Assembly (NCBI GenBank): GCA_004297445.1
Contig: SCUK01000012.1
Location: forward strand, 1-64,000
Reading direction: 5' to 3'
Source of the DNA: Anaerolineae bacterium
GTDB lineage: Bacteria > Chloroflexota > Anaerolineae > Anaerolineales > UBA11579
DNA: 64,000 nt
Below the pieces are notes generated by a model. The model was not told where the DNA came from. It ran no database searches and saw only the letters and a program-made list of their open reading frames with translations. Made by a program: the position numbers and the translations under genes. Within the stretch, counting starts at the first letter, position 1; every line of letters begins with the position of its first letter. Of the stretch, positions 1-64,000 are shown in pieces.

Positions 1-390
1 CGGCGTTGGGTGGGGCGGGCGAGCCGGGACTTGCAGAAGACCCTGCCGCCGGAATGGCTGGGCATACTGGAGGAACTCAAGCGCATCATGGAGGAGTTGC
101 CGCCCGAAGGGGGCAGACGCCTGTTTGAACTGTGGAAGCAAGTGCCCGGAAACCTGAAGCAGGGCCAGGCGCGAACCGCGTTGGATGAGTTGCGTTCGGT
201 GCTCATTCGGGTGAGTGAGAATTGGGAGCGCTACACGGCTTTTTTCCACGATCCGGGCATTCCCTGGACCAACAATGCCACCGAGCAGGCGATTGGGCGG
301 ATGAAAATGAGAGCGAAGTCGGTGCGGGGCTACAAGACCACCTCCGGAAGGCTCAATGGGCTGCTGGTCTCCAGTTCAACCCTGACCTGA
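1..390 (+). CDS. Transposase, C-terminal part (truncated by the window edge)
   Basis: The frame is open from base 1, so the gene starts outside the window and the ATG at 10 of the ORF track is internal. The visible 129 residues end with NNATEQAIGRMKMRAKSVRG, the kind of segment that carries the last acidic residue of a DDE transposase followed by a basic stretch. It would catalyse DNA cleavage and strand transfer of an insertion sequence. The family cannot be assigned safely; IS66-like and ISL3-like transposases have comparable C-termini. The protein stops abruptly after LNGLLVSSSTLT, inside a 12-bp direct repeat, so the 3' end may be damaged. It lies 82 bp upstream of the nusA promoter, where rimP would often be found. 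Confidence is good for 'transposase' and low for the family. Confidence 0.72.
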   Translation, partial: RRWVGRASRDLQKTLPPEWLGILEELKRIMEELPPEGGRRLFELWKQVPGNLKQGQARTALDELRSVLIRVSENWERYTAFFHDPGIPWTNNATEQAIGRMKMRAKSVRGYKTTSGRLNGLLVSSSTLT

Positions 391-407
391 AACACCAACC
401 CTGACCT
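377..407. repeat. 12-bp direct repeat at the transposase 3' end
   Basis: CAACCCTGACCT occurs at 377-388 and again at 396-407, separated by 7 bases that contain the transposase stop codon. It may be a small tandem duplication or part of an element end. No matching inverted repeat could be located because the left end lies outside the window. Confidence 0.5.
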
Positions 408-471
408 ATATTCCGCGCGCCTGCAAAAATTCACCCACCAAATTTGGGACAGCAACGGGAAATCCCGCCCC

Positions 472-500
472 TTGTCAACTGGCAGGCTCCGCGCTATAAT
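472..500 (+). promoter_or_regulatory. Sigma-70-type promoter of the nusA operon
   Basis: TTGTCA (472-477), a 17-base spacer and TATAAT (495-500) make a near-consensus promoter. Transcription would begin near 507, giving a leader of about 110 nt before nusA. Confidence 0.8.
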
Positions 501-531
501 CGTGGTGTAGGTTCAATATGGACGGCGACGA

Positions 532-552
532 GAAGTGGGCAACCCCCACTTT
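532..552 (+). promoter_or_regulatory. Hairpin in the nusA operon leader
   Basis: GAAGTGGG and CCCACTT flank a 5-base loop about 25 nt after the predicted transcription start, followed by the T-rich TTTCTTGTTGT. The shape is that of a weak intrinsic terminator or attenuator. Similar GTGGG/CCCAC leader hairpins are known ahead of rimP-nusA operons in other bacteria; NusA autocontrol at this hairpin is my inference. Confidence 0.6.
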
Positions 553-618
553 TCTTGTTGTAACGGCCAAATCTCCCAAAATTCACAAAATTGAGAACCT
601 ACGTGCGGAGACACTCGC

Positions 619-2448
619 ATGGCAAAACAAGAATTTGAACTGGCCTTTAATGAGGTGCTGGACTCGAAACAGCTTCCCAAGGAAATCGTCCTGGAAGCCA
701 TCGAGGCCGCCATGGTATCGGCGTACCGCAAGACGGTAAACGCCAGTACCGCCCAGCACGTGGAGGCCCGGCTTGACCCCGAAACCGGCGGCGTAAGCAT
801 TCATGCCGAAAAAGAAGTGGTCGAGGACGTGCAGGACGAGCGCACCGAAGTGCTGCTCGATGAAGCCCGCAAGTACCACCCGGATGCTGAATTGGGCCAG
901 GTGCTGGTTGTGCCTTCGACGCCGGAAGACTTTGGCCGTGTGGCCGCGCAGACTGCGCGTCAGGTTATCCAGCAGCGCATCCGCGAAGCCGAGCGCGAAG
1001 CCCAATTTAACCATTTCCATATCCAGGTTGGCGAAGTCGTCAATGGCGTGGTCCAGGCCACCAACCCCGGTTTTATTACGCTGGGACTGGACCGGAACGC
1101 TGAGGCGACCATGCCGCGTAACCAGCAGATTCGCGGCGAGCGTTTCCGCGTCCATGACCGGGTGCGCGCCCTGCTGCTGGAAGTGAAACTGGAGCCGCGC
1201 GGCCCTAAGATTACGCTTTCCCGCGCCCACCGCAATTTCCTGCGGCGTTTGCTTGAAGAAGAAGTGCCTGAAATCTATCACGGGCTGGTCGAGATTCGCT
1301 CGATCGCCCGTGAACCTGGCTACCGCAGCAAGGTGGCCGTGGCCGCATTGCAGCCCGGCATTGACCCGGTAGGGGCGTGCGTGGGTGTGCGCGGCGTGCG
1401 CATTCAGGCCATTGTGCGTGAACTGAACGACGAGAAAATCGACGTGATTGAATGGAACCCGGACCACGCCGCCTACATCGCCAAGGCGCTCAGCCCGGCG
1501 CGTGTGAGTGGCGTATACCTGGATGAAAAAGAAAGCGGGCGCACCGCCACCGTGGTGGTGCCGGAAGACCAGCTTAGCCTGGCCATCGGCAAGGATGGGC
1601 AAAATGCCCGCCTGGCCGCCAAGCTCACCGGTTGGCGCATCGACATTAAGAGCCTCACCGAAGCCGCCGCCGAAGCGCTGGTCAAACTACGCGACCATGA
1701 AGAGTTTGCCGGGCAGCGTGAAGCCCTGGCAGACCAGGTGCCGCTGGTGGAAGCCGTGCTCGCCAAGAAGAGCGAAGGCCGCCCGATCGCACCGGAAGAA
1801 TACACCCAGCTCGGTCGTTTCGTCACCCAGATTGAGACGGGCGCTTCCGACCGCCGCCAGGCCGAGCTCGAAGAGCAGCGCGCCCGCGCCGCAGAATTGC
1901 GCTCCCGCATTCCGGCGGCTGCATTCGAAATCCCGCTGGATGACCTGGGTCTCTCGCCTCGCTTGAACATCATCATTACCGGCGAAGGGTACTCGACCAT
2001 CGGCGACCTGATGATTCAGTTGGAAGTTGGCCCCGATGCGCTGTTGGCTCTGAATGGCGTTGGCCCCAAGGCGATGGAAGAGATTCGCACCAAACTGGAT
2101 GCCTTTGTCTTCCCGGAACCTGAACCGGAGCCGGTGGTGGAAGCCGAGCCGCTGGCCGATGTCGAAACCGCAGAGACCGGTGAAGAACTTGTCGAAGCTG
2201 CCGTGACGCCGGAAGAAAAAGCGCAGGTTGTGCTTTCCATCGAAGAAGCGTTTGCCGCCGCGCTGGCCGCAACCCAGGCGGAGTCGGGTGGGGTGGAAGC
2301 CCCGGCTGCCACGGACGACAAGGGCAAGAAGAAGAAAAAGAAATACCGCGAGATCGAATACGATCCGGATAAAGACGTCACCATTGCCCGCAAGAAACGC
2401 AAACAAAAGGGCGATGTGGGTTGGACTGAGTGGGACGATGAACCGTAG
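619..2448 (+). CDS. nusA: Transcription termination/antitermination factor NusA
   Basis: NusA binds RNA polymerase and nascent RNA and modulates pausing, termination and antitermination. At 609 residues this is longer than the Bacillus (about 370) and E. coli (495) proteins. Visible order: N-terminal polymerase-binding domain (1-125), S1 domain around 135-205, KH1 and KH2 (230-350, with [14 protein letters not shown] and [16 protein letters not shown]), then a helical stretch with a helix-hairpin-helix segment near 470 ([12 protein letters not shown]), an acidic Glu/Ala-rich tail and a lysine-rich end ([15 protein letters not shown]). The ATG follows GCGGAGAC. It is the first gene of the operon after the leader hairpin; rimP is not between the promoter and nusA. 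Identification is secure; the role of the extended tail is unknown. Confidence 0.97.
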
Positions 2449-2465
2449 GCAGTCTCTTGGGTAGC

Positions 2466-2777
2466 GTGGTGACCGCCGGAAAGCAGCCGCCGCGCCGCAA
2501 GCACGTGCCGCAGCGCACTTGTGTGGGCTGCCGCACCGTTCAGGAGAAGCGCGCCCTCATTCGGGTGGTGCGTACGCCGGATGGAGTCCATGTGGACCTC
2601 ACCGGCAAACTGGCCGGGCGTGGCGCCTACCTGCACGACCAGCGCTCGTGCTGGGAACAGGGCATCAAGGGCGCTCTCGCCCGTGCCCTGAAAACTGAAT
2701 TGACCGATACCGACCGCGAACGGCTGAACCAGACCTTACAGTCGCTGCCGGCCGCACCAGACGCCCAAAACCGATGA
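2466..2777 (+). CDS. ylxR: YlxR family RNA-binding protein (DUF448)
   Basis: A small basic protein of about 103 residues with the family hallmarks: RTCVGCRTVQEKRALIRVVR near the N-terminus and a VDLTGKLAGRGAYLH segment, followed by a cysteine in SCWEQ. YlxR lies between nusA and infB in many bacteria, as here; in B. subtilis the homologue has been linked to RNase P regulation (RnpM). The ORF track starts at TTG 2457. I prefer GTG 2466 (or 2469), because conservation begins around the PPRRKHVPQRTC segment and no clear ribosome binding site supports the TTG. It begins 18 bp after nusA and should be co-transcribed. The ribosomal L7Ae-like ylxQ that often follows is absent. Confidence 0.88.
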   Translation: MVTAGKQPPRRKHVPQRTCVGCRTVQEKRALIRVVRTPDGVHVDLTGKLAGRGAYLHDQRSCWEQGIKGALARALKTELTDTDRERLNQTLQSLPAAPDAQNR

Positions 2778-2905
2778 CCATGGCGGGCTAAGCGTCTACC
2801 GCCCCGGCCGGGGCCTGGCAGTTTCGGGGTCATTATCGGAACCCCCTATCCGTATCAGCGGCTTTGCCGCCACTGGCGGTCTGTTGCGGATAAAAGGAGA
2901 AACAC

Positions 2906-4714
2906 ATGAGCACAAATACGGAAATCAAGAACATTGAACTGCCTGGCAGCCTCACGGTGCGCGAACTTGCAGAGATGCTGGGCAATACGCCCATTGACAT
3001 TATTAAAATCCTGATGTCCAACGGGGTGATGGCGAACATTAACCAGGTGATCGATTTTGATACGGCCGCCATCGTGGCCTCCGAGTTGGGTTTTGAAGCC
3101 ACGCTGAAGGCCATTGACCAGGTGGAGCAGGAAGACAAGGGTGAAATCGCCCTCTGGAAACGCCTGATTGCTGACGAACCCCAGGCGGAATTGCGTGCCC
3201 GCCCGCCGGTGGTCACCATCCTCGGCCACGTTGACCACGGCAAGACCACCCTGCTGGATGCCATCCGCCAGACCAATGTAGTGGAAGGCGAGGCCGGAGG
3301 CATCACTCAGCATATCGGCGCATATCAGGTCATCCACAACGGCAAGACTGTCACGTTTCTGGATACGCCCGGCCACGCCGCGTTCACCGCGATGCGCTCA
3401 CGCGGCGCGCAGGGCGCGGATATCGTTATCCTGGTGGTGGCTGCCGATGATGGCGTCATGCCCCAGACCCGCGAAGCCTACAACCACGCCCGCGCCGCCA
3501 AGGTGCCGATGGTGGTGGCGATGAACAAAATTGACCGCCCGAATGCCAACCCGGAGCGTGTGAAGCAGCAACTGGCCGATATGGGCCTGGTCCCGGACGA
3601 TTGGGACGGCGATACGATGGTAGTTCCGGTTTCGGCGAAGCAGAAGCAGGGCATCGAAGACCTGCTGGAAGCGGTGCAGTTGGTGGCGGAGAACACCCAG
3701 ATTCAGGCCAACCCGGAGGGTCAGGTGTTTGGCACCGTCATTGAGGCCGAGCGCGACAAATCGCGCGGCGTCACCGCCACCATCCTTGTCCAGAACGGCA
3801 CCCTGAGAATGGGCGATACGCTGGTGGCCGGAATGACCTACGGGCGCATCCGTGCCATGTTTGACCATCACGGCGAGGCAATTGAAGAAGCCGGCCCTTC
3901 CGCGCCGGTTTCTGTGCTTGGCTTGAGCGACGTCCCGACAGCCGGCGACTTGTTCCGCGTGGTGGAGAACGACCGTGCCGCGCGTGGCATTGTCGCCGAG
4001 CGTGAAGAAAAGGCCAAGGAAACCAAGGAAGAAGCCGGCCGCACCCGCAAACTGGAGAACGTATTCAATCGCTTCCAGTCCGGCGAGATGCGCGAACTGC
4101 GCCTGATTGTGAAGGCTGATGTGCAGGGGTCGCTCGAACCTATTGTTTCATCCCTCAAAGAAATCAAGGGCGAGGATGAACTGGGCGAAATTCGCGTTAA
4201 CGTCCTGCACTCCGCTACCGGCAATGTCGTCGGCGACGATGTCAGCCTCGCCAGCGCGTCGGATGCCATCGTGCTGGGTTTCAGCGTGGATGTGGACAAT
4301 GCCGCTGCCCGCCAGGCCGAGACCGAAGGCGTCGAAATTCGAACCTATGACATTATTTACCGGCTGACGGAAGATGTTGAAAAGGCTCTCAAAGGCATGC
4401 TTGAACCGGAAGATGTTGAGAAGGTTCTTGGCAAAGCCGAAGTGCGCCAGTTGTTTGAGATTAAGAAGATTGGCGTAATTGCCGGCTGCCGCGTCACCGA
4501 GGGCGAAATCAAGCGCACCGCCCGCATGCGGGTTGTGCGCGGGGGCGAGAAGGTCATCTTCGAAGGCCCGATTTCCTCGCTCAAGCATGAACGTGATGAT
4601 GTGCGCGACGTGCGCAACGGGTTTGAATGTGGCATTGGCATCGAGGGCTTCACCGATTTCAAGATTGGCGATGTCCTTGAATGTTTCATCATTGAGAAGA
4701 CGGCCCATAAGTAG
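2906..4714 (+). CDS. infB: Translation initiation factor IF-2
   Basis: IF-2 is the GTPase that delivers fMet-tRNA to the 30S subunit and promotes subunit joining. The 602-residue protein is a short form: a compact N-terminal IF2-N helical domain ([19 protein letters not shown]), then the G domain with G1 GHVDHGKT near residue 107, DTPGH and NKID, then domains II, III and C2. E. coli IF-2 is about 890 residues, and the long variable N-terminal extension is missing here. The start is supported by AAAGGAGA seven bases upstream of the ATG. A 128-bp gap after ylxR contains two GC-rich hairpins (around CCCCGGCCGGGG and GGGGTC/AACCCC) that might tune expression. Confidence 0.98.
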
Positions 4715-4744
4715 CCGTGCAGGTTTAAGGAAAGCCGAAACACG

Positions 4745-5137
4745 ATGGTATCTCAAAGCCGTGCCCTGCGCGTCGGGGAGCGCATTCAGCAGGAACTTTC
4801 CGAGCTCCTACTGTTTTCCGTCACCGACCCCCGCTTGCGCCAGATTTTTGTGACCCAGGTTCGGGTGGACCGCGAACTGGAATATGCCAACATCTTCGTC
4901 TCGGCGCTGGAAGGGCCTGAGCGCATGGACGAAATCCTGGCGGGCCTGCGTCACGCCGCTGGATTCCTGCGCCACGAACTGGCCCGGCGGGTGGAACTCC
5001 GCAGTTTCCCTCAATTGCGATTCCACTGGGACCCCACGCCGGAACACGCCGCCCACATTGACCAGTTGATTTCGGGCCTGAACACCGGCAAGCAAGACCC
5101 CAAACAAGAAGACCAGACCCCGCCTGACGATGAATAA
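4745..5137 (+). CDS. rbfA: 30S ribosome-binding factor RbfA
   Basis: RbfA is a small KH-fold protein that binds the pre-30S subunit for 16S rRNA 5'-end maturation and cold adaptation. The 130 residues show the family pattern: SRALRVGERIQQELSELL at the N-terminus, VTDPRLRQIFVTQVRVDREL, then IFVSALEG and RHAAGFLRHELARRVELR with a LRFHWD end. The C-terminal tail (PKQEDQTPPDDE) is acidic and variable. It lies 30 bp after infB, behind AAGGAAAG, and its last 8 bases overlap nrnA, indicating translational coupling. Confidence 0.96.
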   Translation: MVSQSRALRVGERIQQELSELLLFSVTDPRLRQIFVTQVRVDRELEYANIFVSALEGPERMDEILAGLRHAAGFLRHELARRVELRSFPQLRFHWDPTPEHAAHIDQLISGLNTGKQDPKQEDQTPPDDE

Positions 5138-6113
5138 AGCGCTGCTGAATGAAGCGCGGGCGCTGCTCGGCGCCGCGCAGCGCATCCTGGTCGCCGGTCA
5201 TGTGCGGCCGGATGGCGATGCCATTGGCTCTGTGTTGGGTCTGGGCATGGCGCTGGAAGCCCAGGGCAAGGCCGTCCAGATGGTGCTGGCCGATGGCGTA
5301 TCGTCCTCCATGAAGTTCATCCCAGGTAGTGACCGCATCGTCACCAAAGCCAGCGGCGAGTTTGACCTCGTCGTGGCGCTGGATACCGGCGACCTAGAAC
5401 GTCTCGGTACCGCCATCCCGGCGGGGCGGGCGATTGACCTCAATATTGACCATCACCCCACCAATACGCTCTACGGGCGGCTTAACCTGGTTGACCCGCA
5501 GGCAGCGGCCGTTGCCGAGATTTTGGCGCAACACTTGCCCGACCTCGGTCTGGCATTCACCCCGGAAGTGCGCGCCGCCCTGCTCACCGGTCTGCTGACG
5601 GATACCATCGGCTTCCGCACGCCCAACACCCGCCCGGGCACCCTGCGTCTGGCCGCCGATTTGCTGGAAGGCGGCGCGCCGCTGGCCCACCTGTATTTTG
5701 AAGCCCTTACCAAACGCACGTTTTCCTCGGTACGTTTGTGGGGGCAGGCGCTTGGAAAGGTCAAGCTGGCTGACGGCATCGTCTGGGCGACCATCAGCCG
5801 GGAAGATGCCAGGGCGGCGGGTTACTCCGGCCGTGATGATGCCGACCTGGTGAACTGGCTGGCTTCCGTGGCGGAATCCGAAATTGCTCTTGTCCTTGTC
5901 CAGCAGGATGACGAGACGGTGAAAGTCTCCTGGCGTGCCGAAGACGGCGCCGATGTAGCCCAGGTTGCGGTACAATTTGGTGGCGGCGGCCATGTGGCTG
6001 CTTCAGGCGCCGTGGTAAAGGGGAATCTTTTGGAGGTGGAGGAGCGCGTACTCAAAGCGACCGCCGCTATTCTTACAGAGCGTTTACAAAATCCCAACAC
6101 TGAATCGCTATAA
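5130..6113 (+). CDS. nrnA: DHH-family phosphoesterase (NrnA-type oligoribonuclease / pAp phosphatase)
   Basis: NrnA proteins degrade short RNAs to mononucleotides and dephosphorylate pAp to AMP, using Mn2+ bound by DHH-family motifs. The 327-residue length is typical. Visible motifs are GHVRPDGDAIGS (motif I), ALDTGDLERLG (motif II), the DHH signature in NIDHHPTN (motif III), and GGGGHVAASGAV in the DHHA1 domain near the C-terminus. The start overlaps rbfA by 8 bp. Co-location with rbfA and truB is common in Gram-positive and Chloroflexi genomes. The stop codon overlaps a TATAAT box that may serve truB. Confidence 0.93.
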   Translation: MNKALLNEARALLGAAQRILVAGHVRPDGDAIGSVLGLGMALEAQGKAVQMVLADGVSSSMKFIPGSDRIVTKASGEFDLVVALDTGDLERLGTAIPAGRAIDLNIDHHPTNTLYGRLNLVDPQAAAVAEILAQHLPDLGLAFTPEVRAALLTGLLTDTIGFRTPNTRPGTLRLAADLLEGGAPLAHLYFEALTKRTFSSVRLWGQALGKVKLADGIVWATISREDARAAGYSGRDDADLVNWLASVAESEIALVLVQQDDETVKVSWRAEDGADVAQVAVQFGGGGHVAASGAVVKGNLLEVEERVLKATAAILTERLQNPNTESL

Positions 6114-6114
6114 T
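6083..6114 (+). promoter_or_regulatory. Possible internal promoter for truB
   Basis: TATAAT (6109-6114) overlaps the nrnA stop codon and is followed by AGAGTC, a context repeated exactly at 41275. TTTACA (6083-6088) lies 20 bases upstream, longer than the ideal spacer, so the -35 assignment is weak. Confidence 0.45.
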
Positions 6115-6217
6115 AGAGTCGGTCAGAAATCGTTTAAAAAGGTGAGTGACCATTGATTCTTTCCCGCGCGTGGGACTTGGGGGAACCAGATAACGGGGAG
6201 ACAGGACAGGATATCTA

Positions 6218-7126
6218 ATGGACCAAAAAGCTGTGGATAACCTCGTTTCAGGCGTAATTGTCGTGGATAAGCCCGTTGGGCTGACTTCCCACGATGTAGT
6301 ACAGATCATTCGCAAGGGCACCAATATCCGCCGCGCCGGTCATACCGGCACGCTTGACCCGCGCGCCTCTGGTGTGCTGGTGGTACTGCTGGGGCCGGCC
6401 GTCCGCCTGAGCGAATATGTCTCGGCGTCAGACAAACGCTACCAGGCCACCATCCGGCTTGGCAGCAGCACCGATACGTATGACTCCGAAGGCGCCATGC
6501 AGGGCGAAGAAATGCCCGTAGACGTCACCGAAGAGAAATTCCTCGAAATCCTGAAGAGTTTTGAAGGCGAAAAGGAACAGGTCCCGCCGCCATATTCCGC
6601 CGTGCACGTGGACGGCAAACGCGCCTACGAACTGGCGCGCCAGGGCGAGGAAGTGGAACTGGAACCGCGCATGATTAACGTCTACAGCCTGGACCTGCTG
6701 GAATGGGCGCCCCCCGAAGTGGTGATTGATGTCTATTGCTCCAGCGGCACCTACGTGCGCTCGCTGGCGCATGACCTCGGCCAGTTGCTCGGTTGTGGGG
6801 CGCACCTGATTGGTCTGCGCCGTACCAAGAGCGGCCAGTTCACCCTGCGGGATGCCACCAGTCTGCGCCGCCTGCGCGACTCATTTGACTCAGGCGATTG
6901 GGCGCAGTTCCTCATCCCCGCCGCCGAAGCGCTGGGCGATTGGAAGACGATTGTGGTCGGCGGCGAACTTCTCGAAACCGTCCGCCATGGTCACCGCTTC
7001 CCCAATGAAGATGGCAGCACTGGTTGGGCGCGCGCCATCAGTGAACAGGGCGACCTCGTGGCTCTTCTGGAGGCCGATGAAGAGACCAAGGAGTGGCAGC
7101 CCAAAAAGGTCTTCTTCACCAGCTAG
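6218..7126 (+). CDS. truB: tRNA pseudouridine(55) synthase TruB
   Basis: TruB isomerises U55 to pseudouridine in the T-loop of elongator tRNAs and also helps tRNA fold. The 302 residues carry the N-terminal GVIVVDKPVGLTSHDVV, the catalytic aspartate in GHTGTLDPRASGVLVV, and the RYQATIRLG and PPPYSAVHVDGKRAYELAR segments. A CSSGTYVRSLAHDLG motif follows, then a shorter PUA-like C-terminal region. The gene begins 104 bp after nrnA, with a leader containing a small hairpin (TCCC/GGGA), and ends in front of a strong intrinsic terminator, so it closes the nusA operon. Confidence 0.97.
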   Translation: MDQKAVDNLVSGVIVVDKPVGLTSHDVVQIIRKGTNIRRAGHTGTLDPRASGVLVVLLGPAVRLSEYVSASDKRYQATIRLGSSTDTYDSEGAMQGEEMPVDVTEEKFLEILKSFEGEKEQVPPPYSAVHVDGKRAYELARQGEEVELEPRMINVYSLDLLEWAPPEVVIDVYCSSGTYVRSLAHDLGQLLGCGAHLIGLRRTKSGQFTLRDATSLRRLRDSFDSGDWAQFLIPAAEALGDWKTIVVGGELLETVRHGHRFPNEDGSTGWARAISEQGDLVALLEADEETKEWQPKKVFFTS

Positions 7127-7144
7127 GCAATACCGAATAGAATG

Positions 7145-7178
7145 AACCTTGCGGGTGTTCCCCGCAAGGTTTTTGTTT
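7145..7178 (+). terminator. Intrinsic terminator after truB
   Basis: An 11-bp perfect stem (AACCTTGCGGG / CCCGCAAGGTT) with a 5-base loop is followed by TTTTTGTTT. It ends the nusA-truB operon and overlaps the over-extended ORF-track start of ribF, which is one reason to reject that start. Confidence 0.92.
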
Positions 7179-7220
7179 AACGGCCAGCCTGTGTTTGGAG
7201 TTGATAAAATTATTCCACCC

Positions 7221-8162
7221 ATGCAGCACACCCGCGACCTCCAATCCCTTTCGCTCACCAACACGTTTCTTTCGGTCGGTGTGTTCGATGGCGTGCACCG
7301 CGGTCACCGCGCCATCCTCGAACCAATGGTGGCTGCTGCGCGTGCCGCCGGAACCACCGCCGTAGCCCTGACATTTGACCCGCACCCTACAGTGGTGTTC
7401 AGCGGCCCGCGCGATGGCTTTCTGCTCACCAGCCCGGAAGAACGCGCCGAACTCCTGGGGGCGCTGGGCCTGGATGTTCTCATTACATTCCCCTTTAGCC
7501 GCGACGCTGCCGCCACGCCGGCGCGCGACTTTGTGGAGGCGCTGCACGCCCGCCTGGGCTTGAAAGAACTATGGGTTGGGCATGACTTTGCGATGGGTTA
7601 CAAGCGGCAGGGTGACGTGTCTACCCTCCGTGCGCTTGGCGCAGAACTTGGCTTCACCGTCAATGCCGTGCCGGCGCTGGAAAACGGAGATGGACCGATT
7701 TCTTCCACCCGTATCCGGCAGCACCTCGCCGCGGGGGAGGTACAGTTCGCCAACAGCCTGTTGGGCCGGGAATACAGCCTGCGGGGAGTCGTCATCCGCG
7801 GCGATGGCCGTGGACGCACCATTGGCATCCCCACCGCCAACCTCAACATTCCGCCGGACCGGGCCACGCCGGCCAACGGGGTCTACGCAGGTTGGGCGCA
7901 GATTGGCGCAGAACGGGTGATGGCCGTGACCAATATTGGCCTGCGCCCCACCTTTGAGCAGGCCGCCCCGCGCCGCACGGTGGAAGCGCACCTCCTGGAT
8001 TTTGACCGCGACCTCTATGGCACAGAGTTGGCCCTCAGCTTTGCCGCCCGCTTGCGCGGTGAGCAGAAGTTCAGCGACATCGATGCACTGGTGGCTCAAA
8101 TTCGAAACGATATCGAGCAGGCGCGCCAGGACCTCCAGACCGGTCAGGGCGGCGCTTCTTAA
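7221..8162 (+). CDS. ribF: Bifunctional riboflavin kinase / FMN adenylyltransferase
   Basis: RibF phosphorylates riboflavin to FMN and adenylates FMN to FAD. I start at ATG 7221 (313 residues) because the upstream part of the ORF runs through the truB terminator and the conserved protein begins at LQSLSLTNTFLSVG. The N-terminal nucleotidyltransferase domain shows GVFDGVHRGHRAIL and ISSTRIRQHL; the C-terminal kinase domain shows GRGRTIGIPTANLNI and TNIGLRPTF. TAAAAT at 7205-7210 lies 10 bases before the ATG and there is no Shine-Dalgarno sequence, so a leaderless or very short-leader transcript is possible. The truB-ribF order is widespread in bacteria. Confidence 0.95.
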   Translation: MQHTRDLQSLSLTNTFLSVGVFDGVHRGHRAILEPMVAAARAAGTTAVALTFDPHPTVVFSGPRDGFLLTSPEERAELLGALGLDVLITFPFSRDAAATPARDFVEALHARLGLKELWVGHDFAMGYKRQGDVSTLRALGAELGFTVNAVPALENGDGPISSTRIRQHLAAGEVQFANSLLGREYSLRGVVIRGDGRGRTIGIPTANLNIPPDRATPANGVYAGWAQIGAERVMAVTNIGLRPTFEQAAPRRTVEAHLLDFDRDLYGTELALSFAARLRGEQKFSDIDALVAQIRNDIEQARQDLQTGQGGAS

Positions 8163-8252
8163 GGTTAATGCGCTATTGCATTCCCACACACTGTGCTTTA
8201 ATGAATTATTCTTTTCAACTTGTTTCGTCTGTGCCAGTGATCCTGACCTCTC

Positions 8253-9047
8253 ATGCGCCAATACCTTGACCTGATGCAGTACGTCCTCGACCACGGGGCG
8301 GAGAAGACCGACCGCACCGGCACCGGGACGCGCTCCGTGTTCGGCTACCAGATGCGCTTCGATCTGGCGCAGGGTTTCCCGCTGGTCACCACCAAGCGCA
8401 TTCACACCAAATCCGTCATTCACGAATTGCTTTGGTTCCTGGCCGGGGACACCAACGTGGCCTACTTGCAGGAAAACGGGGTGCGTATCTGGAACGAATG
8501 GGCCGATGAACATGGCGAACTCGGCCCGGTGTACGGGGCGCAGTGGCGCAGCTGGCGCGGGGCGGATGGTGCAACCGTGGACCAGATATCGCAGTTGGTG
8601 GAGATGATAAAGACCAAACCGGATTCCCGGCGGCTGATTGTCAGCGCCTGGAACGTCGCGGAATTGGATGAGATGGCTCTCCCTCCCTGCCACACGTTGT
8701 TCCAGTTTTACGTAGCCGGCGGCCGGTTGTCCTGCCAGTTGTATCAGCGTTCAGCGGACATCTTCCTCGGCGTGCCTTTCAACATCGCCTCGTACGCGTT
8801 GCTGACGCTGATGATGGCGCAGGTCTGCGACCTCCAGCCGGGTGACTTCGTCCACACGCTGGGTGACGCACACCTGTACAACAACCACCTGGATCAGGCC
8901 CGCCTGCAACTTGCGCGAGACCCCTTCCCGCTGCCTGCAATGCACCTCAATCCGGCGGCGAAGGACATCTTTGCGTTCAAGTTTGAAGATTTCACACTGG
9001 AAGACTACCAGTATCACTCCCACATTCCCGCGCCGGTGGCGATATGA
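8253..9047 (+). CDS. thyA: Thymidylate synthase ThyA
   Basis: ThyA methylates dUMP to dTMP with methylenetetrahydrofolate, releasing dihydrofolate. Its 264 residues equal the E. coli length. Visible are the N-terminal [39 protein letters not shown], the active-site cysteine in [12 protein letters not shown], and the [19 protein letters not shown] substrate segment. The last 4 bases overlap folA (ATGA), so the two are translationally coupled and the dihydrofolate made here is reduced by the neighbouring product. TTTAAT at 8197 may be part of a weak promoter. Confidence 0.98.
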
Positions 9048-9538
9048 TTGTCTCCGTCATTGTTGCCGTGGAAGAGGGTGGGGGGATTGGCTACCGCGGC
9101 GGCATCCCCTGGAAACTCAAGGACGACCTGAAACTATTCAAAGAAACCACCATGGGGCATCATCTGGTGGTGGGCCGCAAGACATGGGAGAGCATTGGCC
9201 GCGCTCTGCCGGGCCGTAAGATGTTGGTCGTTACCCGCCAATCGGAGTACCATGCGGAAGGTGCCGAGGTGGTCGGTTCGTTAAGCGAGGCTCTCACGCT
9301 GGCGCAAAGCCGTGGCGAGACCGAGGTCTTTATCGGCGGCGGCGCCGAACTGTATGCCGAAGCGCTGCCCATCGCCGACCGGCTGTACTACACCCGGGTG
9401 CTGGCCAGAGTGCTCTGTGACACGTTGTTCCCGTGGCAAGGGGAAATGACCCTGCACGAGGTGGAACGGCGCGAGTTCCCCGCCAATGAACGCAATGAAT
9501 ACCCGTTTGTGTGGCGCGTGATGGAACGGCGCATGTAA
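9044..9538 (+). CDS. folA: Dihydrofolate reductase
   Basis: FolA reduces dihydrofolate to tetrahydrofolate with NADPH. The 164-residue protein has the family landmarks: [20 protein letters not shown], the acidic active-site residue in [30 protein letters not shown], and [24 protein letters not shown]. It overlaps the end of thyA by 4 bp, a classic thyA-folA pair that closes the thymidylate cycle. No intrinsic terminator is visible in the 100 bp downstream. Confidence 0.97.
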
Positions 9539-9645
9539 GGCCGTCTCCTACTTTTGACCGATTAATCCCCAAACCTACAGGCAAATCAATAGCTTTGGCA
9601 CTCAGGTGCTTAAGCGGTTCTATCCGGCCGCGTTAGCATTGGGGC

Positions 9646-10071
9646 ATGTTACGCTGGCTGATTTTCCTTTTCTGGTTGAGTGGCACAATCTTCCCGTACA
9701 CCTGGCTGCGGCGCGAGTCGTCGCGTTTTCGCCTGTTGGTGGACACTTTCTTTGGTGCCGAGTGGGTGCACGTCGTGGGTCATCTGCTGCTGTATGCCAC
9801 CCTGGCCTGCCTGATTTGGTGGGCGCTGCGTCGTCGTCCGGGCTGGCTGGGCTCGGCGGCCACGCTGGCCTTCGCGTTTCCGGTTGGCTTCATGCAGGAG
9901 GGGCTGCAATCCTTTTTCCGTCGAGGTGCCTTTGGCGGCCCGGAGTTGTTTGACGTGCTGGTGGATCTCACCGGGGCACTAATCGGCCTGGTGCTGGCGC
10001 GGCTATTGTTCAGCGAACGAAAGCCTGCTGGGATTCCCCGCAAGGCCAACCGGGCCAATTTCCCTACTTGA
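9646..10071 (+). CDS. VanZ-like small membrane protein
   Basis: A 141-residue protein with about four hydrophobic segments. The pattern of a conserved membrane His (VHVVGHLLLYATLACLIWW), a QEGLQ motif (VGFMQEGLQSFFRRG) and a final DVLVDLTGALIGLVLAR helix matches the VanZ-like family (named after teicoplanin-resistance VanZ), whose biochemical role is unknown. There is no Shine-Dalgarno; TAGCAT at 9634-9639 sits exactly 6 nt before the ATG, suggesting a leaderless transcript. It stands alone between folA and a convergent lipoprotein gene. Confidence 0.7.
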   Translation: MLRWLIFLFWLSGTIFPYTWLRRESSRFRLLVDTFFGAEWVHVVGHLLLYATLACLIWWALRRRPGWLGSAATLAFAFPVGFMQEGLQSFFRRGAFGGPELFDVLVDLTGALIGLVLARLLFSERKPAGIPRKANRANFPT

Positions 10072-10114
10072 GAAGTAAATTTCAGAGCAGCGCATCCAAT
10101 AACCTTAGGGCTAT

Positions 10115-10732
10115 TTATCGTTCTCGCGTGTACAGATACGCCCGCTCGATGGTGATTAGCGCGCCGCCTTCGCCTTCTTCCACCGTGAAGCGTGTGGACA
10201 GCGCCAGCGTTTTGCCATCGTCAAGGATTTGAAATGCCAGCGATAGGCTGGGAGAAGAAACCAGGGGGGCTTGGTCTTCCAATGAAGTAGGGATTCCCTG
10301 GTCCCCGGGGCTGTAGACGCAGGTGTTGCCCCAGGGTTCTGCCATGGTTTCGGCGAGGAGATCCAGGTCTTCGGCGCGCCAGCGTATCTCGCCTGCGGCT
10401 TCCTCCGTGTACACCAGTTCAATGGGAATCGAGTACGCGCCGGTCAAGGCACAGGTCCAGTTCTCCGCTGCACCCGCCAGGCGATATTCATTGCCCACCT
10501 GTTCCACCAGAATCAGGTCTTCCTCATCAATGATCAGCAACGTCCCGATGACTGTGAACGGCGGCTCCACCACCGGCTGGTCCGGCCCGGCGGTGCGGCG
10601 CACAACCATCTCCGTGCGCCGCCAGGTGCCCTCCAGCGAATCGGTTTGGCCGATGCCGAGGATGGGAGTTGAACACGCGGCCAGTGCCAGCGTCAGGAGA
10701 ATCAAGAGGAATGTTCTAGGAAGTTTGCCCAT
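10115..10732 (-). CDS. Predicted lipoprotein of unknown function
   Basis: The 205-residue product begins with a lipoprotein signal peptide (FLLILLTLALAACS), so the mature protein would be lipid-anchored at the cysteine. The rest contains a SLEGTWRRTEMVV segment, a pattern common in lipocalin-like or META-like small beta-barrel lipoproteins, but I do not recognise a specific family. The gene is convergent with the VanZ-like gene and divergent from the Cys-cluster gene. A minus-strand TATAAT lies 25 bp upstream of its start codon. Confidence 0.65.
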   Translation of the reverse strand: MGKLPRTFLLILLTLALAACSTPILGIGQTDSLEGTWRRTEMVVRRTAGPDQPVVEPPFTVIGTLLIIDEEDLILVEQVGNEYRLAGAAENWTCALTGAYSIPIELVYTEEAAGEIRWRAEDLDLLAETMAEPWGNTCVYSPGDQGIPTSLEDQAPLVSSPSLSLAFQILDDGKTLALSTRFTVEEGEGGALITIERAYLYTRER

Positions 10733-10756
10733 GCGGTTTCCTTTGCGAGTTTCACT

Positions 10757-10788
10757 ATTATAGACTCATCTCCTGTCCCATTGGTCAG
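10757..10788 (-). promoter_or_regulatory. Promoter for the lipoprotein gene at 10115-10732
   Basis: Minus-strand TATAAT (10762 to 10757) is followed by AG, and CTGACC (10788 to 10783) lies about 20 bases upstream. The -10 box is perfect; the -35 is weak and its spacing is long. Confidence 0.5.
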
Positions 10789-10817
10789 TTAGACGCTCAT
10801 CTAATCAGTGGTATTAT
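10789..10817 (+). promoter_or_regulatory. Promoter for the Cys-cluster gene, nearly leaderless
   Basis: TTAGAC (10789-10794), a 17-base spacer and TATTAT (10812-10817). The predicted start of transcription coincides with the GTG at 10825. Confidence 0.6.
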
Positions 10818-10824
10818 CACCTTT

Positions 10825-11562
10825 GTGTCTGTTGCCATGATTCAACCCGATGAAATTCGCACTTTGTACGATGGCTTCGACGCGCCCATCGCCACGCTGG
10901 ATTGTGGGCAGAAGTGCTCGCCCTACAACGAGAGCGGCAAACCGTTTTGTTGCGATATCTGCCATGCCGTCCCCACCGCATACAAGGGCGAATGGAAGTA
11001 CCTGAAGGCCAACACCGGCCTATGGCACAAGTGGGACGCAGACAAGTGTGTGGACTCCGAGAAAGAGCGCCTGGAGGAACTGGCGCGCCTGAAAGACGAA
11101 GTCCCGGATTCCATGGAACTGATTGAGTGCCTTGGCCCCGCACACTGTGAGCGCGACTACCGCGCCATCACCTGCCGCCAGTTTCCGTTCTTCCCGTACC
11201 TGACGTCTGATTACCGCTTCATCGGCCTCGCGTATTATTGGGAGTTTCAGCAGCAGTGCTGGGTCATCAGCAACCTCTCCGTGGTGACTGACGAATACCG
11301 CCGCCAGTTTGTCGATACATTTGACAAGCTGTTCAGCCGCATGCCCCAGGAAATGGATAGTTATGGCGGGCACTCCGAGCACATGCGCGAAGAATTCGCC
11401 CGGATGCGCCGCACGATTCCGTTGTTGGGGCGCGACGGCGGCGTCTACAAGATTAGCCCGACCACGGAGAAGATGCGCCCGGTGGCGATTGAGACATTGC
11501 CGAAATTTGGACCCTACCGGGTGGCGGCGGCTCTGCCGTTCCCGGATGAGGCGGGCTCCTAG
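10825..11562 (+). CDS. Cysteine-rich YkgJ-like protein (putative zinc/iron-chelating cluster)
   Basis: A 245-residue soluble protein with an N-terminal cysteine cluster (DCGQKCSPYN, then FCCDICHAVPT) and later cysteines in ECLGPAHC and AITCRQFPFFPY. That arrangement matches the YkgJ-type CxxCxxCC family thought to chelate zinc or iron; the ligand here is not established. The GTG at 10825 coincides with the predicted transcription start of the TTAGAC-17-TATTAT promoter, so it may be translated without a leader; ATG 10837 is the alternative start. No obvious partner gene is adjacent: it is divergent from a lipoprotein gene and 113 bp ahead of an ABC exporter operon. Confidence 0.6.
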   Translation: MSVAMIQPDEIRTLYDGFDAPIATLDCGQKCSPYNESGKPFCCDICHAVPTAYKGEWKYLKANTGLWHKWDADKCVDSEKERLEELARLKDEVPDSMELIECLGPAHCERDYRAITCRQFPFFPYLTSDYRFIGLAYYWEFQQQCWVISNLSVVTDEYRRQFVDTFDKLFSRMPQEMDSYGGHSEHMREEFARMRRTIPLLGRDGGVYKISPTTEKMRPVAIETLPKFGPYRVAAALPFPDEAGS

Positions 11563-11675
11563 ACGTTCTTTCCCACCTGGCAGGCGGCTGGAAATGTGAC
11601 AGTTCGCCGGCCCGCGCTGCGGCTATTGCATTCATCCGCCAAACCTAAGTAATGACCTTGTGTTAATCGGAACCT

Positions 11676-13454
11676 ATGACAACTCAGACTCAAACTTTCC
11701 GCGCTGAACTCTCTGAATTCACCCTGGCAAACCGCCGGGCTACCAACCGAACCAGCCCGCTACGCTGGTTGTGGTCGCATTTCATCCCCTACTGGTGGAT
11801 TGGCGTCATTGTGCTCATCGGCGCTTTTGCCAATGCCGCGCTGGCGGCAGTGGTGCCGGTGCAAATTGGCCTGGCCTTTGACTCCATACTTAAGAACCCG
11901 CCGGACCCCTCGGTGTTGTGGCCGATTGCCTGGATCATCATGGCCTCCCAGATGACGCGTGGGGTGCTTCAGTTTGGGCGTAACTTTGGCGCCGAGGTGC
12001 TTGGCCAACTCTACGAGCGCAACATTCGCGACGAGTTGTACGTCTCGCTCCTTGGCAAGAGCATGACCTTTCACAGCCTGCAGCCGGTGGGCGATACGAT
12101 GGCGCGTGCCACCAACGATGTGCGCGAAATCAACTTCATGTTCAATCCCGGCATTAACCTCGTCATCGGGTCGGCCAACTTCCTCATCATGCCCATCTAC
12201 GTTGGCCCCACCATCCACCCCTCGTTGATTTTCACGCCACTGATTTTCACCATCCTCTACTTTGTGGCGATGGCCCAGTATCTGGGCGAACTCAGCCCCA
12301 TTACGGACCGGGTGCGCAAGTCGTTTGGCGAGCTGAACACTCGCCTTGCCGAGGCGCTGGATGGCATTGAGACTGTCAAAGGTATGTCGCAGGAGACGGA
12401 AGAAGTCCGCATGTTCGACGACAATGCGCGCCGCTTCCGCGATGACTCCGTTGTGCAGGGAGATGTCGAAGCCCGTTTCCTGCCGCTGTTATTGTTGGGG
12501 CTGGCGCAGGGAGTTGGCCTGCTGCACAGCCTGTTGTTGCTGAATGCCGGCCTGATTTCTGCGGGCGATGTCGTGTCCTATTTCGGGCTGCTCAGCCTTT
12601 TCGGCTTCCCCACCTTCGTTTCACTCTTCGCCTACTCGCAGGTGTCCTCCGGTTTGGCTGGGGCGCGTCGCATTCTTGAACTGATGAACACCGAAACAGA
12701 CCTTGACCAGAACACGGTCGGCCGCTCCAAGAAAATGAAAGGCGGCATCGAATTACGCGGCGTGACATTTGCTTACGGAGAAGATGACCCCGCGGTTCAG
12801 GACGTTTCCGTCAGCATTGAGCCGGGCCAGACCGTAGCCATCGTGGGCCAAACGGGCGCGGGCAAGACCAGCCTGGCCAAATTGGTGAACCGCACTTATG
12901 ACGTAACCGCCGGCCAGGTACTGGTGGATGGCGTCGATGTGCGCGAGTGGCAATTGGCCGCCCTGCGCCAGCAGGTCAGCATCATCGAGCAGGATGTCTT
13001 CCTGTTCTCGCGTTCCATTTCTGACAATATTGCCTTTGGCAAGCCGGGCGCCAGCCGCGAAGACGTGGAGGCTGCCGCACACGCCGCCCAGGCGCATGAC
13101 TTCATCATGGAGTTCAAAGACGGCTATGAGACGGTGATTGGCGAGCGCGGCGTCACGCTTTCCGGCGGCCAGCGCCAGCGGTTGGCGCTGGCGCGTGCCT
13201 TCCTCACTGACCCGCGCATTCTGGTGCTGGACGACTCGACCAGCGCCATCGACTCAGCCACCGAAGACCTTATCCAGCGCGCCATCTACGCCGCCGCCAA
13301 GGGGCGCACCACGCTCATCATCACCCACCGCCTTTCCCAGATTCGCTGGGCGGACCAGATTTTGGTGATGCGCAAAGGCCGGGTCGCCGCCGTCGGCACG
13401 CATGATGACCTGCTGCGCACCTCCGAAGTCTACCGGCGCATCTTTACGGAATAG
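11676..13454 (+). CDS. ABC exporter half-transporter, degenerate-site subunit
   Basis: A 592-residue type IV ABC exporter subunit: six-helix membrane domain (about 35-320) and ATPase domain (350-592). Walker A is GQTGAGKTS near 390 and the signature is canonical (LSGGQRQRL). The Walker B is ILVLDDSTSAID, where Asp replaces the catalytic Glu, so this site should hydrolyse ATP poorly. With the next gene, 30 bp downstream, it fits a heterodimeric exporter of the TM287/288 or BmrCD type, in which one of the two ATP sites is degenerate. The substrate is unknown; lipids, drugs or peptides are all possible. The ATG at 11676 follows CGGAACCT with no strong ribosome binding site. Confidence 0.9.
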   Translation: MTTQTQTFRAELSEFTLANRRATNRTSPLRWLWSHFIPYWWIGVIVLIGAFANAALAAVVPVQIGLAFDSILKNPPDPSVLWPIAWIIMASQMTRGVLQFGRNFGAEVLGQLYERNIRDELYVSLLGKSMTFHSLQPVGDTMARATNDVREINFMFNPGINLVIGSANFLIMPIYVGPTIHPSLIFTPLIFTILYFVAMAQYLGELSPITDRVRKSFGELNTRLAEALDGIETVKGMSQETEEVRMFDDNARRFRDDSVVQGDVEARFLPLLLLGLAQGVGLLHSLLLLNAGLISAGDVVSYFGLLSLFGFPTFVSLFAYSQVSSGLAGARRILELMNTETDLDQNTVGRSKKMKGGIELRGVTFAYGEDDPAVQDVSVSIEPGQTVAIVGQTGAGKTSLAKLVNRTYDVTAGQVLVDGVDVREWQLAALRQQVSIIEQDVFLFSRSISDNIAFGKPGASREDVEAAAHAAQAHDFIMEFKDGYETVIGERGVTLSGGQRQRLALARAFLTDPRILVLDDSTSAIDSATEDLIQRAIYAAAKGRTTLIITHRLSQIRWADQILVMRKGRVAAVGTHDDLLRTSEVYRRIFTE

Positions 13455-13484
13455 TGAACTACTAAGGAACACTGAGACTACCTT

Positions 13485-15302
13485 ATGGGATTCTTTTCCA
13501 GCCTCGACGTTGAAACCTACGACCGCCAGTACAGCGACCGTGACCTGGTTCGCCGCATGGCGAAATACTTTGGCCGCTACAAACGACCGCTGATAGGGAT
13601 TTCACTCTTTCTGGTGCTCGTTACTCTCGCCAGCGCCGCTGTGCCCCTGTTGGTGAGCGCGGCGATGGATCGCGTTCAGACCACGCTCACCGTCCGGCTA
13701 ATCTGGTTGCTGGGCGGCGCGGTGGTCATGGCCGGCGTACTGGTGTGGTTCGCCAACTGGATTCAGCGTCGCCTGATGGCGCGCGTCATCGGCAATGTCA
13801 TCGTCGACGTGCGCAGCGATGCCTTTCGTGCCGCGATGGAGCACGACCTTTCCTTTTACGATGAACACTCCTCTGGCCGCATCCTTTCGCGTATTACCTC
13901 GGACACGCGTGAATTCGGTCAGGTAGTGGATTTGGTCACCAACTTGTTCTCTCAGGTAGCGCAGGCGGCCATCCTGGGTGCGGTGTTGTTCGCTATCGAA
14001 CCCAAGTTGATGTTCTACCTGCTTATCTATCTCCCCTTCGTGTTTCTCATCGCCATTGGCTTCCGGCGTTTGGCGCGCGACGTCACCCGCAAGGGTTTCC
14101 GTGCCATGGGCAACGTCAATGCCGCCATCAAGGAAACGGTGAGTGGCATCCTGGTCGCCAAAAACTTCCGTCAGGAGCAGGAGATTTTCAACGAGTTTGA
14201 TGAAGCCAATCAGACGTCCTACAAGGCCAACCTTCGCCGCGGCTTCGTTATCAGCACCATCTTTCCAACTCTTAACGCAGTCGGCGGCATTGGCACGGCG
14301 ATGATTGTGTACGTCGGGGGGCATTCTTCGGCGGCGGGCATCATCACCGTGGGGGCGTGGTTCCTGTTCACCCAGAGCCTGGATGCGTTCTGGTTCCCAA
14401 TCCTCAACCTCTCCGCCTTCTGGACGCAGTTGCAGAGCGGCCTGTCGGCCGCGGAACGCGCCTTCGCCCTCATTGATGCCGAACCCAAGGTTGTTCAGGT
14501 GTCGCGCAACCCCGTGCCGGCGCTCAAAGGCGATATTCGTTTCGAGAAGGTCGGTTTTCAATACAACGAGCAGGAAGTTGTGCTGCGGGACTTCGACTTG
14601 CACATCCGGCCGGGCGAGACCGTGGCGCTGGTTGGCCACACCGGCGCGGGCAAGTCCTCCATCGCCAAGCTCACCTCGCGCTTCTATGAGTTCCAGAGTG
14701 GGCAGGTCTTGATTGACGGGCATGACATTCGCTCGTTTGACCTCACCGAATACCGAAAACAGCTGGGCATTGTTTCTCAAATGCCATTCCTGTTCTCCCA
14801 GACTGTGCTGGAAAACATCCGCTACGCGCGGCCGCAGGCTACCGAAGAAGAAATCCTGGCGCTTGCCAATCGCATCGGCGATGGCGAATGGCTGGAAACC
14901 TTCCCGGATGGACTGCATACCGAAGTAGGGGAGCGCGGCGGCCGCCTGAGCATGGGCCAGCGCCAGTTGGTGGTGTTACTGCGGGTGCTGGTCCAGCAGC
15001 CGGCCATCTTCATCCTGGATGAAGCCACTGCCAGCATCGACCCGTTCACCGAGTGGCAGATTCAGCAGGCGCTCAACCTGATTTTGAAGCACACCACCAG
15101 TGTTCTCATCGCCCACCGCTTGAGCACGGTAAAGGCTGCTGACCGCATCATCGTGGTACGGCAGGGTCAGATCATTGAAGAAGGCAACCACGAAAGCCTG
15201 CTGGCGCAAGAGGGCCACTACGCCGAGTTGTACAACACGTACTTCCGCCACCAGTCCCTGGCCTATGTGGAGCAATCGCGCCAGTTCGCTGCCGGGGATT
15301 AG
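13485..15302 (+). CDS. ABC exporter half-transporter, catalytic-site subunit
   Basis: The 605-residue partner of the preceding gene. A six-helix membrane domain (about 30-310) precedes an ATPase domain with Walker A GHTGAGKSS near 384, signature LSMGQRQLV near 488 (Met for the first Gly of LSGGQ), Walker B IFILDEATASID near 510 with the catalytic Glu, and the H-loop in LIAHRLSTV. A noncanonical signature here and a defective Walker B in the partner would together form one degenerate ATP site, while the other site stays canonical. Both genes share one transcript that ends at the hairpin at 15348. Substrate unknown. Confidence 0.9.
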   Translation: MGFFSSLDVETYDRQYSDRDLVRRMAKYFGRYKRPLIGISLFLVLVTLASAAVPLLVSAAMDRVQTTLTVRLIWLLGGAVVMAGVLVWFANWIQRRLMARVIGNVIVDVRSDAFRAAMEHDLSFYDEHSSGRILSRITSDTREFGQVVDLVTNLFSQVAQAAILGAVLFAIEPKLMFYLLIYLPFVFLIAIGFRRLARDVTRKGFRAMGNVNAAIKETVSGILVAKNFRQEQEIFNEFDEANQTSYKANLRRGFVISTIFPTLNAVGGIGTAMIVYVGGHSSAAGIITVGAWFLFTQSLDAFWFPILNLSAFWTQLQSGLSAAERAFALIDAEPKVVQVSRNPVPALKGDIRFEKVGFQYNEQEVVLRDFDLHIRPGETVALVGHTGAGKSSIAKLTSRFYEFQSGQVLIDGHDIRSFDLTEYRKQLGIVSQMPFLFSQTVLENIRYARPQATEEEILALANRIGDGEWLETFPDGLHTEVGERGGRLSMGQRQLVVLLRVLVQQPAIFILDEATASIDPFTEWQIQQALNLILKHTTSVLIAHRLSTVKAADRIIVVRQGQIIEEGNHESLLAQEGHYAELYNTYFRHQSLAYVEQSRQFAAGD

Positions 15303-15347
15303 GCGCACAGCCACTGGCAGTCACTTGTTCCTTATAACGTAGACCAG

Positions 15348-15380
15348 CAGCGGGCTTAAACTTAAGCCCGCTGTTCGATT
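15348..15380 (+). terminator. Intrinsic terminator after the ABC exporter operon
   Basis: A 12-bp palindromic stem (CAGCGGGCTTAA / TTAAGCCCGCTG) is followed by TTCGATTCTT. The T-tract is imperfect, but the stem is strong and well placed 45 bp after the stop codon. Confidence 0.75.
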
Positions 15381-15427
15381 CTTACACTGAAAATTCGGCC
15401 TTTTCTCCTCTTTGCCACTCAACTGTC

Positions 15428-15467
15428 ATGCGGTTGGCTTGCGGGGCATGCCAACCGCATTTACAAT
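15428..15467 (+). promoter_or_regulatory. Perfect inverted repeat next to a -10 box, probable operator and promoter of the kinase gene
   Basis: ATGCGGTTGGC (15428-15438) and GCCAACCGCAT (15450-15460) form a perfect 11-bp inverted repeat around an 11-base gap. TACAAT (15462-15467) begins two bases after it and lies 7 nt before ATG 15475; TTGCGG at 15440 could be the -35, 16 bases upstream. The placement over the -35 region suggests a binding site for a dimeric regulator. There is no T-tract, so it is not a terminator. Confidence 0.6.
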
Positions 15468-15474
15468 CAAGCAC

Positions 15475-18400
15475 ATGGATGAGGTGAATACCAGTGCGCC
15501 GGCTGTACCTGCTGTTTCCGGGCGACGCGTCCGCTTGTTGCCACTGGGGGTGCTGGCCTTCCAACTGCTGGCGCTGGCCGCGTTGGCTGCCGCGCCGTTG
15601 CTCGCCTGGCAGTGGTCGCGCAACGCATTTGCGGGTCTGCTGCTGGAGCCGAATTTGGTGCTTTCAGACCTTGGTCCGGTTTCCGCGGGGGCCTGGCGCG
15701 GGCCGCGCCCGCCTGTGCCGGCTGGCGCACAACTCATCGCTGTGGAAGGACAACCGGTTCTCAATGCCCAGGATTTCGCCGCCCAACTGGCCGGGCGCAT
15801 CCCCGGCGAACTGATTGAACTTGACCTGCGCGCGGCAGATGGCGCAGCGGTCAATGCCACAGTCCAATTGCAGCAGATGCCCATCCCGGACCGGCTGGCC
15901 TATCTCTACTTGCCCTACACCGTTGGGCTGGCGTTCCTTGCGCTGGGGTTGTGGGCGCTCAACTTGCGCCGCAACGACCGCGCCGGCCGGGCCTTCAGCC
16001 TGTTTGCGGCTGCGCTCGCCCTGGTGCTCGGCGGCCTGTTCGATTTCTATTCCACCCACCGGTTGGTTGCTTTCTGGCTGGCAGGTTTTGCTGTCATGGG
16101 CGGTTCCCTGCTGCACCTTGCGCTGGTCTTCCCGCGCCCCGCTCGGCTGGTAGTGAAACTCCCCTGGTTGGCGGCTCTGGGCTATGTGGCCGGCGGCGGC
16201 TTGGCCATTAATGCACTGATTGCGCTGAATCAGACGGACGCGCCCTTCACCTTCCGGTTGGGGCTCAATCTGCTTCTGGCATTCGCGGCGGTTTCCGGCG
16301 CACTCTTGCTTGCCCGGCTGCTCTGGACGCGTTTTCGTTCGCCATCGCCCACGGACCAGCAGCAAACGCGTGTGACCCTGCTGGCGGCTGGGTTGGGTTT
16401 TGCTCCGCTGGCGCTGTGGGGCATGGCGCGCCTCGCGGGTCTGGGCAGTATCCCCCTGCCGCTGGTGTTGCTGCCCGGTACGCTGTTTCCGGCCGGGCTG
16501 GCCGCCGCCATCCTGCGCCTGCGTACCGCCAGCACCGATGCCTTTGTACGCCGCGCCCTGGTGTACGCCATCCTGACGATTCTGGCCGGTGCGGGCTATG
16601 CCGCGCTGGTTAGCGGCGCGAGCCTCGTCCTTGCCGATGTGTTGCGCCCGGAGGAACCTGCGTTGCTCGGGGCGCTGGTCTTTGCGCTGGCGCTGGTCTT
16701 CAACCCACTGCGTACCCGTCTGGAGCGGGTGATTAACGCCGTCTTCTTCCGTGGTGATGCCGCCCAGCGCGCCCAAATTGAATTGTTTGAAGAGAGCCTG
16801 GCGCGCGCCATGGAGACCGGGCACATCGTTTCCGAATTGCGCCAGAAAATAGAAAACGACCTGCAGCCGGGGCGGTTGCATGTGTTCGTCTACAACGCAT
16901 CTACCGACCTGTATGAAGCCGCACCGGATTCCACCCGCCGCCCCACCACCGATATCCGCTTTGCGCGCAGCAGCCCGCTGGCTGTCGTGCTGCGCGAATC
17001 CCAGCCGGCCTTATTCATAGGCGCGGCCGAGCCGCTGCCGCCGGAACTGGGCAGCGAGAAAGCGCGTCTGGCCTTGCTCGGGGCGCAGTTGTATGTTGCC
17101 TTGCCCGGCCAACAGCGGTTGGAAGGCTGGCTGGCGCTCGGCCCGCGGCGCGGTGGCGAGCCTTACACTGGACCGGATGTCAGTTATCTCACGGCACTGG
17201 CCGAAGAAGCCGGCTTGGCCCTGTCTCGCGGCCAGGTGCTGGCAGACAAAGACCGCCGGGTGCTTGAAATGAACGTCCTCACCCGCGTGGCGCAGGGCGT
17301 TAACATCACCCTGGATTTCGATGACATCTTGGAATTGATTTACGCCCAGGCGCGGCAGGTGATTCCCCTCACGGACTTTTCTATTACCCTCTACGATGTC
17401 CCCACCGGCGGCCTGCGTCATGTGTTCTATGTCGAAGAGGATGAGCGCCTGGAAGAACAGGAACAACGCCTGATTCCGCCCGGCCGTGGCCTGGCGCGCC
17501 TGGTGCTGGAAAGCGGCCGCCACATCGCCGTGGATGATTACGAGCGCGCCTGCCGCGCCCAGCGCGTACTGCCCGCCAAGGAAGGCATCTTCGCCTGGAT
17601 GGGTGTACCGTTGAATGCCGGAGCGGAAACCATCGGGGTGGTCTCGGTCAGCAGCCGCGATGCCGCCGTGCGCTACACCGATGACCAGCGCGGCATTTTG
17701 CAGGCGATCTCGGACCAGGCGGCCGGCGCCATTGTCAAGGCCAGGTTGCTGGAGGAATCCCAGAAGCGTACCCGCCAGCTCGGCAAACTGAACGAAGTGG
17801 CCCAGAGTTTGTCGTCCACGCTGGAAATCAAGCCGCTGTTGGATAACATCCTGCGCTCCGCGGTTGAAATCCTCAACTGCGAGGCCGGCAGCCTGCTGAC
17901 TCTGGATGAAGAGACTGGCGAACTGGTTTTTGACGTCGTGGTGGGTTCGGCGGAAAGCGAACTCAAGGGCACGCGCATGGCTTCCGGCAGTGGCCTGGTG
18001 GGCAAGGCGGTCAATGACCGCCAGCCGTTCATCGTCAACAACGTCAAGCAGAGCCAGGACTGGGAAGCCTCCAAGGACAAGGAAACCGGGTTCATCACCC
18101 GTGGCATCCTCGGTGTACCGATGATGGTCAAAGACCGGGTGTTGGGCGTGATTGAAGTCATAAACAAAAAGGATGGCATGCCGTTCAGCCAGGACGACCT
18201 GGAACTGCTCACTGCTTTCACCGGGCAGGCGGCCATCGCTCTTGAGAACGCCCGCCTCTACACCCTGACGGACCAGCAACTGGCCTCCCGCGTGGAGGAG
18301 CTTTCGGTCATGCAGCGCATCGACCGCGAATTGAACACCAGTCTGGATGTCTCGCGTGCCATGCGCATCACGCTGGAATGGGCGGTGCGCCAGAGCGCCG

Positions 18401-19515
18401 CGGTGGCCGGGCTGGTGGGCGTCGTCAGCGAAGCCGGCTTGCGCCTGGTGGCCTCCGAAGGGTACGAAACCGAACTTGAAGCCTATCGCGATACCGGCAT
18501 CCTCCCGCCGGAGATGCCGGCGCTGGCCGAAGCCCTGCGCACCGGCCGCGTCCAGCTACCCGACCCCAAGACCCTGCGCTTGCGCGACACCCTGCTGGCT
18601 GGCGCGCAGGGCCAGTTCGTTATCCCCATCCGCCGCGAGACGGACGTGATTGGCCTGCTGCTGCTGGAAAGCGTGGAGCGTAATGCCTTTGACGAAGATG
18701 CCCAGGCGTTCCTCATCCGTCTGGCGGACCATGCCGCCATTGCCATCGCCAACGCCCAGCTATACGCCGAGGTCCAGCGCGCCAACATCGCCAAGAGCGA
18801 CTTTGTTTCGTTCGTCTCCCACGAACTCAAGACGCCGATGACCTCGATTCGCGGCTACGCCGACCTGCTGGCCGCCGGGGCCGTTGGGCCGGTCACCGAA
18901 GCCCAGAGTGAATTTATCTCCACCATCCGTTCCAATGTCAGCCGCATGGCCACGCTGGTCTCGGACCTGGCCGACGTCAGCCGCATCGAAGCCGGTCGCC
19001 TGCACCTGGAATTCGCCGGGGTCAAAGTATCCGAGGTGGTGGAAGAGGTAGTACGGTCCACCCGCGCCCTGTTTGATGAAAAACAACAGGAACTGGTCGT
19101 GGATTTGCCGGAAGACCTGCCGCTGGTCTGGGGTGACCGCAACCGCATGGTGCAGGTGATGACCAACCTCACCAGCAACGCCAACAAATACACGTTGCTG
19201 GAAGGCAAAGTCACCATCAAGGCCCGGCGGACGCGTAATGAGTGGGACCCGCAGGGCGCGGATGAGGTGGTGCATATCCAGATTCAAGACACTGGGATTG
19301 GCATCAAGGAAGAAGACCAGAAATACATCTTCACCCAGTACTTCCGCACCGAAGAAGGCAAAGACACCGCCCCCGGCACAGGTCTGGGACTTAACATTGC
19401 CCGCAACCTGGTGGAAATGCAGGGCGGCAAGATCTGGTTTGAAAGCATTCTCGGCAAGGGCACAACGTTTCAGTTTACCGTGCCGGTCGCTGACCCCGAA
19501 CTGGTAGCGAATTAG
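15475..19515 (+). CDS. Membrane multi-GAF sensor histidine kinase
   Basis: A 1346-residue kinase. I start at ATG 15475, just before the first membrane segment and 7 nt after TACAAT; the ORF-track start at 15412 would run through the inverted repeat. Order: one membrane helix, an extracytoplasmic PDZ-like stretch (PVPAGAQLIAVEGQPVLNAQDF), about seven further helices to residue 420, then four GAF-like segments near 440-590, 610-760, 785-935 and 945-1095. HisKA has the phospho-acceptor in FVSHELKTPMTS near 1115. The HATPase has DTGIGIKEED and GTGLGLNIARN. It should autophosphorylate on signals read by the membrane and GAF parts. The FIST gene follows after one base, so the two probably share a signal. 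No response regulator is adjacent. Confidence 0.9.
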   Translation: MDEVNTSAPAVPAVSGRRVRLLPLGVLAFQLLALAALAAAPLLAWQWSRNAFAGLLLEPNLVLSDLGPVSAGAWRGPRPPVPAGAQLIAVEGQPVLNAQDFAAQLAGRIPGELIELDLRAADGAAVNATVQLQQMPIPDRLAYLYLPYTVGLAFLALGLWALNLRRNDRAGRAFSLFAAALALVLGGLFDFYSTHRLVAFWLAGFAVMGGSLLHLALVFPRPARLVVKLPWLAALGYVAGGGLAINALIALNQTDAPFTFRLGLNLLLAFAAVSGALLLARLLWTRFRSPSPTDQQQTRVTLLAAGLGFAPLALWGMARLAGLGSIPLPLVLLPGTLFPAGLAAAILRLRTASTDAFVRRALVYAILTILAGAGYAALVSGASLVLADVLRPEEPALLGALVFALALVFNPLRTRLERVINAVFFRGDAAQRAQIELFEESLARAMETGHIVSELRQKIENDLQPGRLHVFVYNASTDLYEAAPDSTRRPTTDIRFARSSPLAVVLRESQPALFIGAAEPLPPELGSEKARLALLGAQLYVALPGQQRLEGWLALGPRRGGEPYTGPDVSYLTALAEEAGLALSRGQVLADKDRRVLEMNVLTRVAQGVNITLDFDDILELIYAQARQVIPLTDFSITLYDVPTGGLRHVFYVEEDERLEEQEQRLIPPGRGLARLVLESGRHIAVDDYERACRAQRVLPAKEGIFAWMGVPLNAGAETIGVVSVSSRDAAVRYTDDQRGILQAISDQAAGAIVKARLLEESQKRTRQLGKLNEVAQSLSSTLEIKPLLDNILRSAVEILNCEAGSLLTLDEETGELVFDVVVGSAESELKGTRMASGSGLVGKAVNDRQPFIVNNVKQSQDWEASKDKETGFITRGILGVPMMVKDRVLGVIEVINKKDGMPFSQDDLELLTAFTGQAAIALENARLYTLTDQQLASRVEELSVMQRIDRELNTSLDVSRAMRITLEWAVRQSAAVAGLVGVVSEAGLRLVASEGYETELEAYRDTGILPPEMPALAEALRTGRVQLPDPKTLRLRDTLLAGAQGQFVIPIRRETDVIGLLLLESVERNAFDEDAQAFLIRLADHAAIAIANAQLYAEVQRANIAKSDFVSFVSHELKTPMTSIRGYADLLAAGAVGPVTEAQSEFISTIRSNVSRMATLVSDLADVSRIEAGRLHLEFAGVKVSEVVEEVVRSTRALFDEKQQELVVDLPEDLPLVWGDRNRMVQVMTNLTSNANKYTLLEGKVTIKARRTRNEWDPQGADEVVHIQIQDTGIGIKEEDQKYIFTQYFRTEEGKDTAPGTGLGLNIARNLVEMQGGKIWFESILGKGTTFQFTVPVADPELVAN

Positions 19516-19516
19516 T

Positions 19517-20692
19517 ATGGCGTTGCATGCCGCCGTGGGCCAGGCAACAGACCTGGATGGACGGGAAGCCGCCAGCCAGGCGGCGCAGCTTGCCCTCACC
19601 CAGATGGACGCAGCACGCCCGGTGGCCGCCATTGTGTTTGCCAGCCATGAATACGAGGTCCAGGCGGTGCAAAGCGGGTTGGCCGCCCGGCTCGGCGATA
19701 CACCCGTGTTCGGGTTCAGCACAGCCGGTGAACTCAGTTCCGGCGGGCGCGGTCGGCGTTCGGTGGTCGTGGCGCTGGTGGCCGGAGATGGCCTGGCCGG
19801 CCGGGTGGGCTGGGCGCAGGGCAACGCCGAAAACGGAGGAAGGGGCATTGAGGAACTTAGCGCCGCGTTGGGCCTCGGCGCCAACAGCCACGGCGCGCTT
19901 CTGCTGGCCGGCCCGGGCCTGACGTTAAATGGCGACGCGCTGGGCGCAGCTCTGCCGCCGGGTGATTATGCGCTGGCGGGCGCCCTGGCGGGCGGCGATG
20001 TGCGCCGGGGTCATACATTTCAAATCGCCGGGGGGCAGGCGGGCGGCAACGGGCTCGCCGGGCTGTATTTGGGCGGCAATGTGACCGCTGGCGTGGCGTC
20101 CGGGCATGGCTGGCGTTCGGTGGGCGCGTATTTCAAAATCACCGGCACACGCGGCGCCTGGGTGCGCATGTTGGACGGCAAACCCGCCAGCGAGACGTAC
20201 GCCAGCCTCTTCGGCCACTCGGCGCGGGATTGGGCCTTCCCGCCGCTGAATGAAATGGTTCGGCTCTACCCACTGGGTCTGGAAGCCGATGGGGTGGAAG
20301 GGTTGAACGTGCGCACTCCTTTGCAGGTGGAGCCGGATGGCAGTCTGCGCATGAACGCGCTGGTCGCCGAAAGCACCATGGCGCATTTGCTGGTGGGCAG
20401 CACGGAAGCCTGCCTTACCGCCGCTCGGGATGCCGCTGGACGGGCGCTGAAAGCGCTGGGCGGGGCCAAACCGCGCCTGGCGATTGTGCTGGCAGATGTG
20501 GGCTGGGAGATGCTCTTCCGCGGGCAGCCCGGCGCAGAAGTGGGGGCGTTGCGCGATGTCCTTGGCCCGGATGTGCCGCTGGCCGGCGGCTATACACTGG
20601 GGCAGTTCGCCCGCCCGGGTGGCGATGGTCTGCCGCAGTTCTTAAATCAACAGATGGTCGTACTGGTGCTGGGCGAAAAGGGAGAAGTGTAA
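19517..20692 (+). CDS. FIST domain sensory protein
   Basis: A 391-residue soluble protein with a FIST N domain (AAIVFASHEYEVQAVQSGLAARLGDTPVFGFSTAGELSS-like pattern) and a FIST C domain ending in PLAGGYTLGQF and NQQMVVLVLG. FIST modules are proposed small-ligand sensors, perhaps for amino acids, usually fused or adjacent to kinases, cyclases or chemoreceptors. The ATG is one base after the stop of the GAF kinase, so co-translation is likely and the protein may present a ligand to that kinase. GC-rich and Gly/Ala-rich like its neighbours. Function beyond sensing is inferred. Confidence 0.85.
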   Translation: MALHAAVGQATDLDGREAASQAAQLALTQMDAARPVAAIVFASHEYEVQAVQSGLAARLGDTPVFGFSTAGELSSGGRGRRSVVVALVAGDGLAGRVGWAQGNAENGGRGIEELSAALGLGANSHGALLLAGPGLTLNGDALGAALPPGDYALAGALAGGDVRRGHTFQIAGGQAGGNGLAGLYLGGNVTAGVASGHGWRSVGAYFKITGTRGAWVRMLDGKPASETYASLFGHSARDWAFPPLNEMVRLYPLGLEADGVEGLNVRTPLQVEPDGSLRMNALVAESTMAHLLVGSTEACLTAARDAAGRALKALGGAKPRLAIVLADVGWEMLFRGQPGAEVGALRDVLGPDVPLAGGYTLGQFARPGGDGLPQFLNQQMVVLVLGEKGEV

Positions 20693-20704
20693 GGGGATGG
20701 CTAG

Positions 20705-21391
20705 ATGAATAACGAGATACTTTCGTATCTTGAGATGTGTCAACTAGAGGGAGTCAATCTTCAGAAAGGGATGAACTATCGTCTCGGTGGGGATTACTCA
20801 GTTATCCTAATGTCATTAAGGAAAGGGGCTCCATATCAGGACCAAGTTTCAGAAGACGGCCAGATGATTATCTATGAGGGCCATGATATCCCAAAAACTG
20901 AAGGAGTTGTTGACTCAAAGAATCATGACCAGTCTGACATTACCCGATTTGGAACACTGACAGAAAATGGAAAATTCCATCGTGCAGCGCAAGAATATAA
21001 GAAGGGTTTGAGATCACCCGAACACGTTAGGGTTTATGAAAAGATCCGTAATGGGATTTGGTCAAATAATGGGGTATTTGAATTAATCGATTCTTGGATT
21101 GAGAACGATGGCGCTCGCAATGTATTTCGTTTTCGCCTCCAATTAGTACAACTAGAAACAGAACGAAACAAGATTCATGATGAACTTCCAAATACGCGGG
21201 TCATCCCTTCGCATGTAAAGATAGCAGTATGGAAGAGAGACAAAGGTCAATGCGTGATATGTGGCGCTAGCGAACATCTCCACTTTGACCACATCATCCC
21301 CTTTTCCAAGGGCGGGAGCTCTCTGGTGGCTGACAATATACAATTGTTATGTGCGCAACATAATTTAGCGAAGCGTGACCGAATTGAATAA
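20705..21391 (+). CDS. HNH endonuclease with SRA/YDG-like N-terminal domain (candidate modification-dependent nuclease)
   Basis: A 228-residue protein. The C-terminal 45 residues are an HNH nuclease with CVICGASEHLHFDHIIPFSKGG and NIQLLCAQHNLAKRD, including the zinc-binding cysteines and catalytic HFDH histidine. The N-terminal 150 residues (GMNYRLGGDYSVILMSLRKG, YEGHD, then a NGVFELIDSW segment) resemble the SRA-like domains of McrA/ScoMcrA-type nucleases that read methylated or phosphorothioated DNA; this is a pattern match, not proven. The coding sequence is clearly AT-richer than everything around it, with A/T-ending codons, which suggests recent transfer. It sits alone 12 bp after the FIST gene. 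A homing-type HNH is the alternative. Confidence 0.75.
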   Translation: MNNEILSYLEMCQLEGVNLQKGMNYRLGGDYSVILMSLRKGAPYQDQVSEDGQMIIYEGHDIPKTEGVVDSKNHDQSDITRFGTLTENGKFHRAAQEYKKGLRSPEHVRVYEKIRNGIWSNNGVFELIDSWIENDGARNVFRFRLQLVQLETERNKIHDELPNTRVIPSHVKIAVWKRDKGQCVICGASEHLHFDHIIPFSKGGSSLVADNIQLLCAQHNLAKRDRIE

Positions 21392-21465
21392 ATCCTTTGT
21401 TGCAGGGACGTAGCAAGCTGCCTATACGATTTCTCCTTACCCTGCCTGTACTTTTGTTAGTCCTT

Positions 21466-22593
21466 CTACTCTAGCGCCGCCCGTATTTCCCCTCTCACTC
21501 CTTCATCCATCTCCTCCTCCAGCGCAACTTCCAACGCTGCCCGCGCGGCTTTCCCGCCAATCTGCCCCAGCGCCCAGGCAGCATGACCGCGCACCAGCGG
21601 TTCAGGATCGCGCAAGGCAGCAACCAGAGCAGGAATATCTTCTTCACGCCCCTGCACTCCCAGCGCCACGGCCGCATTGCGCAGCAGGCCGCGTCGTTTG
21701 GCGCGCGTCACCGGCGAGCCCTTGAACTCGCGGCTGTATCCTTTCGCCGTCAGCCCAAGGATTCCAGCCAGGTCATTAGACGTCATGCCCGGCCGCGGCG
21801 CGAAGGCCGGGTCGCCCCGCTCCGGCGCGAACCGCTCATTCCACGGGCACACCTGCTGGCAGATGTCACACCCGAAGACCCACTCGCCCAGCGCGGGCCG
21901 CAGTTCGGTCGGGATGCTGCCCTTCAACTCAATCGTCAGGTAGGAGATGCAGCGCCCGGCATCCAGCGTGCGGTCCGGCAGGATGCACCGGGTGGGGCAG
22001 GCCTCGAGGCAGCGGGTGCAACTGCCGCAGTGGTCGGTCTCTATCGCAGAGTCAGGCGGCAGGTCCAGCCCCAACAGGATTTCGGCCAGCAGGAAGTACG
22101 ACCCGCGCTCCGGGTGAATCAGCATGCTGTTCTTGCCAATCCAGCCCAGGCCGGCGCGGCGCGCCAGATCGCGCTCCAGCAGCGGCCCGGTGTCCGTGTA
22201 ATAGCGATGGGGAAACGGGCCACCCGTTTCAGCTTCCAGAAAGGCCACCAGCGCACGCAGGCGCGGCAGCAGCACGTCATGGTAATCCTCCCCCCATGCG
22301 TAGGCCGCCACGCGCCCACCGTTTGCGGATGCAGGGATACTGGCCGGGTTGTCATAGGGTACGGCCAGCGCCAGGATGCTCCGGCACTCCGGCAGGATGG
22401 CACGCGGGTCGGCGCGCCGGGTTTGGCTGGCGTCGGTCGCCAGGTAGGCCATTCCGGCATGCCGGCCGGCGGCGAGCCACGCCTGAAAGCGCGGGGCGGA
22501 CTCGGGCGAGTCCGGTGTCGTGATGCCGGCGAGTACGAAGCCCAGCCGGGCGGCTTCGGCCTTCAGGCGCTTTGCAAGGTTTTCGGGGCTCAC
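21466..22593 (-). CDS. queG: Epoxyqueuosine reductase QueG
   Basis: QueG reduces epoxyqueuosine to queuosine in tRNA with cobalamin and two [4Fe-4S] clusters. I start at GTG 22593 (375 residues) because conservation begins at PENLAKRLKAEAARLGF and the GTG lies exactly 6 nt after TACTCT of a consensus promoter; the TTG at 22659 in the ORF track lies upstream of that promoter. Landmarks: YHDVLLPRLRALVAFLE, RDLARRAGLGWIGKNSMLIHPERGSYF, cluster ligands CGSCTRCLEACPTRCI and CDICQQVCPWN, and a C-terminal HEAT-like stretch (DPEPLVRGHAAWALGQIGG). No other queuosine genes are in the window. Confidence 0.95.
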   Translation of the reverse strand: MSPENLAKRLKAEAARLGFVLAGITTPDSPESAPRFQAWLAAGRHAGMAYLATDASQTRRADPRAILPECRSILALAVPYDNPASIPASANGGRVAAYAWGEDYHDVLLPRLRALVAFLEAETGGPFPHRYYTDTGPLLERDLARRAGLGWIGKNSMLIHPERGSYFLLAEILLGLDLPPDSAIETDHCGSCTRCLEACPTRCILPDRTLDAGRCISYLTIELKGSIPTELRPALGEWVFGCDICQQVCPWNERFAPERGDPAFAPRPGMTSNDLAGILGLTAKGYSREFKGSPVTRAKRRGLLRNAAVALGVQGREEDIPALVAALRDPEPLVRGHAAWALGQIGGKAARAALEVALEEEMDEGVRGEIRAALE

Positions 22594-22599
22594 CGCGGT

Positions 22600-22628
22600 A
22601 GAGTACTGCGGCGGCGTTGCGCTGTCAA
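22600..22628 (-). promoter_or_regulatory. Consensus leaderless promoter of queG
   Basis: On the minus strand TTGACA (22628-22623), a 17-base spacer and TACTCT (22605-22600), then 6 nt, then GTG 22593. Transcription should start on the start codon itself. Confidence 0.8.
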
Positions 22629-22655
22629 GCCGCGGGATGCATTCACACGCGAGAA

Positions 22656-22690
22656 TCAAAAGACCGCTGGCTATTCACCAGCGGTCTTTG
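22656..22690 (-). terminator. Intrinsic terminator of the Ig-like lipoprotein gene
   Basis: AGACCGCTGG / CCAGCGGTCT form a 10-bp perfect stem with a 7-base loop. Read on the minus strand it is followed by TTTTGATTC, directly downstream of the lipoprotein stop codon. Confidence 0.85.
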
Positions 22691-22705
22691 TGTGGTCAAT
22701 CGGGT

Positions 22706-23794
22706 CTACGGCGTGTCGTAAGTCGAAAAGCTGACTTCGAGAGTCTGCACGCTTCCGGCATCCGCCGGGGTCAGGCTGAGAACCTTTAGAAAGCCTACGC
22801 GTCCATCATTCGTCCGGTAGCACAGGTATTGTCCCACCAAGCCGCTGTTCACCTGAATCGTGCCGCTGCCCATGGTGGCGCCAGCGCAGTTCGCCAGACT
22901 CGGTGCAGAGGAGCCCCACACGCCAAACACGGCGCCGTTCTGGGGCGCAATCGCCTTGTCGCTGCTGCTGTTGGCGGTGAACTGGAAATCGTAACCGCCC
23001 CCGGAAGGCGACACATTGCCGACATCCAGATCCAGCCGGAAGGTTTCACTCACTGCCACGCTGCTGGCGCTGCTGTACAGGCTGGGGCTGGCCGTGGCGC
23101 TGGGCGCGGGTGTATTGGTCGGTCCGCCGGGTGTGTTGGTGGGGCCGGCCAGCGTCGCTGTCGGGCCGCTTCCCACCACGATGATGACCCAGAACGGCGA
23201 GCCGCCGTCCACGCCGAAGCGCGTGCCGACCGCGTTCGCCAGCATCCAGTTGCCGGTGTACGTGGCGGCGCCGGTGGGCGCGGTGAGGTTAACGGAGATG
23301 TCAATTTCCTGACCTACCGGTACGCTGGCGGTCAGTTTCTGGCTGGTCGGGCCGCCCATGATGTCGCCGCTCACGAAGACCAGCGTGTAACTGGTGGTCC
23401 ATTCGCAGGTGCCGGTATTCTTCAGCCGCCAGGTCTTGGTAAAGGTCTGGCCGGGCGTCATCTGGGTGCGGTCATCCACGGTCACATCGCGCACAAAGCC
23501 GGCGGCATCGCAGCCAGTGTTGCCCCCGGTTTGCGGAGCGGTCGTCGGGCGCAGGGTGGCAGTGGTCGCCGGGGTTATGGTGACGGTCGGCGTAGCGGTG
23601 GGTGAGGGGGTGGCAGTGCTGGTAGGCTGGTTGGCAGCTGCCTGGGTAAGTTCGAAAGACACTGTGGCCGCCGCCCGGGTCATCACAGCATCCGCGGAGC
23701 TGGTGGGCGTCGCGTTATCGGAACCGGGCAGGTTGCAGGCGCTGAGCGAAGCGGCCAGCAGGAAGGATAGAAGAATCATTGGCTTGGGGTGCAT
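22706..23794 (-). CDS. Lipoprotein with NBR1-like Ig domain
   Basis: I start at ATG 23794 (362 residues), behind TACGGAGG; the ORF-track start is 17 codons upstream and precedes the ribosome binding site. Order: lipoprotein signal MILLSFLLAASLSACN, a Thr/Pro/Ala-rich linker with ATPSPTATPTVTITP repeats, then an NBR1-type Ig-like domain (near 95-215: TPGQTFTKTWRLKNTGTCEW, YTGNWMLAN). A second TP-rich linker and a C-terminal beta-rich domain (SETFRLDLDVGN to the end) follow. The Ig-like domain is frequent in surface lipoproteins of Anaerolineae-like genomes and is probably for binding or display. No partner is evident; it lies 102 bp after the pseudohydrolase gene and has its own terminator. 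Confidence 0.8.
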   Translation of the reverse strand: MHPKPMILLSFLLAASLSACNLPGSDNATPTSSADAVMTRAAATVSFELTQAAANQPTSTATPSPTATPTVTITPATTATLRPTTAPQTGGNTGCDAAGFVRDVTVDDRTQMTPGQTFTKTWRLKNTGTCEWTTSYTLVFVSGDIMGGPTSQKLTASVPVGQEIDISVNLTAPTGAATYTGNWMLANAVGTRFGVDGGSPFWVIIVVGSGPTATLAGPTNTPGGPTNTPAPSATASPSLYSSASSVAVSETFRLDLDVGNVSPSGGGYDFQFTANSSSDKAIAPQNGAVFGVWGSSAPSLANCAGATMGSGTIQVNSGLVGQYLCYRTNDGRVGFLKVLSLTPADAGSVQTLEVSFSTYDTP

Positions 23795-23896
23795 ATTAAA
23801 TTTGCCTCCGTAGGGGCTGTGGGGCAAGGGTGTGCCAATGGACAATTGTAACGGGAGTGCCGGGAAAAGGAAGTGCAGCCTCCATCGAAAGGAGGA

Positions 23897-24682
23897 TTAC
23901 CGAACGCGCCGTTTCCACTCATCCTTTAGTTGGAGTTGTTGCGGGCTTTCGCCAGACCCCAGTTCCAAAAAGTCGCTCAAAAGGCGATGGAATTTACTGG
24001 GTTGGTCCAGCATCGGGAAGTGGCCGACTTCTTCAAATATCAGGTGGTGGGAACTGCCCGGCAGCGAGCCGTTGCTCAAGTTCGGCGTCTTCACCGCCGG
24101 GTCATTCTGGCCGTGCACTATCAACGCCGCCGTTCCCATCTGGCGCGAGATCGCCATCATATCGATGTGCTGCAACTCAGTCAGCGATGTGCGGATGGCC
24201 TCGCCGTCTGCCTTGGGGGCTTCCGTGCGGGCGGCCTCGGTGGATGGGTTCTGCGCCAGCAGCCATCCGGCAAGGTCCGCGATATTGCCGCTGGCCATGC
24301 GCTCGTTGAGGTCGGCGGGGGTGAACGGCATGCCGATCGCCATGTAGCGGTCTACGACAAATGGGTGCTTGGAAGCAAACAGGGCCGCCACAATCGCGCC
24401 CAGTCCGTGACCCACTAGCGCGACCTTGGCGATGCCCATTTCATTCAGGAAACGGTCCAGCAGGTTGGTCTGGCTTTCCAGACTGTAGCGGTCCGCTGAC
24501 TTGGCGCTGTCGCCAAAGCCCCACAGGTCCACCGCGTAGGCGCGGTAGGTAACCGAAGTCGCCTGCATGGTGGGAATCCAATAGCGCCACGAGCCCACCC
24601 AGCCGTGCAGGAAGATCACCGGCTTCCCGCGGCCGAGGACTTCGTAATGGACTACCCGGTCTTCAATGATGATGGCGCTCAT
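23897..24682 (-). CDS. Alpha/beta hydrolase fold protein lacking the nucleophile serine
   Basis: A 261-residue alpha/beta hydrolase-fold protein. VIFLHGWVGSWRYW (oxyanion region), YAVDLWGFGDS, VHGQNDPAV (acid) and EEVGHFPMLDQP (histidine) are all present. The nucleophile elbow, however, reads LVGHGLGAIVA near residue 90, with codon GGA (Gly) where Ser is required. The paralogue at 34588-35370 has LVGHSMGG at the same position and shares the HFPMLDQP end, so this looks like a duplicated gene turned pseudoenzyme or ligand binder. It is the last gene of the signalling operon, 27 bp after a response regulator. It could be catalytically dead, or use a different mechanism. Confidence 0.85.
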   Translation of the reverse strand: MSAIIIEDRVVHYEVLGRGKPVIFLHGWVGSWRYWIPTMQATSVTYRAYAVDLWGFGDSAKSADRYSLESQTNLLDRFLNEMGIAKVALVGHGLGAIVAALFASKHPFVVDRYMAIGMPFTPADLNERMASGNIADLAGWLLAQNPSTEAARTEAPKADGEAIRTSLTELQHIDMMAISRQMGTAALIVHGQNDPAVKTPNLSNGSLPGSSHHLIFEEVGHFPMLDQPSKFHRLLSDFLELGSGESPQQLQLKDEWKRRVR

Positions 24683-24709
24683 CGTGTGTTCACCAGCGGC
24701 CTTAGAGGC

Positions 24710-25087
24710 TCACTTCTTGGCGTATTTCTCCAGTAGTTCTTTGACCTTGACGGTGAGTTGGTCCGGCGCAAAGGGTTTGAGAATGTATTCCACCGCGCCC
24801 GCTTCCAATCCTGCTGAGACTTCGCTTTCCTGGCCCTTCGCGGACAGAAACACCACCGGAATGGGCTTGAGGGCATCAATTTCCTTCATCTTCTTGCAGG
24901 CCTCATAGCCGGTCATGCGCGGCATGCGCACGTCCATCATGATCAGGTCCGGCAGCACCTCTTGCGCTTTCAGGAAGGCTTCTTCGCCGTTGGCGGTGGG
25001 CACCACCTCATGCCCGGCGAATCGCAGGGTGAACGTGATAAGGTCGCGAATGTCACGTTCGTCTTCGGCGATCAGTATTTTTGCCAT
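24710..25087 (-). CDS. Single-domain response regulator
   Basis: I start at ATG 25087 (125 residues), behind GGAGGAGG; the track's extension reads into the upstream kinase gene. It is a bare CheY-like receiver: acidic pair in ILIAEDERD, phospho-acceptor Asp52 in LIMMDVRMPR, Ser in FLSAKG and Lys in YILKPFAPDQL. With no output domain it must act through a partner. It starts one base after the stop of the giant GAF kinase, which is therefore its likely phosphodonor, and is followed by the pseudohydrolase, a possible target. Confidence 0.93.
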   Translation of the reverse strand: MAKILIAEDERDIRDLITFTLRFAGHEVVPTANGEEAFLKAQEVLPDLIMMDVRMPRMTGYEACKKMKEIDALKPIPVVFLSAKGQESEVSAGLEAGAVEYILKPFAPDQLTVKVKELLEKYAKK

Positions 25088-25088
25088 G

Positions 25089-28000
25089 TTATGCCTCCTC
25101 CGAGGAGTCTTCTTTTTGTTCAGGCTTGTAGGCCGGCAGCACGAACGAGAATGTACTGCCCTGGCCGGGCATGCCGCTGCTTTCAACCCAGATGCGGCCG
25201 TTGTGCATTTCGATGAGTTCCTTCACGATGGCGAGACCCAGACCGGTGCCGCTGGTGGCCATCACCAGGTGATTCTCGCCGCGGTAGAAGCGGTCAAAAA
25301 TACGGTCTTGCTCATCCGGGAAAATACCGATACCGCTATCTTTCACATCCACCTGCACATTGCCGTTCACGGCTTTGAGCCCCACGATGATGCGGCCATC
25401 TTCCGGCGTGTAGCGATAGGCATTGTCGATGATGTTGCTGAATACTTGGCGGATGCGCTCGGCATCCCCATAGGCGTTGGGCAGGTTGGGCGGGCATTGA
25501 ATCTGGAACCCCATCGGGCGGTTTTCTTCCTGCGACTTGCGTTCAATGTACTCAACGACTTCCTCGGCGATTTCCTGCATATTGAGCGGCTGCATCGAGA
25601 GCGCCACCTTGCCGGCCTCAATACGGCTGACATCCAGCAGGTCGTTGACCAGGACGCTCAGCCGGTCGATATTGCTGCTGATGATTTCCATGAACTGGCG
25701 CTGCTGCTCATTGAGCTCGCCCGCGCCGCCCATCATCATGAATTCCACATAGCCTTTAATCGGCGTCAGCGGCGTACGCAGTTCATGGCTTACCGTGGCG
25801 ACGAATTCAGACTTCAGGCGGTCGACCTCAACCTGGTGGGTGATGTCCCGGAAGATGGACACGGTGCCCAGGAATTCACTTGCGGAATACACCGGCGCCA
25901 GATGCACCGAAACCACCCGGCCATCGTCCAGCGAAAGCCGTTCCGAGTACTGCTCGCCTTCGGCGCGCCCTGCGGGGGCCTCAGACCAGCCGCGGATGGC
26001 GGCCATCCAGGGCTGGGCGGCGGCGCCGAACAGTCCCAGGAAATTATCCAGTGAACGGCCCACGACCTCCTGCTGTTCGAGAAGCAGGATGGTCGCCGCG
26101 GCGTCGTTGAACAGCGTGATGGCGTTCTGGTGGTCCGTCACCAGGATACCGTCGGCCACGCCTTCCAGCATCGCGGTGGAACGGCTGGCCTCGATTTGCT
26201 GCGAGCGGAGCATCGTGCCGAGGTCGGCGGCCTGGTCACGAATCAGGCGGAACAACTCACCATTGTTAATCGAGACCGCAAACTGGTTGGCGGCCGCCTG
26301 CACCGCGTCAATCTGGTATTCGGTGAAGTGGTTGGGTTCCCGGTGGTAGAGCATCAGCGCGCCCAGTGCATCCGCGCCCACCGTCAGCGGCACAACGATG
26401 GCCGAACGGTGCACAGAAATATCTCCCCGGTCACCAATCCAGCGCTCGTCTGTGCTGAGGTCGGGAATCACCAGCGGGCTGCGATTTTGAATCACCCAGC
26501 CGGCCAAGCCTTCGCCCACCCGGTAGGAGGAAGGCCGGCCTCCGGTGGGTGCAGCCCCGGAAATGCCGATGCCGGCGCGGTACACCAGGTTCTCTTCGCC
26601 CGGCCGGACGATGATGATGCTGGATTGCTCGGCGTTTACCGCCTGGTTCAGCTCCTCCAGCGAGCGATTCAGCACGTGGTCCAGGTCCAGGCTGGCGGAA
26701 AGTTCCGCCGAAATGCGCAGCAGGGCTTGCATGAAATGATGCTCGCGTTCCAACTCATCCGTGCGGGCGCGCACGCGTTCTTCCAATTGTTCGTTCAACC
26801 GGCGTGATTCTTCAAACAGCCGGGCGTTCTCCAGCGTCAGGCCGGTCTGCTGGGTGAGTGAGGTAACCAGCGCTTCGTCTTCGGCGCTGAATGCGTTCTG
26901 GGTATTGAAATTGTCCAGCGTGATGAGGCCCATAGCTTTGTCGCCGGCGCGGATGGGGATAAGCATGCTGCTGACCGGCACACGCCCGCCGGTGGCTTCC
27001 CGGTAGATGAGCAGTTTTTCGGGGCTCAGGTTGTAATGCCGCGCGAAATCGACTTCGTGCACTCGTCGGGCGGCATTGGCGGCGAACACCTGGCCGGGCA
27101 GCGCCTCGTTGCGGCTGAAGGTCAGCCGTTTCACCAGGTCATTGTCGCTGTAACCGCTGGCCGCATGGATTACGAGCTCATTCGCCGACGAGTTCCACAG
27201 CGCCACCAGCCCGGCATGTGCGCTGGTCAGCGCCTTGCGGGCGCTTTCCACCAGTGTGGCAAGGATTTGCGATTCGCTGAGCGAGCCGAGCTGCTGGCTG
27301 AATTCAAGCAGCAGGTTCACTTCGCGCAGGCGGCGGCGCGTTTCGGTGAGCAGATTGATGTTCTGCAGGGCAATGGCGACCTGGCTGCCAATCAGGTCAA
27401 AGATTTGCTGGTCTTCCTCATTGAACGCCGGCATCGCCGTGTTGCTTACTGCCAGTACCGCCGCGTCCACATGCCCGTTGGAGGAAATCGGCAGGGTGAC
27501 GAACCCCTTGGCATTTAGGTTCTTGAGCAGCGGCGTGTTCTGCCACTCGGCATTCTGGTCCAGGTCAGAGACCAGGATCGGTTTGCCGTTCAGCAGCGTC
27601 TGGCGCAGCGGGTTGCGCTGGCCCAGCAACGCTTGCGGGTTGGCGGTCTCCGGAAGGTTACCCAGCCGTTGCAGAAGTCGCGGGCCGCTGCTGGCTGGCT
27701 CGACCACCAGCGCCGAATCCATTTCGAGGCGGGTGATAAGTTCCTGGCCCAGCGCCTGCAAAACAGCCTCGCGGTCCGGCTGGCGGTTCACGGTCTCGGC
27801 AATGTCCAGACCGATGCGGATGTTGCGCGCCCGGTCATACAGTTGCTGGATGGTTAGCGTCTGTTCCAGGTCCTTGTGCAGCAGGATACTCAGGTTGTCC
27901 TGTGCGTTGCGGCTGGAGCGTTCGGCGCGCCCAATCTGGCCTTCAATCTCATCCACCCGCTCTCGCAGGGAGCGCAGGCGCAGCGCGGATTCAATCACCA

Positions 28001-31000
28001 GCGCGGCTTCGGTGGCGAAGATTTCGAGGGTTTCGATGGTCAGGGTATCCGGGCGCAGGCCGTCGGGCGGCGCGTCCACGGCGATCACGCCCAGTGGGTG
28101 CTTGCTGGCATCCCGCAGCGGCACCAGCAGCAGGTCCCCCGGCATCCACGCATTGGCGCTGTTCTCCGGGATGGTGTAATTGGTGCCGGCATACGCGGGG
28201 ACCAGCGCCACCGTGCCCGCGGCTTCTGTATGTGGGATGAAGTACGAATCGCTGCGCCGCCGCTCCGCATGCAGCAGGCTTTCCAGCTCACTCCACGGAT
28301 GCAGGACCTGGCGCACCTGTTCCAGCGTTTCCAGCGGCAGCCCGGCGCCGCTGGCGGCGCGCAACACTTCGTGCTGGGGGTCAAACGCGTAGATAAGCAC
28401 CACGTTGAAGAGGTTGGCTTCCCGCACGCCGAATGCGATGATTTCCAACGCCTCTTCCAATGGCATTTCGAGATTTACCGCCCGGGTGGTCTCGAACAGG
28501 CGGTTGAAAGCGTCCACGCGGCGGTTGAGCACTTCGCCGCGTTCCACCTGGTGCTGGTAGCGTTGGGCGTTGCCGAGGGCGATGGCCGCCTGCACAGCCA
28601 GCGCCTGCGTGATTTCCAGCGCGACGGCATCGAAATGGTCCGGCTGGCGGGCATACAGGTGAATAAGTCCGGCGGTGGTTTCCTGGAATGCGATGGGCAC
28701 CAGCAGGGCGGAGCGAACCCCCGGCCGGCTGGGCGTTTCGCTGCCGCGCTCAAAATCGTCCACGATCAGCGGCTCGCCTTCAGCCAGCACGCGCTCTTCC
28801 AGCGGGGTCAGCGCTTCGTTTTCGGTCTCAATCTGCCCCAGGTTGAGCAGGATGCGTCGTTCCCCGTGCCCGTTGCTGCTCTCCAGGTCCAGCAGCACAA
28901 TCTTGCCGCCGCTGGCGCTGGTGGTGCGCATCGCTTCGTCATACACGCGCTGCACGAGGTGATGCAGATTCAACGTGGTATTCAACTCGCGGCTGATGCT
29001 GGAAAGCGCCGTCAGGTGTTCCACGCGGCGTTGCAGCGTCACGTCGGTCTGAGCATACAGCTGGGAACGCTCTATGGCGTTGGCCAGTTGGCTGCCGGCC
29101 GTGGAGAGTGATTGGGTGTCGTTCTGGTCAAAATCTCCGGAGCGGCGGCTGGCCACCAGTAATTCGCCCACGCCGCGGTCGCGGATGGTGAGCGGCACGA
29201 CCATCACCGAGCGCATCGCAGCAAACCGGCCCAGGATGGTCTTGTAGAAGGGCGGCAGGATTGCCGTGCGGGTGTCGGGGATGAGCAATGGCATGCCGGT
29301 GGCGGTCACGCTTTGCCGGAAGGCTTCGTCGTGTGTTGCTAGGCGTTCAATGTCATCAATCAGTTCCGGCGCCATTCCCACCAGCGAATCGCGGTGCAGG
29401 CGCAGTTCGCCGCGCGTCTCGTCGCGCAGGTAAATGGCGGCGTGGTCTGCGCCAAAGAACCGCGCCGTTTCCATCAATGAGAATTTGAGGATTTCATCCA
29501 GCGTGGCATCCGCGCCGGCCAGGCTGGCGATGCGGCGCAGGGTTTCGGCGCGCTGGGCACGCCGCCGGCTCTCGCGCATCAGCGCCGCGTTGTCCAGAAT
29601 CGGGGCCGCCTGCCCGGCCACAATCGTCAGCAGGCGCAAGTCGTCATCATTGAAGCGGCTGCCGTCGCGTTTGTTGGCGACCTGCAGGTAACCCAGGGCA
29701 CGACCGCTGGCCGCCAGAGGAATCAGCACCGTGCGTTCAATCGCGGCCGCCAGGGCGAGGTGGGCAATCCCCAGGTCGGTCAGCGCAGAATCTTCGGCGG
29801 CATTGTCGGTGAAGATGACATCACCGCTGTTCCACACTCGTTCGCCGGGCCCGCCCACCGGGACTTCGGCCCGATACAGTTCAACGAAATTGTCCGGCAG
29901 CCCCTGGAAGGGAATTTTGCCTTGCAGGAGGCGTTCGCCTTCGTGGTAGATGAGAAAGCCGATGATTTCTACGTCCAGCAATCGGCCGATGCTGGCAGTC
30001 AATCGTTCATACAATTGGTGTTCGTCGCGGATGGATGAACCGACCTTGGCCAAATCGGCCAGGCCGCTGATTTCCGCCACGCGTTGCCCTTCTTCATGAT
30101 GGATGATGGCGTTTTGCAGCGCGACCGCTGCCTGCCCGGAGAGCATGGTCAGTATCTCGAGGTCGCTTTCGGCGAAGGCGTTCAAGCCCTGGCTCGCCAG
30201 TTCCAGCGTGCCAATCTGCTGTCCGGCCACCACCAGCGGGATGCCGAGATAGGACTTGAAGGGGAATTCCTTGCGATCCAGCGCCGGGCGCACCAGAAGA
30301 TAGGAATCAATATCATTGACCAGCAACGGCCGTCGTTCGTTAATCAGGTAGCCGGAATACCCCTGGCTGACTTTGTAGCGGGTCGTACTTTTTTCAAGTT
30401 GCGATTCACCACCCAGCCCGGCAGTGTAGCGGTAGGGCGTCAGTTCCTCGGTATCCGGGTCCCACAGCGTGATCTCGGAGAAGTCGGACTGCACTAGGCG
30501 GTCTACGTTTTCAAGGATGGTTGTGATGGTGGTTTCGAGGTCCAACGAGGCGGACATCGCCTGGCTGATTTCTGCCAGGATGGTGAAGGTCTGGGCATTG
30601 GCCCCGCCGCCCTGGTTTTCCAGGGTCACCAGCTGTGGACGGCGCAGCGTGAGCAGGATGGCGCGCTCGCCCATGAATGGCAGGCTGTACGAAGTCCCCT
30701 CGACGAGGAACTTGCCCAGCGTGAAGCGGGATTGGCCGGCCGTGGCGCACAGACTCAGGAACGTTTCAGCCGGGCGCACGCTGCGTGCCATGGTTTCCAG
30801 GTTGGGGAGGTCTTCCGCGCCCAGGTTGAACCACTCGCGGGCGCGGGCGTTTAGGAAACGTGCCCGCCCCCCGGACTCAATGAGGATGATGGCATCTTCA
30901 CTTGGGGCCACATCCAGCGGGAAGGCCAGCACCGGCGCGGCCGCTGTGTCGCGGCGCAGGCGCGGCACGCTGCGCAACAGCAGCGGGGCCAGGCCCAGAA

Positions 31001-31058
31001 AGGCCAGCCCCACCAGCACGAGCGTGATCCCCAGCGGGGTCATTCCCAGGTCAAACAT
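25089..31058 (-). CDS. Giant multi-GAF PAS sensor histidine kinase
   Basis: A 1989-residue kinase, exceptional for its input array. Order: one N-terminal membrane helix (8-30), a PAS-like segment (45-140), eight GAF-like segments (near 165-317, 340-490, 510-665, 685-830, 855-1025, 1090-1235, 1255-1415, 1445-1600) joined by helical linkers, and a PAS domain (1625-1740, LEGVADGILVTDHQN). HisKA has His1758 in ATVSHELRTPLTP; the HATPase has NIIDNAYRY, DSGIGIF and GTGLGLAIV. It should integrate many small-molecule or redox inputs into one phosphotransfer output. It sits between two response regulators, 18 bp after REC-GGDEF and one base before the CheY-like one. Ligands cannot be read from the sequence. 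Confidence 0.92.
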   Translation of the reverse strand: MFDLGMTPLGITLVLVGLAFLGLAPLLLRSVPRLRRDTAAAPVLAFPLDVAPSEDAIILIESGGRARFLNARAREWFNLGAEDLPNLETMARSVRPAETFLSLCATAGQSRFTLGKFLVEGTSYSLPFMGERAILLTLRRPQLVTLENQGGGANAQTFTILAEISQAMSASLDLETTITTILENVDRLVQSDFSEITLWDPDTEELTPYRYTAGLGGESQLEKSTTRYKVSQGYSGYLINERRPLLVNDIDSYLLVRPALDRKEFPFKSYLGIPLVVAGQQIGTLELASQGLNAFAESDLEILTMLSGQAAVALQNAIIHHEEGQRVAEISGLADLAKVGSSIRDEHQLYERLTASIGRLLDVEIIGFLIYHEGERLLQGKIPFQGLPDNFVELYRAEVPVGGPGERVWNSGDVIFTDNAAEDSALTDLGIAHLALAAAIERTVLIPLAASGRALGYLQVANKRDGSRFNDDDLRLLTIVAGQAAPILDNAALMRESRRRAQRAETLRRIASLAGADATLDEILKFSLMETARFFGADHAAIYLRDETRGELRLHRDSLVGMAPELIDDIERLATHDEAFRQSVTATGMPLLIPDTRTAILPPFYKTILGRFAAMRSVMVVPLTIRDRGVGELLVASRRSGDFDQNDTQSLSTAGSQLANAIERSQLYAQTDVTLQRRVEHLTALSSISRELNTTLNLHHLVQRVYDEAMRTTSASGGKIVLLDLESSNGHGERRILLNLGQIETENEALTPLEERVLAEGEPLIVDDFERGSETPSRPGVRSALLVPIAFQETTAGLIHLYARQPDHFDAVALEITQALAVQAAIALGNAQRYQHQVERGEVLNRRVDAFNRLFETTRAVNLEMPLEEALEIIAFGVREANLFNVVLIYAFDPQHEVLRAASGAGLPLETLEQVRQVLHPWSELESLLHAERRRSDSYFIPHTEAAGTVALVPAYAGTNYTIPENSANAWMPGDLLLVPLRDASKHPLGVIAVDAPPDGLRPDTLTIETLEIFATEAALVIESALRLRSLRERVDEIEGQIGRAERSSRNAQDNLSILLHKDLEQTLTIQQLYDRARNIRIGLDIAETVNRQPDREAVLQALGQELITRLEMDSALVVEPASSGPRLLQRLGNLPETANPQALLGQRNPLRQTLLNGKPILVSDLDQNAEWQNTPLLKNLNAKGFVTLPISSNGHVDAAVLAVSNTAMPAFNEEDQQIFDLIGSQVAIALQNINLLTETRRRLREVNLLLEFSQQLGSLSESQILATLVESARKALTSAHAGLVALWNSSANELVIHAASGYSDNDLVKRLTFSRNEALPGQVFAANAARRVHEVDFARHYNLSPEKLLIYREATGGRVPVSSMLIPIRAGDKAMGLITLDNFNTQNAFSAEDEALVTSLTQQTGLTLENARLFEESRRLNEQLEERVRARTDELEREHHFMQALLRISAELSASLDLDHVLNRSLEELNQAVNAEQSSIIIVRPGEENLVYRAGIGISGAAPTGGRPSSYRVGEGLAGWVIQNRSPLVIPDLSTDERWIGDRGDISVHRSAIVVPLTVGADALGALMLYHREPNHFTEYQIDAVQAAANQFAVSINNGELFRLIRDQAADLGTMLRSQQIEASRSTAMLEGVADGILVTDHQNAITLFNDAAATILLLEQQEVVGRSLDNFLGLFGAAAQPWMAAIRGWSEAPAGRAEGEQYSERLSLDDGRVVSVHLAPVYSASEFLGTVSIFRDITHQVEVDRLKSEFVATVSHELRTPLTPIKGYVEFMMMGGAGELNEQQRQFMEIISSNIDRLSVLVNDLLDVSRIEAGKVALSMQPLNMQEIAEEVVEYIERKSQEENRPMGFQIQCPPNLPNAYGDAERIRQVFSNIIDNAYRYTPEDGRIIVGLKAVNGNVQVDVKDSGIGIFPDEQDRIFDRFYRGENHLVMATSGTGLGLAIVKELIEMHNGRIWVESSGMPGQGSTFSFVLPAYKPEQKEDSSEEA

Positions 31059-31076
31059 GGGTGTCCGTCAGAGTCC

Positions 31077-31970
31077 TCAGGCGGCAGAGTCTTTGCGGCG
31101 TGATTCGGCGGCGAGTTCAGTGATCTCGCGGATGTCGGAGATTTGCTGCTTGCCGGCTTCCACCAGGCCCACGGAAATGTTCATCAGTGGGGTTTGCTGC
31201 TTCTGGCCGCCGTCGTTGGTGGTTTCGATATAGCCTTGTTCGCGGTCCATGAAGTTGTAGTGGCTGAGGACCTGTTCCGCGAAGCGCTTCTTCACCGCGG
31301 TGTGTACTTTGGCCCCGGCATCTTCTGAACAGATGATGATGAAATTGTTGCCGCCCGGGTGGCCGATGAAATCATCCGGACTGCCGAATTCGTCCATCAC
31401 TTCACCCAGCAGCATGGTGGTGAAGCGCAGGACATCATCGGCGGCAACGAAGCCATAGATTTCCTTGAAAGCTTCAAAATAGTTCAGGCGCAGATCGAGG
31501 TAGGCCCATGACTCGCGACGGATGATCTGGCGTAACTGCTCTTCTATCAGGCGGCCGGAGGGCAGGCCGGAACGCGGGTCGGTGAGGCTCTCGCGTTCCG
31601 CACGGGCAATGGCATTGACCACCCGCAGTTTCAACTCCTCGATATCGAATGGCTTGGTGATGTAGTCGTCTGCACCCAGTTCCAGCCCCTGCAACTTGTC
31701 GCTGCGTTCATCCCGCTGGGTGAGGAATATCACCGGGATATGGCTGGTCCGGGTATTGGTTCGCAGCCGGCGGCAAACTTCATAGCCGTCGATGTCCGGC
31801 AACATGATGTCCAGGACGATGAGGTGGGGCAGGCCCTGACGGGTCTTCTCCAACGCCACTTCGCCACGCGGCGCCACATCGACATCGAAACCTTGCCCGC
31901 TGAAATAGATGCGGAGCATGTTCGAGATATCGAAATCATCCTCGACGATCAGTATTCTGGCTTTTCCCAT
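31077..31970 (-). CDS. Response regulator with degenerate GGDEF domain
   Basis: 297 residues behind a clear GGAGG ribosome binding site. The receiver (1-120) has EDD, Asp54 in LIVLDIMLPD, TQ in FLTQRD and Lys in YITKPFDIEEL. The C-terminal half follows the diguanylate cyclase pattern (LTDPRSGLPSGRLIEEQL, then YGFVAADDVLRF), but the active-site signature is GGNNF (206-210) instead of GGDEF and the metal-binding DxDxFK segment is altered to DLRLNYFEAF. It probably makes no c-di-GMP; it may bind nucleotide or act as a phosphorylation-dependent adaptor. It lies just upstream of the giant kinase gene, so the kinase has two candidate receivers. Confidence 0.87.
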   Translation of the reverse strand: MGKARILIVEDDFDISNMLRIYFSGQGFDVDVAPRGEVALEKTRQGLPHLIVLDIMLPDIDGYEVCRRLRTNTRTSHIPVIFLTQRDERSDKLQGLELGADDYITKPFDIEELKLRVVNAIARAERESLTDPRSGLPSGRLIEEQLRQIIRRESWAYLDLRLNYFEAFKEIYGFVAADDVLRFTTMLLGEVMDEFGSPDDFIGHPGGNNFIIICSEDAGAKVHTAVKKRFAEQVLSHYNFMDREQGYIETTNDGGQKQQTPLMNISVGLVEAGKQQISDIREITELAAESRRKDSAA

Positions 31971-31990
31971 AAGACCTCCAGAAGCATGAA

Positions 31991-33082
31991 TTAAACGTTG
32001 CGACGCGCACGACGAGCCCGTTCTCGCACGCGTTCGATTTGCTCAATTGTGACGGCCTGCTCAAAGGAACGGAACCCACTGAGGCGGAAGCCGTGTTTCT
32101 CTGCTATTGTATCAATTTCCTGTACCCGTTCGCGGGCAATTTGCTTGCCCAGTGTGTAGTCCTCAAAACGGCCTTCCAGGGCCAGAGCAATCGTTTCGGC
32201 CATGCAGGCGTAGGCTTTCCCGGCCGGGAAGCCGAAATCGAAGTTGAAATTCACATCCCCGGGCACATCCACCATGCCGCCGTCAATCACCAATACATCG
32301 TCGCGGGCGGCCGCCACCCGCGCCGCCACATCCCGTGGGCGGGCCACATCGCATACCACGCTGCCCGGGAGCAGATGCTCCGGTTGGATGATGGCGTGGA
32401 CATCACTGGTAACGGTGAGTATCAGGGGCGTGTGCTGCAGGGCGCCCAGGTCGGTGCTGGTGTGCAGTTGGGCTGTGCTTCCTGCGGCTCGTATTCGCTG
32501 GCACAGGGCATCCAGCGCCTCCTGTCGGCGGCCTATCAGGGTCAGTTCGGCCACCTTGTCCGCCAGCAGTTCCGCGCACACCTGCCCGATGGCTCCGCTG
32601 GCCCCCACCACCGCCGCGGCAGACTGCGCCATGGGGATTTCCATCACGCGGGCAGCTTCTTCCACAGCCCTCACCGCCACAGCCACTGTGTAGGCGTCGC
32701 CGGTGGTTACGGGCACGTCCAGGGCTTTGGCGACTGTCACGCCCGCATCGCCAACGACCGAGGTGTAGGCGCCCAACCCTAGGATGTTCGCGCCCAGCCG
32801 CTCCGCCAGCCGGCCCGTCTGGATGATTTTTTTGTAGACGGTGGGCTCGGCCAGTTCCAGCATCCGGCGCGGGGTGAACGGGCAGGCGATGAGCCAGCCG
32901 GTTACCTGCTTGCCGGTGGCGGCAGAGGTAATGCCCTGGATTTCAGAGAGGTAGACGGGTGGAAAGAAGGTGGAGAAGAAATCGATCTGGCGCTCGCTCA
33001 GCGCCCGCCCCAAAAAAGGAAATTTTCGGCTGACATCCCGCTTCGCATCAATGGGATGGATGATGAATGCAAAGGTGTCCAA
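31991..33082 (-). CDS. Acyl-ACP reductase-like NAD(P)-binding protein
   Basis: The 363 residues resemble the cyanobacterial long-chain acyl-ACP reductase (AAR), which makes fatty aldehydes. Similar landmarks are the N-terminal FAFIIHP and KRDVSRKFPFLGRALS, a central ILGLGAYTSVVGD and PVTTGDAYTVAVAVRAVEEAA, the nucleotide loop VVGASGAIGQVCAELL near 160, and the cysteine in AYACMAETIALALEGR near 292, which aligns with the catalytic cysteine that forms the acyl thioester in AAR. No aldehyde-deformylating oxygenase is nearby, so the aldehyde may go to alcohol, wax, ether lipid or signalling use; this is inference. It begins 4 bp after the beta-helix gene and 20 bp before REC-GGDEF. The C-terminus is Arg-rich (RERARRARRN). 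Shikimate-dehydrogenase-type annotation is the usual automatic label. Confidence 0.75.
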   Translation of the reverse strand: MDTFAFIIHPIDAKRDVSRKFPFLGRALSERQIDFFSTFFPPVYLSEIQGITSAATGKQVTGWLIACPFTPRRMLELAEPTVYKKIIQTGRLAERLGANILGLGAYTSVVGDAGVTVAKALDVPVTTGDAYTVAVAVRAVEEAARVMEIPMAQSAAAVVGASGAIGQVCAELLADKVAELTLIGRRQEALDALCQRIRAAGSTAQLHTSTDLGALQHTPLILTVTSDVHAIIQPEHLLPGSVVCDVARPRDVAARVAAARDDVLVIDGGMVDVPGDVNFNFDFGFPAGKAYACMAETIALALEGRFEDYTLGKQIARERVQEIDTIAEKHGFRLSGFRSFEQAVTIEQIERVRERARRARRNV

Positions 33083-33085
33083 ACG

Positions 33086-34396
33086 CTACCAGGTTTCCGT
33101 GGTGACCTTTTTCTCGCGTTCCGGGTCGTACAGCCGTTTGTGCAGTTGGGCCGCCTTCAACTGGTGGTGGTCGCTTTGTTCAAATGGCACATTGTGGTCA
33201 ATCACTCGCCGCTTGTCACCGGAGACGATGACGACATCCGACTCGATGACCCGCGCCGGGGAGACCACCACGCCAGCGCCGATGCGGCAATTGTGCCCCA
33301 CGCAACCGCCCAGCACGGCGCGGTTGGCGTCGCTTAATTTGCCTGCGCCATCCAGCGCGCGGATGGGGGCGGGCAGCAGGTTGTAATCCGTCCAGGTGGA
33401 GCCGGCGCCGATGAAGGTGTTGCGGCCCACCACGCACATCTGCAGGCACGTGTTCTGCGCCACCATGCTGTTGTCCATCAGGGTGGTCATGAACAGGGAG
33501 GCGCGGAAGGGAAGGAACGTGCCGTCGCCCACCACCGAGAGCATAAGCTGGCAGCCCTGCGAGACGTTCACATTGTCACCGATGATGCAGTTTTCAATCA
33601 CCGCCCCGGCGCCGATGGTGACGTTATCGCCAATGGTTGTGGGGCCGTGGATGATGGCAGTAGGGTCAATCGAGGCGTTGCGCCCGACCTTGACCAGTTC
33701 GCGGCTCTCCAGGATTTGCTTGCCTTCGTACAGCGCCCCGGCCAGGATTTTGAGCTTAAAGACCAGGTCCTGATTCAGGCGGTCTTCAAAACGCGCCCCG
33801 CGCGCGAACAGCCCGAACACGATGTCCACGATGAAGATATGCACCCAGGAATCAATAGCGATCAGGGCGCGTAGCGGAACCTGGAAGGTCAGGTCGCCGG
33901 ACTGGGAGGCCATATAGGTCGGCACATGGTAGTAGCCAACCTCGCGGGCCTGCAGGTCAATGAGCACCGGCTCCACCTGGGCTTCCGGCACCGGCCCATC
34001 CGGGAAGTACCAGAAATCCGCCAGATACAGCCCGCCGGCAGGGGTATAGGAGGTGGCAAGCGGGAGGGCGTGCTCGCGAAAGGAAGGGTCAGCCGGGGAA
34101 AAGGCGGCCCGACAGGCCTTGCCGCGCTTGCGCGCTTCGGTCATAAAAGCATTGACGAAAAACTCGTCGAAATACAGGTTGTCAGCGTAGACGATGCAGG
34201 CGCGTTCGTTCTGAAACTTGAAGAAATCCGAATTCAGTACTTCTTCCAGGCTGTTGGCTTCCAGTTCGGTCTGGGCATAGGGGGCCAGCACGTCCCGCTG
34301 GTGCAGCCAGAGCAGTTTGTTCTGGATGCGCAGGTCGCGGGCGTGGTCGTTGAACGGGTAGATGTATCGCGGGTCTTTGATGGCAACTTTGATCAT
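33086..34396 (-). CDS. Left-handed beta-helix (hexapeptide repeat) protein with NTase-like N-terminus
   Basis: A 436-residue protein. From about residue 240 to 420 it has hexapeptide repeats typical of a left-handed beta-helix (NASIDPTAIIHGPTTIGDNV, VIENCIIGDNVNVSQG, NTFIGAGSTW, NCRIGAGVVVSPA), as in GlmU C-domains and acyl- or acetyltransferases. The N-terminal 230 residues (ERACIVYADNLYFDEFF, then CRAAFSPADPSF) are weakly reminiscent of a nucleotidyltransferase but lack a clear catalytic loop. It is followed at 4 bp by the acyl-ACP reductase-like gene, so the two probably work together, perhaps acyl transfer and reduction on one scaffold. Start ATG 34396; a TATAAT lies about 130 bp upstream. 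Confidence 0.75.
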   Translation of the reverse strand: MIKVAIKDPRYIYPFNDHARDLRIQNKLLWLHQRDVLAPYAQTELEANSLEEVLNSDFFKFQNERACIVYADNLYFDEFFVNAFMTEARKRGKACRAAFSPADPSFREHALPLATSYTPAGGLYLADFWYFPDGPVPEAQVEPVLIDLQAREVGYYHVPTYMASQSGDLTFQVPLRALIAIDSWVHIFIVDIVFGLFARGARFEDRLNQDLVFKLKILAGALYEGKQILESRELVKVGRNASIDPTAIIHGPTTIGDNVTIGAGAVIENCIIGDNVNVSQGCQLMLSVVGDGTFLPFRASLFMTTLMDNSMVAQNTCLQMCVVGRNTFIGAGSTWTDYNLLPAPIRALDGAGKLSDANRAVLGGCVGHNCRIGAGVVVSPARVIESDVVIVSGDKRRVIDHNVPFEQSDHHQLKAAQLHKRLYDPEREKKVTTETW

Positions 34397-34528
34397 GGTG
34401 TGCTCGTCTGACCGGTTTGATTCAATTCGAGTATATCGCGGGGGTGCGCGGCCAGTATGTCAATTTCAGGAAAGATATGTGTTCACCGGCAAAACAGCCG
34501 CCGGCAGGATTGGGCCAAATTCTGCGGG

Positions 34529-34557
34529 ATTATAACGCCCGGTAGGAAGGGTTGCAG
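34529..34557 (-). promoter_or_regulatory. Probable promoter of the beta-helix/reductase/kinase transcript
   Basis: Minus-strand TATAAT (34534-34529) with CTGCAA 17 bases upstream (34557-34552). The -10 is perfect and the -35 poor. It lies in the only large gap (191 bp) inside the minus-strand cluster. Confidence 0.5.
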
Positions 34558-34587
34558 GATTTGGGCCGTTGTGCTGGAGGGGGCGGT

Positions 34588-35370
34588 TTATTCGTCCAGG
34601 AACTGCTTGAGGGTCGTCATGAATGCCCGCGGCTGGTCCAGCATGGGGAAATGCCCGGCGTGTTCCATGAGTTGGACGTGGGGTTCAGCCACCCCGGCTT
34701 CCAGCAATTTGTACTGGTTTGGGTTAACCAGGTTGTCCTTGAGCCCGTAGATTCCCAGTACCGGTTTATGGATTTGTTCCAACGTGGCGCGCAGGTCAGT
34801 TTTGCGCAGCGATTTGATGCTTGAGAGGAAGGACTCTAGCGTCGTCTTGTCGAGGTCCTGATTAATCATATCCGGCCAGCGCGGATCGTTCGTGATACGT
34901 GGCGCCGCGGCGCGCAGGCCCAGTTTCAACGCCCACAGCATATTGTGAACTGCCCAGGCGACTGGCGTGTAGCCGGCCAGTTTCAGTGGCAATGCCAGCG
35001 AACCACCCACGATGGGTGAGCCGATGATTCCCACTTTGGTCACGCGGTGCGGGTAACGGATGGCGACAGCCAGGCTCACCGTGCCCCCCATGCTGTGGCC
35101 GACCAGCGGCGCCTGTGCGATGCCCATCCTGTCCATGAACTGGTCAACCAGGCTCACGAAGTCAGGGATGTCGTAAGATTCGCGCTTCTTGCCGGATTCG
35201 CCAAACCCCCAGAAATCCAGGGCATAGGCACGGTAATCGTTCTGCAGGAAAGACATGGTCTCCTGCCACAGCCCCCAGGAGCCCAGCCAGCCATGCAACA
35301 GGATTACAGGTCGTCCGCGCCCATGGACTTCATAATGGACGACGCCCTGATCGGTAGTTATTGTGGACAC
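34588..35370 (-). CDS. Alpha/beta hydrolase with intact catalytic triad
   Basis: A 260-residue alpha/beta hydrolase. PVILLHGWLGSWGLW forms the oxyanion region, the nucleophile is in PLVGHSMGGTV (residue about 92), the acid is likely in YGLKDNLVNP and the histidine in EHAGHFPMLDQP. The family includes esterases, haloperoxidase-like and acyl hydrolases, so the substrate is undetermined. It is a paralogue of the Ser-to-Gly protein at 23897-24682, sharing the HYEV.GRG start and the GHFPMLDQP end. It is 38 bp downstream of the GTPase gene and thus in the DUF4388-GTPase transcript. The lid region (residues 120-190) differs markedly from its paralogue. Confidence 0.85.
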   Translation of the reverse strand: MSTITTDQGVVHYEVHGRGRPVILLHGWLGSWGLWQETMSFLQNDYRAYALDFWGFGESGKKRESYDIPDFVSLVDQFMDRMGIAQAPLVGHSMGGTVSLAVAIRYPHRVTKVGIIGSPIVGGSLALPLKLAGYTPVAWAVHNMLWALKLGLRAAAPRITNDPRWPDMINQDLDKTTLESFLSSIKSLRKTDLRATLEQIHKPVLGIYGLKDNLVNPNQYKLLEAGVAEPHVQLMEHAGHFPMLDQPRAFMTTLKQFLDE

Positions 35371-35408
35371 AGCAATCGATTTCTCGCGCGGGGTTTCCCC
35401 GCCGTGGG

Positions 35409-35933
35409 TTATAGCTCGGTCAGAATCGTGCCGAGCAGCTCCAGCAAAACGCTCTTGACCGATTCGCGGTCAACCGCCACTGCCGGCAACAGTTTGACAT
35501 CCGGGTCCAGCCGCAGGGCGATGCGCATGTCGTCAATCTCCCAGGCGTCTTCCATGTCCTGCTTGTTGGCGGCCACCACATACGGGGTGGGGGCATACGC
35601 CCGGAAGGTCTCGAGGATGGCGCGGGCTTCTTTGAAAGTCTCCGGGCGCGTGCTGTCTACCATCACGATGAAGCCCAGCATGCCTTCCGAAAGGATTTCC
35701 CACATGAAGTCAAAGCGTTTCTGCCCGGGCGTACCGAACAGGTACAGCACCAGCTCGTCATCCACCGTGATGCGGCCAAAGTCCATCGCCACGGTGGTGG
35801 ACTCCTTGATTTTTTCGGCTTCGGACGAGACCTTGCGTTCGGTCGAGACGACATCAATCTCGCTGACGGTCTGGATAAACTCCGTCTTGCCGGAGTTGAA
35901 CGGGCCGGTCACTACCATTTTGACAGTTTGCAT
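35409..35933 (-). CDS. MglA/Ras-like small GTPase
   Basis: A 174-residue small GTPase. The P-loop is VTGPFNSGKTEFIQT, the G3 region reads DFGRITVDDELVLYLFGTPGQKRFDFMW (GTPG in place of DxxG-like DTPG), and NKQD is in VVAANKQDMEDAW. Prokaryotic GTPases of this kind (MglA, Rup and conservon types) act as switches in polarity, motility or signalling, usually with roadblock or PATAN partners. The upstream gene encodes a DUF4388 (PATAN-like) protein 32 bp away, the expected partner. Serine/threonine-rich switch I (STERKVSSEAEKIKESTTVAMD) carries the Thr expected for Mg2+ contact. Confidence 0.85.
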   Translation of the reverse strand: MQTVKMVVTGPFNSGKTEFIQTVSEIDVVSTERKVSSEAEKIKESTTVAMDFGRITVDDELVLYLFGTPGQKRFDFMWEILSEGMLGFIVMVDSTRPETFKEARAILETFRAYAPTPYVVAANKQDMEDAWEIDDMRIALRLDPDVKLLPAVAVDRESVKSVLLELLGTILTEL

Positions 35934-35965
35934 AGCGGGCTATCCTCGGTATGACAAGATGACTT

Positions 35966-36787
35966 CTACAGCGAACGAATCCGCCCGATGAGGCGGTTGA
36001 CGAGGTTCTTCTGCTCTTCCTTGTTCTTGCCTGGCATCGCCTTATCAATGCCGGGAAGGGTTTGTTCCACACCCTCCGGGCGAATCAACTCGACCAAACC
36101 CGCCTGCAACAGCCCGTACACGATGCGGCGGATGTCCAGCTCACTCATTTTGTTGGCTTTAGCAATGGCGCCAATGGTGTTCTTCGGGTTGATGAAGGAC
36201 ACCACTTTCCATTCTTCCACGCTCAGGTTGATATTTTTAAGATTCACGCCCGGCCGGTCGGTGAATTTCAGCGCCAGTTCCAGGTTGGGTAGTTCATCCT
36301 TCAACTGCTCCCACTCACGCAGGCGGCGTGAGCCTTCAATAATGATGTTCTCAAGGTCCAGCTTGACCGGAATCTTGTCTCCGGGGACCAGGATATCGTT
36401 ATCAAAATGGAAGATGCCTTCGACCCACGAGAACAGCCGCTGAATGATGTCCACAAAGTGCGTCTGCAGGCTGGCGAGGATGTCTTCCTGGCTCACGTAG
36501 CCGGAATTAATGAGCAATAAGCCCAGTTCTTTATCGTTCATGCTGGCCGCGCGTGCCTTGAGCGTACCGTACTGGGCGGTCGAAATCACATTGGACTTGT
36601 GCAAGATCGCGCCCAACCCGCCATCTTCCGTGTTGACCTGGGCATACGCCAGTTTGCCTTCCCGGAAGGTGATTGTGGCGGTCTCGCTCGGCCCTTCGAT
36701 GATAAGAGAACCGGTCTTTTGAGCCAGGTTTACCAGATTCAGCAACTGGGTGATGGTAAAGTCTCGTAAGTTGCCTTTTAATGCCAT
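35966..36787 (-). CDS. DUF4388 (PATAN-like) domain protein
   Basis: A 273-residue protein starting MALKGNLRDFTITQLLNLV, the typical start of DUF4388/PATAN domains: LNLAQKTGSLIIEG and ATITFREGKLAYAQVNTEDG follow. The N-terminal 130 residues form that domain; the middle (GLLLINSGYVSQEDILASLQTHFVDIIQRLF) is shared with regulators such as PatA. The C-terminal part (SEEWKVVSFINPKNTIGAIAKAN-like) looks like a winged-helix module. Such proteins are adaptors in two-component and GTPase pathways. It is the first gene of the minus-strand cluster, behind a TTGACC-18-TATAAT promoter and a leader of about 50 nt. Confidence 0.85.
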   Translation of the reverse strand: MALKGNLRDFTITQLLNLVNLAQKTGSLIIEGPSETATITFREGKLAYAQVNTEDGGLGAILHKSNVISTAQYGTLKARAASMNDKELGLLLINSGYVSQEDILASLQTHFVDIIQRLFSWVEGIFHFDNDILVPGDKIPVKLDLENIIIEGSRRLREWEQLKDELPNLELALKFTDRPGVNLKNINLSVEEWKVVSFINPKNTIGAIAKANKMSELDIRRIVYGLLQAGLVELIRPEGVEQTLPGIDKAMPGKNKEEQKNLVNRLIGRIRSL

Positions 36788-36843
36788 GAAAGAGGCCTCA
36801 GCGCCGCGTGTGGATGGGTGGCATTCCGCCGCATAATGGCAGG

Positions 36844-36873
36844 ATTATACTTTATTAAGGAATTCGCGGTCAA
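36844..36873 (-). promoter_or_regulatory. Promoter of the DUF4388-GTPase-hydrolase transcript
   Basis: On the minus strand TTGACC (36873-36868), an 18-base spacer and TATAAT (36849-36844). Transcription would start near 36837. Confidence 0.75.
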
Positions 36874-37011
36874 ACAATAGGGGGCTGCAACCCAAAACGC
36901 GCGCCTTCCCCTGCATTTTGTGGTGGGCCCAATCGGTAACCCAAAGGCCTTTTCCGGTTTCTCATCTGTTTGTCAGGGTTCGAGTCGGGATTTGGGTTAG
37001 AATCCCGCTTC

Positions 37012-37950
37012 GTGCCATCCTCCACTCCTACTGCAAACTCAAGACAAACGCTGCTCGCCTACCTGGCGCTGGTCGTTGGTATGGTATCCATCGGTATCAG
37101 CCCGTTGCTGGTGCGCACCGCCGGCGCCCCCGGCCCCGTGACCGCCTTTTACCGCCTGACCATTGCGGTGGTGTTGTTCGCCCCCTTCTTCGGGCGTGGG
37201 CTACTGAAAAGCCGCCCGGCGCGCCCCGGCGTGTTATTGGCATTGCTGGCCGGGCTGCTGTTTGCCCTGGACATGACCGCCTGGACCACAGGTGTGGTGC
37301 TGGGTGGCGCCACCAACCCCACGTTGCTGGCCAACACCGCGCCGTTGTGGGTCGGGCTGGGCACTGTCTTCATTTTTAGGCGGCGGTTGGGTCCTGGGTT
37401 CTGGCTCGGCTTGTTGCTGGCGCTGGCCGGCGCCGCCGTCATCCTCGGCCTGGATGCACAACAGGCCGCCCATGTGGGGCTGGGCTCGCTGTTCGGTTTG
37501 CTGGCGGGCGTATTCTATGGCGGTTACTTTCTGGTTGCCGAACGCGGCCGCGGCCACCTGCGCGCCCTCTCGTTCTGGTGGCTTTCGGCGGCAGCTTCCT
37601 CGGTCGCCCTGTTGGTGATTACCTTCATCCTTCGCCAGCCTCTCACCGGGTACCCGCCGCGCACCTGGTTGTTGTTCCTTGCCATGGGGTTGATTCCACA
37701 GGTGGCGGGGTATCTTTCCATTACGTATGCGCAGGGGCACCTGCCTGCCGCGCTCGTCTCTCCCACGCTGTTGGGCCAGCCGGTGGTGACCGCGCTGCTG
37801 GCGTGGCCGTTGCTCGGCGAGGTCATCACGCCTGTCGAAGCGCTCGGCGGCCTGATGGTGTTGGGCGGTGTGCTGATCGTTCACCGCAGCAGCGAACGAA
37901 AGGCCCCGGTCACAGAATCTGTCGCTGCCCCCCTTTCTCCTGGAGATTGA
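37012..37950 (+). CDS. EamA family (DMT) transporter
   Basis: I start at GTG 37012 (312 residues), 8 nt after TAGAAT and close to the first hydrophobic helix; the track's TTG at 36970 adds 14 polar residues without support. Ten membrane segments arranged as two EamA repeats are visible (from LLAYLALVVGMVSIGISPLL to LGGLMVLGGVLIVH), with the usual conserved GGATNPTLLANTAPLW and QVAGYLSITYAQGHLPAALVSPTLLGQP segments. EamA proteins export metabolites such as amino acids or their derivatives; substrate unknown. The next EamA gene starts directly at its stop codon (TGAATG). Confidence 0.88.
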   Translation: MPSSTPTANSRQTLLAYLALVVGMVSIGISPLLVRTAGAPGPVTAFYRLTIAVVLFAPFFGRGLLKSRPARPGVLLALLAGLLFALDMTAWTTGVVLGGATNPTLLANTAPLWVGLGTVFIFRRRLGPGFWLGLLLALAGAAVILGLDAQQAAHVGLGSLFGLLAGVFYGGYFLVAERGRGHLRALSFWWLSAAASSVALLVITFILRQPLTGYPPRTWLLFLAMGLIPQVAGYLSITYAQGHLPAALVSPTLLGQPVVTALLAWPLLGEVITPVEALGGLMVLGGVLIVHRSSERKAPVTESVAAPLSPGD

Positions 37951-38880
37951 ATGACCACCAACCGTATTGCCAACGACAAAGACAGCGCATTTAATCCCTC
38001 TGCGCTTATCCACCTTCTTATTATCTACGTGGTGTGGGGCAGCACCTACCTTGCCATCCGTATGACGGTGATGCCCGGCGCGGGTTTCCCACCCTTCATG
38101 ATGGCGCTGATGCGGGTGGCCGCCGCCGGCAGCATCCTGCTGCTATGGGGCTGGCTGGCAAAACAGCGCATCCGTCTGGCGCGCCGCGAAGCGCTGGTGC
38201 TGGCGGCATCCGGCCTGCTGCTGTGGACCGGCGGTAACGGCCTGGTGACCTGGGCCGAGCAGCATGCGGATTCCGGCCTGGCCGCGCTATTAATTGGCGC
38301 GCTGCCCATTTACACCACTCTCGTCGAATCCCTGCTGGACCGCCGCCGCCCATCCGGCTCTCTGGTCGTTTCGCTGTTGGTCGGTTTTGCCGGGATCGGC
38401 GTATTGACCTGGCCTTCGCTTACCAGCGGCGTACGCGCCGATGCGCTCTCCACCTTTGCCCTGCTCGTGGCAGCCATCAGTTGGGCCAGCGGTAGCATCC
38501 TGCAGGCGCGCAACCCGGTGGACCTGCCGGCAAGAGTGTCCTCCGGCTACCAGATGCTGTTCGGCGGCGTGGGCTTCCTCGCGCTGGTGCTGCTCACCCG
38601 CGAGCCGCTTCCCACGCCCACCACCGAGGCCTGGCTGGCCTGGGGCTATCTGGTGCTCATCGGGGCGGTGCTGGCCTATACTTCGTTTGTCACCGCCCTG
38701 CGCCTGCTGCCGACGAATATCGTGATGACGTATGCTTACGTCAACCCGGTGATTGCCGTGCTGTTGGGCTGGTTGGTGCTTGGAGAGGAAATTACCCTCT
38801 GGACCTTAGGCGGCAGTCTGCTGGTCCTTACCGGTGTCGCCGGCGTGTTCCGCCAGCGCTACGGGAAAAAGAAAGATTGA
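37951..38880 (+). CDS. EamA family (DMT) transporter, YedA-like
   Basis: A 309-residue inner-membrane protein with ten helices in two EamA repeats. Landmarks: HLLIIYVVWGSTYLAIR in helix 1, LLLWTGGNGLVTWAEQHADSGLAALLIGALPI, a second repeat from ALSTFALLVAAISWASGS, and the final TNIVMTYAYVNPVIAVLLGWLVLGEEIT. This resembles the YedA/RhaT-like branch of drug/metabolite exporters. The ATG is immediately after the stop of the preceding EamA gene, so the two are co-translated and may work in parallel or form a pair. The unit ends at the terminator at 38896. Confidence 0.9.
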   Translation: MTTNRIANDKDSAFNPSALIHLLIIYVVWGSTYLAIRMTVMPGAGFPPFMMALMRVAAAGSILLLWGWLAKQRIRLARREALVLAASGLLLWTGGNGLVTWAEQHADSGLAALLIGALPIYTTLVESLLDRRRPSGSLVVSLLVGFAGIGVLTWPSLTSGVRADALSTFALLVAAISWASGSILQARNPVDLPARVSSGYQMLFGGVGFLALVLLTREPLPTPTTEAWLAWGYLVLIGAVLAYTSFVTALRLLPTNIVMTYAYVNPVIAVLLGWLVLGEEITLWTLGGSLLVLTGVAGVFRQRYGKKKD

Positions 38881-38895
38881 CAGGAATGGCAAATC

Positions 38896-38925
38896 AAAAG
38901 GCCGCCTTTTGGCGGCCTTTTGTTA
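38896..38925. terminator. Bidirectional intrinsic terminator between convergent genes
   Basis: AAAAGGCCGCC, TTTT loop, GGCGGCCTTTTG. The stem is flanked by A and T runs on both sides, so it can serve the EamA operon on plus and the sugar dehydrogenase operon on minus, whose stop codon adjoins it. Confidence 0.9.
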
Positions 38926-40191
38926 CTGGCGAACAAGGATGTAGACCGTGCCGGTGTTCAGGTCGGCCAGGTAGATTTCTCCCGCTTCGTCCTCGCCAAA
39001 GCTGGAGAACTGATTGCCCGGTAATTGGAACAATTGCTGGTTTTCCCAGCCCGTTGGGGTGGCCAGCAGTCCCCATACGATACCGTTGCACAGGTCGGCG
39101 TAAAGATAGACGCCCCTGAACTCCGGCAGCGCTTCCCCGCGGTACACATGCCCACCAATCACTGTGCAGCCCTGGTCGCGCCCGTATTCCGCTACCGGTT
39201 CGACGAAACTTAATCCGTCCGGCGGGTCGCCCTCAAAGGCATGCAGGCCCTCGCGGTAGTCCCAGCCGAAATTCAGCCCGCCGGGCGTTCCGATTTTCAC
39301 TACGTTTATCTCTTCATATTCATTCTGCCCCACGTCGGCGATGTACAGGTCGCCGGTCAGGCTGTCAAACGCGTAGCGCCAGGGGTTGCGCAGGCCCAGC
39401 GCCCAGATTTCCGGTAGGCCGCCGCCATTCACATACGGGTTGTCCGGCGGGATGGCATACGGGGTTGCCGAGTCGACATCCAGCCGCAGCATCTTGCCGA
39501 AAAGCACGTTTGGGTTCTGGCCGTTCTCGGACGGGTCGTTGAACAGTCCGCCGTCCCCCGTGCCGATGTACAGGTAACCGTCCGGCCCAAAGGCCAGATG
39601 GCCGCCGTTGTGATTGGGGAAGGGCTGGTCCAGAAAGAGCACTTGCAGAGCGCTGGCGGGGTCGGCGCGGTTGGGGTCATCTCCGCTCACCTGGTAGCGC
39701 GCGATCACCGTATCGCCGCTCCGGTCGGTGTAATTAACGAAGAACAGCCCGTTGGCGGCGTAGTCCGGGTGGAAGGCTAAACCGAGCAGGCCCTGTTCGT
39801 AGCCGCTGCCATCCGTCACGCCGGTAAGGTCCAGGAAGGGTTCAGCCAACAGCCGCCCGGCCTGCCATACCCGGATGAGCCCGCCCTTCTCCGCAATGAA
39901 CAGCCGCCCGGAGTTGTCTTCGGCATGGGTGATGACGATGGGGCGGTCCAGCCCGGTGATGGCCGGTTGCCAGCCGAAGCCGGACGCTTCCGGCAGGGCC
40001 GCAGTGTTGATGGGTGTGGCGGTGGGTACAGGCGGGGGTTCGGTCGGGGCGGGCGTTATTTCCGGCGCGTCGCTGGTCGACCCGAGGGGAGGCGTGGCGC
40101 TGGGCGGCCCGTCCGGCGCGGTTGCACCGCAGGCCAGCAGAACCAGGGCGATGGCGGCCAGCCGCGCCCTTAGATTGTTAGCGAGATTCAT
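38923..40191 (-). CDS. PQQ-dependent sugar dehydrogenase-like lipoprotein (GSDH family)
   Basis: I start at ATG 40191 (422 residues) so that the lipoprotein signal (ALVLLACGA) is close to the N-terminus; the track's start adds 13 residues. After a TP-rich linker a six-bladed propeller of the glucose/sorbosone dehydrogenase family follows: PIVITHAEDNSGRLFIAEKGG, LGLAFHPDYAANG, the active-site histidine in NHNGGHLAFGPDGYLYIG, GTGDGG, GLRNPWRYAFD, ADVGQNEYEEIN and VIGGHVYRG. Family members oxidise aldoses with PQQ on the cell surface, though many have unknown substrates. It follows two DUF1232 genes on the same strand at a 4-bp gap. Confidence 0.9.
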   Translation of the reverse strand: MNLANNLRARLAAIALVLLACGATAPDGPPSATPPLGSTSDAPEITPAPTEPPPVPTATPINTAALPEASGFGWQPAITGLDRPIVITHAEDNSGRLFIAEKGGLIRVWQAGRLLAEPFLDLTGVTDGSGYEQGLLGLAFHPDYAANGLFFVNYTDRSGDTVIARYQVSGDDPNRADPASALQVLFLDQPFPNHNGGHLAFGPDGYLYIGTGDGGLFNDPSENGQNPNVLFGKMLRLDVDSATPYAIPPDNPYVNGGGLPEIWALGLRNPWRYAFDSLTGDLYIADVGQNEYEEINVVKIGTPGGLNFGWDYREGLHAFEGDPPDGLSFVEPVAEYGRDQGCTVIGGHVYRGEALPEFRGVYLYADLCNGIVWGLLATPTGWENQQLFQLPGNQFSSFGEDEAGEIYLADLNTGTVYILVRQ

Positions 40192-40195
40192 GAGT

Positions 40196-40525
40196 TCAGG
40201 CGGGCGGGGCGTCGTCCGGCGGGCCTTCAAGTTCCTTCCACTCCACGTTCACCGTGTTGGCGATCGCCAGGCGGTGTTCTTCCACGATGGCCGGTGGACT
40301 GAATTCGATGAACAGCACGGTGGCGAACCAGATGACGCCCACGTCATCGATGGGCAGGGGTAGGTCGAAAGGTGAGACAAAGTAGAGGATTGAGGAGAAG
40401 GGGATGAGCTTTATCAGTGGATTGATGCGGCGGTCGCGTAGCAGGCGCCAAACCAGTTTGAGGTGATTGGCTATGCTTTGCGCCCAGCCCGGGCCGGTGG
40501 GGAGTCGGTTCAGCGGATTGCGCAT
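40196..40525 (-). CDS. DUF1232 (YkvA-like) small membrane protein
   Basis: A 109-residue protein with the DUF1232 core: LLRDRRINPLIKLIPFSSILYFVSPFDLPLPIDDVGVIWF, whose SPFDL.P...DD motif is the family hallmark, then an amphipathic stretch (LFIEFSPPAIVEEHR). The function of the family is unknown; proteins are usually membrane-associated. It lies 3 bp from the next paralogue and 4 bp upstream of the sugar dehydrogenase gene, so all three probably form one transcript. Confidence 0.78.
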   Translation of the reverse strand: MRNPLNRLPTGPGWAQSIANHLKLVWRLLRDRRINPLIKLIPFSSILYFVSPFDLPLPIDDVGVIWFATVLFIEFSPPAIVEEHRLAIANTVNVEWKELEGPPDDAPPA

Positions 40526-40528
40526 CGG

Positions 40529-40870
40529 TTATTCCTGTTTGAAGTCGGCATCAACCACGTCGCTATCCGTGGCGGCCATCGATTCGCCGCGCAGCCGGGC
40601 GCGGTGTTCTTCCACCACGTTCGGCGGGCACATCTCAATAAAGATATACGTGCCCAGGCCGACGATGACGGCATCATCTATCGGACCGATGGCCAGGTCC
40701 GGAACAACGAAATACACCAGCGTCCCCAGCGGCAGCGCCTTCAGGTAGAACGGCACGCGCTTGTCGCCCATCAGGCGCAGCACCAGTTTGAACTGGTCGG
40801 TGAGGCCGCGGAAGAATCCGGAGTCATCGCTGCGGGCGATGGAACGGCGGGGGTTCTTGGGTTCAGTCAT
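40529..40870 (-). CDS. DUF1232 (YkvA-like) small membrane protein, first of two
   Basis: I start at ATG 40870 (113 residues), supported by GGAGA seven bases upstream; the track's start lies before that site. Core: LMGDKRVPFYLKALPLGTLVYFVVPDLAIGPIDDAVIVGLGTYIFIEMCPPNVVEEHR. It parallels the downstream paralogue (VPDLAIGPIDD versus SPFDLPLPIDD; IEMCPPNVVEEHR versus IEFSPPAIVEEHR), indicating tandem duplication. It is the first gene of the operon; TATAAT on the minus strand at 40944-40939 may be its promoter. Confidence 0.78.
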   Translation of the reverse strand: MTEPKNPRRSIARSDDSGFFRGLTDQFKLVLRLMGDKRVPFYLKALPLGTLVYFVVPDLAIGPIDDAVIVGLGTYIFIEMCPPNVVEEHRARLRGESMAATDSDVVDADFKQE

Positions 40871-40968
40871 GGGAGATTCTCCAAACAATAGGGGGGGGGC
40901 TTGCCCACTATACGGGCATGTGTCCGGCAGATTGCAGGATTATACTATGCCGTCTGCCCCGGTCTTGC

Positions 40969-40997
40969 TTGACACTCATGGGGGCCGCGTTTATAAT
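40969..40997 (+). promoter_or_regulatory. Consensus promoter of tRNA-Asn
   Basis: TTGACA (40969-40974), a 17-base spacer and TATAAT (40992-40997): a perfect match to the bacterial sigma-70 consensus, about 33 bp ahead of the mature tRNA end. Confidence 0.9.
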
Positions 40998-41036
40998 CTC
41001 GTGCGCCATGCAACGGACAAACCCCGTTGTAAACTT

Positions 41037-41109
41037 TCCTCGGTAGCTCAATTGGCAGAGCAATCGGCTGTTAACTGATGGGTTTCTGGTTCGAGTCCAG
41101 ACCGAGGAG
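41037..41109 (+). tRNA. tRNA-Asn (GTT)
   Basis: A 73-nt cloverleaf. The acceptor stem TCCTCGG pairs with CCGAGGA (41102-41108), with G as discriminator. The D arm is GGTAGCTCAATTGGCAGAGC. The anticodon arm ATCGG-CTGTTAA-CTGAT carries anticodon GTT, and the T arm has CTGGTTCGAGTCCAG. CCA is not encoded (GCC TGA follows), so the tRNA is matured by a CCA-adding enzyme. It has its own promoter and terminator. Confidence 0.96.
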
Positions 41110-41114
41110 CCTGA

Positions 41115-41143
41115 TCAAAAATCCCGCACAGCGGGATTTTTGA
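41115..41143 (+). terminator. Intrinsic terminator of tRNA-Asn
   Basis: A 13-bp stem (TCAAAAATCCCGC / GCGGGATTTTTGA) with a 3-base loop, starting 6 nt after the tRNA. Confidence 0.93.
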
Positions 41144-41220
41144 TTCCGGAGTTCACCTGCGGCGAACTCCAAGCGGGTTTGCGTTCCCAAGCCCCGGCTT
41201 GCAGGATTTTTGATTCGGGA
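41131..41220. repeat. Imperfect direct repeat downstream of tRNA-Asn
   Basis: GCGGGATTTTTGATTCCGGA (41131-41150) recurs as GCAGGATTTTTGATTCGGGA (41201-41220), 18 of 20 bases identical and 70 bp apart. The first copy is the descending arm of the tRNA terminator. This may be a local duplication or remnant of an integration at the tRNA 3' side; no integrase is present. Confidence 0.5.
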
Positions 41221-41274
41221 GTTGGCAAGGCAAGTCCTACACAAGGCTTTCAGCCCACAATCCCTCTTATTCCT

Positions 41275-41280
41275 TATAAT
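41275..41280 (+). promoter_or_regulatory. -10 box ahead of the rhodanese lipoprotein gene
   Basis: TATAAT followed by AGAGTC, the same 12 bases as at 6109-6120. No convincing -35 element sits at the usual distance. It would give a leader of about 28 nt including AAAGGA. Confidence 0.5.
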
Positions 41281-41314
41281 AGAGTCACTGCACCACAATC
41301 CAAAGGACACAATA

Positions 41315-41746
41315 ATGCAAACATCGAAGAAACTTTCACTGCTTTGTCTGGCCCTCCTGCTGGCAGCCTGCGCCGGCCAACCCGCGGCGGAGGCTCCGGT
41401 TCAGGGCACACCCATTGAAGTCGCCGGCGGCAGTTACAACGATGTCTCCGTTGCTGAACTGCAAACGATGTTGGAAAACAAGGACTTCCTTTTCATCAAC
41501 GTTCACATCCCCTTCGAAGGAGATATCGCCAACACCGACCTGTCCATTCCGTATGACGAAATCGCTGACAATCTGGACCTGCTGCCTGCCGAAAAGGATG
41601 CCAAGATCGTCCTCTATTGTCGCAGTGACCGCATGAGCCGCATCGCTGCCGAAACCCTCATCGGGTTGGGCTTCACCAACCTGTACAACCTGGATGGCGG
41701 CATGGTGGCCTGGGAAGCGGCCGGTTTGGAACTTCAAGGGCAGTAG
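41315..41746 (+). CDS. Rhodanese-domain lipoprotein
   Basis: I start at ATG 41315 (143 residues), behind AAAGGACAC and directly before the lipoprotein signal LLCLALLLAACAG; the track start 35 codons upstream lies before the promoter. The mature protein is a single rhodanese domain: VSVAELQTMLENKDFLFINVHIPFEGDI, the active-site loop LYCRSDRMSRIAAE with the catalytic cysteine, and a LYNLDGGMVAWEAAG end. It would carry persulfide or act in periplasmic/outer-face sulfur or thiol chemistry; the substrate is unknown. It stands alone between the tRNA and a convergent PAP2 gene. Confidence 0.88.
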   Translation: MQTSKKLSLLCLALLLAACAGQPAAEAPVQGTPIEVAGGSYNDVSVAELQTMLENKDFLFINVHIPFEGDIANTDLSIPYDEIADNLDLLPAEKDAKIVLYCRSDRMSRIAAETLIGLGFTNLYNLDGGMVAWEAAGLELQGQ

Positions 41747-41806
41747 AAAGTTGACTCCTCGGTTGCCAATCCTATTCGAATTATCTCTTGGGATTCGGCG
41801 GCGGTT

Positions 41807-42577
41807 TCAAAAGACAAGGAGCAGCCAATAACGGTCTACCATCGCCGCCAGCAGTCCCCATACTGACCCAAGCACAACCCCGGCGATGACGTCTCTCGGG
41901 TAGTGCGCGCCAACGTAGATTCGTGTGATCCCCACCAGTACCGCGACTGCATAAAGAGCAGCAATCCCTGCCGTCCCCGGCTGGATGTGATGGACGAATA
42001 GCGTCACCAGGAAGAATATTTGGCTCGTATGCCCGCTGGGAAACGAGTTACCCATTTCCCGCACTCCGACTACGCGAGTTCCATCGAGAGTCAGATAGGG
42101 GCGCGCCCGACTGGATAACATCTTTATCACTTCCACCAGCAACCAGAGCGTGAGCGTACCCAGAACGATCTCAGCCGCCAGACCTCGTCGACCAAGCAAA
42201 AAGTATACGATGGCGGCGAAGAAAGCCACCAGCATATGGCCCGGCTGGGTGGCGAGCCACATGAAACGATCCAACCACTTGGGATAAACCTGTGTATTTA
42301 TCAGCGTAAAAACCCGCGAATCCAGCCGCTGACCTGCCTTCCAAATCAGGGACAGGGTGACCAATGCGAACAGGAAAAGTAGGAATAAGAGGCCGCGTTG
42401 GGCGCGCACCGCTGACCAGAGGGAGGCCCGCGTCACACTCGGTAGCCAGATGAGAAAGGCCACCAGCCCGGCCAGCAGGAATACCAGGAAAGCCGGCCGC
42501 CGTCGTCTGGCGTCCCAGAAAGATCTACGGGCCGCCGGTGAAGGGACGGGGACGAGTTCGGGACCGCCATCCTTCAT
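41807..42577 (-). CDS. PAP2-family membrane phosphatase
   Basis: A 256-residue membrane protein with six helices and the PAP2 signature in three parts: KMLSSRARPYL (KxxxxxxRP), SFPSGHTSQ (PSGH) and TRIYVGAHYPRDVIAG (RxxxxxHxxxD). Such enzymes dephosphorylate phosphatidic acid, undecaprenyl pyrophosphate or phosphatidylglycerol phosphate. It overlaps the lipid kinase gene by 4 bp (ATGA), giving an opposed kinase/phosphatase pair acting on lipids. A polar, Arg-rich N-terminus precedes the first helix. Confidence 0.92.
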   Translation of the reverse strand: MKDGGPELVPVPSPAARRSFWDARRRRPAFLVFLLAGLVAFLIWLPSVTRASLWSAVRAQRGLLFLLFLFALVTLSLIWKAGQRLDSRVFTLINTQVYPKWLDRFMWLATQPGHMLVAFFAAIVYFLLGRRGLAAEIVLGTLTLWLLVEVIKMLSSRARPYLTLDGTRVVGVREMGNSFPSGHTSQIFFLVTLFVHHIQPGTAGIAALYAVAVLVGITRIYVGAHYPRDVIAGVVLGSVWGLLAAMVDRYWLLLVF

Positions 42578-43536
42578 GGGGTGTTTTTTCCAGTTACCGC
42601 GGTGCCCGTCATCACTGTGATGGCGCGCGGGTAGATATGAACCGACAGGCTCCCCCCGCCTAACTGAACCCCATCCGCAAGGACCGACATTTCCGGTTTC
42701 GAGATGATATTGATGTCCCGTGCGCGGAAATGCTTGATACCCTCGTCTTCTACCAGACCGCCGCGCGAGAGCATCGCATACAAGAACAGATTCAGTTTGG
42801 TCATGTCTGAAAATGTAAAAACGTCCAGCAGGCCATCCTTGAAAGACACTCGCGGGGAGATTTGGAAGTGCGGCCCAAGAAAAGGCATGTTGGTGACCAT
42901 CATCAGGTAGGCAGTTGCCACAAGGTGTTTGCGCCCATCCATGTTTATCCGCAATTGTGAAGGCGTCGAAGACAAGATAGTGGATAGGAGCCCACCAATT
43001 TGCGCCAGATCACCATGTTGGAATTCATCTGCCATTGGATACAGATCCGAGACGACGCCAAGGGCTACCCCTTCCAGAAACCAGCGCCGGGTACGCCCGC
43101 GGTGGACACGTCCGACATCGATCTTCATTCGGCGTCCGTGGCGCAGCAAGGCAACAGATTCGGCGATATCGCCCGGTATCCCCAGGTTAAAGGCGACGTT
43201 ATTCCGGGTCCCGGTGGGAATTACGCCTAGGATGACATCTTTCCCGACCATGTGCTCAAGCACGCTGCCAATCGTCCCATCGCCACCTGCGACTACGATC
43301 AGCTTAATGCCGGACTGGATGGCTTTGCTGACAACGTCTTTGACGGGGCTATCAGTTTCCAGGATATAGACTTCCGGCAAAATATTGTTGCGCTGCATCT
43401 CTAAGAGGATATTGACCAGTTGTAGTGGCGATTCCCCCGGCGCACCCGAACCCGGATTAAAGATGAGTCTTGCCCGGATGGGGCGATAGTTGGTTGGTTT
43501 GCGTTTCTTTGGCGCACGGGCTTTCTTGTTTTTCAT
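42574..43536 (-). CDS. DagK/YegS-family lipid kinase
   Basis: I start at ATG 43536 (320 residues); the track's TTG three codons upstream is less likely. The basic N-terminus (KNKKARAPKKRKP) precedes a diacylglycerol-kinase catalytic domain: ARLIFNPGSGAPGES, the nucleotide motif VVAGGDGTIGSVLEHM, PTGTRNNVAFNLGIP, then a DGVQLGGGSLSVHIYPRAI end. Family members phosphorylate diacylglycerol, undecaprenol or sphingosine-like lipids. It is translationally coupled to the PAP2 gene, so together they may set the phosphorylation state of one lipid pool. No clear promoter was found in the 110 bp upstream. Confidence 0.92.
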   Translation of the reverse strand: MKNKKARAPKKRKPTNYRPIRARLIFNPGSGAPGESPLQLVNILLEMQRNNILPEVYILETDSPVKDVVSKAIQSGIKLIVVAGGDGTIGSVLEHMVGKDVILGVIPTGTRNNVAFNLGIPGDIAESVALLRHGRRMKIDVGRVHRGRTRRWFLEGVALGVVSDLYPMADEFQHGDLAQIGGLLSTILSSTPSQLRINMDGRKHLVATAYLMMVTNMPFLGPHFQISPRVSFKDGLLDVFTFSDMTKLNLFLYAMLSRGGLVEDEGIKHFRARDINIISKPEMSVLADGVQLGGGSLSVHIYPRAITVMTGTAVTGKNTP

Positions 43537-43650
43537 TTCAAGCAACCCTATTGCTAGTGGTTATTAACAGGTTTACAAATTCGTTCAAGTCAGCCCCAAT
43601 GGTACACAGGTTTTTCGTCAGCTGTCAAAACACTTACAACGCCAGGATTG

Positions 43651-44220
43651 TTACGTGGCAGGGCGTACCGTGTTCGGCAAGACGTCAATGTTGAACGCGG
43701 CCCGTTCCAGCCGGTAAATCAGCAGCGTCCCGCCGTTTTCCAGCGGGCGTTCATCCATCACCGCAAAACCCAGCTTGACCAGCACCTTGCTGGAGGCTGT
43801 GTTGGCCGCCACCACCCGCGCCGAGAGGCGCGCCACACCTGCCACGTCAAACGCATACGCCACCGCCGCTTGCACTGCCTCGGTGGCGTAGCCCATGCCC
43901 CATGCTGCCGGCACCAGCCCATAGCCGATTTCCAGCTCCTCGGTGTCATCCCACGGCTCTATGTTAATCGCGCCCAGAAAGGCGTTACCGGCTTTATCGC
44001 CGATCACCCAGCCGCCGATGCCGCGTGCCTCCCAGGTGGCGCGTGCCACCCGCAGGGCGCGCTCGGCGCGTTGCAGCGGCGTCAGCGGGCGTTTCGAGAT
44101 GTAGCGCGCAACGTCCGCATCACCAAAGAACTCATCCGCCCAGGCGGGCAGGTGGCTTTCGTCCGGCGCCAGCAGTCGCAACCGCTCAGTTTCCAGCGTG
44201 GGAATGTCAATCCGGCTCAT
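43651..44220 (-). CDS. GNAT family acetyltransferase (RimJ/RimL-like)
   Basis: A 189-residue N-acetyltransferase of the RimJ/RimL type. The N-terminus IDIPTLETERLRLLAPDESHLPAWAD is typical, followed by GGWVIGDKAGNAFLGAINIEP, the acetyl-CoA loop in AWGMGYATEAVQAAVAYAFD, and ARVVAANTASSKVLVKLGF. It acetylates a protein N-terminus or small amine; substrate unknown. It is divergent from the epimerase gene, 74 bp away, where little regulatory sequence is visible. Confidence 0.9.
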   Translation of the reverse strand: MSRIDIPTLETERLRLLAPDESHLPAWADEFFGDADVARYISKRPLTPLQRAERALRVARATWEARGIGGWVIGDKAGNAFLGAINIEPWDDTEELEIGYGLVPAAWGMGYATEAVQAAVAYAFDVAGVARLSARVVAANTASSKVLVKLGFAVMDERPLENGGTLLIYRLERAAFNIDVLPNTVRPAT

Positions 44221-44294
44221 CCTGCCGAGTATCCCACAATTCTCATCTTCTTCGGAGGTGATAGAATGTCCCGAATTTTCCGAGGAGGATGCTC

Positions 44295-45335
44295 ATGAAA
44301 GTACTGGTTACCGGGGCCAACGGTCACATCGGCTCCAACGTCGTCCGTGCCCTGCTCAAAGCGCATCACGATGTGCGCGGCATGTTGCGCCAGGTCGCCG
44401 ACACGCGCGGGCTGGACGGCCTGGCGTTCGAGCGGGTCTACGGGGACATCCGCGATATGAACGCGGTCGAGGCCGCCATGCGCGGCTGCGACGTAGTCAT
44501 TAACCTCGCCACGCCCTACATCACCCAGCCGGAAAACCCAGCCGATGTGATTGACCCGGCGATGGACAGTGTGCGCAACGTCTTGCAGGCGGCCGCCAAA
44601 CTGCGGATTCAGAAGGTCATTCACGCCAGTTCTGCCACTGCCATTGGCACCAGCAAGAACCCCTCCGGTCTGCGCAGCGAGAAGGATTGGCGCAATGACG
44701 GCGAAATGCCCTATACGACTGCCAAGGTAGATAGCGAGCGCATCGCCTGGACGCTGGCCGAAGCTCTGGAGGTGCCGCTGGTGTGCCTCAACCCGCCCAT
44801 CGTCCTGGGGCGCTTCGACTATCGCATCACCCCCAGTACTCGCTGGGTGTTCGATATGCTGGAAGGTACCACAATACTGCCCAAAGGGGCGATGTGCCCC
44901 GTGCATGTGCTGGACGTTGCGGCCGCGTTCGTCAGCGCTATTCAGCACGGTCGGGCGGGAGAGCGCTACATCATTTCCGGCCCCAGCGTTTCGTTCAAGG
45001 ACCTCGCCACTCTGATAAAGACGATGACCGGCAAGGGCCCCGGCTACTCGCCCGCGCCGCGCCCGGTGGTGTTGGGCTTTGTCGGACTGCAATACAATTT
45101 ACTGCGCCTGCTCGGCCGTCCGGCCCTCGCCAACGTGGCAGCGGCAAGAGAGTGGGTTCATCGCTATCAGGTATTGGACACCACCAAAGCCAACACTGAC
45201 CTCGGCCTGTCATCCCACAGCGCGCAGGAAATCATCGAAGAGGTGATTGAATGGGGGATGTACCTGAAGGCCTTTACCCCGCAGACAACGGCGCGCCTCA
45301 AAGAGCGTTTCCCCTCCCGCGATGCGTGGGACTGA
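44295..45335 (+). CDS. NAD-dependent epimerase/dehydratase (extended SDR)
   Basis: I start at ATG 44295 (346 residues) because GAGGAGG ends 7 bases before it, while ATG 44289 overlaps that site. The NAD-binding motif is VTGANGHIGSNVVRALL; the catalytic pair is YTTAK in MPYTTAKVDSERIAW, with Ser/Ala/Thr context HASSATAIG. The C-terminal part (GERYIISGPSVSFKDLATLI) is typical of atypical SDRs related to dihydroflavonol reductases and 3-beta-HSD-like proteins. Substrate unknown. It ends before a bidirectional terminator. Confidence 0.88.
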   Translation: MKVLVTGANGHIGSNVVRALLKAHHDVRGMLRQVADTRGLDGLAFERVYGDIRDMNAVEAAMRGCDVVINLATPYITQPENPADVIDPAMDSVRNVLQAAAKLRIQKVIHASSATAIGTSKNPSGLRSEKDWRNDGEMPYTTAKVDSERIAWTLAEALEVPLVCLNPPIVLGRFDYRITPSTRWVFDMLEGTTILPKGAMCPVHVLDVAAAFVSAIQHGRAGERYIISGPSVSFKDLATLIKTMTGKGPGYSPAPRPVVLGFVGLQYNLLRLLGRPALANVAAAREWVHRYQVLDTTKANTDLGLSSHSAQEIIEEVIEWGMYLKAFTPQTTARLKERFPSRDAWD

Positions 45336-45338
45336 ATC

Positions 45339-45376
45339 AAAAGAGGCCGGTCATTTGACCGGCCCCTTTGTTTTTG
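45339..45376. terminator. Bidirectional intrinsic terminator
   Basis: GGCCGGTCA (45345-45353) and TGACCGGCC (45356-45364) form the stem; CTTTGTTTTTGG follows on plus and CTCTTTTG follows on minus. It separates the SDR gene from the convergent SLATT-like gene. Confidence 0.85.
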
Positions 45377-45384
45377 GTTAAGCG

Positions 45385-46992
45385 CTATTTCTTCTGACCG
45401 AACAGGTCCGCCAGGTCATCGTCATCGCCGGCGCCTTCGTCCAGCCCGCCGAACAGGTCTTCCAGCATATCCGGCGTCAGGTCAGCCGGGGGCAGGTCGT
45501 CGGTGGCATTATCCAGCATCGAGTCCAGCATGTCATCCGCCGTGGAATCGATCAGGTCGGAGGCTTTCTCGCTGGCGGCTTCCTTGAATTTCTCAGCCAC
45601 ATCGTCCATCAGTTCATCCACCTTGCCTTCCATGCTGTCGATAACGCTGCCGGCCTGCGGGCCAAGCTTGTCTTCGGCCGTGTCATGCACCAGCGCAAAC
45701 AGCGCATCAAACGCTTCGTCCTTATGCTCATCAACCAGCGTGCCAATGGCTTCCGTGGCTTTGGCCTTGGCGGCGTCTTTGGCTTTCTCGGTCGCCCCGC
45801 TCACGGTTGTCACAACGGCCACGCTCGCCGTTGTTGAATTGCTCTCGGCTTGTTGTTGCGCCAGGATATCGGGCGGGATGACATCTGCATCCTCGCCGTA
45901 GAAATACCACCCATCCGGGTCATTCTGGAATTTCTCAACGATGCCCTCCATCTCTTCCTGGAGTTTGGCGTCTTCTTCGATTAGCGCTTCGAGGGCATCC
46001 TTCATGTTTTGTATCCAGCCGCCATGCTCGTTGGAGAGCACCGACTCGGTATTCTCGACCAGTCGCTCAAAGGTGGTGTGGTCTTCCTTCTCCAGCGAGG
46101 GCGTGGCGCGCCACCACATGCGGATGCTTTCCAGGTCGCGGGCGGCCTGGTTGTAGCCGATGAGCGTATTCTCGTACTGGTTATATTCCAGGTAAGTGGT
46201 GATGGCGCCCACGATGGCCGTGGTGGCGGCAATCCAGATTTCGAACCCGAAGGCCGCCAGGGCAGTTCCGACAGCGCCGAAGAGGATGATGCGCCAGTTC
46301 AATTCGCGAATCTTCTTTCCGTACCGCACGATCTTGCCCTGGTAAAAGCTCAGCTGGTCTTCCAAGCGCTGACGGATATAAGCATCTGGCGGCAGAAAAC
46401 TGAAGCCGTCGTCATTGGGTGCCACCGCGTTGGCCGGGGGCAGTATTCCCTTGTAGGTCTCAAGCCCATCTTTGTTCACTTCGGTTTTCATCAAGCGTTC
46501 GCTGATGGTCTGGACGCGCTGCCACAATTTCAATTCACGCGGTTCAAGGACGTGGGCCGCGTCGTTGTACTCGCCCTTCTTGGTACGGAATTCGAAGATT
46601 TCGCGTTTAAGAGTTTCCGCCGCGCCGCGCAGCAGCACGTAGTTCAGGCCGCGCTCGAACCGGTTAGCCCAGGTGAGCAGCATGCTGACTGTGATAGGCA
46701 GCAGGACGACCACCACGCGGAACATCGTGGCAACCGGGATACCGATGAATGCGGCCGTGCTGGCCGCCACATAGCCTTCATACACAATTGCCATGACGGT
46801 GGCAACCACCCCCAGCATCAGAATCTGGCGGCGCAGCCGGCGGAAACGATCCTGGGTGTTAATCGCGTTCAGGTCGAAGTCGGCAAACACTTGCCAGGCG
46901 TCTATCAGCGTGGGGTTGGGTTCGCTGGCACCGCCGCCGGTCAGGTTAACCACCGGCTGAGCATAAGTTTTGGTTTGAGTTTCAGTCAGCAT
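45385..46992 (-). CDS. Tandem DUF4231/SLATT-like membrane protein with long acidic C-terminus
   Basis: 535 residues. Two modules each carry a pair of helices: 56-75 with 88-108, and 234-251 with 252-268. Each pair is followed by a long helical, charged stretch (RFERGLNYVLLRGAAETLKREIFEFR after the first; YNQYENTLIGYNQAARDLESIRMWW after the second). This matches the SLATT_3 plus SLATT_1 (DUF4231) arrangement, a 2TM family described as putative pore-forming effectors linked to nucleotide second-messenger and SLOG systems. From 395 onward there is an Ala/Asp/Lys-rich helical tail with DLFGGLDEGAGDDDDLADLFGQ at the end. The promoter is TTGACC-17-TATAGT. No CD-NTase or SLOG gene is nearby, so effector activity is inference. 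Confidence 0.7.
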   Translation of the reverse strand: MLTETQTKTYAQPVVNLTGGGASEPNPTLIDAWQVFADFDLNAINTQDRFRRLRRQILMLGVVATVMAIVYEGYVAASTAAFIGIPVATMFRVVVVLLPITVSMLLTWANRFERGLNYVLLRGAAETLKREIFEFRTKKGEYNDAAHVLEPRELKLWQRVQTISERLMKTEVNKDGLETYKGILPPANAVAPNDDGFSFLPPDAYIRQRLEDQLSFYQGKIVRYGKKIRELNWRIILFGAVGTALAAFGFEIWIAATTAIVGAITTYLEYNQYENTLIGYNQAARDLESIRMWWRATPSLEKEDHTTFERLVENTESVLSNEHGGWIQNMKDALEALIEEDAKLQEEMEGIVEKFQNDPDGWYFYGEDADVIPPDILAQQQAESNSTTASVAVVTTVSGATEKAKDAAKAKATEAIGTLVDEHKDEAFDALFALVHDTAEDKLGPQAGSVIDSMEGKVDELMDDVAEKFKEAASEKASDLIDSTADDMLDSMLDNATDDLPPADLTPDMLEDLFGGLDEGAGDDDDLADLFGQKK

Positions 46993-47015
46993 GCATCACC
47001 TCGTGCGATTTCATT

Positions 47016-47044
47016 ACTATACGTCAGTTTGAAACGAGGGTCAA
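47016..47044 (-). promoter_or_regulatory. Promoter of the SLATT-like gene
   Basis: Minus-strand TTGACC (47044-47039), a 17-base spacer and TATAGT (47021-47016). The gene starts at 46992 after a short leader with GAGGTGA. Confidence 0.8.
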
Positions 47045-47077
47045 CTTTGAGGCGGGATGGATTCTGTGCGCCGGCGC

Positions 47078-47112
47078 GCAAAACCTGCCGGTGAGTTGTT
47101 CTCACCGGCAGG
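47078..47112 (-). terminator. Intrinsic terminator of the cysteine-ribbon membrane protein gene
   Basis: CCTGCCGGTGAG / CTCACCGGCAGG is a perfect 12-bp stem with a 5-base loop; on the minus strand it is followed by TTTTG. It lies between the 47130-47687 gene and the SLATT-like promoter, so these are separate transcripts. Confidence 0.82.
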
Positions 47113-47129
47113 GGGGAACAACCAGGAGA

Positions 47130-47687
47130 CTAGGCCAGGGTTTTTGTCGCGTTGGCGTTCAGGAAGGCATGCGCATAGGTATGGTCGATGAATTCCAGTG
47201 TCACTCCCCCGTCTGCCCAGGAGTGGGCCGCGGTGAAGCCGGTGATCTTCACCGCCGAACGCACGCGTTCTGCGACAGCCTCGGCCTCTTCTGTCATCGC
47301 CGCCGGACTGATTATTTGCCCGAAGAGATGATAGACCAGCAGGAAGAAGACCAGCCACGAGACCAGCAGCAACAGCCAGGAAATCTCGGAGCGGCCGGCG
47401 ACGAGGTGATACGCGAAATAGCCCAGCACTCCGAACGGCAGGCTCACCAGGCAGCCTCGGCCGGCGCGCCGGCCCTCCACGGCTTCCAATTCGGCGAGCA
47501 GGTCGGAACACGGTTGGCAAAGCGGAAAATCCAGGCTCAAGTTCTGTTTGCGCGACCCCGCTGATGCCTTAACCGTCTTGGCCGGGGAGAGCATCGCGTG
47601 GCCGCAGGCTGCGCAGATAGTCTGGGGGATAGCGAATCCTCCCAACACCCCGAATTTCAGGGTAACGACGTCAGGGATTGCAGACAT
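47130..47687 (-). CDS. Hypothetical membrane protein with N-terminal zinc-ribbon-like cysteines
   Basis: 185 residues with no family I recognise. Near the N-terminus ICAACGHAM and LCQPCSDLL provide two CxxC pairs, like a zinc ribbon. Two hydrophobic helices follow (GCLVSLPFGVLGYFAYHLV and ISWLLLLVSWLVFFLLVYHLFG), and the C-terminal half (AVKITGFTAAHSWADGGVTLEFIDHTYAHAFLNAN) is probably cytoplasmic or exposed and beta-rich. It has its own terminator ahead of the SLATT-like gene on the same strand. The conservation of this pairing is unknown. Confidence 0.65.
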   Translation of the reverse strand: MSAIPDVVTLKFGVLGGFAIPQTICAACGHAMLSPAKTVKASAGSRKQNLSLDFPLCQPCSDLLAELEAVEGRRAGRGCLVSLPFGVLGYFAYHLVAGRSEISWLLLLVSWLVFFLLVYHLFGQIISPAAMTEEAEAVAERVRSAVKITGFTAAHSWADGGVTLEFIDHTYAHAFLNANATKTLA

Positions 47688-47793
47688 GCCGGCCTCCTTC
47701 TCATGAGGACGGGCAGCGGGCTTAATTCAATTATCGCGTCAGAATGGGACTGGCCGGAGGCTGAATGCCCCTAACAACCCGGGACAAGCGTCC

Positions 47794-48672
47794 TTATTCC
47801 CGGGGTCGTGTCCTGGAAGAAACAGTCAGTATGGATGACGCGGAAGCCATCACGATGAGCAATCCCCCGGCGGCTTGCGCGATCCGGAATGGCTCGTGGC
47901 CTGCCGTCCAGGCCAGCAGCGCCGCGAAAACCGGCTCAAGCGCAAAAATCAGCGATACTCGCAGAGGCGCGACCTGTCGTTGCGCCCACAACTGGATGGC
48001 AAATGCCGAAAGGGTGGGGAGGAACGCCAGGAAGGCCACCACGCCCCAGGTGCCCGGTGTGCCCACGCCAAACGGCAGCCCGAAGACCGCCCCTGCCGCC
48101 AGGCTGAGCAACCCCACGACGAGAAACTGCTGGAAACTCAAGACCAGCGAGTCAAGCCCGCGCTGGATGGCATCGTCGGCAGCCAGGATGTGCCCGGCAT
48201 AGGCCGCAGCGGTGATTAGCGTGATTAGGTCACCTGGGTTGGCCTCCCGCAGACCCCCCGTCAATAGCCACAATCCTGCCAGCGCCAGGGCGGCGGCGAA
48301 CGCATCCGTAGGGCGCAGCGGTCGCCTGAGGAAGAGCCAGGAAAAAAGGGGAACGAACGCCACGAACAAGCCGGTGATGAAGGCGGAGTTGGCGGCGCTG
48401 GTGTACCCCAGCCCGATGGTTTGCGGGGCGTAAAGCAGCCACAGCAGGATACCGAGCCTTACTCCAGCCTGCCACTCGTGCCACAACCGGCGGCCGCGCA
48501 GCGCCAGCCAGAAGCCCAGTGGCAGCGCCGCCAGGAGAAAGCGGTAGCCGACCAGGATGACCGGGTCAATGTGTTCCAGGCTGTCTTTGACGAGGATGAA
48601 CGTACTGCCCCAGATAAAGGCGGCGTACAGCAGGCCGAGATGAGCAAGGCGGCTGGTAGGGCGCGGGGGCAT
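47794..48672 (-). CDS. EamA family (DMT) transporter
   Basis: I start at ATG 48672 (292 residues): TACAAT lies exactly 6 nt before it on the minus strand, whereas the track's start at 48696 precedes that box. Ten helices in two EamA repeats are visible, from LGLLYAAFIWGSTFILVKDSL to the last FRIAQAAGGLLIVMASA. Conserved elements include GYTSAANSAFITGLFVAFVPLF and VAPLRVSLIFALEPVFAAL. It should export a small metabolite; the substrate is not predictable. It is the third EamA-type gene in the window and is divergent from the cyclase gene. Confidence 0.88.
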   Translation of the reverse strand: MPPRPTSRLAHLGLLYAAFIWGSTFILVKDSLEHIDPVILVGYRFLLAALPLGFWLALRGRRLWHEWQAGVRLGILLWLLYAPQTIGLGYTSAANSAFITGLFVAFVPLFSWLFLRRPLRPTDAFAAALALAGLWLLTGGLREANPGDLITLITAAAYAGHILAADDAIQRGLDSLVLSFQQFLVVGLLSLAAGAVFGLPFGVGTPGTWGVVAFLAFLPTLSAFAIQLWAQRQVAPLRVSLIFALEPVFAALLAWTAGHEPFRIAQAAGGLLIVMASASSILTVSSRTRPRE

Positions 48673-48832
48673 ACGGCTATTGTACGTTACGGTCACCCGC
48701 TCCCGCTTCCCAGCGACTCTCGCGATGGTGTTGACTCACTCTCCAAAAATCACTACGATTACAATATGGTTGGTGTGGCCCAGTGCAATCCGTTGGGCCG
48801 CTTGGCCTTCTGACCGGTTTCGAGGAGTTTCG

Positions 48833-50320
48833 GTGAATCCTACTTACCTGTTCGTCCATCCCCTCATTGGCGCGGTAGCTGTCGGCCTTGTACTGTATGC
48901 CTATTACTTGAAGGCTGGCAGCCGCAAGCGGCAATTGGCGCATTACTGGTCCGGGCTGGGCGCGCTGGGCACCATGCTGTTCGCAGTGGGCTATGCGGCC
49001 TACGCGCTGGGTCGCCGCAGCGAGGAACTGGGCGATTTCCCGCAACTGTTCGGCACATTTACCCCGCATTACTACATTGCCCTGGCGTTGCTCCTGGCGA
49101 TCACCGCTCAGGTGGCGATGGGTCTCTCGATGCGCTTCCGGCCGGAGTGGATTCCGGGTATCCGGGTTTGGCACTGGCGCGTCTCGCAACTCCTCCTGGT
49201 ACTCGTGGGTCTGCTGGCCCTCATGGGTGTACCCACTTTCTTTGTATTGCTGGACAGCCGGCCCGTGCTTCAAATCCTGCTTACCACGGCCGCGCTGGTG
49301 TTCATCGGCGGCGGCGTCTGGCTATTCCTTAATTTGGAAAGAGACTCGCTAAAAGGCTCGCGCTTCAATCGTAATGCGGTCAAGCGCATCCCGGCGGACC
49401 GGTTGGTCAAGATTACCTATCGGCCGGATGGCCGCGCGGTGCAGGCCGAACGCGGCCAGAGCATTTTGCAGGCCTCGCTGCAAAACGGCATCCCGCACAC
49501 GCATGTCTGCGGCGGCAATGCCCGTTGTTCCACCTGTCGTGTCGCAGTGGTGGAAGGGCTGGAGAATCTTGAAGGTCGTAACAAACTGGAACAAATCCTG
49601 GCGGACAAGCTGGACTTCCCGCCCTTCATCCGGCTGGCTTGCCAGGCCCGCTTGAGCGGCGGCGATGTGGAAGTGCGCCGCCTTGTGCTGGATTCGGAAG
49701 ATATCGCCCTGGCCAACCAGCTCAAACGCCCGGTGACAGCCAACGCAGTGGGGCAGGAACGCGTGCTGGCCATCCTGTTCTCGGATATCCGCGGCTTCAC
49801 CACCTTCGCCGAGCGCCTGCTGCCCTATGATGTGGTGCACGCCCTCAACCGCTATTACACCCGCGTTGGCGATGCCATCTACCGTCACGGCGGTGAAATC
49901 AACAACTACATGGGCGATGGTTTCCTCGCCTTGTTTGGCCTCAATGGGCACGACCGTGACCCCGCCGTGCGGGCCGTGGATGCCGGGCTGGAAATGCTGG
50001 AAGCCATGGAAGAACTCAAACCCTATTTTGAAGCCACCTATGGAGCGCCATTTGAAATTGGCATCGGCGTTCACCTGGGCCCGACGGTCGTTGGCGGGTT
50101 GGGCGCCCGCGATCCCAAACGCGTATCGGCAGTCGGCGATTCGGTTAACTTTGCCAGCCGAATTGAAGACGCCAACAAGCAGAATGGCACCCGCTTCCTC
50201 ATATCAGAAGACGTGTACCTGCGTGTGCGCGGTCATGTGCAGATAGGCCGCCAGTTCCCCTTCATCGCCAAGGGCAAGTCCGGCAACTACAGCCTGTACG
50301 AAGTGCTGGGGCGCGACTGA
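48833..50320 (+). CDS. Class III nucleotide cyclase with membrane heme-b-like and [2Fe-2S] ferredoxin domains
   Basis: I start at GTG 48833 (495 residues), five bases after GAGGAG; the track's start adds 51 unlikely residues. The first 175 residues hold five helices with histidines in or near them (FVHPLIGA, LAHYWSG, TPHYYIALAL, WHWRVSQ), resembling a cytochrome b561/DUF4079-like heme domain. A ferredoxin domain follows, with ligands in HVCGGNARCSTC near 223 and LACQARL near 269. The C-terminal cyclase has metal-binding Asp in LFSDIRGFTTFAE (315) and MGDGFLALFG (360). The Lys that usually precedes the GD motif and reads adenine is replaced (INNYMGD). It probably couples redox state to cAMP or another cyclic nucleotide; this is inference. 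Confidence 0.87.
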   Translation: MNPTYLFVHPLIGAVAVGLVLYAYYLKAGSRKRQLAHYWSGLGALGTMLFAVGYAAYALGRRSEELGDFPQLFGTFTPHYYIALALLLAITAQVAMGLSMRFRPEWIPGIRVWHWRVSQLLLVLVGLLALMGVPTFFVLLDSRPVLQILLTTAALVFIGGGVWLFLNLERDSLKGSRFNRNAVKRIPADRLVKITYRPDGRAVQAERGQSILQASLQNGIPHTHVCGGNARCSTCRVAVVEGLENLEGRNKLEQILADKLDFPPFIRLACQARLSGGDVEVRRLVLDSEDIALANQLKRPVTANAVGQERVLAILFSDIRGFTTFAERLLPYDVVHALNRYYTRVGDAIYRHGGEINNYMGDGFLALFGLNGHDRDPAVRAVDAGLEMLEAMEELKPYFEATYGAPFEIGIGVHLGPTVVGGLGARDPKRVSAVGDSVNFASRIEDANKQNGTRFLISEDVYLRVRGHVQIGRQFPFIAKGKSGNYSLYEVLGRD

Positions 50321-50343
50321 CCCCAGACCAAAAGGTGAAACAC

Positions 50344-50376
50344 AGACCTGGCAGGATGTCCTGCCAGGTCTTTTTG
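50344..50376 (+). terminator. Intrinsic terminator of the cyclase gene
   Basis: AGACCTGGCAGGA, two-base loop, TCCTGCCAGGTCT, then TTTTTG. A long perfect stem 24 bp after the stop codon. Confidence 0.93.
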
Positions 50377-50414
50377 TTACTTCTTCTCTACTGCTTCTTT
50401 GGTGAGATGCCCCG

Positions 50415-53400
50415 CTAGCGGTTGGTCTCGTCGTTATCGTCCGGGTTACGGCATTCCCGGTCGTTCATATCCACCTGCCCATCGCCATCGTTGTCGCTGC
50501 CATCACTGCACTGCGGCGGCACTGGCGTGGGAGTATTGGTCGGCACTCCTGTCGGTTCCGGCGAGGCGGTGAAGGTCGGGGTGATGGTCGGGCCGGGCGT
50601 GAAGCGTGGCTGCTCCTCACAACTTCCGGTGACAAACCCGAAGCGTTCTTCAGTGGGCACATAGCCGATGCCAAACTGCGATTCTACTGCCCACCATTCC
50701 CCGTCCAGGCTTTGGCCGACGACCTTCGTCGATTCTCCCGCCTCAAAGTCGCCGATGTCGCCATAGGCAGTCGAGGAGGGGCCGGTGCGGATGAAGACAT
50801 TGATTGACGCCGTCCAGATGCACGGCTCAGCGGGCGGGGTTGGGGTGGCAGTGGGCTGGTCGGCCACCGGGCTGTCCGGGTCCGGTGGGGCCGCCTGGCC
50901 TTCGCCGGCTGGGCGGTCAAACCGCCCGGCAAGCTCATCCCCCGGCCCGCAGTCGATCCATAGCGTGAAGGTTTCCACCGCGCCGGGTTCGTAGTCCATC
51001 GGGAAAATCAGGAACAGGAAAGACTCTTGCCCGCCTTTGGGCGCGAACCACAGCATCTGCATGTCGTCCTGCACGGAGGGTTTGTCCAGCGCGTTGCCAT
51101 TGGCATCCAGCACCATCGGCAGGATGCCCTGGCCAAGCCCTTCCAGCATCACCTGTTGGCGGTAATCCGGGGAGTACCAGCCGTCCTCGTCAGGGTCGCA
51201 ATCCGGCAGCGGTAGCAGGGCATAGTCGCCCGGGTCGCCCCGCACATCGGCATCCTGTTTCTTGCCGTCCGGTCGCAATGGATTGTCCTTGCCCTTCCAG
51301 GGGAAGCCGCCAATGGTTGCGCGTTCATCTTCGCCGCAGCCGGATGGCGCGATGGGATGCGGGGGCACCAGCATTTCACCATTGGGCCCCATGATGGGCG
51401 CGGTGTAGGCCAGCCCGGCGCCGAAGTCATCCTGTCCGGGGCAGATATCGCAGGCATCGCCCTGGCCATCGCCATCCGAGTCTGCCTGGTCCGGGTTCGC
51501 CAGGAACACGCAGTTGTCCGGCTCGCTCAGAGCGCAGGCTACCATTCGTGTGTTGCCGGTGGTTCGCACCCGCCCCAGTTGTGGCACGCAGGAAAGCAGA
51601 CCGCCTTCCGGCACGCCATCGCCGTCCATATCGCTGTCGCAGGCATCGCCGGTGCCATCGCCGTCAAAATCAGACTGGCTGGAGTTGGCCTCCGTCGGGC
51701 AATTGTCTTCGATGTCGAGGACATTATCGCTGTCGTCGTCATCGCACAGGTCGCCCTTGCCGTCGCCGTCTGTATCCGCCTGGCTGGCGTTGGCGATGAA
51801 CTGACAATTGTCAACACTATCCTTGTCGCCGTCATTGTCATCATCATCGTCGCATTTGTCACCCTTGCCATCATGGTCATTGTCTTTCTGGTCAGGATTC
51901 TTGAACTCCGGGCAATTGTCGACGGCATCGTCTACCCAGTCCTGGTCGTTGTCCTGCCAGCCGATGTCCAGGTCGCCGTCACAGTTGGCGTCGCCGTCCA
52001 CTAACTCAACCGCCGCCAGCGAGTTGCGCACCTGGCAGGCATCGAATGCCGTGAAGCCATTCGTGCCATTGGCCGCCCATGTCTCTGCCCTGCCGATTGT
52101 GAGCAGCGCCATCATCTGCATACTGCTGTTGGAGGTCAGGCTTTTCATGACGGAGTAGGACAGCCGGCCCATCTTGGTGACACCGATGCCGGTCGTGGTC
52201 CAGCCGTTGAAGAATCCGCCGACCGCCATCTGGTAAGCGGCGCGGTTGGTGATGCCGCTATTGCGGTGTACGCCGCCGCTATCGTCCGAGTCCTGGTTGT
52301 ATTTTGACCACATGTCCCGGTTGGGGGTGATCAGCGAACGCTCAAAATCCGGGCAGCAGGTATCGCCCATCGTCCAGTCGCCGCTGCCGGCGAATGCTGC
52401 CATCACATCGGCATAGGATTCATTCAGCGCGCCGGATTGGTTCATGTACACGAGGGCGGAGGTGTCCTCAATGACGGCATGGGTGAATTCATGCACCATC
52501 ACGTCATAGCCCACCCAACCGGTATCGAACTGGATGGACTCGCACCAGGCGCCGGTCCAGTTGGCGTTGCCGCCCAGTCCGGCGTGGACGTAGATATCCA
52601 ACTCGGTGGAGTCGTTGTCCCACGAGTGGCGGTTGAACGTGTTGTGATAGAACGTATAGGCATAGCGCGAATACCACCAGGCCTTGCCTGAATCCGTGTC
52701 GTTCAGGTGGGATTCGACCAGCCCGTCTTCGCTGCCGATGTCTTCTTCGCCGGTGCTATCCCAATAGCAGTTGGTGTTAAAGGCATCCAGCCCGTTGGCA
52801 TCTTCAATATCCAGCGCGTAGCCATCCAGGTCGCCGCCGCCATCCGCAACCAGCGTGTAGGTCAGCAACACCTCGCCTGTATTGGCGTCAACGTAATAGC
52901 GCGCCGGGTTTCCACCGCCCAGTGTGACCTGCCAGGCCAGGTGGGTATCGCGCGGCAGTTCCTCGCTCAACAGGCTTTCATCAAAGACCATCAGGGTCGT
53001 TACGCCAAGGACGATGCCAGAGCCCTCGCCGGCAGCGGCTTTGGCCGCCATCTCGGCTTCCGCAGGGGCCAGCGCCGGCACCGGGTCGAGCCTGACTTCG
53101 CTGAGGATATCGCCGGCAGTAGTGATTACCTGGTTGCCGCTCAGCGACACCACCAGTTCACCGCCGAAAACCGGCAGTCCCTGGTACGTCTGGAAGAAGG
53201 TCACCGTCTCGCCCTCAAACGTGTCCACCTTCTCGACATGCAGTTCCAGATTTGGGTCGCCCAGGTTGTAGAGGTCGCCATATTTCTCCAGGTAGGCGAG
53301 CGCCCGTTCCACCGGGTCGCCGCCGGAAACCTCCACGTTGGCGATCAGGGCGATGGGTTGGCCATTGCGGAACAGGAACTCGGGCGGCCTCGAAGCGTCG

Positions 53401-53555
53401 GCTTGCAGTTGTTCCATCGCCACCACTTGCGGGCTGAGTGTCTCTTCGTCCGCAGTGGGTGCGGCGCCACGGCCCCGCCAAAGCAAAATTGCCGCTAAGG
53501 CAAGGGCGGCAATTACAAATAGTCCAATCGCAATGCGTTTGGTTTGCGCGTTCAT
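50415..53555 (-). CDS. Secreted M4-family (thermolysin-like) metalloprotease with TSP3 and SH3 domains
   Basis: 1046 residues. Order: signal or anchor (IAIGLFVIAALALAAILLW), an FTP/PepSY-type propeptide (about 75-240, GGELVVSLSGNQVITTAGD, YYVDANTGEVLLTY), then the M4 catalytic domain. That domain has the zinc motif MVHEFTHAVIE near 355, the third ligand in LNESYADVMAAF near 385, and a His/Asp site in HRNSGITNRAAYQ. Calcium-binding thrombospondin type 3 repeats follow (525-670, DTDGDGKGDLCDDDDSDN-like), then a Cys-containing beta region, a TP linker, an SH3-like domain (INVFIRTGPSSTAYGDI, near 920-985) and a final Asp-rich EF-like tail (SDNDGDGQVDMNDREC). It should be an extracellular calcium-stabilised protease, matured by cleavage of its propeptide. 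Confidence 0.92.
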   Translation of the reverse strand: MNAQTKRIAIGLFVIAALALAAILLWRGRGAAPTADEETLSPQVVAMEQLQADASRPPEFLFRNGQPIALIANVEVSGGDPVERALAYLEKYGDLYNLGDPNLELHVEKVDTFEGETVTFFQTYQGLPVFGGELVVSLSGNQVITTAGDILSEVRLDPVPALAPAEAEMAAKAAAGEGSGIVLGVTTLMVFDESLLSEELPRDTHLAWQVTLGGGNPARYYVDANTGEVLLTYTLVADGGGDLDGYALDIEDANGLDAFNTNCYWDSTGEEDIGSEDGLVESHLNDTDSGKAWWYSRYAYTFYHNTFNRHSWDNDSTELDIYVHAGLGGNANWTGAWCESIQFDTGWVGYDVMVHEFTHAVIEDTSALVYMNQSGALNESYADVMAAFAGSGDWTMGDTCCPDFERSLITPNRDMWSKYNQDSDDSGGVHRNSGITNRAAYQMAVGGFFNGWTTTGIGVTKMGRLSYSVMKSLTSNSSMQMMALLTIGRAETWAANGTNGFTAFDACQVRNSLAAVELVDGDANCDGDLDIGWQDNDQDWVDDAVDNCPEFKNPDQKDNDHDGKGDKCDDDDDNDGDKDSVDNCQFIANASQADTDGDGKGDLCDDDDSDNVLDIEDNCPTEANSSQSDFDGDGTGDACDSDMDGDGVPEGGLLSCVPQLGRVRTTGNTRMVACALSEPDNCVFLANPDQADSDGDGQGDACDICPGQDDFGAGLAYTAPIMGPNGEMLVPPHPIAPSGCGEDERATIGGFPWKGKDNPLRPDGKKQDADVRGDPGDYALLPLPDCDPDEDGWYSPDYRQQVMLEGLGQGILPMVLDANGNALDKPSVQDDMQMLWFAPKGGQESFLFLIFPMDYEPGAVETFTLWIDCGPGDELAGRFDRPAGEGQAAPPDPDSPVADQPTATPTPPAEPCIWTASINVFIRTGPSSTAYGDIGDFEAGESTKVVGQSLDGEWWAVESQFGIGYVPTEERFGFVTGSCEEQPRFTPGPTITPTFTASPEPTGVPTNTPTPVPPQCSDGSDNDGDGQVDMNDRECRNPDDNDETNR

Positions 53556-53737
53556 AACACTCTCCTCAATGAATTGGGCACTCCCATGCGGGAACAGTTA
53601 GGTGATGGGGAAGTGTCGGGGTGAACTGGATAACCTTTACCACTATACTCCTGAAAAGGTCGGCAAGGCAAGCACGGGATTCTTTTCGGTCGCTGGGAGA
53701 CTTACGCGGGGCAGCAACCGTCAACCAGTGAGAATAA

Positions 53738-53772
53738 ATAAAGAGAGAGCCGCGTTCCGGCTCTCTCTTTTT
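53738..53772 (-). terminator. Intrinsic terminator of the methyltransferase/ATP-grasp gene
   Basis: AGAGAGAGCCG / CGGCTCTCTCT forms an 11-bp stem; on the minus strand it is followed by TTTATTTATTC. It lies 17 bp after the stop codon. Confidence 0.85.
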
Positions 53773-53788
53773 GATGAATTGACCAGGC

Positions 53789-55801
53789 TTAGTTCTGTGA
53801 CTGCGCCGCGGGCTGGGTTTTCTTGACCCGCAGATACTCGACGTTAATCTTGTACGGGCCCGGCTTGCGGTGGCCGTTCTGCTGGATGCGCTGCTCGGCG
53901 GCTTTCAGAATCATGCCCAGCATTTCCGGATATTCATGCCCGGCCAGTTTCGCCATTTTGGCCAGGTGGCCGTCCCAGCACCAGCCGGGGTTGGGGTTGG
54001 CTTCCAGCAGGTGCGGGTTGCCCTCGGCATCCAGTCGCCAGTCGAAGCGGGCGTAGTCGCGCAGTTCAAGGCGTTCGAACATGCGCAGGCTGCCCTGGGC
54101 GATTATCTTTTCCGTGGCGCGCGGCAGTTTGGCCGCTTTGCTGGTCAGCAGCCAGTACGGCGAGTCCGGCTGCCACTTGGCCTCGTAGCCGCAGATCTTC
54201 GGCCAGTCTTCCGGAATGGCGGAGTAGTCTTCTTCGCCAATCGGTAGGATGGAGAACGAGGTCGTGTTGCCGATGACGCCGCAGGTCAGGTCAGTGCCGG
54301 TCAGGAACTTCTCGGCTAGGATGGTGGTGTCCGGCCCCACTTCCTGCCGGATGCGCGTGACGGCGTTGAGCAGTTGTTCCGGGTTGTGCACCACGCTGTC
54401 GCGGGTTATGCCCAGGCTGTTGTCGCCCTGGTTGGGTTTGAGGATGGCCGGGAAGGCGAAGGGCAGATTGACGACCTTGTCTTCCGGGCGAATGACGGCG
54501 CCGGACGCTACCGGCACGCCCATTTGCTCGGCGAGGCCGCGTACCAGGCTCTTGTCGTAGCAGTAGGCCAACGCCTGCGGGTTGGAGCCGGTGTAAGGCA
54601 GGCCGAGGATTTCCATCATCGCCGGCACATGCAGTTCCTTGCGGGCTTCGTTGTTGAAACCTTCATCGCACAGGTTCAGCACCAGGTCGGCTTTGCCCAC
54701 CTGGGCGCGCAGGTCGTCCAGCAAAGTGGCATGGTTGGTCAGGTAGGTGACGTTGTACTCCGGTAGTTTCTTGAGCGCCAGCTTCATCTGGTCAATGGTG
54801 TGGAAGTCGTCGTCGTCGAAACAATTACCCAGTTTGGTGAGGTCCGGTAAGCTGGGGTCGCCCATGACGACGACGAGATTCTTGACCGCTTTGCGCGCTT
54901 TGCCGGGCTTGACCGGGGTCCAATCTTTGTCCAATTCCGCGGTCACGAGGATGCGGTGCGCCATCATGCCGAGGTCCTGGTTGCGCTGGGAGTTGGGCGT
55001 GATGCCGCCGTGCACCTGCACGTTGGCGAAGCCCGCCATGCGCAGCAGGTCAGAGAGGCTCTGCGGGGTGTACAGGCGTTCGGCGTAGAACTGGTCGGCC
55101 AGCACGCCTTCTTCGGTGTGGGTGATGACTTCGCGGGAGATCAAACGCTGGCCGTCAGCGCCCAGGCTGCGCTCGCGGCACACGAAGTGCTGTTTGTCGA
55201 TCCATTCCCAGGAGCGTTTCTCAAAGTTGGCGCGCATGTAGTCGCCATCGGTGACGTCCAGGAACAGGCGGCCGCCCGGTTTGAGCACGCGGAAGATTTC
55301 TTCCAGCACCTGCAGGTCGTCTTCCACGGTGTCGAAATAACCGAAAGAGTTGCCCATGACCATCACGACGTCAAAGGTGTCCGCGTGCTGGGGCAGTTTG
55401 CGGGCATCGCCCTCGCGGAACTTGATGGGCAGGCCTTCCTTCTTGGCGCGGCTGCGCGCCCGGCTGATGAGGTACTGCGAACGATCCAGCCCTTCCACGT
55501 AGTGCAAACCGCGGCGCGCCATTTCAAGCGTATGGCGGCCCTGGCCGCAGCACAGGTCCAGGATGCGTTGTTCCGGCGTGAGGTTCAGAATCGCCGAGAA
55601 CTGGTCGATTTCGCTGGTCGTGATGGTGGGGTCTTCGACGACGTCGCCGTCGGTCTTCAGGTAAAGTGCATTAAAGAGGCCGCGCCACCAATCTGGGCGG
55701 ACGTGGGCCTCGAGGTTTTCAAGGGGGCCCAGGGCTTTACCCCGGTTACTGGGAGGCTCTTCGGCGGGTTTCGCCTTGGGGGTCTCGTTGTTATTGCTCA
55801 T
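53789..55801 (-). CDS. SAM methyltransferase fused to a D-Ala-D-Ala-ligase-like ATP-grasp domain
   Basis: 670 residues in two enzymes. The N-terminal half (30-290) is a Rossmann methyltransferase with motif I in ILDLCCGQGRHTLEMA, GLDRSQYLISRARSRA, and a VVMVMGNSFGYFD motif IV. The C-terminal half (310-650) is a Ddl-type ATP-grasp: LVLNLCDEGFNNEARKELHVPAMMEILGLPYTGS, CYDKSLVRGLAEQMGVPVA, AILKPNQGDNSLGI, ILAEKFLTG, and metal ligands in LLEANPNPGWCWDGHL. Together they suggest ligation of two amino or carboxylic substrates and methylation of a substrate or product, as in peptide-like natural products, mycosporine-type pathways or carnosine/anserine-like dipeptides. No other biosynthetic gene is adjacent, so the product is unknown. 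The ATG follows AAAGGAGAC. Confidence 0.88.
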   Translation of the reverse strand: MSNNNETPKAKPAEEPPSNRGKALGPLENLEAHVRPDWWRGLFNALYLKTDGDVVEDPTITTSEIDQFSAILNLTPEQRILDLCCGQGRHTLEMARRGLHYVEGLDRSQYLISRARSRAKKEGLPIKFREGDARKLPQHADTFDVVMVMGNSFGYFDTVEDDLQVLEEIFRVLKPGGRLFLDVTDGDYMRANFEKRSWEWIDKQHFVCRERSLGADGQRLISREVITHTEEGVLADQFYAERLYTPQSLSDLLRMAGFANVQVHGGITPNSQRNQDLGMMAHRILVTAELDKDWTPVKPGKARKAVKNLVVVMGDPSLPDLTKLGNCFDDDDFHTIDQMKLALKKLPEYNVTYLTNHATLLDDLRAQVGKADLVLNLCDEGFNNEARKELHVPAMMEILGLPYTGSNPQALAYCYDKSLVRGLAEQMGVPVASGAVIRPEDKVVNLPFAFPAILKPNQGDNSLGITRDSVVHNPEQLLNAVTRIRQEVGPDTTILAEKFLTGTDLTCGVIGNTTSFSILPIGEEDYSAIPEDWPKICGYEAKWQPDSPYWLLTSKAAKLPRATEKIIAQGSLRMFERLELRDYARFDWRLDAEGNPHLLEANPNPGWCWDGHLAKMAKLAGHEYPEMLGMILKAAEQRIQQNGHRKPGPYKINVEYLRVKKTQPAAQSQN

Positions 55802-56036
55802 TCGTTGTGTCTCCTTTTGCGCGCCTTAAAAAATCAGCGCCCCCCTTGTGGGAGGCAGCGGGGCATCCATTGTAAGGGTGCGAGCCAATAAGTGGCTATG
55901 AGTGCGCGCTTCTGACTGTATTATGACGCGTTTTGAGCATATGTCAATCTTTGGCGGTAGTTAGAAAGTATGATGTTTTTGTGAGGCGAAAGGCCACAGA
56001 TTTCTCTGTGTGTGGAGTGAGGAGATTTCACGCCCA

Positions 56037-57568
56037 TCAAGCCATCATCCCGCCCAGCCGCGGGCGGTATTGCAGCGCCTCGGCGAGGTGCGCGGGGGTG
56101 ATGTGGTCTTCGTTGGCGAGGTCGGCAATCGTGCGCGCCAGTTTTAGGATGCGGTGGTAGGCGCGCGCCGATAACTGCATCTGTTTCATCGCGCTGTTCA
56201 GCAGAGTCTGGCTGCTTTCGCCCAGCGCGCAGTGCAGGCGAACTTCGGCCGGGCCCATGTCCGCATTGAAGGCGATGTCCGGTTTTCCGTCGAAGCGCGC
56301 CTGCTGTATCTGGCGGGCGGCGGTAATGCGCGCCCGTAGGACGGCGCTGGTCTCGCCGCGCCGCTCGTCGCTCAGTTTCTGGTGTTCCACGCGCGGCACT
56401 TCCACGTGGATGTCAATGCGGTCCAGCAGCGGGCCGGACAGCCGTTTCTGGTAGCGGGTGATGAGGCTGTGGTTGCAGGTGCAGGGTTTGACCGCATCGC
56501 CATAGTAGCCGCATGGGCAGGGGTTCATCGCTCCCACCAGCTGGAAGTTGGCCGGGAAGGTGGACGGCCCGTGCGCCCGGCTGATGGTGACGGTCTTGTC
56601 TTCCAACGGCTGGCGCATTACTTCCAGCACGCGCTGACCGAACTCCGGCATCTCGTCGAGGAACAGCACGCCGCGGTCGGCCAGGCTGATTTCGCCCGGC
56701 TGCGGCCAGTTGCCGCCGCCCACCAGCCCGGCGTGCGAGATAGTGTGGTGCGGGGCGCGGAAGGGCCGTTCGCGCACCAGCGGCACATCCGCGGGCAGTT
56801 GGTCGGCCACCGAGTAGATGCGGGTGACGTCCAGCGCTTCGTCCAGCGTGAGCGGCGGCAGGATGCCGGGCAGGGCGCGCCATCAGCGTTTTACCGGAGC
56901 CCGGCGGCCCGACCAGCAGCACGTTATGCCCGCCGGCCGCAGCCACTTCCAGGGCGCGCTTGACGTGCTCCTGGCCTTTGATTTCAGCGAAGTCGGTGGT
57001 GAGGGCGTTGAGTTCAAATTCGGCCGGCGGGGTGAATTCCTGCGCGGCGATGCGGTCGTAGCCGTTAAGGTGGTTGACGAGTTCGTGCAGATTTCGCACG
57101 GGGATGACGTCCAGTTCCGGCACCAGCGCGGCTTCGGGGGCGTCTTCGGCGGGCACGAACAGGCGGGTGTAGCCTTCCTGGCGCGCCAGCGCCGCCATCG
57201 GCAGCACGCCGCGCACATGCCGCACCACGCCGTCCAACGACAGCTCGCCCAATATGAGTGCGCCCTGCACGCGTTCTTCCGGTATCTGGCCGGTGGCGGC
57301 CAGCATGGCGACGGCAATGGGCAGGTCGTACACCGGCCCGACCTTGCGCACGGAGGCCGGGGCGAGGTTGACGGTGACTTTGTTACTGGGGGGGGTGAAA
57401 GCCGGCGTTCTTGATGGCGGCGGCGACGCGTTCTTTGCTTTCCTGCACGGCGGCATCCGGCAGGCCGACGATGGTGGAGCGCGGCAGGCCCGCGCCGGTA
57501 TCGACTTCCACCTCCATCACCACGCCGTCCAGGCCGATGACGGCCCCGCTGAACACCCGCGCGAACAT
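56037..57568 (-). pseudogene. comM: comM/yifB (magnesium chelatase-like AAA ATPase), broken by two frameshifts
   Basis: ComM/YifB is an AAA helicase-like protein that promotes branch migration during transformation recombination. The gene starts at ATG 57568, 6 nt after TACACT of a consensus promoter. It reads in one frame to HPPQ*, where an 8-C run at about 57388-57395 should have 7 C to continue [18 protein letters not shown]. It then reads on to the Walker A ([16 protein letters not shown]), where two bases of a GCGCGCGCC-type run near 56870-56880 appear deleted. The frame resumes with [23 protein letters not shown] and ends with a typical LAEALQYR. Zinc or cluster cysteines in [10 protein letters not shown] survive. 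The three ORF-track pieces (57383-57568, 56413-57456, 56037-56810) are this one gene. Sequencing error is the alternative. Confidence 0.87.
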
Positions 57569-57574
57569 GCGGGT

Positions 57575-57603
57575 AGTGTAGAAGCGCGGTGGGGAAATGT
57601 CAA
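57575..57603 (-). promoter_or_regulatory. Consensus leaderless promoter of comM
   Basis: Minus-strand TTGACA (57603-57598), a 17-base spacer and TACACT (57580-57575), then 6 nt, then ATG 57568. Its spacing is identical to that of queG. Confidence 0.82.
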
Positions 57604-57675
57604 GAGGGCAGGATTACACGCGAAACGAACGCGCCCGGGTGGCGTTGTAATTAATGTATTTGAGAGGAGGATGTT

Positions 57676-59340
57676 ATGAAACAAACCGCTAAGGTTTTGC
57701 TTCTCCTGTTAGGGGTGGGTTTCTTCCTGGTTGCCTGGTTGGGTACAGCCAGCGCCAGCCCGGCAAGAGTCGACCCCACCGCGACCCACCCAAGTCTCGA
57801 ACACACGCCATCCGGTGTTGATGCTCATGCCACGCCGTATGGTCCAACATTGACTCAGGATGGTTGGTTCATGTTTCATGCGGATGAGGCCCACACCGGT
57901 TTCGCGGCGGGTGTTGGCCGGGTGGACCCGGTCGATGGTCCCGAGGTCCTTGCCCAATTTCGGGTGTTTGAGGAACCCGGGTCGACCGCCGATTTAGGCA
58001 ATATCCGCTGGACGAGCACTTTTCCGTTGGGCGACCTGACTGGTGACGGCACGTTAGAGATCGTTGTCACGACACCGGATGTCGGCCCGCCGCTGGTGCT
58101 GCGGCGTGAGGGAGAACCACTTCAGGACCAGGTGCTGGTCCTGACGTACACACCCTTTGGGGAACCTGCGCTGGATGTGTTGTGGCAATGGACATCCAGC
58201 CTGGAACCCGGTGCGTCCGGCCTGGATACCTACAGTCCCGCCCTTGCGGATGTCGATGGTGACGGCCTGTTGGATGTCATTTTCACCGCTCGAGATGGGC
58301 GCGTCCGCGCATTGCGGGGCATAGATGGGGAACTGATCTGGCAATTCGATACCCAGCGGCGAATGGAATCCGGTCCAATGCTCAGCGATCTAAATGGCGA
58401 TGGGCAACAGGAAGTGCTGATCGTCACGGATTGTCGGGAAGGTGTGGAATGTCCCCAGGATGAGGATATGGCTTACTTGTATATCCTGGCGGCACAGGCA
58501 ACCGGCGAAGTTGAAGAGCCGCTCTGGCAACTTGCCTATCCCTATAAGATGGATTCCGCTGAACCTGCCATTGTCGATGTTCCGGAATTTGGGCGAGTTG
58601 CATTGGTAGGCACCTGGGGTGGGGAACTGCTGGCCGTTTGGCTGGAAGGTGACGCGCTGGAGTACACCGCGCTCCAATTGGAAGACCTGGTACCCGACCT
58701 GCACATCGACTCTCCCCCGGTCATCCGTTCATCGCCACTCGTATGGGAACAGCCTGGCGGACCGCTGGCGGTGTTCGGTTGGTTGCCCAATGACCTGGAT
58801 GCTGCAGATGCCCGCGTCACGGCAATCCGCTTGCTGGCGGAAGGCAACGAGTTACGCCTGGTTCCCGAATGGACGATTTCAGACTTTGACGTGTGGAAAT
58901 CTTCGCCCGCCCTGATTCCGTTGGGAGAAGACGCTTCCCTTGCCGTGATGGGTTATGGACTGGGCATTGGTCCGAATCCGACGCAGTCCGGCCCAGTAGG
59001 TCTATGTGTTCCAGCCTACGTATTTGGCGGAGTGGTAGCGCTCAACCCGGATGGCAGCCTGGCCTGGCAGTTGGACTATGGCAGTCAGGAAGGAAACTTG
59101 CGCGCGTCTGCGGCAGTTGCGGATATCGACGGGGATGGAGATGCGGAAGTGCTAATCCCTTCGGGTTGTTTTGGCATCCTGCATGCGATTGATGGAGCCA
59201 CTGGCATAGAAGAATGGCAGCTTCAGGTCGGGCCGCTGAACCAAAGCTCCCCGTCCATTGGGGACTTGGACCAGGATGGATTTCTGGAGATTGTATTGGG
59301 TAGCTATGATGGCCAGGTATGGGTCTTGGGAGAGGAGTGA
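57676..59340 (+). CDS. Secreted FG-GAP/VCBS beta-propeller protein
   Basis: 554 residues with a signal peptide (VLLLLLGVGFFLVAWLGTASA, likely cut after ASA). The mature part is a beta-propeller with calcium-binding FG-GAP/VCBS-type turns: DLTGDGTLEIVVTTPD, DVDGDGLLDVIFTARD, DLNGDGQQEVLIV, DIDGDGDAEVLIPSG and DLDQDGFLEIVLG; each lies between WQ- or EW-containing strands that also resemble PQQ-like repeats. Function is probably surface binding or scaffolding; no catalytic residues are recognisable. AGAGGAGG stands five bases upstream of the ATG, one of the strongest ribosome binding sites in the window. It is convergent with degV across a perfect palindrome. Confidence 0.85.
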   Translation: MKQTAKVLLLLLGVGFFLVAWLGTASASPARVDPTATHPSLEHTPSGVDAHATPYGPTLTQDGWFMFHADEAHTGFAAGVGRVDPVDGPEVLAQFRVFEEPGSTADLGNIRWTSTFPLGDLTGDGTLEIVVTTPDVGPPLVLRREGEPLQDQVLVLTYTPFGEPALDVLWQWTSSLEPGASGLDTYSPALADVDGDGLLDVIFTARDGRVRALRGIDGELIWQFDTQRRMESGPMLSDLNGDGQQEVLIVTDCREGVECPQDEDMAYLYILAAQATGEVEEPLWQLAYPYKMDSAEPAIVDVPEFGRVALVGTWGGELLAVWLEGDALEYTALQLEDLVPDLHIDSPPVIRSSPLVWEQPGGPLAVFGWLPNDLDAADARVTAIRLLAEGNELRLVPEWTISDFDVWKSSPALIPLGEDASLAVMGYGLGIGPNPTQSGPVGLCVPAYVFGGVVALNPDGSLAWQLDYGSQEGNLRASAAVADIDGDGDAEVLIPSGCFGILHAIDGATGIEEWQLQVGPLNQSSPSIGDLDQDGFLEIVLGSYDGQVWVLGEE

Positions 59341-59386
59341 CACCAAAAGGTCCCTTGCGCTGGTAGGATCGTCCACTTGAATCAAT

Positions 59387-59414
59387 GCGGGGCGGACGCA
59401 TGCGTCCGCCCCGC
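59387..59414. repeat. Perfect 28-bp palindrome between convergent genes
   Basis: GCGGGGCGGACGCA is followed directly by its reverse complement. No T-tract follows on either strand, so it is a cruciform or REP-like element rather than a standard terminator, though it may still stop transcripts from both sides. Confidence 0.7.
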
Positions 59415-59451
59415 TCCCTCCTCCTCGTGTGAGAGGGTCGGTAAGTCGAAG

Positions 59452-60312
59452 TTATTTGCCGCCGTAGCCGGCCATGAAGGCGATGCCCACTGTGCCGGGG
59501 CCGGTGTGCGTGCCCACCGCCGGGCTCACAAAGGTGATGAGCGTCTGGTTGGCAGGCACGGCGGAGGTCACCAGGTTGAGCAGTTCCTGGGCTTCCTCCG
59601 CGGCGTTGGCGTGAATGGCGGCCACATACACCGGGCTTTTGCCCTTGATTTGCTCCACCACCAGTTCAGCGAGGCGGGCGAGGGCTTTCTTGCGGGTGCG
59701 CACGCGCTCCAGCGGTTCCAGCCGGCCTTCATGCAGGTAGAGCAGTGGCTTGAGGCTCAACGCGGTGCCGAGGAAGCGCTGCGCCCCGCCGATCCGCCCG
59801 CCGCGATGCAGGAATTCCAGCGTGTCCGGCGTGATGTAAACGCCCACATGCTTGATGGCCTCGCTGGCCGTGGCATGGCACTCGGCCAGGCTTTTGCCCG
59901 CCAGGGCGGCCTCGCCAGCCATCATGATCGCCCAACCCGCGCCCATCGAAACGGCCAGCGTGTCGAGGTGCATGATGTTGGCATTCGGCATCATGCTCTT
60001 GGCCTGTTCGGCCGAGGCCAGCGTGCCCGAGAGTTTGGACGACACGTAAATGCCGAGGATGTCGTAGCCCTCGCCGACCAGTTCCTCATAGCAGGCCTTC
60101 ACTGCCGCCGGGGAGGGCTGGCTGGTGGTGGGCATAGTGGAGGAAGAGGACAGGCGTTTGAAGAAATCGTTGGGGAGGATGTCGAACAGGTCGCGTAGTT
60201 CTTCGCCGTCCCAGATAACAACGGCGGGAGCGATCTTGACGTGGTACTTCTTAATCCATTCTTCGGGGATGTAGGCGGTGCTGTCGGTGACAATTGCTAC
60301 TTTCTTCGCCAT
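59452..60312 (-). CDS. DegV family fatty-acid-binding protein
   Basis: 286 residues of the DegV fold, which binds a fatty acid and, in Firmicutes (FakB), presents it to a fatty acid kinase. Visible landmarks are VAIVTDSTAYIPEEW at the N-terminus, TTSQPSPAAV (fatty-acid carboxylate loop), GIYVSSKLSGTLASAE, LDTLAVSMGAGW, LEFLHRGGRIGG and the C-terminal AVGTHTGPGTVGIAFM. The ATG is preceded by GAAGGAG. No FakA-like kinase gene is nearby. It is divergent from the rrf2 gene across about 170 bp. Confidence 0.93.
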   Translation of the reverse strand: MAKKVAIVTDSTAYIPEEWIKKYHVKIAPAVVIWDGEELRDLFDILPNDFFKRLSSSSTMPTTSQPSPAAVKACYEELVGEGYDILGIYVSSKLSGTLASAEQAKSMMPNANIMHLDTLAVSMGAGWAIMMAGEAALAGKSLAECHATASEAIKHVGVYITPDTLEFLHRGGRIGGAQRFLGTALSLKPLLYLHEGRLEPLERVRTRKKALARLAELVVEQIKGKSPVYVAAIHANAAEEAQELLNLVTSAVPANQTLITFVSPAVGTHTGPGTVGIAFMAGYGGK

Positions 60313-60420
60313 GCGCTTCTCCTTCGTGGATTGATAATGAGTCAGCAGGATGAATTTACCACAACCTTGAATAAAAATAACCCCGAAGGCGCGGTGAAGT
60401 CGCGAGGGGAGAATTGAGTC

Positions 60421-60450
60421 TTGACGGGCATCAGGGGATTAGGGTATATT
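60421..60450 (+). promoter_or_regulatory. Promoter of the rrf2 gene
   Basis: TTGACG (60421-60426), an 18-base spacer and TATATT (60445-60450), immediately followed by operator-like sequence at 60455-60479. Confidence 0.65.
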
Positions 60451-60454
60451 AAAT

Positions 60455-60479
60455 AACACCTATTGATTTACTAGACAAT
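60455..60479 (+). promoter_or_regulatory. Putative Rrf2 operator, autoregulatory site
   Basis: AACACCTATTGATTTACTAGACAAT matches the inverted repeat at 60936-60960 at 17 of 25 positions. It covers the predicted transcription start of rrf2, so binding should repress the regulator's own gene. Confidence 0.5.
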
Positions 60480-60483
60480 AACG

Positions 60484-60915
60484 ATGAAACTCTCCAAGCG
60501 CGGTGAATACGGCCTGCGGGCCATGATCTTCCTGGCGGCGCACGCCGGTGAAGAATCCCTGTTCTCCATCGGCGAGATCGCCGAACGCGAAAACATCCCC
60601 GAACGCTTCCTCGAACAAATCCTGCTCTCGCTCAAAAACGCCGGCCTGCTGCAAAGCAAGAAGGGCGCGGCGGGCGGCTACTACCTGGCGCGCCCCGCCG
60701 ATAAAATCACCCTGGGCGAGATTGAGCGCGTTCTGGATGGCCCGCTGGCGCCGATTCGCTGTGTCAGCCACATCGCCTACGAGAAGTGTGACTGCCCGGA
60801 TGAAGCCTCGTGCGGCCTTCGCATGGCGATGTTCGACGTCCGCGCCGCCATTGCCGGCGTGCTGGACCGTACCACGCTGGCGGATGTGGCAGGGCGGGTT
60901 CACGCTGCGGGGTAG
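60484..60915 (+). CDS. Rrf2 family transcriptional regulator
   Basis: 143 residues with the Rrf2 winged-helix pattern: MKLSKRGEYGLRAMIFLA, FSIGEIAERENIPERFLEQILLSLKNAGLLQSKKGAAGGYYLAR (recognition helix and wing), then LGEIERVLDGPLAP. The effector part has four cysteines at 93, 102, 104 and 110 (CVSHIAYEKCDCPDEASC), compatible with an iron-sulfur cluster as in IscR or NsrR, or with a thiol switch. Downstream genes encode a sulfate-type ABC system, so a role in sulfur supply (as CymR-like Rrf2 proteins have) is likely. Operator-like sequences flank the gene at 60455 and 60936. The effector is not determined. Confidence 0.88.
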   Translation: MKLSKRGEYGLRAMIFLAAHAGEESLFSIGEIAERENIPERFLEQILLSLKNAGLLQSKKGAAGGYYLARPADKITLGEIERVLDGPLAPIRCVSHIAYEKCDCPDEASCGLRMAMFDVRAAIAGVLDRTTLADVAGRVHAAG

Positions 60916-60935
60916 GGCACTTTTTATTTTTGAGT

Positions 60936-60960
60936 AATACCTACTAAATCAGTAGATATT
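60936..60960 (+). promoter_or_regulatory. Putative Rrf2 operator ahead of the ABC transporter genes
   Basis: AATACCTACT-AAATC-AGTAGATATT is an inverted repeat with 9 of 10 matching arm positions and a 5-base centre. It resembles the site ahead of rrf2 (17 of 25 bases) and lies between rrf2 and the CysA-like gene, in an AT-rich stretch where a promoter is expected. Confidence 0.65.
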
Positions 60961-61089
60961 ATTGAAAAACAACCTGTTTTAATAGAGAACAACATGGAAT
61001 ATTATGAATAGACAAATCGTTGTGTTGTATAGCATTCTCAGGCCGGGGGCGGCTCATTCGCCCGGCAATCAGATTCCAAGGAAAACCCG

Positions 61090-62979
61090 ATGTCCATAAT
61101 GCTTGAGGGTCTCACCAAACGTTATGCGGGGCTGCCCGTGGTCAACAATCTTTCGCTGGAAATCGGCGCCGGCGAGTTCTTCGTGCTGCTCGGCTCCAGC
61201 GGCAGCGGCAAGACCACCGTGCTGAACATGATCGCCGGGCTGACCTCGCTGGACCAGGGGCGGATTTTGCTGCATGACCGGGATGTCACGCGCCTGTCCA
61301 CCCAGGACCGCCGGGTGGGGTTTGTCTTCCAGAACTACGGCCTGTTTCAATACATGAATGTGGCAGAGAACATCGAATTCGGCTTGAAGATTCGCAAAAC
61401 GCCGCGCAAAGTTCGCCGCGCCCGGCGCGATGAGTTGCTGGAACTGGTGGGGCTGGTGGGCCTGGGCGACCGCATGCCGCGCCAGCTTTCCGGCGGCCAG
61501 CAGCAGCGGGTGGCGCTGGCGCGGGCGCTCGCGCTCAAACCGGATGTACTGCTGCTGGATGAACCGCTGGGCGCGCTGGATGCCAAGATTCGCATTGACT
61601 TGCGCCGCAGTCTGAAGCGTATTCACCGCGAGCTGGGGGTGAGCGCCATTCTGGTGACCCACGATCAGGAAGAAGCCTTTGACCTGGCAGACCGCATTGG
61701 CGTGATGAGCTTTGGCCGGTTGATTGAAGTGGGCACGCCGGAAGACCTTTACCAGCGCCCGCAGACCGAATTCGTCGCTTCCTTCCTCGGTACCGCCAAC
61801 CTGTTGCTGGGCCAGGCGACGCCGCAGGGGGTCCAGCTGGGTACACAGAAGTTCCCGTTGGCGAATCAGGAAGACCAATCCGCGTCCGATGGTCGCGTGC
61901 AGGTGCTGTTCCGGCCGGAAGATGTCGCCCTGGCGCCGGAGGCGGAGGCACTGGGAAGCCCGGCTCTGTCCCAGGGACGGGTGATTGAGACCGGATTCAT
62001 CGGCACGGCCCAGCGTCTGCGCCTGGAAACCCAGCCCTTGCCCAATGTACGTCCGATTTCGCCAGCTCCGGCATATGGCAACCGCAATATCCTCATCGAC
62101 GTGACCCGCCCGCCTGACCAGGCGCGCCAGTTCCCGCTCGAAAAAGGTGATTCCGTGTGGATCGGCCTGCGTAGCGTGCACGCGCTTTCACACCCCGGGT
62201 TGAGTTTCCTGCTGGTGACGGACGGTTCGCCGCGCAGCCGCGCCGGGGTAGCCCTCGCCGGCCAGATCGCCCGCCACGCCCATGCCCGCATGACGGTGCT
62301 GGCATGTGAGCGCAAGCCGCACGCGCTGGATGCCTACCTGGAAGAAGCACGCAAGGAACTGGGCAGCGGCCTCACGGCACTGGAAGTTCACCGCAGCCAG
62401 AAACCCATCGAGGAGGCGGTGCGGGTGGAGATTGAAAGCCGCCCGCTGGACCTGATCATCCTCGCCGTGAAGCGTCGCGGTGACATGGACCTGGCCGAGG
62501 AACTTCTCAACCTGGGTGAGCATCATCTTCTCTTCGTGCCGGCCGAACAGCCATTGCCCCGCCACGCGCTCATCTGTTTGAAAGCGGGCGAACCGGGCAA
62601 GGATGATGTGCTGTTTGCCGGCCGCCTGCTGCGCCACCTGGGCGCCGAAGCCACGCTGTTGTGTGTGCTGTCTGAAACCGAGAACCCGGAGCTGGACGAA
62701 CAGCAGGCGAACCGCTTTCTGGAGGGCGGGCGCGAGTCGCTCTCCTTGCTGGGAGTCAATTCCGATACACAGCTGAGCGAGGGGCCGGCGCTCGATACGT
62801 TGCTGACGGGAATCCGCAATCCGGAAGTAGACCTGGTAGTCATGGGCGCGCCCTTGCCGCGCCCGGGTCGTCCCGCCACACTTGAGGGAGTTGTGGGCCA
62901 ATTGCTGCAGAAGACGCAGGACAAGGCCTTCCTGATCGTCCGTTCTCACTACCTGCAAAAGCCCTACTCCAGGCAGTAG
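61090..62979 (+). CDS. Sulfate-type ABC transporter ATPase (CysA-like) fused to two universal-stress-protein-like domains
   Basis: 629 residues. The N-terminal 235 are a CysA/PotA-like ATPase: Walker [11 protein letters not shown]-loop in FVFQNYGLF, signature LSGGQQQRV, Walker [13 protein letters not shown], and H-loop in [14 protein letters not shown]-like regulatory region follows (240-370). The last 250 residues look like two tandem UspA folds ([68 protein letters not shown]; final VVMGAPL). A tandem UspA tail on an importer ATPase is unusual; it may sense nucleotide or stress and gate transport. The start follows AAGGAAA. The substrate-binding gene follows 85 bp later; permease genes are probably beyond the window. 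Confidence 0.88.
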
Positions 62980-63064
62980 TTTGGTTTTGCGCGGAGCCCC
63001 ATTCCATGGAACTCGAAACCCAACGCACACCACACTACTTGAAGGATAAAAGGAGCATAACCAT

Positions 63065-64000
63065 ATGAAACTCACAACCAGGAACACTCACCGTGCAGGG
63101 CGTTTTTTTATCCTGCTGGCGCTGGCCTCGCTCGTCCTTGCGGCGTGCGGCGGCCAGGCCCCCGAGGATGCCTCCAGCCCGGCGGGGGACACCGTGACGC
63201 TGACACTGGCGGCCTACACAACGCCGCGCGAGGCGTACCGGGTGCTCATCCCGATTTTTCAGGAACAGTGGCTGGCGCAGACCGGCCAGACCGTGATTTT
63301 CGAAGAGTCGTATCTCGGCTCCGGCGCGCAGTCGCGCGCTGTGGTGGAAGGCTTTGAAGCCGACATCGTGGCTCTCTCTCTGGAGGCGGACGTCACCCGC
63401 ATTGTGGATGCCGGGCTGATCACCCATGACTGGCACAGCGCCCCCTACAGTGGCATCGTCTCGACTTCCGTGGTGGTATTTGCGGTGCGCGAAGGCAATC
63501 CGCTGGGGATTGAAGGTTGGGCGGACCTGGCCCAGCCCGGAATTGAAATCCTCACCCCGAATGCCAAGACCAGCGGCGGCGCAATGTGGAATATCCTCTC
63601 GCTGTATGGCGCGGCGTTGCGCGGCCATGTGGAAGGCGTGCCCGCCGATGACCCGGAAGCCGCGCACCAGTTCCTGCTGGCTGTGCTGCGCAATGTTCTG
63701 GTAATGGACAAGGGCGCCCGCGAGAGCATTACCAATTTTGAACAGGGTGTGGGCGATGTGGCCATCACGTATGAGAATGAAGCGCTGGTCGGCCAGCAGG
63801 CCGGCCAGACCTATGAGATGGTCATCCCCACCTCCAGCATCCTCATCGAGAATCCCGTTGCAATTGTGGATGTCTACGCCGACGAGCATGGCGTGCGCGA
63901 AGTGGCCGAGGCGTTTCTGGCCTTCCTGTTCACGCCGGAAGCCCAGGCGGTGTTCGCCCAGTATGGCTTGCGCTCCGTTGACCCCGGCGTGGCAGAGCAA
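63065..64000 (+). CDS. Sulfate-type ABC transporter substrate-binding lipoprotein (partial, runs off the right edge)
   Basis: This gene is absent from the ORF track, which lists only a shadow on the other strand. Translation from ATG 63065, nine bases after AAAAGGAG, is open for 312 codons to the last base. It has a lipoprotein signal (FFILLALASLVLAACGG), then the sulfate/thiosulfate-binding pattern: LTLAAYTTPREAYRVLIPIF, ESYLGSGAQSRAVVEGFEADIVALSLE, ITPNAKTSGGAMWNILSLYG (as ILTPNAKTSGGAMWN), VMDKGARESITNFEQGVGDV, TYENEALVGQQ and FLFTPEAQAVFAQYG. It should deliver sulfate or a related oxyanion to the permeases that the CysA-like ATPase drives. It is probably in one transcript with that ATPase under Rrf2 control. 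Confidence 0.92.
   Translation, partial: MKLTTRNTHRAGRFFILLALASLVLAACGGQAPEDASSPAGDTVTLTLAAYTTPREAYRVLIPIFQEQWLAQTGQTVIFEESYLGSGAQSRAVVEGFEADIVALSLEADVTRIVDAGLITHDWHSAPYSGIVSTSVVVFAVREGNPLGIEGWADLAQPGIEILTPNAKTSGGAMWNILSLYGAALRGHVEGVPADDPEAAHQFLLAVLRNVLVMDKGARESITNFEQGVGDVAITYENEALVGQQAGQTYEMVIPTSSILIENPVAIVDVYADEHGVREVAEAFLAFLFTPEAQAVFAQYGLRSVDPGVAEQ

Follow-up and report, generated by a model that had tools for sequence, protein, structure and literature searches.

A probable two-step methyltransferase/ATP-grasp ligase encoded by an orphan fusion gene of bacteria and archaea

A gene that joins a methyltransferase to a ligase resembling D-Ala-D-Ala ligase (Ddl), with no other pathway genes beside it, raises the question of what such a protein could accomplish on its own. 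This gene lies on the minus strand at positions 53789..55801 of the window, by which the whole 64,000-nucleotide stretch of Anaerolineae contig SCUK01000012.1 analysed here is meant, and it forms a single intact open reading frame of 670 amino acids, counted from its ATG. The encoded protein is composed of a class I SAM methyltransferase half (residues 24-290; 54932..55732, minus strand), delimited by the PF13649 match, invariant residues and the AlphaFold model; a linker (residues 291-305; 54887..54931, minus strand), recognised by low pLDDT and by dN/dS; and a Ddl-type ATP-grasp half (residues 306-645; 53867..54886, minus strand), assigned by PF07478 and Foldseek. The Pfam matches are well above their thresholds, with 84 bits (cut-off 27) for Methyltransf_25 (PF13649) at residues 80-177 and 78 bits (cut-off 24) for Dala_Dala_lig_C (PF07478) at residues 426-632.

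Comparison with the copy of a congener (L035) gave dN/dS values of 0.05 and 0.06 for the methyltransferase and ATP-grasp halves, respectively, and of 0.33 for the linker; because purifying selection acts on both halves, the fusion is not a chance open reading frame. The constraint on the two halves is similar, as their mean pairwise identities among homologues are 0.686 and 0.695, and 112 columns are invariant across 72 aligned fusion homologues. In the AlphaFold model (mean pLDDT 83.8) both domains are well folded, with a pTM of only 0.53, at which their mutual orientation is not confident; the termini and linker residues 296-304 are modelled less reliably. In one homologue (G378, L116:232-2586) the linker is longer by about 100 residues and has a high Asn-Gly content, so the spacing between the halves appears to be free, and the linker can be described, as modelled, as flexible and variable in length. 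Taken with the conserved residues described below, the intact frame and the Pfam matches agree with the original prediction that two apparently active enzymes are joined here.

The methyltransferase half has the Rossmann-like fold and the SAM-binding motif of class I SAM methyltransferases. Foldseek matches it to SAM methyltransferase structures such as 3d2l, and in the alignment of homologues the SAM-binding region DLCCGQGRH is conserved and many polar residues are invariant. Enzymes of the Methyltransf_25/11 type (PDB 9ri2, 3d2l) share the fold, the SAM motif and the region of the NSFGYF motif, whereas the fusion has its own N-terminal signature, NLEEHVxPDWWRxIFNSLYLKTDxDVV, and a large invariant set of polar and aromatic residues; glycine-sarcosine N-methyltransferases are further removed from it than these two structures. 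A PADLOC search returned one match, to the mad2 model, which was rejected as covering only the generic methyltransferase domain.

The ligase half is a member of the ATP-grasp superfamily by fold and motifs, and Foldseek ranks Ddl structures first for it (TM about 0.8 by target). Its residues were read from an alignment of the 72 homologues to E. coli DdlB, the roles of the DdlB residues in ATP and Mg binding, phosphoryl transfer, and D-Ala1 and D-Ala2 recognition being those familiar from the Ddl literature. The equivalents of the ATP/Mg residues K97, K144, K215, R255, D257, E270 and N272 are kept in 71-72 of the 72 proteins. At K542-W543 (54173..54178, minus strand), the catalytic Lys215 is retained and Tyr216 of the Ddl triad has become Trp in 72/72, while WCWDGH at residues 607-612 (53966..53983, minus strand) takes the place of the D-Ala2 motif MTSHSL, with its Ser281, again in all 72. 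The D-Ala1 triad Glu15-Ser150-Tyr216 is likewise not preserved: the Glu15 position is occupied by Pro in 57/72 and otherwise by another residue, and Ser150 is kept in 67/72 and replaced by Asn in the window protein. Judged from this alignment, the fusion ligase has lost the D-Ala-binding residues of Ddl and has retained those for ATP and Mg. The claim that the ligase is a complete Ddl-like enzyme is therefore upheld for its fold and ATP chemistry and is not upheld for its substrate residues (Tyr216 to Trp, MTSHSL to WCWDGH). Two invariant Trp and an Asp in the altered acceptor pocket suggest that its ligand may be an amine that is basic or methylated.

Ddl enzymes (DdlA/DdlB, TIGR01205) and VanA-type ligases remain the closest solved structures, sharing the ATP-grasp fold, the ATP/Mg residues and PF07478; the fusion differs in carrying a methyltransferase, in occurring in archaea and in being devoid of the D-Ala1 triad and the D-Ala2 motif. 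Against TIGR01205 the ligase half scores 111.9 bits, below half of the cut-off of 245.65. The original prediction had named as its critical point whether this half is the only housekeeping Ddl of the genome. It is not, since a canonical Ddl of 373 amino acids is located on another contig between murB and ftsQ (neighbours named by eye from translations). In the Methanoculleus isolates checked, the fusion is the sole strong Ddl-type match. The label D-Ala-D-Ala ligase on such fusion genes is wrong, and annotators should be cautious with it.

The gene is provided with its own expression signals. A promoter-like, near-consensus TTGACA-16-CATAAT element (55947-55920, minus strand) is followed by a 5' leader with three predicted hairpins (55802..55919, minus strand), and an intrinsic terminator with a 13-pair stem and a T-rich tail, identified by sequence, is present at 53740..53770 on the same strand. 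Three species of the genus share both the promoter and the hairpin leader, while their flanking DNA has diverged. The genes on either side are on the same strand, each at a distance of about 235 bp. An operon with them was considered and rejected, as the promoter and the terminator bracket the gene and the neighbours vary between species; because they differ among the three species, the fusion gene stands alone, in accordance with the prediction of a monocistronic gene with its own terminator. The last leader hairpin (55857-55838) is terminator-like and immediately precedes the ribosome-binding site, so that the leader could possibly be an attenuator, with no covariation among only three sequences; an Rfam search of the leader (55802-55919) gave no match.

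The orphan character of the gene extends to its homologues. Across approximately 80 loci, recurrent gene families next to the fusion are confined to small groups of loci, and inspection by eye of 19 additional neighbourhoods from methanogens, Asgard archaea and desulfobacteria showed no conserved neighbour, which corroborates the predicted lack of other pathway genes. One such small group is formed by four loci (L052, L075, L082 and L088; three desulfobacterial and one from a TA06 bin), where an AstE/AspA-like (aspartoacylase-like) hydrolase gene adjoins the fusion, its copies being 63-64% identical to that of L075; it was not found at the remaining loci of the approximately 80 examined.

Close stand-alone halves are very rare, and the fusion is one-to-one in all but one close relative. 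The suggestion that genomes with separate halves could be informative was followed up: one lone methyltransferase half with 55% identity was found (G675), in a tight operon after an ABC transporter gene and two SET-domain genes, whereas the nearest stand-alone ligase halves are only 38-39% identical to the fusion ligase. The nearest of these in the order of the window genome (G037, 38%) overlaps a citramalate/isopropylmalate-type operon.

More distant stand-alone Ddl-like ligases, with about 30-33% identity, are accompanied by SbnA-like, ornithine cyclodeaminase-like, KamA, GNAT and diaminopropionate-type genes, and the diamino-acid lead for the fusion comes only from ligases at this distance. 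Two such kinds, the KamA-associated ligases of Chloroflexota and a ligase on a Thioflavicoccus plasmid, are similarly non-canonical and lie outside cell-wall clusters; they differ in being stand-alone, clustered with lysine-2,3-aminomutase and diamino-acid genes, and in having other pocket residues. A visual check of the genes listed around the fusion revealed no kamA, and no neighbour recurs there; in this respect the fusion is not KamA-associated. As a separate observation, a recurrent cluster at four Chloroflexota loci (L147, L148, L149, L152) combines a lysine-2,3-aminomutase with Ddl-like ATP-grasp ligases, between one and three in number, and in some cases with GNAT and an isocitrate/isopropylmalate dehydrogenase; it looks like a beta-lysine amide pathway. 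A further non-canonical Ddl-type ATP-grasp gene, of 721 amino acids, was noticed in Desulfonema magnum (L144:5594-7759); its C-terminal half weakly matches peptidase M20, and it adjoins genes resembling gamma-glutamyltranspeptidase and N-formylglutamate amidohydrolase.

The main point, which a single window could not show, is that the same fusion occurs in both bacteria and archaea. Scanning 84,980 genomes yielded at least 589 pattern matches; of those listed, 584 also passed a tblastn check with a loose cut-off. Among these at least 589 matches, the best 80 have 57-91% identity to the window fusion and are nearly all full-length. Full-length copies at 57-64% identity occur in Methanoculleus isolates, Desulfonema magnum, Asgard archaea, Planctomycetota, Atribacterota and others; among the matches listed, the carriers are isolates of Methanoculleus and D. 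magnum and bins of Lokiarchaeota, Jordarchaeia, Planctomycetota, Atribacterota, Omnitrophota and others. For many of these loci the source is a metagenome bin that may carry an incorrect organism label, although no such doubt applies to the isolates of Methanoculleus and Desulfonema. Judged by lineage names, the carriers are apparently mostly anaerobes. Plasmids and phages yielded distant single-half matches only.

The distribution is patchy. A full-length fusion is present in 3/61 relatives of the window genome, all of one genus, and in 2/400 genomes of a Chloroflexota sample; in Methanomicrobiales it was found in 43/120 genomes, with some copies broken, and in the Lokiarchaeota phylum in 26/148. 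The corresponding counts are 9/297 for the Desulfonema phylum (one of the 9 being the methyltransferase half alone) and 9/294 for the Planctomycetota phylum (one of the 9 being a distant ligase half only). Broken or partial copies in the methanogen genomes G474:C2, G465:C1 and G532:C58 suggest occasional loss. In a quick tree of 72 proteins, bacterial and archaeal copies are mixed, and six label changes are required to account for the archaea, of which at least two are forced by well-supported branches; bin contamination could inflate this number, and more than one change is in itself no proof of transfer. We read the fusion as a probable horizontally mobile single gene.

With a probability of roughly 60%, the fusion is a self-contained bifunctional two-step enzyme of a widespread, uncharacterised family, acting on small metabolites. 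This reading builds directly on the fusion itself, the conserved ATP/Mg residues and SAM motif, the lost D-Ala sites, the orphan context and the distribution across domains; the small-molecule substrate, the amide bond, the order of steps and the product are inferred, and successive ligation and methylation of one small compound, as originally predicted, would be one form of it. The ATP-grasp half would activate a carboxylate as an acyl phosphate, which would then be joined to the amine (or another nucleophile) of a second small substrate other than D-Ala, and the tethered methyltransferase half would move methyl groups from SAM to one of the substrates or to the product. Both substrates would probably be ordinary primary metabolites, amino- or diamino-acid-like, and therefore one gene would suffice as a pathway and could spread horizontally. 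A more tentative extension, to which we give somewhat less than even odds, is that this one gene constitutes the full pathway to a dipeptide-like, methylated metabolite not yet described (an osmolyte, a protectant or a cofactor-like compound), which methanogens, Asgard archaea and diverse, apparently mostly anaerobic bacteria would have in common and whose single mobile gene would have passed between them.

Such an architecture has partial parallels. The GNAT–ATP-grasp N-acetylglutaminylglutamine synthetase unites a group transferase and an ATP-grasp ligase in a single polypeptide that makes a dipeptide solute; the fusion differs in having a methyltransferase instead of an acetyltransferase. 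In the anserine pathway (on anserine, see PMC10539627), one small methylated dipeptide results from the joint action of a dipeptide ligase of the ATP-grasp type and a SAM methyltransferase. The likeness to carnosine synthase and carnosine N-methyltransferase is a functional analogy only; these are encoded by separate genes and belong to different enzyme families. The present fusion is not among the ATP-grasp and methyltransferase fusions mentioned in the main-text passages found in an archaeal fusion survey (PMC11237513), and no description of it was found in the open-licence literature searched.

The chief rival to a small-metabolite enzyme is modification of proteins, whereby the ATP-grasp half would attach an amino acid to a protein, either on a side chain or at the C-terminus, for the methyltransferase to cap, possibly in concert with small SET-domain lysine methyltransferases. 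The absence of neighbours fits a protein substrate and a small molecule alike, and the lone 55% methyltransferase half does sit in an ABC-SET-SET-methyltransferase operon. Moreover, a related SET gene, the sole SET in each of five Methanoculleus-type genomes checked, is located about 3-5 kb from the fusion. Among Methanomicrobiales, 30 genomes have both genes, 13 the fusion only, 8 SET only and 69 neither (Fisher 3e-11; 9e-4 after removal of the syntenic cases), although the test is uncorrected for phylogeny and counts genomes that are not independent as if they were. However, SET is missing from many fusion carriers and is present in 29/61 relatives of the window genome, most of them without the fusion, and the SET pair in the genus of the window lies beside recN, away from the fusion. 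Because SET is common in relatives that have no fusion, and stands beside recN in the genus, the SET-domain partner is a lead only. Since the ligase fold is moreover of the Ddl type and not of the RimK/TTL type, protein modification is regarded as unlikely.

Still less probable is an arrangement in which catalysis is confined to one half while the other serves as a sensor or regulatory domain, for instance with SAM sensing controlling ligation. The rigid one-to-one fusion would suit this reading; yet catalytic and cofactor residues are kept and similarly constrained in both halves, and the methyltransferase also persists alone. About equally improbable, or slightly more so, is a RiPP or graspetide-like enzyme modifying a ribosomal precursor peptide. 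ATP-grasp and methyltransferase pairs do occur in RiPP pathways, and the methyltransferase half weakly resembles the daptide methyltransferase model, but no short open reading frame within 1.2 kb of the fusion is conserved across 80 loci beyond groups of four, and the Ddl-type ligase matched no graspetide family. A housekeeping or resistance-type D-Ala-D-Ala or D-Ala-D-Lac ligase that merely happens to carry a methyltransferase, which the best family and fold matches to Ddl/Van enzymes would favour, can be practically dismissed, given the score (112 bits against 246), the missing triad and D-Ala2 motif, the separate Ddl in the murB-ddl-ftsQ cluster and the occurrence in archaea, which are without murein.

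In this family two familiar folds are locked together across bacteria and archaea with no neighbour betraying their function, and expression combined with metabolomics could directly reveal a new small molecule. Such direct discovery is feasible because the gene is apparently self-sufficient and is present in cultivable Methanoculleus species and in D. magnum.

Several other genes of the window deserve mention. Directly downstream of the fusion, positions 50415-53555 (minus strand) encode a thermolysin-type M4 metalloprotease with thrombospondin type 3 repeats. A Mg-chelatase-like (YifB/ComM-type) gene at 56037-57456 (minus strand) is broken into two overlapping frames (56413-57456 and 56037-56810), its frameshift being either real or an assembly error. 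On the plus strand, a class III nucleotide cyclase is fused to a 2Fe-2S ferredoxin domain (48680-50320), and an ABC-transporter ATPase (61090-62979) matches the universal stress protein family in its C-terminal part, which is an uncommon fusion.
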